From: Ditylenchus dipsaci
Taxonomy: Eukaryota; Nematoda; Chromadorea; Rhabditida; Anguinidae
NCBI GenBank assembly: GCA_004194705.1
Contig: SADC01000002.1
Coordinates: 1 to 64,000, forward strand
Reading direction: 5' to 3'
DNA length: 64,000 bases
The position numbers and the translations under genes were made by a program. Below, piece after piece: positions 1 through 64,000 of the stretch. A model generated the notes under the pieces. That model saw nothing but the letters and a program-made list of their open reading frames with translations. It had not been told where the DNA came from and ran no database searches. The stretch's first letter is position 1. Each line of letters begins with the position of its first letter.

Positions 1-668
<668 letters not shown>

Positions 669-1203
669 TATATATATATATATATGTTATGGGCGATTAT
701 TGCAACTTATTTTGTTAATTTTGTACATTTTGTCACAATTTTATAATAGGATGCCGCTATATTTAGCTCTCAAATATCCGTAAGATATCGGTTGTTTTTT
801 TACTTTGGAGTATTTAGATATATTCATATCATATCACAATATATCAAATTTACACAAAGTTATGGCTAATAGAAACTCAGAGTAGAACATTTTGAGAATA
901 CATACTACAACAAACAAATAGTAATTTATCTTGACTTTTAAATCCAAAAAGCTTATATATTTTTTTATTAGAAAGCTAAACTCCTGGCCGCCATTTTAAT
1001 ATATTTTGAGTGTAGTATATATGGCATCATGGCGAACCTGAGAACCTCTGTTGAGAACCTGTGGCTGTTCACCTGTATTTGACCATGCACAATTTATTAC
1101 ATTCTGGACCCTTTTTCATTTACTTCGTTAGGACCCGCAATATTGTGTTCAGCATGAAATTCTGCGCGAGAAGCAACAAAAATCACAACCCGGCTTTCTC
1201 GTG
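669..1203. other. Intergenic, no gene seen
   Basis: AT-rich sequence without a recognisable coding exon. Text similar to 960-1200 recurs around 38870-39120, so part of this stretch is an old dispersed repeat. Confidence 0.5.
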
Positions 1204-1207
1204 TTAA

Positions 1208-1438
1208 AGGGCATGATCGTGCCCGATGGGGGAAAAAGGCGCGAACCAGCAGTTCTTTTCTTTCTCGATAAATTTTTAAATTCGTTCTCGTCTAGATTTT
1301 TAAGTTTTCTGTCTAGTTTTTAAAAGCAGTGTAAGATCATCCTATATCAGATTTGACGCAGAACGAGTGAAAAACGGACGATTCGAAAAAATTCGAAAAA
1401 AACTGCTGGTTCGCGCCTTAACGCACGGGCATGCCCCT
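1208..1438. mobile_element. TTAA-flanked palindromic MITE
   Basis: TTAA at 1204-1207 and 1439-1442 flanks inverted ends of the form AGGGCATG / CATGCCCCT, with arms that pair over most of the length. The TTAA duplication suggests mobilisation by a piggyBac-type transposase. Members with related G-rich ends lie at 11823-12062, 40178-42114, 55297-55716, 59733-59965 and 59970-60280. Confidence 0.75.
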
Positions 1439-1442
1439 TTAA

Positions 1443-2412
1443 GTATGATCTTTTTTTTAAACACAAAGGTTCAGAATGGTAATTTTTTTGAAATTTTGAA
1501 GACCGTAGATGGTTACGGGAACTGATAAAGTTCATTTATTTATCTTGCTTTCTTGATATGTCCTTGAATAACAAAACAACGACAATAGACTGTTTGCAAG
1601 CAAATTACGGTATTAGACAAAAAAGACGGAAATGATTATAATAAATTTCGTCTCATTGCTATGAATTTCTTTGAAACACAATCGCCTTTCACATCAACGT
1701 GTTGCTATCACTGTTTATAGACTATAAATTATAGTTCATTTAGCAGCAAAAACCTGTAGACGACAACAATGATAATTTTAATCTGGTTTCTTTTGCCATG
1801 CTTTTCCTTCTCTCGCCTTGATGTCTTATACTCAATTTTAAAGGCAAAATATAAGACAGATTCAATAAAGAATCCTAAAACATTCGGTTTTTCTCTGGCT
1901 ATAGGTATTTTCTCCTTTCTTGTTTTTAAATAAAATATAAAAAAACACTAATGAAAAAGACTATCGGCGATCAAATTTTTTGATAGGGCCGGTGTTTTTC
2001 AATTTTGTTAGATAGAGGCTCTATTATATGGCCAGCTTGAATTTATTTTCACGTGTCTAAGCAGTTAAGTAATCAGCTTATTGTTCACACTCCCCACCTT
2101 CCAACCGATGTGTAATCATCACTTTTGCGTGGCAGTAAGCATTTTATTTAAGACCCTTAAAATTTTGTTTGGCTCCCTCACCCACTTTTTCTAATATGAG
2201 ACTCACCTTACTCACATTTTCCATACCAAAATGACGTAAAACATTTGGGTTGCAACTATAACTTATGTAGCTTATAACTGGTGTAAAACGTCAAAGAAAT
2301 TTGTGTGCCTGTCCTAAACAAATACCAAATTTATGAGTTTGTATGCTTTTCAACAAATTGTTTGCCGAATATATTTATGTTTTTTCGCAACCCCAAATCT
2401 GTGGTTTTATAG
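1443..2412. other. Intergenic, no gene seen
   Basis: No supportable exon or repeat. It may hold the promoter of the plus-strand gene model that begins near 2413. Confidence 0.4.
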
Positions 2413-2420
2413 GAACAGCA

Positions 2421-3018
2421 ATGATTGGATTGATGAATGTGCCGTGTGACAGTCCTGCCGAGTTCTATGCGGCAGCACCCAGCAGTAGGTTAAGTGGTGA
2501 ATCATCGTCCAGTGCTCTAGACAGGCACACAAGACTACCCGCTCAGCGTAACTTTAATAATACCAAGTCTAGCAGATTATCGTTTATTAGCCTGTTTAAC
2601 AAACGACTGGCCAATGAGGTGGGCTATTTGCAGGATGGCAGGTAATAAATATCATTAACCATGAAAATTATATATGCAAAATAATTTTTAGGAAAGTGTT
2701 CAATGGTCAGGTTGTTGAGGTAATTTAATTGATTTTTTGGATAAATCATCAGTGAGGTAAACACACGTTCAGAAAAAAACGAGTGACTTACTAATTTTAG
2801 CTGTAAATCATAGCTGATAAAGTTTTTTTTCGAAGTATACCCACTTTTACAGAACACCCAGACTTTGGCCAATTCATAGTTATTCCATCAAGACCCGGAA
2901 AGTCTTCGAAAAAATTCGTGGTTATGGTCCACCAGTCAATAAACTCATGCGAATGCCGTCTCCGCCGCTGCATTGGCAGGCAAGAGAGAAGCAGGGACCA
3001 AGAATACGGGAATATTGA
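2421..3018 (+). CDS. Hypothetical protein, two-exon model
   Basis: A splice acceptor (TTTATAG) ends at 2412, followed eight bases later by ATG at 2421. Exon 1 runs to 2641 and meets the donor GTAATA. The acceptor TTTTACAG leads into an exon at about 2854 that continues in frame to TGA at 3016-3018, giving about 128 residues. The first half is serine-rich and the second half basic (it contains KTRKVFEKIRGYGPP). I recognise no family. The acceptor next to the start could be a trans-splice site. The exons at 3.2-3.5 kb and 6.1 kb may belong to the same locus. Confidence 0.4.
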
Positions 3019-3170
3019 ATGGATCAGGAGTTAAATTTTTTTGGGATTTTCATTGAAAAATATTGTTATTTTTTCTTTTAAATTTCATGAGGTATTGTTA
3101 TGCAAGTTCGGTATTGAACAAATTCTCCGCCTCTGCTATATCGAGCGAAAAAATCTCTCGTCAAAAAGTA

Positions 3171-3530
3171 GAAAATTTTCAAAATTATGGCCAAAAGAAT
3201 AGTTGGAGATATTTGAGCCACCCTGTAAAATGTGTGAAACGTGAGTTATTTGAAAAAAAAGATAAAATATGATTAGCATCAAAATAAATTCAATAAAAAA
3301 GTAAGAAAATTTAGACAGTGTCGGCCCCGAAACTGTGGGAACAATTACTTGTTAGATCATTTGTTCACAAACTAGAAGATGAGATAAAAGTCCAGTGGAG
3401 CAACTATCAGCCATGGAACATGTTAAATTCAACTTCCGAAGTAAGCATTCGATGATTTACATACAAAATACAACTTAGCTAACTAATTAAATTATAGAAA
3501 ATGAGCGTTCTAGTTCCACATATTCCCTAG
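3171..3530 (+). CDS. Hypothetical exon series, partial gene
   Basis: Three segments join in one frame with good splice signals. The first ends at 3240 before GTGAGT. The second is 3319-3440, after TTAGACAG and before GTAAGC. The third is 3498-3530, after ATTATAG and ending in TAG. The joined text includes KLWEQLLVRSFVHKLEDE and ends MSVLVPHIP. The upstream exon could not be fixed, and I do not recognise the protein. It could be the 3' end of the gene at 2421 through an alternative exon, or a separate gene. Confidence 0.4.
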
Positions 3531-3863
3531 TTTCGGTAAGTTACTACTTACGTTAATACAAAAAATAATTAAAATAGTCTTAGCTCATTTTTGCCAATTT
3601 TTTAAAGAAAAAAGTTGTAAAGTTGTCTCTTTATTTAAAATGCAAAATTATGACTTTATTTTGTGAGGTGACCAGTTGATGTATGACTGCTTTAATTGTT
3701 TTTTAAAAGACGCGGTCTCTTCCTTATCATGGCAATTTGAATGCGCGCAAGACCACAAATATTTCGTCAATAATGTTTTGGTATTGACAGTTTAAAACTA
3801 CACTTTATGCATGGTATTTTTTTAAAGTTGTTTTAGTCTGTGAAAAATTTTCAACAAGACACA
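3531..3863. other. Intergenic, no gene seen
   Basis: AT-rich with no exon or repeat that I can support. Confidence 0.4.
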
Positions 3864-3865
3864 TA

Positions 3866-4964
3866 CCGTATTTCCTCTAATAGAAGACCCCCCTCTATTA
3901 CAAGACACCCCCAGAGTCAAAACCATTAAGCCGATCAAAAAATTTTCTTTCAAAAAGAAAAGAGATTTTTATGCGCTCAATGTGTTACTCTGAGTTTTCG
4001 CGGAGAAACAATTTTTATTATGGCTGCTCATCATCATGTGTGCTTTTCTTTAATTTACAAGTCCTTATAAGTCCATCTAGTTACAAGTCCATCTACGCGG
4101 CAGATGAAACAGCCGTTTGGCTTGATCCTTCAGGTGGTAAATGTATAGATGAACGTGGCGCAAAAGAGGTACTTTTTCGAAACTTTTGGCTACTGACGAA
4201 CACTAATTCCTCATATGTATTCAGGTTTCTGTTTTAACAACTGGTCATGATAAGATGCGAGTGACTGTCATGTCAACTGGATGGAGTCAAAAGCAAACCT
4301 AATGTCCTTCTTCCAAGGACATAAGGTTCAGAAAGCGCCCTGATCAAGAATTGTCAAAAAATTCAGAAGAAAGCTCGAGCTATCCTGGGCTAGCAAAATA
4401 TGGATGGACGATGCACTAACCAGTGACCACCTTGACAAAACATTCGATCGATCACTCTTTGGAAAGCGATTGCTGATTTGGGATTCGTTTCGATGTCGTA
4501 TAAGCGAAGCAACCAAAAAGACCTGCGCGAAATCGCTCTTCACTCAGCCGTCGTTCCAGGAGGTTGTACCAAATTCATCCAAGTTTGTGATTATATTGTT
4601 ACACTTACGCCATAGTCGTGTTAAAGGCGCCAGATGTCGTTTGGAATACCCTTTCAAAGCAAAGATGCAAGAGCTGTATAACCGCTGGATAATAAATAAC
4701 GCCGTATTTTCAGTGGGGGACCACTGGTAGGCTGCTACTGTAGTTGGCGGAGGTGAAAAATCTCTCGTGGAGCCACTACCTACGATACATATTGTTCCGT
4801 CGTTATTGAAATCCAGTGATTTGTATATTTGCTCACTAAAGTTTTGTAAATTTTTTCGGCGCCTTCGGCGCCAGAGAATTGAAAAATACAAGACCCCCTC
4901 CATTATAAGACCCCCCTAGGGAGGCTGAAAATATAAGACCCGGTCTTCTATTAGAGGAAGTACG
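3866..4964 (+). mobile_element. pogo/Tigger-like transposon, degraded
   Basis: Inverted ends CCGTATTTCCTCTAAT and complement, with TA duplications at 3864-3865 and 4965-4966. The subterminal zones repeat the AAGACCCCC motif. The interior holds a broken transposase. The same end sequence defines the smaller elements 35487-36688, 51006-51263 and 58166-58413, so this is a plausible autonomous ancestor for that MITE family. Confidence 0.8.
4055..4730 (+). pseudogene. Tigger/pogo DDE transposase remnant
   Basis: Fragments of a pogo-group DDE domain are read on the plus strand. First comes AADETAVWLDPSGG (catalytic Asp region), then VSVLTTGHDKMRV after a possible short intron. Further on is KRLLIWDSFRCRISEATKK (second Asp region, about 4464-4520), then the IPGGCTKFIQ-like and APDVVWN-PFKAKMQ segments in other frames. 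At least three frame changes and a roughly 45 bp insertion after 4580 make it non-functional. In this family the protein cuts and pastes elements at TA sites. The N-terminal CENPB-type DNA-binding region is not visible. Confidence 0.75.
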
Positions 4965-4974
4965 TATACTTAAT

Positions 4975-5553
4975 AGAAAGCTCGGAGTGTGTAATTGAAG
5001 ACTTATATTTTGGTTTTTCAAAATTGCTCAATTCGGCTGTGAAAAAGTTGATTTAAAACTTATGTCAGTTTTAGATAAGTTGACAGCAATTTGATTTATA
5101 TTCCTTTTTTTGGTCGAGCGCTCTAAACTTTTTAGCACATGTTGTAGCGCAGATCCAGTACTACAAAACTCATTTTACATAGCTTTTTGATTGTAAAATT
5201 GTCAAGCTATGGTCTTTTACTAAAAAACATTTTTGCAATAAAAAGACAAAATTTGAAAAATGAAGAAAGCCTGAATTTTAGTCATTTTCTGTCTTTAGAA
5301 AAGCCATATCTCATGATTCTCACATTGAAATGTTATTTTGTGGAATAGGTTTTGTAGCTATTAAGTTGCGCTACAGTATAGCATCAAAATTTACTGTGTT
5401 GCTGAAAAATAAATAAAAAATTGCGCCGATTTAATTAATGGAAATACCTGTTATTAATGAGTAGCGTCGATTTTTTCACAGCCAAAATTGAGCGATTTTG
5501 AAAACCCAAAATATATGTCTTCAATGGTACACTTAGAGCTTTCTAGCAAGCAT
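4975..5553. mobile_element. Palindromic MITE
   Basis: Imperfect inverted repeat: the left arm (AGAAAGCTCGGAGTG, then GAAGACTTATATTTTGG) pairs with 5460-5553 (CCAAAATATATGTCTTC, AGAGCTTTCT). The internal TTGTAGCGCAGATCCAGTAC and its inverse resemble parts of the palindrome at 52270-53274, suggesting a shared origin. Target duplication not resolved. Confidence 0.6.
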
Positions 5554-6129
5554 AAACTAATATGAACTTTTATATATGGGCTGAAAAAAAATATAGACTA
5601 AAACAACTTGAAAATTATAAAAAACACTCCAAAAAACACTCCAAGCAACAACTCAGGCAAAAATAAATAAATTCAAGTGTATACGAGGAGAAGAAGAACT
5701 TGCAGTGTTGCGGATTTACCTACATCATCTGGTACCATAATAACATTGCCGACTATTTTACAGAACTGTTTTCAGAAATTAGAGGTCGAGTAGGCCTTTT
5801 TGAAAAAAAATCAATTCCGTCTCGAAAGAATGACTGTCTAAAAAAGTTTTTTCGGGTTATCGCAATTTTTCGGACTTTAAAGCATGCGCCTCCCACCTTC
5901 GCCTTTCAAAAAGCGTTCACCTGCCCTATTGTGATCATGAATTTTTTCGGTTATACTAAAACAACTTTAATTTTTAATTAGGACACATTGTATACTAGGA
6001 AAGCTACTTTTCGATTTTGGTAAGCATGTATGTATTAAATTTCCAAAGTTCTGTCTGGTTAAACGCTTTGTAAATTGCGGAACACAATTTAAAATACTTT
6101 TTGGCTGTAAATTATGGTTACAGGATGAG
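5554..6129. other. Intergenic, no gene seen
   Basis: No convincing exon. An open stretch at 5700-5981 has no recognisable composition and no good splice context, so it is not called. Confidence 0.35.
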
Positions 6130-6285
6130 CGAGTGGCCAGCCACTGCGAAAAGTGCCATCATGGAGAGAATAGCTGGGCTAATGGATTAATAAGTCCATT
6201 CAGTCGGAGATCTGCGTCTATTACACCCACTTCCCAGGATCTCCATCAGGTGTCCAGCGACCACATGCATCAATGGGAGTAGCAT
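6124..6285 (+). CDS. Possible 3' terminal exon, unknown protein
   Basis: After the acceptor GGTTACAG, a frame reads DERVASHCEKCHHGENSW, continues through a Ser/His-rich stretch and ends at TAG near 6283. A second frame over the same stretch stays open further, to a TGA near 6378, and is Ser/Thr-rich. Either could be a last exon of the plus-strand locus beginning at 2.4 kb. The CxxC-like spacing is too little to name a domain. Confidence 0.3.
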
Positions 6286-8960
6286 TAAGGATGCGCTCTT
6301 CCAAAAGTGTCAGCTACGATCAGTGTGGGACGGCTCAACAAACTGCATCAACAGAAAAAACTACCAGAACACTCACATGATCAACCACTACTTCAAACAA
6401 ACAAGAAAAGTCACAATTAATATTACTATTGGTCATCGCTTTATATTTTTGTGAAATGTGCTTACTTTGTGATTATACCCTAATCTATTGGTTCCAGTTG
6501 AAAATAAACGCATAAAAAGTAATGTAATTGAGTTCACTGATCCTCTGACATGCTTTGACAAGGAATCCCTAGTTGATCAAAATAGTTCTTCCAAGAATAT
6601 TGTCAAAACTCTGAATTTCACCAATAAATTTTATTTCGAAATTTCATTGTGATTGTAAGTTTTAAAATTTTTGTACTAGCATGTAGCCCCGAATCCTAGC
6701 TTTCTAGAGAGCTATTTAACTCTGCTAGAATATACGAAAAATATAGAGATTAAAATGTTTTGAAAAATTGACGTATTACAAAAGAAAAAAAATATCCCGT
6801 TTAACCACAAACCCCACACCCCGAAATTTTTCGAAAGTCACTCGAAAACACTTATTACCCCTTTTTGACTTGGTCCATCTGTGTACATTTTAGGCTTTAT
6901 GCTTTTCAGCGTATGTTAGGATGGACTAAAACATGCTTTTCTTACTTTTTTAAGTTGGAAAGCATTTTTGACCCCGTCCTAACTTATTCTAGCCTACCCT
7001 TGCCTAAGTCTAAGCCTATGAATGTGAAAATAATTGAAAAATGACCCTAAAATACCCTAAAAAGACCATCTGGCCTTCATGAGTTGAAGTCAAAATTTTT
7101 CTGAAAATTTTTGAAATTTTTTAATTGAAAACTGCTTAGAAACGTTTCTTGTATCGTATTAAGCAGAAAAAAGCTCCAGCTCCAGTGATCAAAACGGTAC
7201 AGTATCGGTATACCCCCAGCACTCAGATATTTCAAATTATTCTCTTTCAGGTTTTTAATATTTTCATTTTTGATTTAAAAACATGTTTTCTATTGTCTTT
7301 AGCATGTTTTATTACCTTAGGAGTGGTTTCGGCGTATGAAAAACAGAAACCCGCTATTTATTTGCCGAAATAGTTTTTTTATCGTGCTGGGACAATTTTA
7401 GTGAGAATTTCAAAAAAAATTTCAATTCAAATAAAAATTAAAATTTTGCTACATACGACAACATCTTCGAATCGAATATACTCGATTTTAATAGTCCGAG
7501 CATATTCACCAATGTGCTCGAGCATTTGCTCATTTCACAACCCTAGTTAGTCTACTTTGTTTCTGGCAGAGCTATCGTCTACGTTGTTATTGCAACTGAA
7601 AATGGAAAGCAAAATAATTGACTAAAATTTAAAAAATTAGAAATCATAAAAATCATAAAAATCATAAAAATCATAAAAATTAGCGGGAATGCAAAATATT
7701 TAGGTGCCGGTTTATGGAGGGTAAGTTTTTAACGTTCAACGGGACCTAGTTTATGGAATCTTTGAACTAACTGGTGGAAAAAAGTTCTCGCCAACTTCTT
7801 AAGCTCATTTTAAACAACAAAATATTTTTCATGTAAATATTCAACTTTTTAAATTTCTAGCTTAAATCTCCACTCTTAATGCTATATGATCAGGGCTATT
7901 GGACGTCATTTTTGAATTTTTTTGTCCTTTCTTTGCGCCACAAATCTTATTTATTTTTAAATTTTTCGTCGACATCTTTTTTCCGCTTAAAAGTAGCAAT
8001 AAGCACTGAATAAATGACATTTTCCTTCAAAAATGTCTTTTTTACCTAATTTTTTTTCTGAAAATAATCTAAGATCGGAGCATATTTGAAATATTTCAGA
8101 ATACTAATCATTTTCCTCCATGATGTCATTTTGAGAAGTTGACAAGCATTCCATGATTTTAACCAGTTAAAATATGGATCGGTGTTGTGGAAACGCAAAA
8201 TGTTCCACAAAAAGGTTGTAGCTGGGAGAGGGTAAGGACCCTTATTAGCTGTAGAAAAGCAAAAAAATAAAGTTTTATTCCCTAAAATTAAGCACCATTA
8301 AATTGACAGAATTGTTTAAGACTGAAATGTTTGCTGGGGAAGCTCTATTCTTAGACCACCGCAAAATAAATAAGGTCAGCTAGAGAAAATATACAAATTA
8401 AATCGAAGTGGGCAGATTCAATCCCTGAATTTCTTTTTACTCCATAATGTATTAAAATTTAAGAAATAGATGGGAAAATTAAAATAATGGCAAAAATTAA
8501 AGAAAAATCCCACATGTTTTTAAAACTTGTCGCATGATGCGCGACCAGTTCGATAAAATATGGTTGATGAAGCGAGTAAAGGTACATCCATTAGCACAAA
8601 CCGGATTCTAAGTGTTAAAACAAAAATAATTTTCCAGCAAACTAAATGCATTTATTATTTTTCCAGCTGTTCTTTGACTGCATCCGAAAAATAGTCACTT
8701 CCATGCTCACATTCTGGCCAGCTTTTTTTCAAAAGACCAGATGGGTCAACTATCTAAAGCTAACTCACTTAACAATTTGTTTATTTAGGAACAAATTTGC
8801 CTTACATCTTGTCCATTCACCAACAGGTTATAAGCAGTGGTTAGTGGAGCTAACATCTAGAATTAATTTTTGAAGTTATCCTTGCTATTGATTGTAACCC
8901 CATAAATTTTTTAACTCACATAAAAACAAATGACCATATATTGTGTTCTGCTAATTTTGG
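6286..8960. other. Intergenic region with minor repeats
   Basis: A short tandem run of AAATCATAA units lies at 7643-7680. A fragment matching the GTAGCCC...AGCTTTCTA repeat lies near 6680-6720 (compare 45115-45310). A weak exon candidate (KKAPAPVIKTVQYRY) sits at 7166-7225, but no gene can be assembled. Nothing else is recognised. Confidence 0.4.
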
Positions 8961-11416
8961 TCAATTCAATGCAATACTGGGCATCTGTGTGGTAGTAATC
9001 TTCAGCTCATTTCTATCCAAATTCACGTGCACATCTGGCTTCTGAAATCAACATCCAAATTTAAAGCTGACAATAGCCTTATACGAAGTTCACACCTTGT
9101 GTGTTGTGGACTTGTGGTAATTGTTCATAATAGTGCGCAGTCTCTCACTTATCAAATCAGCAGCCTCTTTGTCCAACGGCTTGTACAGGCCTCTAAAATA
9201 GTGTAACTTAGTTCTTAATTACTAATAACGGCAAGTGACCATCCAAATTGTATCCTGTGAGATGGTTTTCAATTTAAGTAATAACTTACATGAGAGTAAT
9301 TTATTAATTAACAATTTGATTAATTAATACAGTTGACTCTGAATATGATGTTAGCTATTTCTTTACACCCCCCCCCCTCCACAGATGGTCCCCAGGGGCC
9401 TTATAATCAGAGTTGGCTGTAATGTTCTTACTCATCATTTCTCCTACCATTATAGTGATACCTACCTTGTCTGGTATGGAATTTGACTACTCGATGACCG
9501 TGGTATTCATCCTTCGGACACTCAAAATCGAATACAGTTAAAAAACATTTATTTAGCTAAAACACGTACCTCAATAGCAGGCAAAGACTTTTTTTGGCGA
9601 TAGTGGTTGAGCAAATCTATCCAAACTCCAAATATAGAACAGGTGTGCTGATATATGGCAATAGTTGAGTGCAGAGACTGGAGTAAGGGGCACAAGGAGG
9701 CGACAAATCGAGGTGGATCGATGGAGATTTCTGCAAATGAAAACATTACAATAAGAAAAATTAGAAAAAAAACCCTGTCCAGAAGAGCGTGCATAGAGTA
9801 TAAAGCACCATAGGCAACACTTTCAATACAATAACCCCTTCCAGCAAAAGGCACAGAGATATATTGAGAGAAGCCTGAATAGTTGAGATGTCTGACTGGT
9901 TGCCGTAATTTAAGATGCTGTCTTACCAACACACCAGTCATATAGCCGAACCCACCTGGACTCACTTCCATTTTCCCTTGGGGATCACCTAAAAATCATA
10001 CTTTTTTGGGCCAAGCTTTAATTCGCACCAATTGCAGCATCATAGCCAGCGGAGACGAGAATGAGGTCAGGTGCCCAGTGCTCAATAAAAGGCAAGACAA
10101 GAGAGTGGAACACCTGGATATACTCCCCATCACCCAATCCCACCTGGTTCAGAGGCAAGTTTATTGTGTTCTTGTCTGTAATTTAACAACAGTATATTTT
10201 AACGCCGCCATTAACTGTATTCCATTAACTGTGACCCACCAAATTAATTATCAAAATTTTTACAGCTATTAAATTGTTTCTATTTTTCATAGTCAACTAA
10301 TTTTTTTCAGTAAACTCAAGGTCAATTTTATCTCACAGTTGACCTCTCTCCTATTTAGCCAGCACTTCTCCACCACCTACATGGTTGGACAGCAGCACTT
10401 TCAGGCAGTTCTGGCCAAAAGTGCCTTGCTGAAAGCTGTGAATGGAGATTAGACGGACGCCTGGGTCATCCTCAATGCAATACTGGGTGCCTTGAGCTGC
10501 CTGCAAGCAATAGAGTGGAAATACAGACATTAACATGGACTTACATGCACATCCCAGTCCAGGATTAGCACTCTTTGGCAGCCAAGACTACGGGCCTGAA
10601 AACTGGAAAGTAAATTACTAACTTTAGTAGACAGCAGACAACCTTCTTGGCACAAATAGCCACATTGTTGAAAATGCAAAATCCACAGGGCTGTTCATAT
10701 GAGGCATGATGACCTGGCGGTCGAATGGCAGCGAATCCATTACTATTTCTGAACAAAAAAATTTGATTTCTATCACTGAAATCCGATTAACACTTACGGA
10801 TTTCGAAGAACATTTTGGATCAATTCAACAGCGCAACCTCAAGTTAAGAAAATAAAGTAAAATATGGTGAAAAATCATGAATATTTGGCAAAAAGGAGAG
10901 GACATGATTGTCAAAACCAGTCTTGTTCACGCGAGGATTTTTATCAACCGCCACATCAACCGGTTATTTGTTTTCCGGTTGATCAAATTGACCAACCGAT
11001 GTTCCAATGGCAGATCAATGCTGAAACTACAGCCATGTACCCACCTGCACTTAACTGAGCAGCTAACCAGGTGTGCTCATTTACATAGATATCTTCATGG
11101 CTCGCACTATACTCTTCCAGCTCTTTCTGCAATTAACCACACACTACACATACCATTAAACTCCTCATACCTACCTGATTGAGGTCTTGGGTGTGCCTGA
11201 TCTTGTCCACATACTCCACACTGTGCACCCTATACAAATCCTCTAATTCCACCAGTTTGGAGTCGAGCACCTGGCACTTGTCCAACACCCCTTATGCTCC
11301 AATAAATGAGTGAGGGTGCTGAGACGGGAAGGCATCTCTATGTGCGTCTCATCCCACTCACACTTATGCATCAGCATCCTCTGGTCACTCACAAAGTAGG
11401 TATGTGGCAACGACAT
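8961..11416 (-). CDS. Class II histone deacetylase, HDAC6/10-like, copy 1
   Basis: A zinc-dependent deacetylase of the HDAC6/HDAC10 group, acting on acetyl-lysine in histones or other proteins. About 13 exons. The start [14 protein letters not shown] is at 11416. Key motifs in order are [23 protein letters not shown] (catalytic His pair, exon 10748-10643), [10 protein letters not shown] (zinc Asp and His, exon 10595-10545), [18 protein letters not shown] (10500-10381), [11 protein letters not shown] (third zinc ligand, 10175-10029) and [11 protein letters not shown] (catalytic Tyr, 9874-9774). The C-terminal exons end at TGA 8961-8963. The HGN that normally follows DVH is AAQ. Single missing bases break the frame at about 11288 and 9835 (C runs on the plus strand) and at 10417-10423, and a further shift is likely near 9725. 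It is either a young pseudogene or an active gene with assembly errors. The paralogue lies upstream at 16.2-19.2 kb. Confidence 0.85.
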
Positions 11417-11818
11417 GGCTCAATGTTTGATAGAATAGTGATAATTGGTGTGGTTTGTAAGTATGCAGAAGTCGATTTATATATATTGACGCTAACTCAC
11501 TATCTTTTGTTTTATTTGCACTTGCTTATCAACTGTGGAAGAGAAGGTGATTGCGTGAATACCACATTTTTTCGTACTTTCAAATAGCGGACAAAAAACA
11601 CGCTCTAGATAACACACCACATCCTACTGCACATATTTTAGTAAAGTATGGGGGTGGTGTTGATGTTTGGAGGTGGTGTTTGATCGCACTTCCTTTAGAT
11701 CCGCAGGAAATCGCCTTACTATTAGTTCACCGAATTCCAGACTAAGAGGTAGAATCAATTGTATCTAAGACGCAACAACAGGGCGTGATCATAACACCAG
11801 ATCAGTATAGATCATGAC
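11417..11818. other. Upstream region of HDAC copy 1
   Basis: No exon recognised. It presumably contains the promoter or trans-splice acceptor for the gene starting at 11416. Confidence 0.4.
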
Positions 11819-11822
11819 TTAA

Positions 11823-12062
11823 AGGGGGCGAGGAGGGAGGGGGTACTTTCACGGCAACTTTTTGACATCGTGTGATTTTCTCAAAATTTTTTTTATCAGG
11901 GTGCTTTTTATCAGGGTGACCATTCAATCGATAGAAGAAAATCTCAGCTACAAAACGGTGTAAAAACATCTGACATAAGAGAACAGAATATATGAAAAAA
12001 GGTATGTGAAGTGAAGGAATAGTCGATGTCAAAAAGTAGCCGTAAAAGTTCCCTCCGCTACT
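11823..12062. mobile_element. TTAA-flanked palindromic MITE
   Basis: TTAA at 11819-11822 and 12063-12066, with G-rich inverted ends. The arms contain CAACTTTTTGACATCG and its counterpart CGATGTCAAAAAGTAGC. The element at 55297-55716 has the same arms, so the two are members of one family. Confidence 0.7.
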
Positions 12063-12227
12063 TTAAATAAAACCGCTAGTCATTCGAAATTTATAAGAAA
12101 ATTTTGATTCAGGAGAGTGTGAGGGCAGCTTAAATATTTTCAATAATACAAGACAGAAATACCACTACAGAGAAGAATAATTAATTGTTCTAATCACCTC
12201 ATACACACACTTTTCTATTTCGATAAC

Positions 12228-12536
12228 ACACTTTTCTTATCCACATTACTGTGCTGACGAAAGACTGCTTCTGCTACATAGGACGCAATGTGTTCGGATG
12301 ATGTACCACGCAGCCTTTTGATTTCGTGCTTCACATGGCTCCAGAATCCTTCCACTTTGTTAGTATGTACGCGCAAATTGCCTTCGTTCTAAAAAGATTT
12401 ACAATTACAAAAATCATACATTTCAAAAAATAGTTCAGTTTCATTCAAGCGGAAGATGTTTTGCAGGCGTAGAGTTGATGCATCCAAGTCCAGTGTTGAT
12501 TCAACAAGCGTAGTCCTCATATCAGCAGGTAAAATA
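12228..12536 (-). pseudogene. Merlin-like (IS1595/ISXO2-type) transposase fragment
   Basis: The minus strand encodes HTNKVEGFWSHVKHEIKR, then SEHIASYVAEAVFRQHSN, ending KKSVLSK and a stop near 12228. The H-T-N-x-x-E-G-x-W-S-x-x-K signature is the C-terminal catalytic (Glu) block of the IS1595/ISXO2-like DDE domain used by Merlin elements. A short intron (about 12390-12420, acceptor CTTTTTAG) may join it to an upstream exon containing MRTTLVESTLDLDAS. The first two catalytic residues are not seen, so this is a 3' remnant. Confidence 0.65.
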
Positions 12537-12789
12537 AAGAAATACAACAAAAATAAAGAAATGAAACACAAAAAAAGCAGCAACATAAATCAGGACAACG
12601 ATCATAAGACAAAAAGACATGTACACGCACATGTATCAAAAGCAACATACATAAATCAAAAAATGTTTGCGGAATCGTGACAAAACAAAATATGATTTTA
12701 TTATTCCAAAATTTCAAAAAAAACAACAGGGGGGGGGCGTGACCAAGGCAAAAATTTGAGTACGGATCTCATATAGGGCCATTGTTTTT

Positions 12790-13600
12790 GTTATATTCTG
12801 TCCTTTTCAGTGTGCGTTCAATTCGTCTGCGGTCAATTCGTCCACGGTAAATTTGTCCACATGCCAATTCAGTGGTTAAAAAATTGTTGAATTTTTTTTC
12901 AACATTTTTTCCAAAAGTTTAAAAAAAGCTATTCTACACAAGATAGACAGAAATAGCTTGAAAAATAGAAGAAAATGTGTTTATTGATCTGATTTTTTCG
13001 ACTTCTGAAAAGGACATTTTGCCCGTTTCGAATATTGTGTTTTATAAAAATATGGATCCACAATAAATTATCAAAAGTGAACAAAGCGTTTGAGGTCAGG
13101 AAAATATCAATTAACTTTTGAATTAAAGAATGGAATTCCTGAGTTGAGTGGTCTATTTGGTTGCTGTATTGGAAATGGTTGAGGTAGACTGGCAGGTCAG
13201 CTAGACAAAATGTCGATTGATTAAAAAACACTTGATAGGTCAATGACATGGGAAGAAGCATCTAAACGGCAAACTAGAGACCATGATATTACATTCCGTA
13301 ATGTTTAAAAGGGCATGCCAGGGCTGCATCGGATATGAAAAATATCGGATATCGGATGTCAAAAAGTGCCGGATATCGGTTATTGGGCGACGGTGAATTG
13401 ATCAACGGATTTTAAATTGACAGGGTTTATTCTAAAAACTATATAAATCCTAACTTTTCTCTATGAATCTTTAATTATTTCCTTTTCAGTGTGTGTTCAA
13501 TTCGTCCACGGTAAATTTGTCCACATGCCAATTTAGTGCATAAAAAATTGCTGAATTTTTTTTCAATATTTTTTCCAAAGGTTTGCCATTTTTTCGAATA
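12790..13600. repeat. Pair of direct ~115 bp repeats
   Basis: Sequence beginning CCTTTTCAGTGTGCGTTCAA, with CAATTCGTCCACGGTAAATT, occurs at about 12803-12918 and again in the same orientation at about 13482-13588. Both copies contain short tandem CAATTCGTC-type units like the arms of the foldback elements elsewhere. No inverted partner was found. The intervening 560 bp holds no recognised exon. A short repetitive GGATATCGGATGTCAAA motif flanks it (13335-13380 and 13600-13640). Confidence 0.6.
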
Positions 13601-13639
13601 TTGGATATCGGATGTCAAACAGTGCCGATATCGCATATC

Positions 13640-15190
13640 CGCTAAAGCCCTGGGCATGCCCATGCGTTCAAAATGGTGCCCGCCAACATGAAAAATTCTC
13701 CTAATCATTGAACGGATTTTCAGCATGGTTTCAAACAAAAATTCACCTAAAATAAAATTGTAGGTTTGTTATAAACCAAGTTACAAATTCGTACAGAAGT
13801 TTGAATTGATGAACACTAATTTTAAACGCGTGAACATGCACCTTTAACAAGCCTTACATAATACAGCAAAACAAGGAATTGGTTTGCCGATAAATGTTCA
13901 AATTTTAGGTAGTTGCTTTGAGTCTCATCAGAAAATTCTAGACAACCAGTGCTGATTTTCAGAAATATTTTTGGGGTCTAAAAAATTATATCAAAATTAA
14001 ATTTGTGAGATACACTTGCCTGAACAGTCGGAATGACTTTATAACTCTCAATAATTTGCCTAGTTCTTGAGTGTAATATTCATCAATGGATTTGTCTCTA
14101 GGCGTATATAGTCCTGTTAGCTCAAAGGTAGAACTTAGACTATAGTTTTGGTACTCATTCACTGGTTCCTATATAGTATATGTATGAGTTCAAGCATAAG
14201 ATCAATTATAGAACAGCAAAATCTCGAAACAAATTTTTGTTTTTTACTTTGATTATTCGACAGTCTGGACAGTTTTTATCAACTATATGAGCAGCAGTGT
14301 TTCAATAGTCAGAGACAGAATCAGAAAGGTTCAAGAATCAGAAGTGGTGGTGGTAGCTGGTGACCGAGGCAATGTGTATATAAATTGTTCTAATGCCTGC
14401 CTTAAATTTCAATAAATCTCAGACAAAGAATGGGATAATTCTAAATTTGTTTCGACGGGCATACCCTTTAAAAGACTATGCTCACGATGGTCGGTGGTCC
14501 CCCGCCCATTCAAAATTTTTTCCTAATCGCTGAATTTACGTACGAATATTTTTATTGGGTTGTAGCAAAACTAAACCTAAAATTAAATTATAAGCCTTGT
14601 TTTGTTAGAAACTAAGTTGGAAAAATCGGGTACGCGACAATTATTCGTCCTCAGGACCATTCGTCCTCAGCATTTTTTCTACGTTTGACTTATATGACAA
14701 GGCTCAAGGTAAATTGATCCTTTGCAAATTGATCATCGGTAAATTGATCCTCCGGAAAATCGATTCTCCACTAAATTGATACTCCAATTTTGAAGATTAT
14801 AGGTTCGAATCCCGGTAATGGCGAAAATTATTTTTTCTTGACTAAAATACACTCAAGCGATTAGGAAGTCTCAGGATGATTAGCAAACCACCTGGTACTT
14901 TTCCTAAACAGGTGTCCATGCCCAGAATTTTAAATTGGTGATGTAGCTGAAAGTGATTAAAAATCATCGTATTCTATCCAAAATCGTGTCATGAGCACGA
15001 TTTGATAATACTAGAACAGCGAATTGTCTCAGAGGAACCCCTGCTTTGACCAAATGTTAGTATTGATAAAGTGGTAGCTAAATGGTAGTACCAAGGTACT
15101 GACCAGGCATCCGTACTCAGGTTGATGGTACTTAGATAGGTAGCGGTGCTTGGGTAGCGGTAGATGGTGATCCCTAAGTATTAGCGACTG
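13640..15190. other. Intergenic, repeat fragments
   Basis: Contains ends of the GGGCATGCC palindromic family (13660, 14455), a tandem run TTCGTCCTCAG / AAATTGATCCT at 14645-14790 that looks like one arm of a foldback element, and an isolated Pol III B-box-like GGTTCGAATCC at 14811. No gene seen. Confidence 0.45.
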
Positions 15191-15204
15191 ACCATGTTGG
15201 TAGC

Positions 15205-15900
15205 TGGATCATCTGGATCTCCATGAACTAACAAAACCAAGTGGTCGTCCTTTGGATCAAAAAAAGTTTTCACGTTTTATGTTCCAAGCCTGTTTCTGTC
15301 TATTCTTATTTAGGGTTGGCCAATGGTATTAATACCGGTACTTTATTAATAAAAGACCGGATGTGGAAAGTCGGTATTTTAAAATTGCTAAATAATGTTT
15401 TTTGAAGGGGGACCAAGCCAAAAAAGTGAAAAAATTTTAAAAATTTAAAAAAAATTCGAAAATTTCAAGTTTTTTATACAATATGTATGCGTATACGCGG
15501 ATAGCATATGATAGTATGCGAATAGTATGCGCAAATAGTGTATTGTACGAAAAATGACAAAGTTTCCCTTTTTCACTTTTATGCCTTGCCCTCCACCCCT
15601 CTTAAATATTTGGTAACAAAATACCGAAAAATACCGATCACCGATATTAATACCGGGAAAACAAAATACCGGTATTTTGCCCAATCCTACTTCTAATTCA
15701 AGCATTTTAAAGATGGTTTGACTGTAGTAAATTTACGTTTCAAAATTTATGAAAACTGTAAAACTACTATCAAAACGTTATTTTACTGTCAAACCTAAAA
15801 GTCTTGATAAGTCTTCAACGTAAAAAAACTTTGATCCACGACTACTTGAATCTGTTGGTACGTGGGGTATCCAGCAAAAATGCGTTTCCAGGTAGTACCT
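15205..15900. mobile_element. Palindromic MITE, AACCAAGTGGTCGT family
   Basis: Left arm near 15230-15290 (AAACCAAGTGGTCG...) and complementary text near 15700-15880. The interior carries a second palindrome built of GGTATTAATACCGG motifs. Other copies of the same family lie at about 27560-28130, 28190-28560, 37310-37740, 42255-42590 and 47190-47460. No coding capacity. Confidence 0.5.
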
Positions 15901-16194
15901 AAATGGTAGTATTCAGCTGGCGGTACTCAGCTGGTAGTAAATTAGACCATTTTTTGAAGTCCATCATCCATTTAGGTTGTACCATCTTGGGGCCAGCACC
16001 TGGGTTTCCCGACCCGGGTACCGATACCAAGGTATTACCACCTTGGTACCACTACCAAGATTTCTTTGTACCCAGTCGTAATTGTGCCCAGTTGTTGGTA
16101 TACCAGTAGCCAGTGGCGTAGCCTGGGGGAGGGCAGGGGGGGGGCACGTGCGGTTAATTACTTGCCCAGGTCTATTAATAACTGACAACCGATT
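15901..16194. other. Repetitive GGTAGTA/GGTACC-rich sequence
   Basis: Degenerate tandem GGTAGTACC-like units, followed by a G-rich tract around 16130-16150. No gene. It lies immediately downstream of the last visible exon of HDAC copy 2. Confidence 0.4.
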
Positions 16195-16212
16195 TTAAAT
16201 ACTAAAACTTAC

Positions 16213-19181
16213 CATAATCGGAGCAAGTTTATTGTTTTTGCGATAATTGTTAAGAAGTTGTAGCCAGCCGTCAAACACTGGATTTTGATAACGATACACA
16301 CTCAATGTAGAGAAAAATGAAGAGAGAAAAATGGGAGATGGCTTTGCTACACGCAAATTTATGGCTGGTGCTTTCTTAATCAAGAGTGTAAACAACCAAA
16401 CCTTTAGCTAATGTATTTAACCAACTCTGTCTAGCAGTGCTTGAACGGTAAACAAAACTCCTTGAGCGACACTTTCAATAAAGTAACCACCTTCCAGAAA
16501 AAGGCATAGAGAAATGTCCAGGGAAGCCTAGATAAAATAATAATCAGGTCACTTGCAAGCGACAACATTTACCAAAATTCCAGTCATATATCCTAAAAAG
16601 GTGTTTTGATAAATGTAGGATCAAGAGACCTTTTACAGAAATCTACCAAATCCTCCAGGAGTCACTTCCATTTCACCCTCTGGATCACCTGAATAAAAAT
16701 TATGACCTCACCCTATATTACAAAATTCGCACCAATTGCAGCATCATAGCCAGCGGAGACGAGAATGAGGTCAGGTGCCCAGTGCTCAATAAAAGGCAAG
16801 ACAAGAGAGTGGAACACCTGGATATACTCCCCATCACCAATCCCACCTGGTTTAGAGGCACGTTTATTGTGTTCTGGTCTGTAATTTAACAACAGTATCA
16901 AACTGTATCAGGTAACTTTTTAACAGGTAATTTTATACAGTCACTGACAACATTCGCCCATGCCGAAAAACGCCCAGACCAAAGTTTGCCCGCGGCCAAA
17001 ATTTGCCTAAATCAAAAAATTTCCGGACCCAAAAGCGTCTTAAAATTGCCTGCAACCTAAATTTGCCTAAAATCAGCATGTACAGGGCGCTTTCAAAAAT
17101 TTTATGAATTCAATAATTCTTTTGGTATAGGATGTGAAAAACACGATTTTTACTTGGTCACTCCTGTGCACTTACCAGAGCACAAACCACAGGAGACCAG
17201 CAAAATCGTACTTTTCTCATTATATAAAAAAAGGAATATTGTTGGCGAGAAAAACCGATCTCAGAAAGGATTTTTCAAAAAAGATTTGTCTATTTCAAAA
17301 GGGACGAATTTATTGAAACACACTGTATTTAAAAACTTTTTTTTTTTTTTTTTTTCTTGAAATACATTTGATAACTTTGTTATACATGGTGCGGTAAATT
17401 GGCCGCAGGATTTGTTTCGGCCATAACTTTTGAATTAATATTGTTTCCATTAATTTTTTATCATTCGAAAGAAGAATGAAAAGCAATTTGTTTGACACCA
17501 CACTTGTCACTTTATGTTAGAACTTTTCATTCTCGATCGCTATTCAAACTTTTGCTTCTTTTTTCGATTTTCAGAAATGGAAGAGTATTCGAATGAGCTA
17601 AAAGCTTGGACAGTGATCTGGTATGAGATGCATGGCTCTTTATCGAAGAAGTTTTCGTAAAATTGTCGATACCATGTACTAAGAACAATTTGCGATAGCT
17701 TTTTCGATAAAGAGCCATGCATCTCATACCAGACCACTGTCCAGGCTCTTCGCTCATTCCAATAATCTTTTAATTGTGAAAATAAAAAAAAAACGAAAAA
17801 ATAAACCATGAAAATTCGAAAAGTTATGGCCGGAATAAATCCCGCAGCCAATTTGCACCACCAAAATAGTTATCAAAATTTGTTGAACAATCAACTTTTT
17901 GACGCTACTCGTTTATACCCCTCCCAAAAAGCTACTCGGTTTTACCCCTCCCATAATTTTTTAGGGGTATCTAAAACCATACTTTTTAATATAAAATAGA
18001 CGGTATTAGTAATGGCTTGGCCCTGAGCCTAAGCCTAAGGGCCAAAGCCTAAGCCTAAGCCTAATAGCTAAGCCTAATTCCGAAGCCTAAAAATTATTGG
18101 GAGGTGTAAACCGAGTAGCTGTTTTTGGGAGGGGTAAAACCGAGTAGCGCCAACTTTTTTCCCTGGTACTCCATATATTTTCGGGTAACTTAAAATCGAG
18201 TTTTCTTTACAGTTAATAATCTTTCAATCATAAGCCGTGTCGCTCTTCCGCTTCGTTCCCCCACCTACATGGTTGGACAGCAGAACTTTCAGGCAGTTCT
18301 GGCCAAAAGGTTCCTTGCTGAAATCTATGGATGGAGATTAGACGGACGCCTGGGTCATCCTCAATGCAATACTGGGTGCCTTGAGCGGCCTGCAAGCAAT
18401 AGAGTGGAAATACAGACATTAACATGGACTTACATGCACATCCCAGTCCAGGATTAGCACTCTTTGGCAGCCAAGACTACGGGCCTGAAAACTTCAAAGT
18501 AGATTTATAATTGTAGTAGATAACAGATAACCTTCTTGGCACAAATAGCCACATTGTTGAAGATGCAAATCCACAGGCCAAGCTTTGAGAGGCATGATGA
18601 CCTAAGACAAAATGAATAGAGTGGAAAATATTATAAGCAAAAAACCGGGTGGCCTAATTGCTGCAAACCCATTGGACTTGCTAAAAAATATAAACAAGTC
18701 TTGCTTCAATTTTTATTTTTTTTAATCACGTGTCTTCCAAAACAGCCTGGAGTAACTCCAAAGCACATCCAGCACTCAACAAACAGGCATTCCAGGTATG
18801 TTGGTTGAAAAATACATCATCAAAGGATAAAGACAATTTATTGCGCTCTTCCTGAAATTCAATTAGTTTAAACTAGGTCCGTGCAAACCTAAAATCGATT
18901 AACCTGAGTGAGGCTATCTGTTTGCTGAATTTTTTTAATATACTCAGCTGTATGAACCAGCTCCAGGTCTTCGCTAGAAGCTTCTCGAGAACCCAAACTT
19001 TTGCATTGAGACAAGACAGAGGTTCCTCTGAGTAGCTTGAGTGTTTCTTCAAGCTTAAAATAGAATTATCGCGAACTTTTAACTAAACTGAAACTACCCG
19101 AGTTGGCTTTTCAAGATGGTTGGAATCCCATTCGTTTTTATGGAGCAACATTTTGGAATCAGTAATAAAATAAGTGGTCAT
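16213..19181 (-). CDS. Class II histone deacetylase, HDAC6/10-like, copy 2
   Basis: Paralogue of the gene at 8961-11416, same strand. ATG at 19181 opens MTTYFITDSKMLLHKNEWD. Later exons carry [13 protein letters not shown] (here split by an extra ~45 bp intron after RPP), [41 protein letters not shown], then FLEGGYFIESVAQG with the catalytic Tyr in frame. All five catalytic/zinc positions are present. The HGN after DVH is AAQ, as in copy 1. One-base deficits break the frame at about 18567 and 16837. One intron (about 18260 to 16900) is swollen to ~1.35 kb by repeats. The last visible exon ends at 16213 before GTAAGT. The final three exons of copy 1 have no counterpart here, so the 3' end is lost or displaced. 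Confidence 0.85.
16940..17900. other. Repeat-filled intron of HDAC copy 2
   Basis: Contains a run of AAATTTGCC/TTGCCCG-type units at 16950-17080 (a solitary foldback-like arm) and a palindrome centred near 17665, whose arms share GGTATGAGATGCATGGCTC and CGATAAAGAGCCATGCAT. No exon seen. Confidence 0.5.
17901..18150. mobile_element. Foldback element, GCTACTCGG ends
   Basis: Inverted ends made of two tandem units each (GCTACTCGGTTTTACCCCTC type), flanked by the exact 9-bp duplication CAACTTTTT at 17892-17900 and 18151-18159. The short core is GCCTAA-rich. It is inserted within an intron of HDAC copy 2. A 9-bp duplication fits a Mutator-like origin. Confidence 0.8.
18018..18090. repeat. Interstitial GCCTAA (telomere-type) array
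   Basis: Seven or so exact GCCTAA units with a few degenerate ones, forming the core of the foldback element. TTAGGC is the usual nematode telomere repeat, so this is either a captured telomere-like piece or coincidental low-complexity sequence. Confidence 0.7.
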
Positions 19182-19786
19182 TCTACAATTTTATAGTGCT
19201 GACCAACACTTTATTACGAGGTGGAATGGTGCCTCACAGGCGCCTATTTACAAAAGCAATTATTTACAAAAGCAACTATTATTGTAGCATCTAAAAACCC
19301 ATTAAAACTAATACAGTCAAACTTTTCATTAACATAACTCCAAGCGGCCGGTTCGAGCGTTATGTTAATGAGAAGCGCTAGTATGCTTCTCAATAAACTA
19401 GTAGCACACAATAATAACAGAGAACAATTTATAGCACGACACGATAATTACACGATCAACAATGACTGATGAATAAGGGAATTCTATGGGCTGTAGGAAG
19501 TTTAAGAGCAAGAGCAAATTATTCGCTCGTAAGAGCAAATTTTCGTAAGAAACTTTTTCGTAACAGCGAATTTTCGTAACAGACTTTTGCGTAACAACTG
19601 ATTTTCATTATTTTTGGACAAGGCTTAATTTAGGACGTTTTCTTTTCACTCTTTTTCCAAATTTTTGGTTTTGCCCATTTTTAACTATTTTTGTTTAGAT
19701 GTTGATTAAGAAGATGATTATCGATTGGAAAATGAACTAAAAAACAACCACTATTTGAATTCCCGCCACAATCCTGTACCGGCTTC
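19182..19786. other. Upstream of HDAC copy 2, MITE fragment
   Basis: A pogo-like end (CAGTCAAACTTTTCATTAAC) at 19314 and an inverse copy within 90 bp mark a degraded MITE. Short repeats of TTCGTAACAG type lie at 19545-19600. No gene. Confidence 0.45.
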
Positions 19787-19794
19787 TTTCGGAC

Positions 19795-21062
19795 TAGGGT
19801 GGGGAAATTCGCGCGAATATTAAAATAGCCCCGAATATTCGCGAATATTCGCGCGAATATTCGGAATGTTCGCGAATATTCGCGAACATTCGAACTGTCG
19901 TCTTATGAACAAATGAAAAAGAAAAACTGTAAATTAAATGCTTAAATAATCACAGCCGGCACTAAAACACATTCCAATTAGCTTCATTGACAATAAAATA
20001 AATTCAATCAACATTCAAAAACAACGTATCATTCTCAATAGTTTGTTCTTCTTCGGATTCTGATTCCCCCTCTTTTTCGGATTGATGCACTTTTTTGAAT
20101 ATACCGGCATATTCCAATTGTATGTTATGCTTTATAAAGACTATTTCGTTGGCGGTGTCCACCTTCATTCTAAAGAAGAAAATAAACATCCCTCACTAGA
20201 AATTCATGCAAACGGATAAAATCACCAACCTATTTCGAAGCTTTGTGTGGATCCCACCTCGAAGGGACCAGTTTCTTTCGGTCGAGGCGGCAGAGATTGG
20301 CACATTGTGAAGCATTTCAACGACTTTGCATAGCAATGTATCCGAGAACCAGGCTTTCCACCAAGTTAGAGCATTCATCGTTTTCACAGTTTCTTAAGCA
20401 TAGCTCCTCCTCAGAAACCCTAGTAAGAAGAATTTCGGCCTCATCCTGATCTTCTTTGCCGATCTTATCGAAAAAGCTATTGATCCTTGGTGTATTCGGT
20501 CGACCGCCGTTCTCCTCGGATTCCTTGACTATTTTCTTTGGAATCTCTCCATTTGCTTCAAATTTGCGCTTAATGCCAGATAATTTGTCGATCACTTTGA
20601 TTGCTTCCACTCCTATTTTCGTGCACTGGTTCTTGAATTGAGTATCAAAATACGCATGAACAACCTTAGTAGAATAGAAATTGTACCGTAAGATGATAGG
20701 CCATACTGGTAGCATTTTCTCGATATTTCATCCCGCAAAACCTGCACTCAAATTTGTTATCATCTTCGACGAAAATTGACGACTCCGGTGTTTTGGTTTC
20801 ACCATGCTTGCCTGAAAATACATACCAGAAACGCCAGGAAAACAGTGTAAAACGTGGTTAAAAAATAATCAACACAAGTTTTTGCAAAGAAAAAATATGG
20901 GCTTAAAAATTTGTTAAAAAGACATCAACTACTATTGACTTACTACAGCTGTTTGAATGTTCGCAAAATTTCTTTTATCGCGAACATTGCTTGCGAATAT
21001 TTGCGAATATTCGCGAATATTCGCGCGAATATTCGCCCGAATATTCGGAGTTCCTCACCCTA
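19795..21062 (-). mobile_element. Internally deleted hAT transposon, copy 1
   Basis: Ends TAGGGTGGGGAAATTCGCG and complement, with subterminal GCGAATATTC clusters. The minus strand keeps parts of a hAT transposase. A BED-type zinc finger start (FECRFCGMKY near 20740) is followed by a linker (20715-20317). The C-terminal dimerisation block AASTERNWSLRGGIHTKLRN (about 20340-20230) follows, with an acidic tail ending near 20004. The central catalytic domain is missing, so the element is non-autonomous. It is flanked by TTTCGGAC on the left and GTTAGCAC on the right, which do not match each other but match the opposite sides of copy 2. Confidence 0.9.
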
Positions 21063-21070
21063 GTTAGCAC

Positions 21071-21476
21071 ACTACCATTTTTTTTGCTAGAAGTGGGCAT
21101 CTTAAGGATAGTCACTTGCTGTTTTCTTATCCACCCTGTGTCCAGCTGATTCTCTGAAAACTACTTCACAAATAAAATTTGATCGTAGTTTGAAAATTAA
21201 GCATATTTGAGATTGGTGCCCAAATGATGGTTCCCAAATGAGATGTAACGATACAGGCGAATATACAGAAATCACTTGCAAATATGATGAAGTAAAACTC
21301 AAATAAGCAAATCTTTACGAAATGATGCGAATATCGTATTCGACGAAACTATTGCCGCGACGAAATTTTGGTCCGACGAAATTTCGGTCCGATGAAGTTA
21401 TGTCCGTACTCTACCCTACCCCACCCTCACATCCAAACCATAACCCAGCGCCTCTAACAAATTTCATACGAAGAGC
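21071..21476. other. Intergenic, no gene seen
   Basis: Left end of the segment between the two hAT copies. No exon seen. A short tandem of CGACGAAATTTTGGTC units lies at about 21338-21400. Confidence 0.4.
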
Positions 21477-21482
21477 TTTATT
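21477..21482 (-). promoter_or_regulatory. Polyadenylation signal AATAAA
   Basis: AATAAA on the minus strand, about 120 bases past the stop codon of the membrane-protein gene. Confidence 0.6.
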
Positions 21483-21600
21483 AAACTCTAGAACATAGAT
21501 ATATACAAGGCGATGGAAGGTGTGCAACAGCCACTATCCGCCAACAAATACAATAGAATAATAATGTAATACACAACGGAATACTGTTGCTTTTACGAGA

Positions 21601-23549
21601 CTACATGACGTCCTCAATGGTCGAGCTAGACTTCTTCTTTCTCGGCTGATCACCCTCATCCACAGCTTTCAGCATTCTACGAGATCTCTCACGCTCATAG
21701 CGATCCAGCTTGACTGTGTTCGGAGCCAATTCAGTTTCATCTCTGCTTTCCAAAGTGCGGCGAAATTCGGCTGATGGTCGTCTCTTCGACCTAATAGCAA
21801 GATCAATTTTAGATATTTAGATTAGCGCCAGCAAAATAACTTACGGAGTCTCAATGATCGGAGCTGGAACCGGCGGAATTTTATGGTAACAGCCTTAAAC
21901 CTGCAACAACAATTTGTATGAGTGACATCACAGTCTAATACTAAATGGTTTACTTGGCCATTCGTTCACGGTTTCTGCGCTGGAATCGCTCGTCATCAGA
22001 CCTGAAAAACATCAATAGGAGAGGCCTCGACACACAAATTAAACTAATACTCGTTCGGAGTAGCAGTCGACGGCGGAGCGGACGATGGCGGAAGAGCAGC
22101 AGGCGGCTGAGGAGTAGAAGACGGAGGAGCAGTAGAACGAGGAACCCGAACAACTCTGAAAACTCGATTAAATGACGTTTAAGATAGCGCTTAGTTCAGC
22201 AACTAACCCATGCTTTAGATCACTAGACACTGGAGCAGGCTGAGTAGTAGCAGATGGCTTGACCACTTTTTGAGCCGGCAAGCACGTCACAGCAGTAGGA
22301 GTGGACAGATTCGCTTCAGCGGTAGCAGGCAACACAGGCTTATAATATCTGTAGATGCACCAGACGGCAATACCCACCACGACGAGGACACTGCAAATTT
22401 AAAGACTTTGATCACCAAAATAATAGTCTATAAGTCTTACACAACAACCGCAGCACAAATAGCAACAATATCCCACCATTTCAGAGCCTGAGAAGCAGCA
22501 ACAGTCGTCGGATCTCTTGGAGGCACGAAGATCTTGTACTCTGGAGGCTGAAAGCAAATATGTGATGACAGTGTTTCAAGAAATCCTAGCACCTTTCAAT
22601 GGCTTTAATATTTTACCTAGGTCGAATTTCGACATTCTATAAACGCCAATCCATTCAGTATTGCGTGGAAATTTGTTTGGTATATAAATTCGAAAAAACG
22701 ATTTTTGCTTGGACACCCCTGTGGTTTGGCTCCTCGTCTGCGGACGACCACTGCATAAGCGAAGCCCAAATCAAACGGTGGACCACAGAAAAAATTTCTA
22801 CGCATTACTGAGTCGGCTGTCTTCTATAAATGTCGAAAAGCGACACGGAAAAAGTTGTGATCACACAAAAGCTTGTTAAAAGAAAAGACTTACAAAGTTA
22901 AGCTGAACGCCACACTGCAAATCTTCAAGGCTCCACATCGAAAAATTCAGAAGGTATCCACTCATTCCACCAGGCAATTTCTCATTCTTCACCGGGCAAG
23001 CATCACTGCAAAACGGCTGGCCATGTGTCGTTTCGAACTTAACTTTTTCATCCTGAATCGAGATGCTTATATTCGTAGATTCAGACGCTACCACGATCTC
23101 AGGACTGTCACTCCATCTTAACCAATGAAAAAAGTTACAATAGCCGATGACAAAAAACAAAAGCACCTTTTCGCGTAAGGAAAGAATTATACTCCAGCCA
23201 TATCATTTCATGTTGCAGCCATCGGAGTAGGAATACTTCACTCTAAATTGAAGCATTAGACTGGCTTGTAAATATGTCACCCACTTGTTGATGAGATCTT
23301 TAATGGTGCAACTCATAATGGGCATAATGTTGAAGTCGATCTTATCTGGACTTGGCGCTACAATGGCTTGCGTGATGCTTTTCGACAACCCTTTACGCAG
23401 CAGAATTGTACTAAAAAGGGGTGAAAGTGAAAACACAGATGGCAAATTTCTTACGGCAGACTATCCTTTTCCTCAGCGAAGACACCACACGGCCAACTAG
23501 CGCAAACAACAAGCAGCACCATTGAAATTGAACGAGAAGAAGCACGCAT
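21601..23549 (-). CDS. Predicted single-pass type I membrane protein, unknown family
   Basis: The ATG at 23549 opens a clear signal peptide (MRASSRSISMVLLVVCAS). Exons continue at 23410 downward and to 22894, encoding a Cys-containing ectodomain (FCSDACPVKNEK). Exons 22547-22441 and 22390-22208 give a transmembrane segment (DIVAICAAVVVVLVVVGIAV). These are followed by a Pro/Ser/Thr-rich cytoplasmic tail (22155-22051), a short exon (22001-21954) and a charged C-terminus ending STIEDVM with TAG at 21601-21603. An AATAAA signal lies at 21482-21477. An in-frame TGA at 23203-23205 and a phase conflict near 21890 mean at least two junctions are unresolved. I do not recognise the family. The whole gene sits inside the segment bounded by the two hAT copies. 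Confidence 0.7.
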
Positions 23550-24984
23550 CTGTAGACAAAAAAATAGGAGTCACACATCTACACACGTCTATGCAAGCAG
23601 CAGCAAATAATTAGAATAAAAAAATTCGCTCATATCCAGAAATTGAGACAACTCGTAATTGTGCGGCAAATCTGTTGTCTTTGCACGATTTTCATAAGAC
23701 AAATATTTTTTTGCTCGCGCGACCGCAAATGAAGAAGCGTACCAGCTAATTCGTTTTAACCGTTCCACTTCAAACTTGTTTTGCATACAATCTGATAGTA
23801 ATGACCTTGTGTAGTTACATAATTTTGACCTCAGCCCGACACTTCTCTACATCAATTTTCGAAGGATTTTGCCAGTTAGATTTGACAGTCTAGCCCCCAA
23901 ATATGGTCAGTACAAAGGTCGACAGGCACCCATCGGCGCCTAAAGAGACATTTTGCAACGGACAACACCTAATTGCTGACAATAAAGAGGTATCCGTTAG
24001 TGATACTAGTGTTTAGCTACCCAGATGATGGTACTCAGGTAATAATACGCAGTAGTGTATCTATCCAATTTTGTATCTATCCACCCTACTAGCATACCTA
24101 TTTACTCTACATGCATACCAATCCACTCTATAGTCATACCTACCCAGTCCTCTGATATAGATATACACCTAATTTAAAGGTATGTAACCCAGCTTGTGGG
24201 TTCGCATTGGTGAAATCTCATTCTTCGTGCTATCAAACGAGCTATTTTCTGATTTGGCGAAAATTTTTTTGGGCCATCCAGCTGGATGTACACCTGAACC
24301 ACGGGTACTTACCCTAGATTTTAGGGGTTTGAGTCAATAAATTAAAAGTTTCGGTATTGTCAAATAATGTTCAGCGTGAAATTTTGGCTAGGTAACCACG
24401 GTTTGCAGTCTCATGCAAAAAACTGAAGTTTTCGGGATTCGGAGACCGATGACCTCTCAGGATATGTACATACGCTGTTATGGGGAGACACGGACAATTC
24501 ACCCCCAGGACAATTCACCCCCAGGCCCATTCACCCCCGGCCGATTCACCCTCAGCCATAATTCATTTCTATTATTGTTGAGACAAATCCTTTTTAAATG
24601 TAAAGGGGGGGGAACCGTTGTGCGCAAAACAGATAAAATTATCTGAACCGATATATTTATCTGTCAGTTTAAAATTAAAAATTTTTTGTCTCACAGATAA
24701 AATTTATCTGTCAGATAAATTTTTATCTGTCAGATAAATTTTTATCTGACAGATAAAACTTTACCTATCAGATAAAATTGAATTCCCGCAATATATTTTT
24801 TTGCTATTTTTCTGCCCCAAGTATTCTTGATACCTCCTCTAGCTCAACCCAAGTGTTCTGAATTAGATTTTCATGGTGTCTTTAGCTAGATGGCAGTGAT
24901 TGGTATAGTAATTTTCACCTTGTGGCATATTTTCGTTACTGATTTAGTTGTTTTTTTGCTTGATTCGCACTGCTGTCTCGGTGG
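23550..24984. other. Intergenic, with tandem repeat arms
   Basis: Holds a run of four CAATTCACCCCCAGG-like units (24497-24560) resembling one arm of a foldback element with no partner. A cluster of interleaved ATCTGTCAGATAAA units follows at 24625-24775. No gene seen. Confidence 0.5.
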
Positions 24985-26166
24985 TCACGGTGATCTCATA
25001 TATAAACTTTCTAGGACTTATTTTCTTGCCGGTTACGTAAGTTATACATTTCGTACATTTCGCATTATAACAACACACACAGTTTTCGTGCCTTCGTGCC
25101 TTCAATTTCGCATTATAACAACACACACAGTTTTCGTGCCTTCGTGTTCCACCCTCAAGACAGTATGGCTAGGCCATAGTAACATAACTGTCGGAGCACG
25201 TCAACTTATCTACAAGAGGCTGCCTAGCGAGAGTGGTTATAAGCCGCATAGTAATTACCATAATCATCTACGGAATTTAATATCACTAATTTTCAGGTAC
25301 AACTCACTGAGATTGGGGGCATTCAGGTATCTTTTTCTCATCAAGGAAATTTTCATTCAATTTAGGTCCTGAAGAATCAACGAATTTGATCTCAATGACA
25401 TAATACTGGCTCTGAACCGTTTGCTCTTACGTCTAAATTTATCTGTGACTGTAATTATTTGATCTCAATGACATAATACTGGCTCTGAACCGAATTTTTA
25501 GAAATAAAAACAGGTTCAAATTAGATATTTCTTTGTTGTCTTCATCGACTGTCTTGTTTTTGGTGTCCCACAAAGTGATTATTCTAGTGAATACTACCTG
25601 ACTATGACATAATTATTTCTGAATAATTACAGTCACAGATAAATTCAGACGTAAAAGCAAACGATTCAGAGCTTCAGACGGTTCAGAGATTAAACTCCGT
25701 AGATAATTATGGTAATTACTATGCGGCTTATAACCACTCTCGCTAGGCAGCCTCTTGTAGATAAGTTGACGTGCTCCGACAGTTATGTTACTATGGCCTA
25801 GCCATACTGTCTTGAGGGTGGAACACGAAGGCACATAGAGAGTGCATTTTGATTACACACAGCTTGACTAATGCAATAATTGCCACATAGATGAAAAAAT
25901 TGTGACTTGTCTCTATGTATGTGGTTCGTATGTCAAAACTGTGTGTGTTGTTATAATGCGAAATGTACGAAATGTATAACTTACGTAACCGGCACACCTG
26001 AAAATCATCAATAGAAGATTTTTTAGAAAGACTATGACAGGCAAGAAAGATATGAAGACCTAAAGCTAACCAATTACCACATCCTAGCTTGTTTCGCGAA
26101 CGAGTCCGTGATGCTTACCTGGAAAACAAGAAAATAAGTCCTAGAAAGTTTATATATGAGATCACC
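24985..26166. repeat. Large imperfect inverted duplication
   Basis: Left arm 24985-25450 pairs with right arm 25610-26166. Shared stretches include AGGCTGCCTAGCGAGAGTGG, GCATTATAACAACACACACA and CTCATATATAAACTTTCTA, each with the complement on the other side. The right arm carries extra insertions at about 25835-25925 and 26000-26110. A 46-bp unit is tandemly doubled in the left arm near 25055-25145. Each arm contains the same short open frame (CSTLKTVWLGHSNITVGARQ). No known protein is recognised. Confidence 0.7.
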
Positions 26167-27539
26167 GTGGGAGGGTGGTAGTAACCGGAGCCAACTCAGT
26201 TTCATCTCGGGGAAACTGGGAAACTCACACAAAATCTGTCCGAACAATGGAAAATTCAAGCGGATGAGACCCAACTCGCATAGATTTTTAAACGAACTTT
26301 TCAAACTTTAAATTAAAAATCGTCAATTTTCAAGGCAAAAGTTTTCGGAAAGTCATTCTAAAAAGTCATTATAAACTGAAATCTCTTCTAGAATCTGAAT
26401 CCGTTAAGATCAGATCAAAACAATAATTATGAGCTAAAAATATTCCTGTTTCGAGAAAACCAATCAAAAATTTTGCACATCTCACCTACTTTAGTGTATA
26501 TCTCAGCTCATAGCCATGATTTTGAACTGATCTCAACGTATTCGGATTCAAGAAGAAATTTCGGTATCAGGGATAACTTTTTAAAGGGAGGTGTATCTCC
26601 TTTCCGTATCTGGTCCCGCATGGAAATCGTTTTAATTCAAATTAAACAACATTTATATGATTGCAGGTTCGAATCCCTCTTGGTGTAAACTTTGGGACAC
26701 GGAAGTTTCCCTCGAAAACCGTTTTTCCTGTAAAGCCGTTTCCCTGTAAAACCGTTTCCCTGTAGGCCGTTTACCTGTAAGGGACGTTTTCCTGTAAGGA
26801 ACGACAAGAAACTGTAGCGTGTAGGGAATTTTGTAGACTCAACTTTTGATGAGGGATCGAACTAATTCTGAAATAATACCCTTTGGGTGCAAATGGTAGT
26901 AGGAAGTATTATAATCGAGAAAAAGAACTCAGATCAAAGTGGGTGAGATCAAGAGGTATCTATGTGTTGTACCAGTGTCGAGGTACACAACTAGTGGGGC
27001 CTAATTGTTAGTACTTGTTGGTAGACTAGTTAGTGCACCCACATGCTAGAGCTCAAGCGGTGCCCACATGGTGGTACCCAGTTAGTTGAACTTAGATAAT
27101 GGTACTTATGGCCGCAATTTTCGTTGTAGGGGAAAAACCGCCCACCCCCTCCTTGACCGGTGAAATTAGTATATTCACGTCATACTCGAGCGTAAAAGTT
27201 GAAGCGCACCCTACTGAAAAGAGTATGAGTTCCCTAGCCGTAGAACAGGAGGATGCATATTCAGTAAATCCCAATTCCTTGCAATGTGGATTCTAGCCGT
27301 GAAACAGGGCGGTGCATATTTAAAAAACCCCAATTCCTTGCACTGTGGAGTGCGTTTTCATACAAAAAAAAGTTATAATAATAACCGCAACATACCCAAC
27401 TCATACCCCTCGATTTCAATACTCTTTGGAGGGGGGATGCACTTTATATGCTGTCGTAGTCGAGTCATACGCATGGTTATACCCAGTTTATCGTGTTATC
27501 CAGGTACGGAGGATTTAGTATAATAGGTCCAAAGGTTCA
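26167..27539. other. Intergenic, repeat fragments
   Basis: Contains a B-box-like GGTTCGAATCCC at 26666 and, directly after it, a run of CCGTTTTCCTGTAAA units (26700-26810) like a solitary foldback arm. Two near-direct copies of CCCAATTCCTTGCAATGTGG type text lie at 27269-27350. No gene. Confidence 0.4.
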
Positions 27540-28560
27540 TCGTCCTCATCCCTTGCCTTAGTCTGATCAGCTTTGGTTAGGTCGAGTTTTATTACTCTAC
27601 CTTTTTCGGTTTCCTTGATGTTTTTTCACCCCAATCTATTGCAATATGGAGTGTGCTGGTCTTTGGCCACGAAGCGGTTAAATACCCTTGGTATTGTCGG
27701 CACCAAAGGTGTGAAATAGGCTTTGCACCCACAGTGGTTCGAACCATCCACCTCGGTTTTGAGAGTGGTGGTGGTCTAAATGGTCGCCCACCTGGAGCAA
27801 TTTTTTTTTTACTTTTTTGGCTTCTAAAACCTGTTTTCTGTATTTATTCAGGCATGCTGAAGATGGTTTGATAATGGTAAATTGCCATTTTCTCGAGTAC
27901 TTTTTGAGTTTTGGGAAATTGAGTTTACGTAAAATCAATTGTATCCCAATACTCGAAAAATACCATACAAAAGCTTATTTCACTATTATCAAACCATTTT
28001 CAGCGTGTCCGAATCAGTCCGGAAAACAAGTTTTGGAACGTGAAAAACGTGAAAAAATTTTCAATCCAAGTGTACATCCACTCGGTTTGGTTGTACCCAG
28101 GTAGTCGTACCCAGGTTGGAGAACTCAGGTAGTGTAGTGGTACCCGGGTAGTAATATTTTTGTCTTGTAAAAAATTAAGAAATTTAAAAATTTTTCAAGA
28201 TCTGCCTTCAGTTCTACTGGATAATCCATGCACAAACTGAACCAAGTGGTCGTGCACTTGGATCGAATATTTTTTACCTTTTTCATGTTCCAAACCTGTT
28301 TACTGTACTAATTCAGGCATGCTAAAGATGGTTTCATAATAATAAAATAAGGTTTTGTTTGACATTTTTTGAGTATAGAGGAATAATTGAGTTTACCAAA
28401 AATCGATTCTACCAAAAATCAAAAAACACCGTACAAAACGGCATTTTGCCGCTATCAAACCATCGTTAGCATACGCCGAGTTCGTCCAGAAAATAAGTTT
28501 TCGAACACGAAAAGGTGAAAAAACTTTGCTACAAGTGGACAAACACTTGGTTTGGTTTCT
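27540..28560. mobile_element. Two adjacent palindromic MITEs, AACCAAGTGG family
   Basis: Two copies lie side by side (about 27560-28130 and 28190-28560). Each has a central pair of inverted stretches around GATGGTTTGATAATGG / CTATTATCAAACCATTTTC and outer ACTTGG(T)TTGG segments. Related copies are at 15205, 37310, 42255 and 47190. Confidence 0.6.
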
Positions 28561-28779
28561 ATACACTGAAAATTTTAGTTTCCGCGAAATTTATTATTAC
28601 AGGGGGTTGCTTGGGGGTAGTGTCACCACTCTCTATAAAAAAAGTTACACTATTAGTTATTTAGTGGTTGAATTTAGTGGTGGACCCCCGAATTTCCACT
28701 GTATTTCTCCAAAAATGCCAGTGGGAAAAAGCAAATACCTTACGCGGAATCGAAGTCTCGACACCCGCGGGGTGACTTA

Positions 28780-29244
28780 CCCTACGTTCACAATGATCCG
28801 TTTTTCGTCCGCATCCGCATGTGGATGCGGTGGGGATGCGGAATAAAATTTGCCGCTTCCGTTGCCGCTTCCGCACCGGTTTCCGCATCCGCACCGCACC
28901 CGTTTTTTGATGTTTACAATGCATCCGCACATACTGTGTCTCAGTATATAGATGGTAAAAAATTCTTAAATTTTCAATTATAACTATTCTAAAGTCTTAG
29001 AAAGCAAGTGTCAGGCCAATAAAGTAAAAGAGTATCTCGAGTTAATAATATAGGCATCAATATAGGCAAAATTTTTGAAAGCTTCCTGAAAGCTTTTTGA
29101 AAGATCGATTTCCGCACCACATCCGAATCCGCTAAGCCTATTGTGAACACGCTTCCGCAACATCTTCCGCATTGCGGATGCATTGTGAACACCAAAAAGG
29201 CGGATGCGGTGCGGGTGCGGATGCGGATCATTGTGAACGTAGAG
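28780..29244. mobile_element. Palindromic MITE with TTA flanks (Harbinger-like?)
   Basis: Ends CTACGTTCACAATGATCCG and exact complement, interior rich in GGATGCGG units. TTA lies at 28777-28779 and 29245-29247, compatible with a PIF/Harbinger-type 3-bp duplication. The right edge overlaps the flank of hAT copy 2, so the hAT inserted at its border. Confidence 0.65.
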
Positions 29245-29251
29245 TTAGCAC

Positions 29252-30465
29252 TAGGGTGGGGAAATTCGCGCAAATATTGAAATAGCCCGAATATTCGCGA
29301 ACATTCGAACTGTCGTCTTATGAACAAATGAAAAAGAAAAACTGTAAATTAAATGCTTAAATAATCACAACCGGCACTAAAACACATTCCAATTAGCTTC
29401 ATTGACAATAAAATAAATTCAATCAACATTCAAAAAACACGTATCATTCTCAATAGTTTGTTCTTCTTCGGATTCTGATTCCCCCTCTTTTTCGGATTGA
29501 TGCACTTTTTTTGAATATACCGGCATATTCCAATTGTATGTTATGCTTTATAAAGACTATTTCGTTGGCGGTGTCCACCTTCATTCTAAAGAAGAAAATA
29601 AACATCCCTCACTAGAAATTCATGCAAACAGATAAAATCACCAACCTATTTCGAAGCTTTGTGTGGATCCCACCTCGAAGGGACCAGTTTCTTTCGGTCG
29701 AGGCGGCAGAGATTGCACATTGTGAAGCATTTCAACGACTTTGCATAGCAATGTATCCGAGAACCAGGCTTTCCACCAAGTTAGAGCATTCATCGTTTTC
29801 ACAGTTTCTTAAGCATAGCTCCTCCTCAGAAACCCTAGTAAGAAGAATTTCGGCCTCATCCTGATCTTCTTTGCCGATCTTATCGAAAAAGCTATTGATC
29901 CTTGGTGTATTCGGTCGACCGCCGTTCTCCTCGGATTCCTTGACTATTTTCTTTGGAATCTCTCCATTTGCTTCAAATTTGCGCTTAATGCCAGATAATT
30001 TGTCGACCACTTTGATTGCTTCCACTCCAATTTTCGTGCACTGGTTCTTGAATTAAGTATCAAAATACGCATGAACAACCTTAGTAGAATAGAAATTGTA
30101 CCGTAAGATGATAGGCCATACTGGTAGCATTTTCTCGATATTTCATCCCGCAAAACCTGCACTCAAATTTGTTATCATCTTCGACGAAAATTGACGACTC
30201 CGGTGTTTTGGTTTCACCATGCTTGCCTGAAAATACATACCCGAAACGCCAGGAAAACAGTGTAAAACGTGGTTAAAAAATAATCAACACAAGTTTTTGC
30301 AAAGAAAAAATATGGGCTTAAAAATTTGTTAAAAAGACATCAACTACTATTGACTCACTACAGCTGTTTGAATGTTCGCAAAATTTCTTTTATCGCGAAC
30401 ATTGCTTGCGAATATTTGCGAATATTCGCGAATATTCGCCCGAATATTCGGAGTTCCCCACCCTA
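29252..30465 (-). mobile_element. Internally deleted hAT transposon, copy 2
   Basis: Nearly identical to the element at 19795-21062 and in the same orientation, with the same coding remnants. The block corresponding to STERNWSLRG is again followed by the acidic tail. It is slightly shorter at the repetitive ends. It is flanked by GTTAGCAC on the left and TTTCGGAC on the right. The few differences between the copies imply recent duplication. Confidence 0.9.
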
Positions 30466-30473
30466 TTTCGGAC

Positions 30474-31233
30474 ACTTTGAAACGCCATGATGGTTTTTTC
30501 AAAGTACTAATCACTATAAGTTAAACGTGCATAAAAGTAGCCCATAAAAGTTGGATAATCAAAAATACATAAAACAATACAGATTCAAAAGTGGTCTAAA
30601 ACCATGATATCCATATCATGATTTTCCGACAACTTCGGGTAGCCCGTTCTCCGTAATTTGTCAAATGACCTGAAAACTTTGTGAAACTTTGAAAGCTTTC
30701 AGCACTTTGTTATATAACTTGGGGGTGCTCTACACGAATCTGCAAAAAAAATCTCTCAACGAGGTTTTTAAAAAAAGTCACTACTTGAGGTTCCCTGGTC
30801 AGCGTAGGCGATTTACTTGTGGAACTGCTTTTAAAATATAAGAGTCACTGTCAAATTTCAAATCACGCTCAAAAAAACACATTCAACTAGTGTTTTCCAG
30901 TTCTTTTGAAAATCAAATGTTTTTTGTCTTGAGCGGGATTTGAAACTTGACAGTGACTATTTTATTTTAAAAGCAGCTTTACAAGCAAATTGCCTACGCT
31001 GAGCACGAATCCAGTGTCAGAATTAAGAATTTGATAAAAAAACGAAGAGATTTGAAGAACGGGTAAACGACTTCACAAGCCGTTTACCCGTTGGAATTTC
31101 TCCTGTTTCCGATTTTTTCAGCTATTGTGTTCAGCGTTAAATACCACACAAAACGCATCGTTTAGTAGGCACGGCCTTTTCCGTGTTAAAAAAAGTTTTT
31201 AAGTCCCTGAAAATTGGAGATGGTGGATTTTAG
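30474..31233. other. Intergenic with palindromic MITE
   Basis: An inverted repeat spans about 30795-31015: GTCAGCGTAGGCGATTTACT pairs with the later GCAAATTGCCTACGCTGAGC, and GTCACTGTCAAATTTCAAATC pairs with its inverse near 30935. A related copy lies near 38340-38570. No gene. Confidence 0.5.
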
Positions 31234-31508
31234 GTCATAGGTAAATTTAGCGTAACAAATTCAGCGGAGACTAATTCAGCGGAGCAAATTCAGCGGAACT
31301 AATTCAGCGGAACTAATTCAGCGGAACAAATTCAGCGGAGAAAATTCAGCGGAGACTAATTCAGCGGAGCAAATTCAGCGGAAATATAAAAATGCTTTTC
31401 AAATTATTTTTGCTGCAGTGTTTTTTGTGCGGTGCGATAGTGGAACTTTTTTATCGGAAATTTTGTTGACTGTTTTTGTTATTCATTTCTTTTACTTGCA
31501 GGCAGAAA

Positions 31509-32602
31509 ATGGCAGAAATCAAGTCGAAAAAAGGCAAAGTGATGGCAGTGTGTGGCAACTATCCGATGAGGAAGGACTACGTCTCCGCAAATAAGCTCAC
31601 TCAATACTGGCGATGCTCAATGGAAGGATGCCATGCTCGAACTCAATCTGCATTTGGATCTCTGGTGCTAAAGGAAACAAGAGCTCATGATCTACGCGGA
31701 GGGAGTCCAGCGACAATCGAGGTAGTTTTTGATTTGATCTTTTTATTAAAACTTTTTGAGACTCGGACGCGGCTTACAAAGGTCAGGAAGGATGCAATGG
31801 AAAATTTGGCGGCCAGCTCTCAATCAATTTTGACGAACGCAAAGGCAGGGACATCGCAAGCAGTTATCGAATCACTTTCGGCTTACTTTAACATCAAGCG
31901 AATCGTGACCGAAAAACCGCCTTGAAGTGATTTCTCATCCACAGCTAATTGAAGCCTATGTGCGTATCCGGACAACTAAGGATAACGATTTCATCAATGT
32001 TTTTGCTCAGAGTGATGAAGGGTTCAAAGAGGTTAGATGTTTACACAAGTTAATTTAATCATCGTACAAAATGTATTCTAGGAGAAGCGCAGGGAAAAAC
32101 GCCGTCTCCGAGATCAGCTCAGAAGAGTCAAGAAAGCTGAAGAAAGAGTCAGGCAGCAGGCAAGTTATCAGTCGTCCTAGAATAAACAAAAAGTGTGGTA
32201 TATGATATAGTTCACATCGTGTCCTAATTGAATGAATTTTAGCCAAAAAAGCCTCCTGTCGAGAAGAAACCTCCACCGCCTCCCAAGCCAAGTTTACTCA
32301 AGATGAAATGCAGTGCCTGCGGCGAGCTTGGACACATGAAGACGAACAAGTATTGCAAGCTTTATGGTCAGAAAAACTCGGTTTGCTGGCTCAAAGGACA
32401 GTTGGTGATATTTGCCCGGTTGGTTTTGTGATTGTGAAATTGAACTATTTACGATAATTTTTAAATTCAGTCTATCCAAGAAGACGAGCCTGACTTGCAT
32501 ATGGAAGAACTGATTGCTTTTGAAAGAACTCGCCTAAATATCTCGAAGAAGTTGTACAAGCATGCTGAGCAAGAAAGGAACGAAAAGAAAGCGTTGCGGT
32601 AG
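31509..32602 (+). CDS. FLYWCH zinc finger - TAF1 zinc-knuckle fusion protein
   Basis: ATG at 31509 lies just after an acceptor (TTACTTGCAG). The N-terminal part holds a FLYWCH-type finger ([13 protein letters not shown], preceding Cys and following His), common in Mutator-like transposon proteins, followed by an ~50-residue helix-rich linker ending FNIKRIVTE. From about 31925 the sequence becomes the part of TFIID subunit TAF1 after its histone-acetyltransferase-like core: [20 protein letters not shown], a basic helix ([15 protein letters not shown], 32082-32159) and [19 protein letters not shown] (zinc knuckle, 32243-32380). The last exon (32471 on) ends at TAG 32600-32602. Introns are short, and one has a GC donor (32160). 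One extra A near 31915 shifts frame exactly at the junction. Bromodomains and the TAF1 N-terminus are absent. Confidence 0.75.
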
Positions 32603-32766
32603 GCTTTATTCGAGCTTTGTTAAACTGCTAACTATAAAGTCTCCACTTTTGCTGCTTGCACATTCCTCGCCAGTTTCTAGACAATGAAAAGAAGAAGAGA
32701 ATGGCTTCGAACGAATCGTTTTTGTTTAGTTGAAAACCGTTAAATTGTTCTTCTCGTTTATGCTCA

Positions 32767-32772
32767 AATAAA
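32767..32772 (+). promoter_or_regulatory. Polyadenylation signal AATAAA
   Basis: Lies 165 bases after the stop codon of the FLYWCH-TAF1 gene and still inside the transposon's right inverted end, so the captured gene is a self-contained transcription unit. Confidence 0.55.
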
Positions 32773-32998
32773 GATTATTGGTTGAGCAATATTTGTACGT
32801 TTGTGTGCTGTGTGACTGTCAGCTTTGTTTTAGTTCAGCTCTTTTTACCTACATAGCTCAGAGAACTAATAAAATCATGCTCCGCTGAATTAGTCCCCGC
32901 TGAATTTGTTCCGCTGAATTTGTTCCGCTGAATTAGTCTCCTCTGAATTAGTCTCCGCTGAATTTGTTCCGCTGAATTTACCTATGACCGGATTTTAG

Positions 32999-34458
32999 CC
33001 TGAATTTTGAGTGGACTTTGTGTTCAAGCCCTATTTTCAGCCACTTTTTGCTTTGTCGGATACATTTCTTGAACACTTGAGTTACTCAGAGGTGCTATCT
33101 ACTAAGAGGAAGCCAGGAGATGGGGGGGGCTACCCAGGAGGAGGGTAGCTAGACTTAATGTAACCAGGAGGAGGCATCCAGGAAGAGGATACCTAGGAGA
33201 AGGGTAGCTAGGAAGGGTTAACTAGGAGGAGGTTAGCCAGGAGAGGGCACCCATACGGAGGGTTGCCAGGAGGGAGTACACAGAAGGGTTATACCCAGCA
33301 GGAGGAAAGCCAAGAGGTGGTTGACCAGAAGGAGGGTAGCCAGGTGGGAATATGTGATCGATTAATATCTACACAATTTTAAAATAAGGCGCCTTTTGCC
33401 TCTAGTAAAATGTATTTCGATGTTGGTTTTCGTGTTGACACGGAAACAACATTTTATTTCCGTGTTCATTTTCGTGTTGGCACGGAAATGAAATTCATTT
33501 CCGTATTGGTTTCCGTGTTGATACGGAAACCGGAACTGAAACGTATCAGGTTTTGTGTTAGTGTTGACCTTAATTCTCGCCATTTTTTTAATTTTTTCTA
33601 CACGTGAATCACACGGACGCCTGAATTGACGCCTGATTCAGATAGACGACCGAATTCACGCCTGAATCAGATGGACACCTAAACTCACACCCGAATAAGG
33701 TGGACACCTGTATTCCCACCTGAATCGCATGAACACCTGAATTGAGTCAGGTGTGAATTCAGGCGTCCATCTGACTCAGGCGTTAATTTAGTGTGATTCA
33801 CGTGTAAAAAATAAAGAATGGCGAGATTGAAGTGTACACCAACACGAAAACCAAAATACGTTTCAGTTTTGGGTTCGGTTTCCGTGTCAACACAGAAATA
33901 CATATTATTTACGGAAATATTATTTGGGTAAACCAACACGGAAATGAATTTCGTTTCAGTGTAGCACGGAAACCTAAGCTATACGAATTCAAAACGGAAA
34001 TATCAACATAGACATAACTCTGCTGTGAATGCTCAAGAATCAAGTTCGGCTTGAGTTCAGAATCCCCCCACGGGGACTGATCAGGTGGAAGAGATAACTT
34101 CATATTCGTGTTTCTTGACCCGATTTCATGAGAAAGCCGCGCGTTTTTTTGGTTCTGAGAAAAAAAAAATTTCAACCATAGGGGGGGGGGGGTGATATCA
34201 TGGTTTTTAAGTCAAAATTTGAAAATTTAAATTGGCGCCTTTTGAATTTAAAAGGGATTAAGGGCTGTATAGGGAGGGGAAGGGAATAAAAGGGGCCACT
34301 AATCACACAGGGGCCACTAACAAGAAGATGTTGAACATAGTTCTGAATACTGGGGCCTACCGCATAAATAAACTCTGGTATGCATGCTTTTTCATGCATC
34401 CAGAGTCACTTTCGAGTGATTTGTGTCTAAGGTATGTGGGTGTGCGCATCTCAACTCC
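32999..34458. repeat. Low-complexity and inverted repeats
   Basis: A purine-rich stretch of imperfect CCAGGAGGAGGGTAG units spans 33105-33350. It is followed by an inverted repeat (about 33410-34010) built from CCGTGTTGACACGGAAA units, whose centre contains CCTGAATTCACACCTGA-type units (33610-33790). No gene seen. Confidence 0.55.
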
Positions 34459-34494
34459 AAGCCCCAGCGCCCCCGAAGGGGGCGCTGGGGGCTT
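34459..34494. repeat. Strong GC-rich hairpin
   Basis: AAGCCCCAGCGCCCCC and its near-perfect complement are separated by four bases, in otherwise AT-rich DNA. GACTTTAGTCGAC-like repeats follow at 34495-34545. Confidence 0.7.
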
Positions 34495-34545
34495 TAGTTG
34501 ACTTGACTTTAGTCGACCGGGCTTTAGTCGACAATTAGTTGACTT

Positions 34546-35484
34546 TAATCTTGAGATGAGAATTCCTCAAGTCTTTTTCCAGCGATACTTTTGTCGAATT
34601 TTTGACATTAGGTAAAGCGGAGCAATTCGCCCGCTTTCATGGTCGGCTCTCATGTGTTTCATCTTGACTTTTTGTGAACCGTCACCACAAGAAGCACAAC
34701 GAAACAAAATAAATATTGCTGCAATCTTCCAGCATCAAACAAAACGAACGCTTCAATGAGTCATCCCATAGGAGAAAATCTTTTTCTTACCTTAATATAC
34801 TCTTTTCTTGCAGCAAAATTTTTTTCTCATCGAATTTCGCAATCTCGAAAAGGACTTCATAGCTCACGGCTCATGTTTCGGTTATGTGTGTTCATAAATC
34901 CCGCAACACAAAAAAGATGCTTTTATGAATCTCGCCAGAGAGCACAAAGCAAACGCTTTCATGAATCTCGCGACAGAAATAGACGCTTTGTCAGCTGTGT
35001 GAAGAGTGGATAGAAATCTAAAATTGGTGCATAAAAGCAAAAGCAGGAAAAGCAAAATCAGAACGACAAAAATATTTTTTAGAGACAGAAAGTGGAGACC
35101 AAGCAAGATTCCAAGACAAGATTTTAGCTGAAATTTTTACCAAGACCAAGAGCAAGATTTTTGAAAACGGCCAAGCAAGATCTTGGCCAAGATCTTGGCC
35201 AAAAACCAAGATTTATACAGGAAACTCTCGATTTAACGAACCCTCGAGGACCGGCAAAAATATTTTTTAAACCGAGAGTTTTGTAAAATCAAGAGTTAAT
35301 TTTAGTGATTTTATTTTATCACTGGCAGAATAGGCGTTGAAAAAAGTTCGTTAAATCAATAGTTTCGTTTAATCGAGGGTTCCTTAAATCGAAAAAATGA
35401 CTGTTTTGACAATTTTGACAGTTTTTAACAGTTGACAATTTCTATAGCAAAACTTGTGGCTAGTGTTTTATAATTTTTACGCAC
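34546..35484. other. Intergenic, repeat fragments
   Basis: Contains ATGAATCTCGCCAGAGAGCA-type short repeats (34900-34985), a CAAGATCTTGGCCAAGA low-complexity run (35100-35215) and a degraded pogo-like palindrome (35220-35405: AAACTCTCGATTTAACGAAC and inverse). The CAAGACCAAGATTT run recurs at 37010-37120. No gene. Confidence 0.4.
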
Positions 35485-35486
35485 TA

Positions 35487-36688
35487 CCGTATTTTCTCTA
35501 ATTATAGACCCGGGTCTATAATTTTTCAACCTACCCCCGAAGGGGGTCTATAATTAGAGACGGGTCCATAATTAGAGACGGGTCTATAATTTTTCAACCT
35601 CCATGCTCAGAAAAAATGGCACTCCTATAGAAAGGTCCACACCACCTTCATATACGCATAACCTAGGTCACAGGTTGTAATCCCCCTGGGTGCACACTCT
35701 TTCCTCAGCAAGTTTAGTGACTTTAAGAGCAATCGATTGCAACCAGCTTTACTGTCAGCAGATACCCTAATTGACCACCAAAATAAAAAAAAATCAGTCA
35801 AAAGTATACTTAGATTTAAATTTTACCCATGCTATTGACGTTTCGTAAGGTTTACCCTCACAGGCAAAAGTGCATGTGAAATCAGATAAATATTGCTCCA
35901 CGGAGAAATCACTTTAGAAAAATAGGCAACTTGGGAAGGTTTGACCAAGGAAGAAAAGAATATTTTCAAGGGGTCGGGTTTCGGTATTATTTCGAAATTT
36001 ATTTTTTGTAATTATTATACATGATATGCAAACATATACTGAAAATGACGCCAGGTATATTTTGAGCATGAGGCTATAAATCATCATGCAAACTAGAATT
36101 GCGAAAAAGCGTCAGTTCCAAAATAATACCTCAATGTTACGGGACAGCCCTGGGTAGGATGGCATCGAATTGCACATGGCTGAATGTTTTTTAAATTTAA
36201 GCTTTCACTTAATAATATTCTTTTCTTTGTATGATTATTCATAATGAAAGCACAGAATCTTGCTACATTTCACTATACAAAACGTGTGACTTGTATAATA
36301 ATGTTACAAAAGACACCCCCTTTGTTGAATATGGCCCATCAATCTAAAAAGTCGAATAAATACCCCAAAAACGGAAATTAGGCTTTTCAAGCCCGTTAAT
36401 AAGCTGTGATAGTTGTGAAACCCTGCGCTGATGGTCTTGTTAGAGAGTCAAGCGTGTAAGGATCGTTTTGAAACCAGAATTGTGAATTTGCCTAAAGTGA
36501 CCCCTTTAAGTAAAATATAGAACGTCTTAGATTGAACGTCTTAGAGGGGTCTCTAATTATAGACCCCCATCGAGAGGGGGGTCTATAATTATAGACGGGT
36601 CTATAATTTTTCAACCTACCCACGAGGGGGTCTATAATTAGAGACGGGTCCATAATTAGAGACGGGTCTATAATTAGAGAAAATACGG
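35487..36688. mobile_element. pogo-family element (TA flanks) with SINE-like insert
   Basis: Ends CCGTATTTTCTCTAATTATA and complement, TA at 35485-35486 and 36689-36690. Subterminal tandem GGGTCTATAATTAGAGAC units occur on both sides (35510-35600, 36540-36680). The centre is filled by a copy of the long SINE-like repeat. Confidence 0.8.
35650..36440 (+). repeat. Long SINE-like repeat, copy A
   Basis: Shares its order of motifs with 40455-41300, 44365-44900 and the first part of 61860-62040. The shared order is a B-box-like head (here AGGTTGTAATCCCC followed by GGGTGCA), GCTTTACTGTCA, then CAAGGAAGAAAAGA, GGTATTATTT and GAAAATGACG. The tRNA-like head suggests a Pol III-derived SINE, but no tail or target duplication was defined. 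Confidence 0.55.
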
Positions 36689-36689
36689 T

Positions 36690-39600
36690 ATGTTTCCCTG
36701 TTCTTGATCTTGTGCTTTTTATATTGTTTGACGTGTGTTTTATTAGAGATGCAAGTTTGATATTTTTGGGACGTCACGGAACGAAATTTGAATAATTCTT
36801 TTCCAGACGTGACACCGGACAGGACATTGTTGAAAAATGTTCAGGCAGGATTTCGGGACGGCGGGCGGCATGGAATTGTCCTGTCTCGCCATTTTTTTTA
36901 ATCTAGTATAAAGCCCATAACAGAATTCAGGTATGCTATGGGCCCTAAAAACGATAAAATGGGTTGTCGGGTGTTTTGTAAATTTTGCATACAAGATCAA
37001 CCATAAAACCAAGACCAAGACCAAGATTTCTAGAAATGACCAAGCAAGATCCCAAGACAAGATTTTCAGTCAAAATTGGGCAAGACAAGACAAAATCTTG
37101 GCCAAGATCTTGTCTTGTTTCTGTCTCTATTATTTTTGAAATAAAATATCGTGCAACAAAAAATATTTGGGTCCCCGCCAATTCAAAAATCAACAATTGA
37201 TGAGCCTTGCACGAGAATGGTCCTTTAACACGCCCAATACGAATCTGTAGACCTGTATATTCTGACTCAGAATTTCAAGCTAAACATGATGGCGCGGGTC
37301 CTTCCCACTTGGTTTTGTTGTACCCAGGTGGTCGAACCCAGGTTGAAGAACTCAGGTAAAACTCCCGGGTAGTAATATTTTCGTCTTGTAAAGAACTTTA
37401 AAAATTTAAAATGTTTTTCTATGATATAACTTCAGTTCTTCTGGATAACCCATGCACCAACTAAACCAGGTGTTCGTCCGCTTGAATCAAATTTTTTTTA
37501 CGTTTTTATTTTCAAAACCTGTTTTTTAGACTAATTCGAGCATGCTGAAGATGGTTTGATGATAGTAAATCGCTGTTTGTTTCGGTAAAATCAATTATTC
37601 CCCAATACTCAAAAAATATCTACAAAACGGCATTTTACCACTATCTAACTATCTTCAGCATGCCCGAGTTAGTCCAGAAAACAGGTTTTAGAAACCAAAG
37701 AAGTGAAAAAAATATTCCTAAAATGGATGAATTTGAAAATTAATGACCAATTCGGTGTGAATCAATTCGGTGCCGCCCTCTCTACCTAGGTATAACAACC
37801 TGAGCAACACCCGGACACCCTACGGGGAATACCTGCACGATAAAAAAAACCGGCACCGGACATCCTAAAAATCGGCAGTCGGCTAAATCCAAAATTCGTA
37901 TCATGGAGGTGGATAACCATTTAGGAGGGATACCAGCTAGTTTTCCTAGCAACCCTGAGACTTTCTGGCAGGGGTGGGCAAAGATCAGATCAGTTCAGAT
38001 CAGATCGCCGAAGATCAGATCAGATCGGCAAAATATATTTTTTCCTTAATTTTGTCAAATTTCACACTCTAAGTCAAAATTTTACGGCGAAATATATTTT
38101 ACACAAAGTTAATAGACGATCAGATCGATTTAGATCAGATTAGTTCAGATCGGGTCAGATCGGGTCAGATCGACATATTTTTTTTTCTTTAATTTTGTCA
38201 AATTTCTTAGTTTAAGTCAAAACTTTACGGCGAAACGTATTTTACAGTCAAAAAAAGTTTTTTGTGTTTTTAACTACATATATAATTACAATTTTTGTCG
38301 GTAGATTTTTTCCGGCTGGAAAACTTTTGATACTGACACTGGATTCGAGTTCAGCAAGGTCTTCATAAAATAAAGCTTCTTTTGAAATGTCAGAGTCAGT
38401 GTCAAATTTTGAATTCCGTTCAAGAAAATATACATTTGAATTTAAAATTCCAATGTTTATTGTCTTGAGCGGAAATAAAAATTTGACGGGGACCGTTGTT
38501 ATAACGTTGTTATATCGTTGTTATAAGAAAATCGACCACGCTGAACACGAATACAGTGTCAGAATCAAAAGTTTTCCCAGCGGGAAAAAAGTTATAAAAA
38601 ATTTGTGTCACAACTTATATATTCATTTTGCACATTTTTTTTATAATTTGGCAATAAACTATAGTTGCATTCAAACCCAAAATGACAGTGACATTCTGCT
38701 CTTTGTTTTTGTTTTGATTATTCAGCTATATTTTATCTCTGCACAAAGTTTTTCGCTTGTAAAAAAAGTAGAAAAGAAAGTAAGAATGGAGCGTTTTGAA
38801 ATTCGCTACTCCAAGAAACAAGTGGTGATTTATCTCAAACCTTCAAATCGAAAGAGTGAATGATTAGTATTTTTTAAAAGCTAAATTCCTGACGGTCATT
38901 TTGGTAAATTATGAGCGTGGGTGCAGTATGACCATCATGGCGCATTAATTGAAAACCTGTGGGTACCCAGCTGGATTTTGACCCTGCACAATGTGTTACC
39001 TCCCGGACCCTTTTACACATACTTCATCAATGATTGAAGCGAAAAAGACCCGCGCCATCGTGTTCAGCGTGAAATTCTGCACCAGAATCAACAAAAGTCA
39101 CAACCGGCCTTTCTCGTGTTAAATTTTTCAAAACAGATAAATTGAAAAAGAAATTAAATTTTGAGAAAAAATAAAGGGTACTAAAAATCTAAAGACAAAA
39201 TCTTTTACTATATATATGTAGTTAGAAAACACAATAAACCTCACTTTTTGAGTGTAAAATACGTATCGCCGTGAAATTTTGAATAAAATTGTGAAATTTG
39301 GCAAAATTAAAGAAAAAATATATGTCGATCTGACCCGATCTGATTCGATTTGAAATGATATGATCTAAATCGATCTGATCTTCTTTCAACTTTGTGTAAA
39401 ATACGTTTCGCGATTAAGTTCGATTAAAGATTATTTTTAAGGAAAAAATAAAAGAATTTTTAAAACGAACGCCCGTTTTTCTTACAAAGTACATTTATCT
39501 TTTTCTGCACTGCTCAATTCAGTCGTTATGTTTAGTTTTTGTTTGTTTTCTCCGATGTTGCATTTCAGTATGGTCGTAAAATGGCCGGCCATTTTGAAAT

Positions 39601-40047
39601 CGGCGGCCATATGGCCAAAATCTCGCCATAAAAAAGGGGGCCAATAACAGGATCAAGCGTATAAACGAGAGCGAAAATACCGTAAAGTCACGACAAATGA
39701 AAACAGAGAACTAAAAATAATTTCAAGATTTTTATTTTGAAATTAAAATCTCTGTCACGCCTGGTTCGCGCCTTTTTTTGAAAATTGTGTTCTATCGCAT
39801 CCACCCTTTAAATGAAGTATACTACTAACGAAACTAAACTAAGCAGCAAAAATATTCGAAAAACGATGTCTTACAAGAAAATGAAGCTTCCGTAGGTTGT
39901 TTTCAATATTTGAGCTTTTTGTAAAAAATAAAATGCTGGTTATTAAAATATTTCTTCTCTTCTAACCGTTGATGTTTGATTGTTGTTAGTGATGTGTTAG
40001 TGTTGTTGATTGAATAAAAGTGCTTTTGTTGAACATTGTTATTCTGA
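36690..40047. other. Intergenic, repeats only
   Basis: Contains an AACCAAGTGG-family palindromic MITE (37310-37740), clusters of GATCAGATCAGATCGG units (37975-38170, 39320-39385), a repeat related to 30795-31015 (38340-38570) and text resembling 960-1200 (38870-39120). An open frame at 38387-38863 is repeat-derived and is not called a gene. Confidence 0.45.
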
Positions 40048-40049
40048 TA

Positions 40050-40159
40050 CAGCCAAGCCTCGATATAACGATACCTTGTCAAATTTTTGGTCTGGATAGC
40101 CTCGATATAACGATACCCTTAGGCGGTCCCTTGGGTATCGTTGTATCGAGGGTTGACTG
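40050..40159. mobile_element. Short pogo-like MITE
   Basis: CAGCCAAGCCTCGATATAAC to the complement GTATCGAGGGTTGACTG, 110 bp, flanked by TA at 40048-40049 and 40160-40161. It holds three CCTCGATATAACGATACC-type units. Confidence 0.75.
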
Positions 40160-40205
40160 TACCCGTTTGTGTCTTAAAGGGGGAGCCATTTAGGTTTGAA
40201 AAAGT

Positions 40206-41786
40206 GGGGCGTAATCGTTTCGCCAATAAAACTTTCGCCAATGCGATCTCTTCGCCAATAGCATCTTTTCGCCAATGAAATCACTTCGCCAATAAATCTT
40301 TTCGCTAATGGAATCTTTTCGCCAATGCATCTTTTCGCCAATGGCATCTTTTCGCCAATAGACTCTTTTCGCGTATACTCTTGATTTCCTTGGCAAATAA
40401 GCGGTGAGAAGTGTAAATGTGATCAAATTCTTTAATTGGGGTACACATCCAATAGCGAATAGATGATCTCTCAGGTTCGACTCCCAGTGGGTGCATAACC
40501 TATTCTTTTACTCTATATTTTTAGTAAGTTCACTAACTACCAAGATCAAAAACTATCCAGAAATCGATTGGAAACATTTCCAGCACTGCTTTACTGTCAC
40601 TAAATGCCCTAATTTTGGGATTTCGTGCAAACGACTATCCAAATGAAAAGAAACCATTCAAAATGATGGGTACTCAGTTTTATATTGCCTCAATCTCTAC
40701 CAATTTTATTTATTTGTCGACGCGTTTAGTAACTTTCTAGAGTAAGAATTTCACGGGGAACCGGATAGAAATTTTTCCACGCCATAATCACTTCAGAAAA
40801 GTGGGTAGCAAGCAAAGTTTTTACCAAGGAAGAAAAGAGTATTTTTGAGGGGTAGGATTTTGGTATTATTTGGGAACTGACGTTTGTTTCGCAATTTTTA
40901 TTTACATGATGATTTACAATTAAATACTGAAAATGACGTCAGGAAGAAGAGCTACATTTTGAGTATAAGTTTATAAATAACCGTGTAAATTAAAATTGTA
41001 AAAAAAAAACGCCAGTTCCAAAATAATACCGAAAAGTTCCAGGAAAGCCCTGGGTAGAATGACATGGATTTGGACATCGTACAATGTTTCTTAAATTTTA
41101 GCTCTGACTAAATATAACTTTTATTCTCTGTTCGATAACTCAAATCAAAGCCTAGAATCTTGGCTACATTTTGGTATATGGAACGTGTGAATTGCCGAAA
41201 AAGGCCAAAAAATATCAACCAAGATAGTCAAGGAAAAACTCTCAAAAATCATCGATTTTCGGCAATTTAGCCTATGTTAGCCTAGATGAAAGCTTCAGTA
41301 GAATGCGCTAATAATCTTATTGGATAGAAACGAGTGTTCAGAACATTTTGACACCAAATTTGTCAATTAAAGGAGATAAAAAAGGGACAGGATCCGTCAA
41401 GTAACCCCGCTCGCCCAAAGAGTATTTTTCTCTAAGCTGACTTTGTTCACTTTTCCCCATTTTCCAGCTTTTATGCACACGAAACCATGAGTGAGCTCAG
41501 TAAAACAGTGGTATCCACCCACTGGGAATCGAACCTGAGAGATCATCTATTCGCTATTAGATGTGTACCCCAATTAAAGAATTTGATCACATTTACCCTT
41601 CTCACCGCTTATTTGCCAAAGAAATCAAGAGCATACGCAAAAAGAGTCTATAGGCGAAAAGATGCCAATGGCGAAAAGATGCATTGGCGAAAAGATGCAT
41701 TGGCAAAAATATGCCATTGGCGAAAAGATGCCGTTGGCGAAATGACCTTATTGGCGAAAATTTCATTGGCGAAACGATTACGCCCC
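40206..41786. mobile_element. Foldback element, TTCGCCAAT ends
   Basis: Inverted ends GGGGCGTAATCGTTTCGCCA, each continuing as about ten TTTTCGCCAATG(A)-type units (40218-40375; inverse 41655-41775). The flanks share AAAAAGT, and comparison with the intact right arm of the host MITE shows the insertion point exactly. The core contains a SINE-like copy. No coding sequence is recognised. Confidence 0.8.
40455..41300 (+). repeat. Long SINE-like repeat, copy B
   Basis: Head CAGGTTCGACTCCCAGTGG (B-box-like), then the same block order as copy A. The inverse of its first 40 bases recurs at 41515-41555, where it abuts the right foldback arm. Confidence 0.55.
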
Positions 41787-42254
41787 AAAAAAGTGGCTTC
41801 CATGGCGCAGTGCGTAAGTGCTCGTGTTTTTTGGCCCAAAATGGTGTTTTTTTTTGGTGTTGCAGGTTCAATCCCACGTAGCGGCGCACTACTTTTTTTG
41901 GCTTGTTGGCCAGTTTAGAAGTAATTTGGGTCGCTGATCCCGAATCTGGCGTCAAAAAAGTCTAATTGCCTCTAAACTGGCCAAACAAGCCAAAAAAAAT
42001 AGTGTGCCCCTACGTGGGATTGAACCTGCAACATTAAAAAAACACCATTTTGGGCCAAAAAACGCGAGTACTTACGCACTGCGCGATGGAAGCCACTTTT
42101 TCAAACCTAAATGGCTTCCCCCCTTTAAGGGTTTCCTGTTAAGGCTTAAAATCGTGTAGAGAGTCAAGTTTTGTTAGTACCAAATCGAGATTTCCCCTAA
42201 GCAGAGCAAAAACAGGTATCGAGAATCTCAATACCTGTTTTTCTATGAACCAAC

Positions 42255-42590
42255 CGCAGCTTTGCTGGATGCCCAATGTACCAACAAAACCAAGTGGTCT
42301 TCCACTTGCATCAAAAAAAAATTTTCGTTTTTGGATCCCAAAACCTATTTTGTGCACTAATTAAAGCATTCTAAAGATGGTTTGACAGTAGTAAAATTAC
42401 ATTTTGATGGTATTTTCACATTTTTCATGAATCTTGCAAAACGTGATTTCAGTGCTGTCAAACCATCTTTAGAACGCTTGAGTAAGTGCAAAAAACTAGT
42501 TTTGGAACCCAATAACGTAAAAAAATTCGATCAAAGTGGACGACCACTTGGTTTAGTTGTTGTAGGGACATCCAGATGATCCAGCTACCA
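42255..42590. mobile_element. Palindromic MITE, AACCAAGTGG family
   Basis: AACAAAACCAAGTGGTC and GACCACTTGGTTTAGTTGTT form the ends, with inner AAAGATGGTTTGACAG / CTGTCAAACCATCTTTAG arms. This is the tidiest copy of this family in the window. Confidence 0.65.
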
Positions 42591-42699
42591 GTATGATCAG
42601 ATGCTTTGCTGGGTATTGTCGACTAAGTACTGCCATTTAAGTACCACTAACTATAAACTACTATCCACCACCACCCAAGCACCATCACTGCCTTGTTAC

Positions 42700-44326
42700 G
42701 GTATAGCAACGACTCGGTACACCGACTTGGTACAAGTACGACTCGGTACACCGGCTCGGTACAACGTACGACTGGGTACAACGAGTCGGTACAACCTACG
42801 ACTCGGTACAACGAGTCGGTACAAATTTTTCAAATTTTTACAACAAATTTTATTTTTTGTACCAAATTTACTCCTTATTGTACTAAATCGACTAAACTCA
42901 CCATCGAAAACTTGCACCATTTGTTCGTGGATATGGATTGAATGGAACGAAACCGTTAACTTTCTTATTTTCACCTACCTGGACATCTATTCACCTGAGG
43001 TATCCATTCTCTCCAGATACATCCATCCACCTAAATCCGTATTATCATACTACCTGGCTACTAATACCTAAGAAGGAGTATTAGGTGCCTAGGTACACTC
43101 CAGCCCCACCTGAATACCCTACAGGATACGAAACTACTCCAAAACTAGGGTTTTTAGGACTCGGTAGGGTTTGTACTACAAATTACAATATTATTTTAGT
43201 ATTATCAAGCCGTGTTCCGGAAACGATTTTGCATAGGGTAAAATTATGAAATTTTGTAAAATTTTTAAATATTTTTTGCTAAATCCGATTATTCGGATTC
43301 TGGATGCGGATACCAATTTAAGGGAGGTACCAGATAGTTTTGGTCATATAAATTAGTTTGTGACTGTTATTCAAGAAAAAATGATGTTAGCTAACACTAG
43401 GATTCGAACCTGTAACCTCAAAATTATGTATGTTATAAGTGAGTGTTAAAGTGAAGTTACCGCGGGTGAATTTCCTGGACGGTAAATTCACCACAGGATA
43501 AATTTAGTGGAGGAAGAATTTACCGGATGGTAATTTACTGCTACCTGTCTGGATAACAACTGTAAGATAAGAACTGAGAACGAAACGTCTCGGAGGACGA
43601 AACAGCGGACACTGGTCTCCAGAGGGAAGGATCTGGAAAACAGACTTTAGATACAAGAGACTCTCGATATAGCAGACCTTATAGCCGGTATCCAGGCAGG
43701 GATGAGAAAAGTATCCTATTTAGATATTTCAAATGTCCTGAAATATCCAAGTAACCTAATTAGGATATACGTATATACCTTAATTTGGATATTTTAGGGA
43801 TACCGGAATATCCTTAAATTGTCATACTTTTGTAATTAATGAGATACTTTTCTCATCCCTGTCTCTAGGCGCTCCGTTGTATCGAGAGGATACTATAGTT
43901 GGTTTCTCTTATAAAGCCAAAAAATCACACTGGTTAGCATTAAAATTAGCAAGATTCCCTGGTAAGTAATGCATTTTCTAACTTAATATACTGGTTTGAA
44001 TGATTGCAGACATGCTCGATACTGTCATCTGCCAAAAATAATAGTAAATGAGTAAACAAAGACGGAAAATAAAAATTGATAACAAGATCATGGTCCACAA
44101 GATAAGGTACAAGAAGGAGTAAATTTGGTAAAAAATAATAAAATTTGGTATAAAATTGTACCGACTCGTTGTACCGAGTCGTAGGTTGTACCGACTCGTT
44201 GTACCCAGTCGTACGTTGTACCGAGTCGGTGTACCGAGTCATACTTTTACCGAGTCGGTGTACCGAGTCTTACTTGTACCGACTTGTTGTACCGAGTCAT
44301 TTGTTGTACCGAGTCGTACGTCAGTC
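42700..44326. mobile_element. Foldback element, GACTCGGTACAAC ends
   Basis: Both arms are tandem GACTCGGTACAAC units (42712-42823, inverse 44158-44318), flanked by the exact 9-bp duplication CCTTGTTAC at 42691-42699 and 44327-44335. The core holds other repeats: a B-box-bearing fragment (43385-43425, minus orientation) and a pogo-like MITE (43654-43894). No coding sequence is recognised. Confidence 0.85.
43654..43894. mobile_element. pogo-like MITE, degraded
   Basis: AGACTCTCGATATAGC and the inverse GTATCGAGAGGATA at the ends, with a central palindrome GGGATGAGAAAAGTATC / GATACTTTTCTCATCCC. Nested in the GACTCGGTAC foldback element. Confidence 0.6.
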
Positions 44327-44364
44327 CCTTGTTACTACCACTTAACTTAATGGGGGGGGTGGTG

Positions 44365-44900
44365 GTGGAACTTTATATACGCATCGCCTTGTCACTAACT
44401 GCCTCAATTTTGCGATTTTTGGCAAATGACCACCAAAATTAGAGGAAACCAGCCAAAATGATGCGTATTTAGACTAATATAGCCTGAGCCTCCGCCAAAT
44501 TTATTTATTTGCTCACATGTTTAGTGACTTTCTAGAGTCAGAATTTCATGGCGAACAAGATAGAAAATTTATCACACCAAAAGATTTTTCACACCAAAAT
44601 CACTTCCGAAAAACAAGATAGCTAGCAAAGGTTTGACCAAGGAACAATAGAGTACTATTGAGGGGAGGATTTCGGTATTATTTAGGAACTGACTTTTATT
44701 GCGATTTCAATTTACATTATTTTATACAACCGTATGCTGAAAATGACGGCAAGAAGCAGGGCTACATTTTGAGTGTAAGATTGCAAATGAGTATGTAAAT
44801 TAAAATTGGGAAAAAACGTCAGTTCCAGGATACTACCGAAAAGTACTGGTATAGACCTATTGAGGATTTCACCGAACTGGATTTTTTATATTTCAGCCCT
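44365..44900 (+). repeat. Long SINE-like repeat, copy C (5' truncated)
   Basis: Same block order as copies A and B, from TATACGCATCGCC onward, but lacking a clear B box. Confidence 0.5.
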
Positions 44901-44975
44901 AACTTTATACCAACTTTTCATCTGCTCACCCTGAGACTGACATAATTTTTTTTTGATATCAATTGATTCTATCAA

Positions 44976-45435
44976 GGCTGTAACTAATTTGCCCCGCCAA
45001 AATACTTATTTACCCCGCCAAAATACTTATTTACCCCGCCAAATCGAAAAAATTTGTTTCTTTTTATTATTTTGTAAAGTTTTTGTTCGATTTTTTGTCA
45101 AATTTTTATACCAGCGTGTAGCCCTGGATCTCAGCTTTCTAACGAGCTATCAACTAATTTACTGAAATTCTGAAAAGTTGGAGAAAAAGGTCTTTGTATA
45201 AACCAAATTTTTTGAACAATTTGTTTCATATAAAGACGTTTTTCTACAACTTTATAAGATCTCCGAAAGTAAATTGATAGCTCGTTAGAAAGCTAAGATT
45301 CAGGGCTACATGCTGATATAAAAATAAAATTTTACAATTGGAAAAAACCGAGAAATACTCGTTTTTACGATTTGGCGGGTAAATAAGTATTTGGCGGGTA
45401 AATAAGTATTTTGGCGGGGCAAAACAATTTGAGCC
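44976..45435. mobile_element. Foldback element, CCCCGCCAAAATACTTATT ends
   Basis: Three tandem CCCCGCCAAAATACTTATTT units on the left and three inverted on the right, preceded by GGCTGTAACTAATTTG / inverse. The 10-bp flank ATTCTATCAA is repeated at 44966-44975 and 45436-45445. The centre is another palindrome (45110-45310). Confidence 0.85.
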
Positions 45436-45527
45436 ATTCTATCAATAAGTCTTTCTGACATAAATTTAAACTGACAATAATTTGTCTTGACAAGATTTTT
45501 TTTGAATAAATTTGTTTAGTAATTAAA

Positions 45528-46065
45528 GGATAATATTTTTTCTCACCGCAAATACACTGCGAATGCACCGCAAATTATTTTTTCTCACCGCAATTTGATC
45601 TTCCCGCAAAATATTTTTTTCTTACCGCAAATTTTTTCTTACCGGATCAGATTGTGGGTCCGATCGGCTCAATTGCCCACAACTCCACCCTGAACCACTC
45701 GAAACCACCATAAACCTATAATTTTGAGCGATTGAGCCCATCGGACCCACAATCTGATCCGCTCAATCGAATTTTCGCAAAAAGTTTACCCCCTTTAGTA
45801 AACCCCGAAAAAACCAACTTTCAGGGGCTTCTGGCCATTCTGGGTGGGATTCTGAGGGATCCAAGTTGTTTCCTGACTGAAAAATTTGAATTCTTGCAAA
45901 ATTATGCAAAATTTGGTTGGTCTTAGACAGAAATTAGGTTTGCGGGGGGAAAAAAGTATTTTTGCGGTGAGAAAAAAGTATTTTGCGGGAAGATCAAATT
46001 GCGGTGAGAAAAAAATAATTTGCGGTGATTTTCAAGTATTTTGCGGTGAGAAAAAAATACCATCC
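45528..46065. mobile_element. Foldback element, CTCACCGCAAA ends
   Basis: Ends GGATGGTATTTTTTTCTCAC-like with about five CTCACCGCAAATTATTTTT units per arm. The exact 9-bp duplication GTAATTAAA lies at 45519-45527 and 46066-46074. The core holds a GGATCAGATTGTGGGTCCGA palindrome and TTTACCCCCTTTAGTAAAC, homologous to the core of the element at 51630-52090. Confidence 0.85.
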
Positions 46066-46074
46066 GTAATTAAA

Positions 46075-47649
46075 TGTTTATGCAAATTATTTTTTTTAAT
46101 TTGTTTTTAAACTGTAGATAATCGGCGATTGTGTTTGATAGTACCGAACTTACGATTTTAGCAACCTGAACACCAAAACTTTGGGTAGGTACTACCTGGA
46201 CAGGATATCCATCCCGGTGGACTGGGAAATCAAAAATCAAAAACGAAGTTTACCCAAAATTAGAAACATACTTTTTTCTTACATAAATTCTATGAGAAAT
46301 TGGGTTTGAGAGGGCCGAAATTGCGATTTTAAACACCTTAACTCTGAAACTTTGGCTGAGTACCCTTGGTTCAGGGGTAGGTACCCCTGGCTCAGGTATT
46401 AGATACCCACCTGGATGGCCTGAAAAATGAATTTTTTTTAAACTAAAAACAAACCGTCCTATCATATGAAAAATAGTGTGGTGAATCCTGTTCGTTAGGA
46501 CTAAAATTAAGATTTAACCCACACGAATCCCGAAATCCAGGGTAGGTACCACCTGACCAAGTGGTCACCCAGCTGGATGGCCTAAAAAATGAAAAATTTT
46601 TTAAACTAAAAACAAACCATCCTATCATATGCAAAATTGTGAGGGGAGTTGGGTTTGTTCAGACCAAATTCACGATTTTCCCCACCGAAACCCTAAAACC
46701 TGGGTTAGGTACTACCTAACGAGGTGGATATCCAGCTGGAAAACCTGAAAAAATATTTTTCGATAGTTTGAAAAACAATCCATGCTATCATATTTTAAAA
46801 CGTGTAAGGAATTAGGTTTGATGAAATCAAAATCCCACTTCCACCCACCCGAACCCCAAAATCAGGGGTAGGTACAACTGGTCCAGGTGGATACCCCCTG
46901 AATACCTGAAAATAAAAAAAACTAAATCAAAACCAAACCTTGCTATCAAATGTAAAACCGTAACGTGAATAATGTTTGATGAGACCGAAACCCCAATTTC
47001 ACATACCCAGACCCCAAAACCCGAAATGGGTACCTTCTGATCAGGTGGATATCCACTTACAGGCGTTAAGCGAATTGATCCAGAATCGGTCCGCACACGA
47101 ATTGACCCACACATGAATTGGTCCACAATTTCCAAATAATTTGAAATTTTTAAAAATTTGAAAAATTTTGCGGGCATTTAAAATTTTTAGTCTGAACCCT
47201 TTCGCGACCCTTTCGTATGAAGATGGTTCGATAGTGGTAAAAAGCCTTTTTGTGTGGTTATTTTTGATTTTTGCAAAATAATTGATTTTGCCAAAACTCG
47301 ATTTTACTAAAGCTCAAAAAATACCCTACAAAACGGCATTTAACCACTATCAAACCATCTTCGGCATGTCCTAATCAGTCCAGACAATATGTTTCGAAAC
47401 CCGAAAAAGTAAAAAAATTGCTTCAAGCAGATCACTTGGTTTGGTTGGTACAGACTAAAAAATTAAATTCCCAAAAAAAAATGAGGGTCACAATGACATG
47501 AGAATGAGAATTGTTTCACAAGGATAATGAGATTACAGAATGATAATGAGAATGATTCTTTTTATCACTCTAGCACAAATATCATTCTCACTCACAGTCC
47601 CATTCTGTGGTTCTCACTCTCATTTTTGAAAAACACTGCATCGTATACT
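46075..47649. other. Intergenic, diverged tandem repeats
   Basis: Five to six diverged ~150-bp units (46170-47060) share CCAGGGTAGGTAC, CAGGTGGATACCCACCTGG and AAACAAACC(A/T)TCCTATCAT text, a decayed tandem array. A run of GAATTGACCCACAC units (47065-47130) looks like a foldback arm. A MITE of the AACCAAGTGG family follows at 47190-47460. No gene. Confidence 0.5.
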
Positions 47650-49324
47650 ATACACACGGTTCGTACTCATTTGCGCGCAACTCATTTGCGCGCAACTCAT
47701 TTGCGCGCACTCATTTGCGCGCACTCATTTGCGCGCAACTCATTTGCGGGCAACTCATTTGCGCGCAACTCATGAGTGATCGCTTCCTTTTAACATATAA
47801 TATTATTCAAAACAGCTGGCGGACTATGATAATTTTCTAGCGACCTGATTGAGAATAATTAAGACTTCTTGAGTTGAGAAATATCAAGGATAAAGATTTT
47901 CAGGCAATTTGGTAAATAAGAAGTAGGACAGTCGTGATCTTCTTGAGTTATGTTTTTATTGACCTGAATTAAAAAAAAGTTAAGGCCGCATTTTTTCCCA
48001 AAGATAATCGTTATTGTTATAAAACCCAAATAAGATACGTTTATTTCAATAACAAAAGAGCTCAATAACGCTAACAGACAAAAAACATCGTTTTAAAGAT
48101 TTTTCGTCATCCTCATGGCCTTCCTACTCTCCCAGCCGCAGAAACGGAAACTTGACTAGATAATGCTTTATAGCTCTTACGATTGTGGTTATTGGTTCTT
48201 CATAATCCATTAATGGCAGCAGCATTGCAACTCGTCAGTTTTATCGAAAATAGGCCATCAGCTGTAATTCAACGGACAGGACGGCATATATAGATCTTCT
48301 CAAAGTAGTGCAAGTGGTCTAGAAAAAGTTATTAGCGACCAATAAGTAGAAATCTAAAATTACCCGGTAAATTTTTTTCAATGTTCAGTCCCTGCAAAAG
48401 CGAGAAACATGGGCGTAGTTTGCAAGGCTTCTTCAACTTCATCAAAGCAACGAGCAACATCATGTTCTGGAAGAAATGCCGAGCCGAACGGTCGTTTTCT
48501 CGCAGCAGAGGAAGGCCAGACGGAGACAGAAAAATAAAAATTGAAGCATCCTTGACCCAGTCGCTCTAGAATTTAAAAATCAAGAAGAGGGATCAATAAA
48601 AATTTTACATAGAGTGATGCAGCAAAAACCTCTCACCATTATCATTTCGTGTGATGTACTGCAACCATTATATTTCATTGACCAGCTTATATCATCACTG
48701 GCACCCACTGGTTTCTTTTTTTTCGATACACGATCTTGCAAGGCCTCTTGAATTGAGAAAGCGAGTGACTGATTACATGTGAGACAGTTTTTCTCTAAAG
48801 CGACGATTCCTGTTGAGTAAGATCCAAAGTTATCGACAGCAGCTTACTGAATTCTGGCAATGACATCTAGAGGCTGAAGGCTACAGTGAAGAAGAAATAA
48901 AAAATTACGATTGATGCAATTCCGCTTTTGAATTTTTCTTGGGTACAGTCCGTTTGACCGTCACCATTTTGACCGTCAGCATAATTTGACCGTCACCATT
49001 TTGACCGTCACCAATTTGACCGTCAGGAATTTTGACCGTCGTTTATATTTGACCGTCGTTTAAATTTGACCGTCACCATTTTGACCGTCAGCATAATTTG
49101 ACCGTCACCATTTTGACCGTCAGCATAATTTGACCGTCACCATTTTGACCGTCAGCATAATTTGACCGTCGCTATTTTGACCGTCGTTTGAATGTGACCG
49201 TCGCTATTTTGTCTTTGGTCTTGTTTAAGATATTTATTATTCCTTTAGATATTCCTTTACAAGATCGCCAAGGCTGGAGAGAAAAGAAGTTTTCACAAGT
49301 AACAGTCACTTTTTTACATCGTTT

Positions 49325-50193
49325 ACCGCACGCAATACACTCATAATTCAGCTCTATGTGCTTGTTGCCGAAAGAGAAAGAACGGTCCAGGAAGAGAACG
49401 GGAGCGCAAAGGTCTACCGATTCTTTATTCCTATCTTTCATTGCCTGGTTCCCTCAATGGACAACGAAACGATGGGACGACTTTTCCAAATTATTCACCA
49501 GGTTGTTTAAGACATTAGTAAAATGCACCAAAATTTTGTGTAAAATAAGCCAAGTTTAGATTTGCCCAGAGTTAAACCCAGATCATTTCAAATCAGACTA
49601 TGAGAGAGCCCAGATGAATGGAGCCAAGTCAGTTTTCCAAGGAATCTTGTGCAAAGGGGACTCCTTCCATCTTATCCAGGCAATTACTGGCCGTTTAAAG
49701 AAGCTGAAGTTGTTACCGCTCTATGTGAAGGAACTGGAAATTTATGAGCAAGTGCGATTCATGATAGTTCCATTCTATGCTCCGCCGAATAAGATGATCA
49801 CGCTTTGGAGAGACGTAATTCAGCGAATATTGCTCCAAGTGGCTAGGTGAGATTTGTCAAAAACGAAATTTGTCAAAACGAAATTTGTCAAAAACGAAAC
49901 TTGTCAAGACAAAATTTTCTCGCTTGCAAAGTGTTTTACTGTGTTTTTTTACTGGATAAACATATGACAAAGTATTCAAATAGTAAAAGCAAAAAAAAAT
50001 ACTGAAACACTTTGCAAACGAGAAAAATTTGTCTTAACAAGTTTCGTTTTTGACAAATTTCGTTTTGACAAATTTCGTTTTTGACAAATCTTACCTAGCC
50101 CTCCAAGTTAATCGGTGGTCGGATGTCGATGCAAACAGACTCAGTAAGAAAGAATGGTGTCAGGGAGTTGTGTTGGCATTGAAAGATGTGTGA
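49325..50193 (+). pseudogene. MULE transposase fragment, interrupted by a MITE
   Basis: After an acceptor at about 49362 (AATTCAG) comes YVLVAERERTVQ...YRFFIPIFHCLV, then an intron (49502-49559). The main block reads PELNPDHFKSDYERAQMN, KGDSFHLIQAITGRLKKL and YEQVRFMIVPFYAPP. This matches the MULE pattern of a DFE-like acidic motif, a phenylalanine/histidine motif (FHxxQAI) and a following LAFVP-like segment. A 260-bp MITE splits the frame at 49841. Beyond it the frame resumes as NRWSDVDANRLSKKEWCQ and ends at a stop near 50193, with AATAAA at about 50211. The N-terminal DNA-binding part and first catalytic Asp are not identified. Confidence 0.75.
49841..50100. mobile_element. Palindromic MITE inside MULE transposase
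   Basis: 260-bp inverted repeat with ends GGCTAGGTGAGATTTGTC and complement, then tandem AAAACGAAATTTGTC units. The exact 8-bp duplication CTCCAAGT lies at 49833-49840 and 50101-50108. Removing it and one duplication rejoins the transposase frame. Confidence 0.9.
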
Positions 50194-51005
50194 AATGTTG
50201 TTAACGGTTCAATAAAGTTACGGTGTTAGTCAAGGTTTTATCGTCTTATTTAGTATTTGTTAGCCTGCGTTGCAAAAATTGCATCAAGATGTGTGATTCA
50301 CTCGTTATCTGTTCAAAATTACTGACGGTCGAAATGGTGACGGTCAAAATAGTGACGGTCACATTCAAACGACGGTCAAAATGGCGACGGTCAAATTATG
50401 CTGACGGTCGAAGTGGCAACGGTCAAATTTAAATGACGGTCAATTTAAACGACGGTCAAATATAAACGACGGTCAAAATTCATGACGGTCAAATTGGTGA
50501 CGGTCAAAATGGTGACGGTCAAATTATGCTGACGGTCAAAATGGTGACGGTCAAACGGACTGTACCCTTTTTCTTGAGTTTATGAGGCGACCCTTTCGCA
50601 TTCGTAGCAGTTGACAATCGAAGATCACCTTCGTCTGTTTGATAGCGACAAAACACGCTAAAAAGAGTAAAAAATCAGGGCGTTGAGTGAAAATCTTGAG
50701 CTAAAATCTTTGAAATACCTTATTAGCTGGTTGAACTGGTTTTAAAGTTTGAACCTTAACGTTAGCTAGCCAGATATCATCCACGTTCATAGCTATCGAC
50801 GTAATCAAAACAAAATAATACTAGAAGCAAAAATGCTGACGAATCTTAATGATAGTGAATAAAGTATCTATAATCCCATAAATTAAAAACCACAAATATA
50901 AAATTTTACAATGAGGCAGGCACTCATGAGTTGCGCGCAAATGAGTGCGCGCAAATAAGTTGCGCGCAAATGAGTTGCGCGCAAATGAGTGCGCGCAAAT
51001 GAATA

Positions 51006-51263
51006 CCGTATATTCTCTATTAGAAGGCCCTCTCTAATAGAAGGCCCCTCTCTAATAAAAGGCCTCCCTTGAGGACCTATATATCAGCCTAGAAAAAGAA
51101 ATTCGCAAATCTGTTTTTCGCGTTTTCTCAGTTGGCACGAGCTTACCTGATTCCACTTTTAAATTTTGGTTGAGCACGCAAAAATCTCAAAATCGACCAA
51201 TTTTTCCCGACTTTTTTAGGGTTGAGAAATAGAAGGCCCGGCCTTCTAATAGAGAATATACGG
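51006..51263. mobile_element. pogo-family MITE
   Basis: 258 bp with ends CCGTATATTCTCTATTAGAA and complement, TA at 51004-51005 and 51264-51265. Same family as 3866-4964. Confidence 0.85.
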
Positions 51264-51279
51264 TAGTTACGATACACAC

Positions 51280-51625
51280 AACAAAACTCCCGAAAAAACT
51301 TCATTTATTCCACTAGATATAACCAAAACTAGCAACAAACAAAAATTTAACAATTATATTTCTGAAGCTTGAAGTTATCTCAATCATTGCTCACTTCTCT
51401 TCCCCTCGCTCAGCAATTTTCGATAGAATGATTTGAAAAGTATGACATGATCACGAGAACGACATCTCTTCAGGAACTTCTGAATATCGGATTTTTTTAA
51501 TGGAAAGTTCAAGACTGGATATGAAAATTCGACGCAATTTCAATGTACCCCCATCAACCTTTTTTAATGTGTTTACAAACGTGCAAATCGGAATTTTGCT
51601 GCAAACAGTCGTAATTTTGCCGTAA
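51280..51625. other. Intergenic, no gene seen
   Basis: No exon or repeat supported. Confidence 0.35.
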
Positions 51626-51629
51626 ATCG

Positions 51630-52090
51630 TGGCAATTTCGAGCGGGGAAAATTTATTATTGTTGCCGAAAGACTGATTATTGTAACCGAAAAACTTATTT
51701 TTGTTGCCGAAAAAAGTTGTTGCCGAAAGACTGATTTTTGTTGCCGAAAGTTGTTCTCGACACGAAATCAGCAATTTTTAATTTTTTAGGTCATTTTCGT
51801 GTGAAATTCAGGGTGGCGAGAGACCAGATGGCTTAGTACCCACTGCGGAATGGCTAAAAGGCCAAAATTATTGGATTTTTGGGCGTTTACTAAAGGGGAG
51901 TAAACTTTTCGAGAAAAATGAATTGAGCGGATCAGATTCCGGGTCTAAATCGCTCAGAATTCTAGGTTTGGGGTGGCTTTGAGCGGTTCAGGATGGATTT
52001 GTGGCCGATTAAGCCGATTAGCTGATTTCGTGTCGAGAACAACTTTCGGCAACAAGAATCAGTCTTTCCGCGACAATAATAAGTTTTCTC
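51630..52090. mobile_element. Foldback element, GTTGCCGAAAGACTGATT ends
   Basis: Left arm has four to five GTTGCCGAAAGACTGATT(A)TT units (51658-51755). The right arm is shorter (52030-52080, inverted). Inner arms GTTCTCGACACGAAATCAGC are exact inverses. No target duplication was resolved. The core (51800-52010, read on the minus strand) matches the core of the element at 45528-46065. Confidence 0.7.
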
Positions 52091-52269
52091 GATTTAGGGC
52101 TAGGGTAGAATTGGCCAATGAGAAAATTCTGGAGAAATTGCTCGAGAAATTTTTGTTTTTTCGGTTTTTTCTTGAACAAAATCGTCTTTGTCACCGGAAT
52201 ATACCGAATCGGCACGGGATTCACATTGAGCGTAGTCGATTTGTTTATGTAGTATCTCTTTCAATACTA

Positions 52270-53274
52270 ACTGGTGACAAATAAGTTCGTGGACAACATT
52301 CGGGCTAATTATTTGGGAAAAAAATTTATTTCGTAAAAATATTCCAAACATATGGTTTTGTAGCCCTTCCTTCCTCTTCAAAATGGTATATAAACTTTAT
52401 CCGAAATATTCTCGAATAGTCATTGTTCGGCTTTAAACACCTGTGAGGTCACTTTGAAAAGTTGGCGAGCACTATTATAACTTTAACTGATAAAAATTAA
52501 AATAAAATTCGAAAGATTACAATAACTTATTATCACCATGTTGTAGCGCAGTTCAAGAGCTACAAAATCCTTGTTAGAGAATGACTTTTAAAAATCTGAA
52601 TGCTAAGATATAATCTTTCGAAAAAAATCAATTTCTTGAAAAAAATGGCCGAAATCGGAGTTTTTCCACTTTTTCAGATTTCGGTCATTTTTTCAAGAAA
52701 TTGATTTTTTTCGAAAAAGCATATCTTAGCGTTCAGATTTTTAAAATTCATTCTGTAACAAAGATTTTCTAGCTCTTGAACTGCGCTACAACATGATGAT
52801 AAGAAGTTGGTACTAATTCGGTTTACACCCCACCCCCATTTTTTATTTTTTTTTTGCATTTGCTATTTTGGTCGTGTTCTTGTTTTTTTGTGAGCTCGAA
52901 AATTTTGTCTTCATTGTTCTGTCTCATATACTGTGTCCATCTTTTAAACCCAAAAACTACAAAAAACTACAAACCCAAAAACTGGGGTTGGGGTGTAAAC
53001 CGAATTAGTACCAAGAAGTTATTGTAACCTTTCGAATTTTATTTAAATTTTGATCAGTTAAAGTTATAATAGTGCTCGCCAACTTTTCAAAGTGACCTCA
53101 CAGGTGTTTAAAGCCGAACAATGACTATTCGAGAATATTTCGGATGAAGTTTATATACCATTTTGAAGAGGAAGGAAAGGGCTACAAAACCATATGTTTG
53201 GAATATTTTTACGAAATAAATTTTTTCCCAAATAATTAGCCCGAATGTTGTCCACGAACTTATTTGTCACCAGT
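52270..53274. mobile_element. Long palindromic element, TA flanks
   Basis: Arms of about 530 and 260 bp pair almost perfectly, starting ACTGGTGACAAATAAGTTCG. TA at 52268-52269 and 53275-53276 suggests Tc1/mariner-type mobilisation. The left arm contains a further small inverted duplication (52560-52780). A separate MITE is inserted near the centre. Confidence 0.8.
52809..53012. mobile_element. Nested 204-bp MITE
   Basis: Ends GGTACTAATTCGGTTTACAC and complement, exact 8-bp duplication AAGAAGTT at 52801-52808 and 53013-53020. Inserted in the palindromic element 52270-53274. Confidence 0.85.
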
Positions 53275-53321
53275 TAAAATCACTGTCACATTCTAATTCT
53301 ACTAAAGACAATTAATAATTG

Positions 53322-53752
53322 AGGCTAAATTTCGGAACACCCACCCCAGTCAATTTCGGTATACCCACCCAGTCATTTTTTTGGAACGCCCACTCCATTT
53401 GATTTAGTAATACACCCCTAATGCTACCCCACAACTGAAAGCGTAGAGTGTTAGCTACACGATGATGCGAAAATTTCTCACATCAGTCCACTAAAATCTA
53501 TATGTTTTAATAAAAAAAGCCTAGAACCATTTCGAATATTTCATTTTCTTTTCGAAGCTATTTTTATTAAAATAAATTGATTTTAGTGGACTGAACGAGA
53601 AATTTTTACATCATCGTGTAGCTAACACTCTAAGCTTTCAGTTGTGGGGTAGAATTAGGGGTGTATTACTAAATTAAATGGAGTGGGCGTTCCAAAATTG
53701 ACTGGGTGGGTATACCGAATTGACTGGGGTGGGTGTTGCGAAACTGCTCCAT
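53322..53752. mobile_element. Foldback-type palindrome, CACCCACCCCAGTCAATTTC ends
   Basis: Arms of about 190 bp (53330-53515 with 53570-53750). The outer part consists of three GGAACACCCACCCCAGTCA-type tandem units. Target duplication not resolved. Confidence 0.7.
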
Positions 53753-54222
53753 ATTTGAATATGACAAAATTTTCTTTTATGGATAATTATTGTGTTGAGA
53801 GGAATTTATATTTCGAGTTTGATATTTAAAAAGCAGTTTTATAATGAAATTGTCTGCGCTGAACATAAATCCAGCAACTAATAATTCGCCAAATAGTGTT
53901 TTGAACATTTAAGTGATTACTATACTCACTTCCTAAAATAGGATTTTGATTGGTTTAGGAGAATTTTGCCTAAGAGGTTCTACTCGAGCAAAACCTCAAC
54001 CCTAGGCTACAGGGAGATTGTGCCAAACGAAAATTGCCAATGGTAGGTTTTCTCACAACAAAAATTGCGCCATCAATCGTGAAAATTATAAAATTCATTG
54101 TAAAATTGTGGCGCAATTTTCGCCTGGGCGACTTTTGATGGTGCCACTTTTTTACTTAGAAAATTTTAAAAAAAAGTCTATTTGGGATGGGGGTAGATGT
54201 GAGTAGCGTCGACAATTATTAC
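53753..54222. other. Region 3' of the NOC2-like gene
   Basis: The C-terminal exon of the NOC2-like gene is expected near here but was not found. A short palindrome (54030-54130, AAAATTGCGCCATCAATCG / inverse) is visible. Confidence 0.4.
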
Positions 54223-57200
54223 CTTGAGAGCAGCTTCGATGGGCACTGATAATTCATTAAAAGCTATCTTCCCTTTTAATACGGCTGTAGCTTCCAAGCA
54301 TACATTGTACAGCTCCTCAGCGATTTTCTAAAGTAAGCCAATAATTACATAAAAATAGGATTAACTGCGAAAGACTAATACGTTGCGATAACCAACATCT
54401 TTGATTTGGGTCTTGAAAGTCGCAAAATTTCATGAATGTTGACTACATTAGTTGTGCCCTTGCCGGATTCAGGTTTCTTTTCATCAATGGCAGAGAGCTC
54501 ATTCAAAAGCTTAAAGATTATATTTTTTCAGCTAAGTGCAGGGTGGCCAGATGCAAAATCTTCAAAGCAGGATTTTGATGTCGAAAAGCAGGATTTTGAA
54601 ACAAAAAATCTGCAAAAAGCAGGAATGAACATAAAATTCCTGTAAAATTACTGCTTTTTCACTGTCAAAAAGCAGATTTCAAAACCGAAAAGCAGGAAAT
54701 TCCTGCTAAAGCAGGACATCTGGCCACCCTGGCTAAGTGAAAACGAAACAAACCTCAACAGCAATGGACAGAGTTGGAATGTAAACATCACAACTTGCTT
54801 GTATTTGCAGTAGCATTTTGACACAATGTATTCTAAAAAGCTTGATTGAAAAAGCTGACAAGAAAATGAACCTAACTAACCTCAATGGCAAATACTTGTT
54901 AGAAACGAAAACCCTGTAAAGGTTTATAAAATAGGTATGAGAAAAGCCATTAAAATGACTACTTTCTGAGTATAGAGATAATTTCCACCAACGCATAGCC
55001 GACTTCCTTGAACCATTGATATCCAGAAGCAGATGGTGATTTAGACCCTTGGCAGACTACGTTCACCCACAAATAAAGACCCTGCACGAACTGCCAATTA
55101 TACACAGTTTGAATCAAGTCCTAAACATGCGAACGGGACTAAATATGGAGTATTAAATCTTTATACCTTTCGTTTGGCGATCATGGCATTTCTGGAATTT
55201 CAACATGTGAAAAAATTTAACTGTCTGGAAAAAACCAAACCTGAGATGGATAGCTAAAAATAAATGGCTAGACAGTCGTCCAATGGTCGATTTTAATGGG
55301 GGGACTTCTACGGCTACTTTTTACATTGACTGCTACTTCACATACATTTTTTTCACATATTTTGTTTTCTTATCTCAGATGTTTTCACACCGTTTTGTAG
55401 CTGAGTTATTTCTCTATCAATTGAGTGGTCATACACCCTCATTCAAAAATATTTTCGAGAAAATTACACTAAATATAAGGTGAAACTCCACTAAAAACAC
55501 CTAGCTAAAAAGCCACGGTTTTTAGTGTGAGTTTGCTGTGACTCTTCTCAATATTCATTTTTAATCAGGGTGTTTGACCACTCATTGATAGAGAAATAAC
55601 TCAGCTACAAAACAGTGTAAAAAATCTGAGATAAGAAAACAAAATATGTGAAAAAAATGTATGGGAAGTGAAGTATCAGTCAATGTCAAAAAGTAGCAGT
55701 AGAAGTCCCCACCCCCTTAAAAATTACATACCAAATTGTCGAATGTATAGAAAGGCATACTGATAAGCGATTTGGTCGTTTAAAAGCGTCAGTTCAGTGA
55801 AGGACTTTTGCATGAAAGATATCAACGGGAGAGTCTCGGCACTTACTTGCTTGCAGTTGGCTACATAACTGTAACAGCAACTGAGTAAAAAACTGAAATT
55901 TCAGCGATTATACCTCTTGTAGCAACCCTAAATCAGCACAATTAGCGAAACATTTACACAGTGAAACATAATATGCTTACCTTATAAACAACGACAAACA
56001 AGTCTGAATCAAAGCGGACTATCTTGCTCAGCGCAACGAACGAAATAACCTGAACGTTTTCAGCTTTTCTGCTCCACGATTGTATTAACGTCTAAATAAT
56101 CGAAATGCCTACTTAGTTTAAAAAGTTTAAAAAAACAGAATGATACCTTTACAAGCAGTTTGCATAATTTAGGGAAATGCAAATAAAGGTCGACGAGGTC
56201 CACAGTTGCTCGGATCGCAGAGGCCATGGCTTCACTACTTTGCAACTCCATGAGAAACTAGAAACTTGTACAAGAATTACAGCAAATAAGGCCAGTCGAA
56301 TGACAAATCACCAACCGTGTGAACAGAAACAAGGTATTCCTTGGCCAGCGAGCTGTATTTATGCCAGTTTTTGAACTTGGTTAGATTTCGACGAGCTGGA
56401 CCTCTGCGAACCTTATCGATGGTTCTTCGCTTTTTGTCCCAAAATAACGGAAAATTTTCAACGCATTACATAACTAAGGTCTCCTGTTTACCTTATTGCT
56501 CTTAGGCTCAGCAGGATTTAGCAAAATAAGCACACATCTCCCCAAATTTTTAAAGCAGATGCGGACAAGCTCATCAAATGCTAAAATTGCTAGGCTAGTC
56601 ACTTGAGCTACAGACAAATTAATTGGTGCCCACTTTTCTCACTATGTGCCATATATTTCGGTGCTTCTATTTGGACGATTTCTTTTCGCTGACGCGTGCC
56701 ACATAAGAAGCAAAGCAATGAATTGCCACTCGAACACTCTTGCCAAGAGATGCCCTATGCTCCATTGGATTAGACAAAACTGCTCGGAGAAACTTGAGCA
56801 GGCTGGAGTCGATCAGCTTCGCTCCCGATGAATCCGTTTGGATTTGAACAAAAAGTTCTTTTCGCTTCGCAGCACTTCTCCTACTGTCTCACCTTCATCG
56901 CCGTCACTAACTGAACCATCAGCGATCTCTTCTGCAGCGTTTTCGCTGTTATCTTCAGCGTCTTCTTCCAAATCGTCTGAAACATTTAGCGTATATGAAG
57001 ATGGAAAACATTTTCTCTATCTGAAAATTTGGACAGGAGAAGAGTGCGCCAAATCACTTTGCGACAATTCCATTTGGACCAAAACTATTCGCTATATTCG
57101 GCAAATATTTGCTGAATGTAGCGAAAAGTTTTGGCCCAAATTGAATTGTCGCAAAGTGATTTGGCGCACTCTTCTCCTGTCCGAAAATTTGATACCTCTC

Positions 57201-58549
57201 ATAGGTTCATCTTCTGATGAATTGAATATATCCGCTTCCTCAGCCTTCAGATACCTGAAAAGTTTCGTTTAAACACAAAACGGCGATTCGCTACACACTG
57301 TGATTTGTTACACTTGCGATTCGCTAAAGCGATTGGCTACTTTTTTCAAAGATATGGTTAAGCCATTGGTAAGCACCACGATCATTTTGTCACTTAATGA
57401 ACATATCTACATCAAAAAATGAGCTTTTCAGAAAGAACGTTTTACCAGAATCTGATTTTTTCCTTGATAAACCGAAGTAATTCAGCATAAAAGGGTTACT
57501 AAGATGCCCCTAAAAGACCAAAGAAGATGGAATTTAACAAATTTTTGATTGTATGCTAACGGTCGAATACAAATACTAGTTAGATTCACCAAAATCGGCC
57601 CCACGGTATTATTAAGAACTTTTTACAGGTTTTCAATTTCATGTGACGCTTCGGCGCTGAGTAGGCCAGCGCCCGTTAGAACAGGCTCGAACATGTGTTT
57701 TACGTACATAAATGTTATGATTAGGAAAAAGATTTGAATTCCCGGGCCCCACTTCTTATTAGCGTGGGCATGCGCTTTCAAAGAGGCATACCAGCGCGTT
57801 TCAAAAAGTTAAGGCGGGACCAGCAAATTTTTTTAAATCATCCTATTTTTGATCAGCTTCGCATCAAATCTGATATAGAACCCCTTATGCTACTTTAAAA
57901 AGCTAGGCTGAAAACGTAAAAAATCTAGATAAGAAAGCATGTAAAAAATTTGCGAGAAAAAAGAACCGCTGGTCCCCGCCTTGATTTTTTGAAACTCGCT
58001 GGTATACCCCTTCAATAAAAGCGCAGCTAACCGCTGTAGCGGATTGCCATTGTAGCTAATCTCTATAGCGAATGACAATGTGTAGAGAATCGTAAGTCAG
58101 TCTCATTTAAAACCCAAAGACACATATCTATCAGATATATTTCTGACATATATCTACCATATATACCGCATTTCCTCTAACAGGAGCACCCACTCTAATA
58201 AGCACACCCCCTCAACTTGAGGATCTGGATCTCGGTGCAGAGTCAATATTTTTCAAAGCTGTTTATTGCGTTTTCTTAACTCCCACGAGCTCTACCGATT
58301 CCACTTTTTAGATTTTTTATTTTCACCCATAATCTCGAAATCGAATTCCAAATTTTCCAATTTCGGGAGATTGAAAAATAAGTGCACCGGTGCGCCTATT
58401 AAAGGAAATACGGATCTACATATATCTACCAAAATCGTCTCAGATAAAATGCATTACTCATAAAAATCGGGATCTGCCTCAGCCAACTCTGCCACTTGAT
58501 CCTTGAACCCCTTCTTCTTTTTGACATCCTTATCCTGCTTAACTTTCAT
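54223..58549 (-). CDS. NOC2L: NOC2-like nucleolar complex protein (ribosome biogenesis)
   Basis: Noc2-family proteins help move 60S pre-ribosomes out of the nucleolus. ATG at 58549 (MKVKQDKDVKKKK) leads to DPDFYEYLKAEE across the first intron, then an acidic stretch and GETVGEVLRSEKNFLFKSK. Later conserved blocks are MELQSSEAMASAIRATVDLV (56250), ISFVALSKIVRFDSDLF (56040), LPLISFMQKSFTEL (55830), AIHLRNAM (55253-55170), YNWQFVQGLYLWVN (55110), HCVKMLLQIQASCDVYIPTL (54815) and KIAEELYNVCLEATAVLKGK (54320). AIHLR depends on a 13-base exon (55241-55253). Introns hold several MITEs. One T appears missing near 54430, and frame conflicts occur near 56670. The last exon reads to 54223, and the short C-terminus beyond it is not located. 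Confidence 0.87.
54539..54731. mobile_element. hAT-type MITE in NOC2 intron
   Basis: 193-bp palindrome with ends CAGGGTGGCCAGATG and complement, exact 8-bp duplication GCTAAGTG at 54531-54538 and 54732-54739. The interior is made of AAAGCAGGATTTTGA units. Ends and duplication length fit hAT. Confidence 0.88.
55297..55716. mobile_element. TTAA-flanked MITE in NOC2 intron
   Basis: TTAA at 55293-55296 and 55717-55720, ends TGGGGGGACTTCTAC / GTAGAAGTCCCCACCCCC. Same family as 11823-12062. Confidence 0.75.
56977..57195 (-). repeat. Palindromic intron of the NOC2-like gene
   Basis: The intron between GTATC at 57195 and the acceptor GTTTCAG at 56977 is largely one hairpin. TCGGACAGGAGAAGAGTGCG pairs with its complement, as does CCAAATCACTTTGCGACAAT. 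An inverted-repeat element either created this intron or inserted in a tiny one. Confidence 0.7.
57257..58165. other. First intron of NOC2-like gene, repeats
   Basis: Runs of CGATTCGCTACAC-like units at 57283-57345 and inversely at 58025-58085 may be the arms of a decayed foldback element. Inside them lies a GGCATACCAGCG palindrome (57775-58012) of the GGGCATGCC family. Confidence 0.5.
58166..58413. mobile_element. pogo-family MITE in NOC2 intron 1
   Basis: Ends CCGCATTTCCTCTAACAGGA and the inverse CTATTAAAGGAAATACGG. TA at 58164-58165; the right-hand TA is mutated. Confidence 0.7.
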
Positions 58550-58568
58550 TGCTTCAAGTACACGGAGA

Positions 58569-58572
58569 CCTA
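58569..58572 (-). promoter_or_regulatory. Candidate trans-splice acceptor of NOC2-like gene
   Basis: TTTTCTAG directly precedes the leader of the NOC2-like start codon (20 bases upstream) and lies about 105 bases after the AATAAA of the CCDC174-like gene. This spacing is typical of nematode operons. Confidence 0.5.
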
Positions 58573-58676
58573 GAAAACAGACCTCTAGTGCTGCCAAAGT
58601 CAACAGACTACGAAGACTACAGCAAATATTAGGAAGTAAACTATCTATTAATTTACAAATGCTTATCGAAAAACCC

Positions 58677-58682
58677 TTTATT
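58677..58682 (-). promoter_or_regulatory. Polyadenylation signal AATAAA of CCDC174-like gene
   Basis: AATAAA on the minus strand about 48 bases after the TGA at 58730-58732. Confidence 0.6.
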
Positions 58683-58729
58683 TAATACACGCCTTGACAA
58701 GACACATACAATGTACACCCGCAAAAAAA

Positions 58730-60852
58730 TCAAGAGTAATAAGAAGAAGGAGGTCTAAATTCTTCATCGCGTTCATCCCGCTGCTTTGTAATCCACCTGG
58801 TGTAGCCAACCTTTTCCTTGTCCCACTCACGAACTCCATATCTAGGCTTTTTCTTCTCAACAGCCTTCTTCGGCTCATCTTCAGGTGGAGGTAATGGAAT
58901 ATCCTCCAAAGATGGCATAACGGCTGTCTAAAATTGCGTCAAATTATAAATGCTTCAACGCGATAACGTTCAACATACTTCAGGCTGCTCTTCCTCCTCT
59001 TCGTCACTGGGTTCTAATAAAGGTAATCCTTTACGTGCTCGAATCCTATTTAAACGGTCTCTGTCAGCTGTCTAAAAACTACGGAATTATTTTGCTATCT
59101 TATAATCTCTTATAAATACCTTTCTCGCATCTAAAACTTTCTTTCGCTTGGCACGATTCACTGCAGTCTCTTCCTAAATAGGAGTTGTAGTCGAAAACAC
59201 CACAAATTGGAGAAAGCAGCTACCGAAAGTTTCTTAATCTCATCGATGTTTCTCTGCCTTTCATCTTCATCCATATTAGACAGCGGGACGTGTGAAGCTC
59301 CAAAGACCCTTCCCTTTTCTTCTGTGTGATCGTAGTGAACGATGAGCGGATTTGCTAATTCATTCTGCTGACTGTCTGAGGCAGTATTTGCTTGCGGGTA
59401 AATTGACGCTAGATGAGCCTTTTCTTCCAACTCCTTCTTCTTTTCGTGGAAGTTGACCAAGAATTCTAGAAAACAAATATTTGAAACACTGTACCAACGA
59501 TATTGTACGCAAACCTGCAGATGTACCGTCTTCATAGACCAGTTCGGATTCTCCTTTGCTCATTCTGTCATATATCGCCTAAAAATTAATATGACACGCC
59601 TCAAAATAAACTTTTTTAGATTTTCGACTCTTGCTTTTTAAAACTAATTTCAGCATAAAATTTCCCATGGTTTTATTTTCTAACTCAAGATGAACACCAC
59701 TCATCCTGAGTCAGATTTTGCCCTGTCGTTAAAGGGCATGCCCACGCTAATAAGAGGTGGTGCCCGGAAATTCAAATTTTTTTCCGAATCATTGAACTTC
59801 TGTACGGTTTTTTCAGCTTGGTTTCTAACAAAACAAGGCCTAGAATTTAATTTTAGGTATGGTTTTGTTAGAAACAAAGTTGAAAAATCCGTGCAGAAGT
59901 TCAATGATTAGGAAAATTTTTTTGAATCCCCGGGCACCACCTCTTATTAGCGTGGGCATGCCCCTTTAAAGGGCATGCTCGTCGCCGATGGGAATATTTT
60001 GAAAGGCGGGTACCAGCAGAATTCAAACGAGAATTAATTTGACGAAATTTCGAAAAAGTCGAGGAAAAATTAACACCCAGTGGGAATCGAGCCGACGACC
60101 GACATTCACAGTCCGCCGCCGCTTCACCACTAGGCCACCAATGCTACCAAACACTGCCAATGTTTTTGATTACTTATTCCCCGTCAAACGCTCAACAAAA
60201 ATGTTTTTGAAAATAATTCTTTTTTGAATTGACCTGGTACCCGCCTTCTGAAATATTCCATCGGCAACGAGCATGCCCCTTTAGTATATTGTACCATAAA
60301 TTTCATAGTTAATAACGCACAGTTGACGACGGGTCAAAATCTGACTCAGGATGAGTGGGTGTTCATTTTCAAAAAATAAAAATAGAAAGTTTATTTTGAG
60401 GCGTGTTATATACAGTATGAGAAGAATGAATCTGTTTTCAATTTGCAAACCGTTTTTTCACGAAGGATTTTTTCTCGTCGAATCCGTTCCTCTTCTTCTT
60501 TTAGCAACAAATCTTCATTTTCTTTGATCCTCGATTTCCTGGCTTCCTGCATATCAGACTTGGCCTTCTTTTCCTGCTTTGTGATCGCTAGAATATTGCT
60601 CTTTGTCTTGTTGACCCCATTTGTTGCAGAAATTTTTGAGACGGCAGCTTTCTTACGCAAAAGATATTCTGAAATTGAGTTTAAGACAATATCGGCACAG
60701 TTCCAGATATAGCACATACGAGATTACCTGTTTTTAGATCCTAAAGGTCAAATTTATACACTGCAATTTAACTCTGTTTTACTTACTAATAATGAATTTA
60801 TATCACTGGTATGCAAGATAGGCTTGCTTGGACCGGGAGTTTCACTATCCAT
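58730..60852 (-). CDS. CCDC174: CCDC174-like protein
   Basis: A nuclear coiled-coil protein, linked in animals to the exon junction complex. The start MDSETPGPSKPILHTSDINS is at 60852. Exon 2 (60668 to about 60450) is a Lys/Glu-rich coil (KKAAVSKISATNG...KENEDLLLKEEEERIRR). Then come AIYDRMSKGESELVYEDG (59580-59517), EFLVNFHEKKKELEEKA, VHYDHTEEKGRVFG, MDEDERQRNIDEIKKLS, a basic segment (NRAKRKKVLDARK), RNRIRARKGLPL-like text and PRYGVREWDKEK near the C-terminus, ending PPSSYYS with TGA at 58730-58732. The Y-G-V-R-E-W-D motif and the DEDERxxxxxE block are the family hallmarks. The large second intron holds a three-layer nest of MITEs. It is the first gene of a probable operon with the NOC2-like gene. 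Confidence 0.8.
59733..59965. mobile_element. TTAA MITE, inner left
   Basis: TTAA at 59729-59732 and 59966-59969, ends AGGGCATGCCCACGC / complement. The arms extend over ATTGAACTTCTG and inverse. Confidence 0.8.
59970..60280. mobile_element. TTAA MITE with tRNA-like core, inner right
   Basis: Ends AGGGCATGCTCGTCGCCGA / complement. TTAA on the left, mutated to TTAG (60281-60284) on the right. The minus strand at about 60145-60070 has GGCCTAGTGGTGAAGCGG (A-box-like) and GGCTCGATTCCCA (B-box-like), the layout of a tRNA-derived promoter. Confidence 0.75.
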
Positions 60853-61078
60853 GGTTGAAAGACTTCTAAAAAACAGCATTAGGGAGTCCTCATCAGTGGT
60901 GCACCACGCTCCGGCTCTGGCTTTCGGTTGGTATGCTCCGGCTCCTAGCCAGAGCAAGAGCCAGATCGAGAATTTTGAAAACTCGGAGCAAGAGTCAGAG
61001 CAAAAGTTTCAAAAAGTCGGGCCGGAGCCACAGCACAAATTTGAAAAATGCGGAGCCAGAAATTCGAATTTAGGTGTG
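60853..61078. other. Upstream of the CCDC174-like gene
   Basis: Tandem GCTCCGGCTCTGGC-like units (60905-61050) in inverted pairs, likely another small repeat. The promoter is not recognisable. Confidence 0.4.
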
Positions 61079-61086
61079 GTTTATAA

Positions 61087-61669
61087 GATATTACACCGAT
61101 TCGATACAAAAACTGATTCGATACAACGACGATTCGATACATCGACGATTCGATACACCGACGGTTCGATACACCGATTCGATACACTGAGGATTCAGTG
61201 CACCAGCTATAAATGAATCCATCCTCTAAATTTTCGAGGTCACAGGTTCGAATCCATGTGACTGCAGACTTTTTTTTGACTGGTTATAGAAGTGAAATAA
61301 TTTTCAAAGAATCAGTAATCCTCAAAATGGGTGGGAAAACCACTTGGTACCCACCTTGAAAGAGTACGCCTCTAAAAAAATTTTAAATTTAGCCAAAAGT
61401 TAAAAAAAATCATGATATCTTCCCAAAACCCTGCGCCAAAAAATGGTTTAATAATTACAAAAATGTGATTTTACCCATTAAAACAGCAAAAAAACATGCT
61501 TTTAGGCCATTTTGGGAGGAGAAATTTCGAATAGGAATTAAGAAATGTCGATGCACTGCATGTAATGGTTAGTGTATCGAATCGGTGTATCGAACCGTCG
61601 GTGTATAGAATCGTCGCTGTATCGAATCGGTGTATCGAATCAGTTTTTGTATCGAATCGTCAGGCGTTC
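61087..61669. mobile_element. Foldback element, CGATTCGATACA ends
   Basis: Arms of about seven CGATTCGATACACCGA units (61097-61192) and inverted (61573-61660). GTTTATAA at 61079-61086 and 61670-61677 is the likely 8-bp duplication. The core holds a B-box-like GGTTCGAATCC at 61245. Confidence 0.8.
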
Positions 61670-61859
61670 GTTTATAACTTCCAATTTTTTAAAATTTGCT
61701 GAAAAGATTTGATAATTTAAAAAATCTTTTCGCCAACTTCGTTAGTTGTAAACCTTTTTGAATTTTATTAGTGCTGAGAAAACATAAAATTTGCCACACC
61801 AGTTTTTTGACTTGTCGACAATTGTAGTGGGAATTTCCCAACTCTCGAAGCGAGGGAGA

Positions 61860-62040
61860 ACTTCAAATAAGCATCGCCTGGCGTCGAAGGTTCAAATCTC
61901 CCTAGGTGCATATCTTTTTTTTTTATCAAATTCCCTTGACTTTAAGGCCCAAAAACTATCGAGCAATCGATTGCAACCATTTTCAGCACTGCTTTACTAT
62001 CAGAAAATTCCCTAATTTTGGGATTTCGTGCAAATGACGA
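61860..62040 (+). repeat. SINE-like repeat, copy D (head only)
   Basis: GAAGGTTCAAATCTCCCTAGG (B-box-like), then the same downstream block as copies A and B (GCACTGCTTTACTATCAG, ATTTTGGGATTTCGTGCAAA). Lacks the later half. Confidence 0.55.
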
Positions 62041-63072
62041 ACGAGATCCAACTCTCAGCCATTCCCAATTATCAGCCAAAGCCACCTTATAAAGGATATT
62101 TTACTGCGTTTTGGTCACTGGAGCTGGGCAAAAAGAGCCTCTATATGCATTTCAAATCAAGAGTCTTGCTCGTAATCATGTCTAAGGTAAGTGAGTGGCG
62201 CATCTCTAACTGTCGTGGTGACAAGTGGGCCTTAACATTTGAGGACGCGTCAACAGAGGGATCAATTTTTGAAGATGGAAGATTTGAGAGCCGACATAAG
62301 GAAACGGAAATTCGAGTATCGACTTTAAAGCCCACATATTTAGAAATCGAAACTTTGGTCCCGAAATTTAGATCTGGTCATATGTGGATCGATATTTTCA
62401 TACCGACAGTTGCGGATGAAACATGTGAGGACCGAAATAAAATACGCGAAATTTGTGGACAGGACACTGCTGGCCCGATATTTGTGGCGCGATATTTCAA
62501 GTCCGAAAAATGAGGACGAAGTATTCACTGCTCGATATTAAATTCTTTGTATTTAAAACCCGACATTTGAGGCCCGACATTTAAGGACGCGACATTTGAG
62601 GACCGATTTTTCAAGTCGCGACATTTAAGGCCGCCTAAGAATCTTATCTCGAATATGAGTGCGGAATAGGGTTGTCGATCGATTTATTGATATCGACCGA
62701 AAAATCGAAACTTTTCGATTTTTTCGATAATTCGATTAATCGATCATCGAAAATTTTTCGATATTTCGATTATTGAAAAAATTCAAATCGATGAACGACC
62801 CTAGTGCGGATGCTTAGGCGAATTCTTTCTTTTTTATCTCAACTTTTTAAGCAACAGATTCTTTTATTCTTTTTTTAAAGCAAGATATACTTTATCAATA
62901 GCTCATCTGGCAGCCCTGAATCTTAGCTAGAAGATGACACCAACAGAAAAATCTTTAAAAAAAAGTCTCTTTTGAGTGTAAGTCTGGTTTAGGATCCGCA
63001 AACAGCCTCCTTATTGTGTATGCGCTTTTACAAACTTCTTCGTTGAAGTGAAACTTTGAAGTCTTCGTAATA
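62041..63072. other. Intergenic, tandem short repeats
   Basis: Runs of GACATTTGAGGACCG-type units (62235-62350, 62440-62640), spread through an open but repetitive frame and so not called a gene. A TCGATTAATCGATCATCGA-rich palindrome lies at 62680-62800. Confidence 0.45.
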
Positions 63073-63536
63073 ATGAAACGACGACTACCAAATTTGTTTA
63101 TGCAAAGTACGGTAAACGAAGAGGATTTGACTTCATCAGATAAAGTCTCAGATACAGGTGATCTTATCATTTATTAAATGGGATGATGTTAAGAGGCTGT
63201 AATCGATAGGCTTTATCTTTTAGAGACTCAATCTAGGTCAGCAGCCAGTATCCCACCTCAAGAAGATGGAAACATCAACGATCAGTATGGACAGGGCAGG
63301 TTTCCTCTAAAAAGGTTGGACAAACTTATGTTTTTAATAGTCTAAAAGTGAACGTAACGATTCCAGACTCTTTATCCAAATTGGCGAAAAAAAGTTGCAG
63401 TTGAAAATAGCTGACGGTAAGGACTCCTTTGTGATTAATCGTGCTCACACGAACTTTCTGACTTTCAGCTGCGGATCGCCAGAAATACTTTGCGTGTCTA
63501 AACGATGTGCTTTCAAATAACCTTTCACAATCCTGA
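63073..63536 (+). CDS. Hypothetical multi-exon gene, partial model
   Basis: ATG at 63073 opens KRRLPNLFMQSTVNEEDL. Exons follow at about 63226-63300, 63341-63419 and 63471-63536, all with GT/AG borders (donors GTGATC, GTTTCC, GTAAGG). The last two exons join in frame as RLFIQIGEKKLQLKIAD then ADRQKYFACLNDVL, ending LSQS and TGA. The C-terminal text resembles the last strand and helix of a PH domain, but that is a guess. The join between the second and third exons is out of phase by one base, so either a boundary or a base is wrong. Upstream regulation is not visible. Confidence 0.4.
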
Positions 63537-63637
63537 ATAAGGTATTTCCCGGCTGTGTAGTGAAACTCCGTAATAGTAAATTTGAACTCAGGTTAACTTG
63601 TGTAGAAAGATAAATTCACGTCCGAAGTAAAACAATA

Positions 63638-63868
63638 CTTTTCATCCCAGAATTGTGTCCAAAAATTGTCATTATCCAGTCTCAATAATCAGGGTATATT
63701 CCCGCTCACCACGGTAGAACTGAGTTTTGCTCGTTTAATTATAATTTTCAATCTGCAGATGGAGGCCACGAAAGTCTTATATGTGGTAAAAATGTTCGCC
63801 TTGTATTCTCTGGTTTTTAATATGATACTCTACCAGGCTATTTGTCAGCCCGATATTTTAGAGGATTG
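63638..63868 (+). CDS. Possible 3' exons of a small hydrophobic protein
   Basis: Acceptor TTCATCCCAG, then NCVQKLSLSSLNNQ, an intron (about 63692-63759, acceptor AATCTGCAG) and MEATKVLYVVKMFALYSLVF, ending DILED with TGA at about 63868. AATAAA follows at about 63896. The middle is one hydrophobic helix. The 5' exons and family are unknown. Confidence 0.35.
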
Positions 63869-64000
63869 ATCTCTATTAATTGGCTCTTTTTTTAAATAAA
63901 GCATTAAATGAGATGATTAAAACATGCACTTCAAAGTGTTTGTATACACAGCATATTGTTCAATTGATTGTTGAATCCTCAATTTTTTCATAGCACTAAC

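Follow-up and report, generated by a model that had tools for sequence, protein, structure and literature searches.

A FLYWCH-MULE foldback element of Ditylenchus dipsaci with a captured piece of TAF1, very probably a multicopy Pack-MULE

In the first 64,000 nucleotides of Ditylenchus dipsaci contig SADC01000002.1 (the window, meaning the whole stretch analysed), a segment of the TAF1 gene lies between the ends of a transposon that also carries a FLYWCH finger. Is this an intact chimeric gene, as an earlier note on the sequence had it, or host DNA carried along by the element? Very probably it is a non-autonomous, multicopy Pack-MULE, in which the TAF1 piece is mostly a passenger.

Structure of the element and its family

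The window element, a DNA transposon, extends from 31233 to 32989, and its inverted ends are composites of tandem repeats. Its outer features are as follows.

31225–31232, no strand: left target-site duplication, GGATTTTA, 8 bp
31233–31383, + strand: left composite terminal inverted repeat, terminal GGTCATAGGTAAATT followed by about nine AATTCAGCGGA-type units
32714–32989, + strand: the element's own 3' tail, within which the right composite inverted repeat lies at about 32879–32989
32990–32997, no strand: right target-site duplication, GGATTTTA

The outer arms (31233–31284 and 32938–32989) are 94% complementary, and the AATTCAGCGGA-type units are spaced at 14–15 bp, with the opposite end in inverted orientation. 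These inverted composite ends support the foldback-type transposon proposed in the earlier note, while two of its details need correction: the element starts at 31233 rather than 31234, and the target-site duplication is 8 bp and not 9 bp. The length is given by the family, in which 10 of the 12 copies with both ends located have a perfect 8-bp duplication (the exceptions are C465, with 7 bp shared out of register, and C55, with none); the ninth duplicated base at the window copy is taken as a chance match. No empty site of the window insertion was found among the best 40 of 2343 and the best 40 of 242 flank candidates. Both flanks are repetitive, and neither has a full-length match elsewhere among the candidates listed.

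The neighbourhood holds further repeats. Just left of the element, at 30789–31012, are 89-nt inverted repeat arms (83% complementary) that belong to a dispersed repeat with many genomic copies. The right flank contains a degenerate GGAGG-rich minisatellite with a period of about 15 bp (33110–33350), followed at 33413–33961 by TTTCCGTGTTG-type units arranged as an inverted repeat on either side of CACGTGAATCACACGGACGCCTGAATT repeats, which together look like another foldback-type element.

The genome searched comprises 226,978,389 bases in 1359 contigs. A scan for the terminal pattern that allowed up to two mismatches gave 40 places, of which 24 match exactly, 5 have one mismatch and 11 have two; the reversed pattern, scanned in the same way as a control, gave none. 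A related terminus is present at nine of the 11 two-mismatch places (for example C80:160455 and C600:41500), five of them with GGTTATAGGTAAATT(T/A)AGCC and four with close variants; to judge from these sequences, they probably represent a second family with similar ends. At the terminal matches on C762 and C14, the element interior is absent from the stretches examined.

With the FLYWCH half as query, at least 18 family loci were found among the best candidates scored, and they fall into two kinds. In eight loci (C2b, C84, C219, C465, C722, C757, C1177 and C1285) the sequence enters a transposase at about element position 688, and C206, which has a deletion across this position but retains the transposase tail, is a ninth locus of this type. 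The other nine (window, C467, C1267, C17, C95, C152, C1004, C55 and C267) contain TAF1 sequence, which begins at the same place where the eight enter the transposase. The search of the genome for other copies with and without TAF1, suggested in the earlier note, therefore gave nine of the former and nine with transposase sequence or its remnants. Five transposase-bearing copies were read in raw frame, and all have frame breaks, stops or deletions; an intact source of transposase was not found among them. The copy at C206:131800–136180 is interrupted by an apparent foldback-like element, with arms made of CGGCATCGAAACGGCC-type units in tandem. Database gene models of D. dipsaci map to several of the loci: P0037 to C467, P0038 to the window, P0039 to C17, P0040 to C1267 and P0051 to C84, with P0011 on C434 (see below). 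At the C1004 element (C1004:14363–15475), model P0050 starts with 33 aa identical to its FLYWCH exon, and the remaining ~280 aa are without a Pfam match; the model is either a prediction artefact or an element-host chimera.

The sister copies carry a transposase with a MULE (DDE) domain and a FLYWCH front. The MULE domain is recognized in the C2b transposase piece (PF10551, E 1.2e-14). The FLYWCH domain of P0041 scores 22.3, just under the Pfam cut-off of 23.6, and that of the window copy (PF04500, E 2.3e-5, 24.9 bits) lies over it, which bears out the transposon-type finger noted earlier at the front of the window gene. Outside D. dipsaci, the named protein closest to the transposase comes from an aphid (Uroleucon; 39% identity), and the family, placed by its nearest matches, fits the Mutator superfamily, Phantom/Tm1-like, as that group is described in the available text of PMC3169594 and PMC6446971. 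The range of target-site duplications given for this Mutator group in the available text of PMC6446971 is 8–11 bp, and the 8 bp seen here falls inside it.

Origin of the TAF1 segment

The middle of the window element is made up of host sequence:

31917–32717, + strand: TAF1-derived segment, 94% identical to C434:53056–53858, in the place of the MULE catalytic domain of the sister copies
31918–32031, + strand: remnant of TAF1 exon A, by alignment to the parent
32032–32081, + strand: TAF1 intron between exons A and B, by alignment to the parent
32082–32159, + strand: remnant of TAF1 exon B, up to a derived GC donor (CAG/GCAAGT)
32243–32431, + strand: remnant of TAF1 exon C, with the zinc knuckle at 32300–32371; the frame runs to TGA at 32429–32431

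The zinc knuckle that the earlier note placed inside the element is present at these positions (88% over 24 residues, the tail of the query being approximate), and the genome contains the TAF1 knuckle three times: in the window, on C467 and on C434. The last of these is the parental gene. Its exons next to the captured stretch match TAF1 among PDB sequences (E 9.7e-46), the stretch itself matches PF15288, and model P0011 spans the 3' part of the gene. C434 has none of the 40 terminal-pattern places, and C434:51565–55358 contains no terminus with one mismatch or fewer. The 94% match between window and parent covers 805 columns, introns included, with a divergence of 4.6% at exon sites and 6.1% at intron sites.

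A second TAF1 gene in the genome bears directly on whether the window locus could be the host TAF1 gene itself, or a pseudogene, hit by a transposon insertion. The earlier note would have been refuted by the lack of any further TAF1 gene, and the gene on C434 shows that this is not the case. The exons and introns are indeed collinear with the gene, but the TAF1 sequence begins and ends at junctions internal to the element, the same 5' junction recurs in other copies, six of which lie at different target sites with perfect duplications, and a full TAF1 gene is found on C434. That the window holds the host locus is so improbable that it can practically be dismissed.

Since introns are retained in the copy, the earlier proposal of capture at the DNA level stands. 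The accompanying claim, that the introns including a GC-AG intron were carried along, holds for the TAF1 introns, which are present and spanned by the 94% alignment, but not for the GC-AG intron. At the donor site (32160) the parent reads CAAACAAG, C1267 reads CAGACAAG, and the window copy and C467 read CAGGCAAG; there is AC in the parent and in C1267, with GC in the window copy and C467 only, the remaining six TAF1 copies ending 5' of the site. Inheritance of the GC-AG intron from TAF1 is therefore rejected. Because the parent and C1267 lack GC, and the P0011 model continues past the site to a downstream GT donor, the GC donor is best read, on this sequence comparison, as a change that would have arisen after the capture.

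All nine TAF1 copies have the 5' junction in common, with only small indels around it. A tree was built from the front part common to the copies (17 rows, with C55 omitted because its front is too deleted, and with C267, C1004, C722, C1177 and C1285 partial). In it, one branch separates the eight usable TAF1 copies from all the others, with support of 82/88 and presence in 84% of 200 bootstrap trees, and the window copy is sister to C467 (93/94). Given the common junction and the grouping on one branch, the simplest reading is a single capture event. The BLAST blocks at both ends of the window's TAF1 piece overlap by 4 bp, as microhomology might give, but at base level the bases around the 5' junction are altered or inserted in an A-rich run.

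The 3' ends are of at least four kinds. Given as parent/native positions, they are 53858/2101 in the window copy and C467, 53265/1952 in C17, C95 and C152, and 53276/2049–2050 in C1004 and C55; in C1267 TAF1 stops near 53429, with a nested insertion within it and a dispersed repeat ahead of native 1934, and C267 is truncated. The nested insertion in C1267 is a short palindromic element with CATAGTGACCGCGCCGTCC ends, situated in TAF1 exon C and flanked on both sides by CTGTCGAG. A capture reaching C434:54500, suggested by C1267 alone, was considered and not accepted: C434:54312–54500 is a dispersed repeat, for which all 40 scored of 330 candidates gave matches. In six of the nine TAF1 copies (C17, C95, C152, C1004, C55 and C267) only about 205–215 bp of TAF1 are present.

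This shortness has a bearing on a possible RNA-level role, in which small RNAs common to element and gene would shield the element from silencing or dampen TAF1. TAF1 is essential, and silencing such an element would also strike the essential gene; the sense sequence of the window element is close enough to TAF1, over the length aligned above, for this logic to apply. The short remnants in most of the copies imply that long homology is not being kept, and a role of this kind is very unlikely.

The copies fit better with capture followed by transposition. Seven of the nine TAF1-bearing copies (window, C467, C1267, C17, C95, C152 and C1004) are each flanked by a perfect 8-bp duplication of their own, which means that the hybrid as such has transposed. 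Host DNA between the ends, a parent elsewhere and several insertions also justify the comparison with plant Pack-MULEs made in the earlier note. The catalytic part is absent from the TAF1 copies, and the better-preserved ones keep the FLYWCH exon, the 3' end and the inverted repeats. A FLYWCH-MULE foldback element has taken in host TAF1 DNA with its introns, at one junction that falls inside transposase exon 2, presumably through template switching in repair or replication. The transposase of autonomous relatives would then have moved the hybrid in trans via its ends, and the differing 3' ends presumably came from later internal deletion, for example by interrupted gap repair.

Reading frames and possible products

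The coding features of the window copy, besides the TAF1 exons, are:

31509–31721, + strand: exon 1, FLYWCH, 71 aa, open; putative last zinc ligand His changed to Arg (AHDLR)
31722–31781, + strand: transposase intron 1, also open in the window copy; P0038 ends the intron 21 nt earlier
31782–31925, + strand: hybrid exon 2, of native transposase sequence up to about 31916 and of TAF1 after it; out of frame, TGA at 31923–31925
32178–32180, + strand: TAG in place of the parental CAG (parent position 53318), a stop if exon B continues toward the parental GT donor

In the hybrid exon TAF1 is entered +1 out of frame, and the TGA at 31923 follows two codons beyond the junction, after VTEKPP. Across the nine TAF1 copies, the frame at the junction is continuous and open in two (C467 and C1267), shifted in five (window, C17, C1004, C55 and C267) and broken in two (C95 and C152) by a 14-nt insertion with a stop. 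Further along, the window TAF1 exons have single-base gaps in the knuckle exon, 3' of the knuckle, and in the next exon, and those of C467 have one two-base gap and several single-base gaps. A stop in the C467 knuckle exon was dropped from consideration, as it adjoins the two-base gap and depends on the alignment. The parent on C434 also runs into a stop in the last captured exon, close to where the captured part ends. The published D. dipsaci assembly (227,234,012 bp, 1394 scaffolds) was made with CANU from PacBio reads at 42x, with BUSCO complete 537/982 and no mention of short-read polishing (PMC6929663). Single-base indels are uncertain in a PacBio-only assembly, and some of the single-base frame breaks may be assembly errors.

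The finger is also altered. FLYWCH is of C2H2 type according to the available text of PMC3169594, from which the last His of the finger is likely to be a zinc ligand. The FLYWCH region ends in HDLH in eight of nine transposase-bearing copies, the last His being Tyr in the other, and P0056, a diverged D. dipsaci protein of the same kind, has HNIH. In all seven readable TAF1-bearing copies this His is replaced by Arg or Cys; the copies being related, the loss may have been one event.

The intact FLYWCH–TAF1 gene of the earlier note is consequently not found in the window copy, given the TGA at 31923, the TAG, the two single-base exon gaps, the loss of the ligand and the end of P0038 at the junction. 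Two gene models, P0037 and P0040, do join FLYWCH with TAF1 sequence, at C467 and C1267 respectively. A working hybrid protein is probably not produced; what the copies usually make, if they make anything, would be a FLYWCH-only protein of about 118–125 aa ending at the junction.

Two protein-level alternatives to a passenger can be considered. In the first, the FLYWCH-only product would repress the family as a shortened transposase, by binding to the ends or competing there, the TAF1 piece being incidental. The FLYWCH exon is open in five of the seven copies extracted (window, C1267, C17, C95 and C152, but not C467 and C1004), and truncated models exist at the window (P0038, 125 aa) and C17 (P0039, 123 aa). 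Against such a repressor are the loss of the putative ligand throughout the readable TAF1 copies, and codon-position counts that give no sign of stronger protein-level constraint in them; it is an unlikely explanation. When each change is counted once, these counts are alike in TAF1 and other copies (FLYWCH part, Fisher p = 0.70); on their own they are no proof of neutrality. A looser codon-position bias in the TAF1 copies, seen in pooled counts, was gone once each change was counted singly.

In the second, skipping of exon 2 would join exon 1 to TAF1 exon B and then, across the GC-AG intron, to the knuckle exon, giving a FLYWCH–zinc-knuckle protein of 159 aa; TFIID or the transposase might be disturbed by it. 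Such a frame is open in the window copy (31509–31721, 32082–32159 and 32243–32431), with both domains above the Pfam cut-offs; exon 1 and exon B are in the same phase (0), P0040 uses the identical exon-1-to-exon-B join, and the donor CAG/GCAAGT is present in the window copy and C467 only. Neither the window copy nor C467 has a private change at about 91 coding sites of the knuckle, against an expectation of about three (Poisson P ~0.05, in a region chosen after the fact). On the other side, P0038 at the window locus keeps exon 2 and stops at the junction, the putative last ligand of the finger is Arg, TAF1 is present only in part, the FLYWCH exon is frame-shifted in C467, and the FLYWCH counts given above do not separate the two groups of copies. 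Exon skipping is accordingly judged quite improbable. It is marginally less probable again that the protein, made by exon skipping with the newly arisen GC-AG intron, is expressed from the window copy and acts in trans on the family or on TFIID. The dominant-negative effect on TFIID suggested in the earlier note finds no support beyond this possible frame. The TAF1 piece as a mostly passive passenger of a Pack-MULE remains the preferred reading.

Comparison with known systems

What is new here is that the Pack-MULE belongs to an animal and that its captured piece sits within the gene for the transposase. In the available text of Tan et al. 2021 (PMC8277862), a survey of 100 animal genomes identified no Pack-MULE. 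No report was found in the literature on TAF1 with transposons or transduplication. The D. dipsaci element is likewise unreported in the titles and abstract openings of papers on MULE gene capture in animals and nematodes, and in the accessible parts of the literature on Ditylenchus MULEs and transposable elements, where the string “captur” occurs 0 times in the available text of PMC11118728. An arthropod MULE paper (PMC13359780) and a Caenorhabditis paper (PMC10015627) treat capture in general terms in the text available.

A single assembly offers the donor gene, capture-free sister elements, a capture junction common to the copies, and 3' ends of four or more kinds, so that capture, spread and decay of a host gene fragment can be read in an animal. 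The case suggests that a host-gene chimera of this sort is mostly passenger, which bears on how often chimeras become genes.

The foldback MULE type is already known from another plant-parasitic nematode, as the Mutator/Foldback element Tm1 of Meloidogyne (Gross & Williamson 2011; the following is from the available text, PMC3169594). Tm1 likewise has composite inverted ends of 13–15 bp tandem repeats in variable number, and a FLYWCH and MULE transposase that Gross & Williamson assign to the Phantom subclass, with best outside matches to aphid proteins as for the D. dipsaci transposase. Its duplication is similar in length, at 8–10 bp and mostly 9 bp, compared with 8 bp in D. dipsaci, and its repeat unit and terminal motif are different; the string “captur” has 0 occurrences in the available main text. 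Plant Pack-MULEs and animal Pack-TIRs, as described in the accessible part of PMC8277862, share with the present element a host fragment between the ends, a parent elsewhere and distinct duplications, whereas the D. dipsaci capture differs from Pack-TIRs in sitting in the transposase gene with the FLYWCH exon kept. In Turmoil-1 of C. elegans, according to the text available (PMC2572040), a nematode DNA transposon has also captured pieces of host genes, one of them with an intron whose splice site has decayed, but this element belongs to the Harbinger superfamily, and its captured pieces lie in the inverted repeats instead of replacing the catalytic domain.
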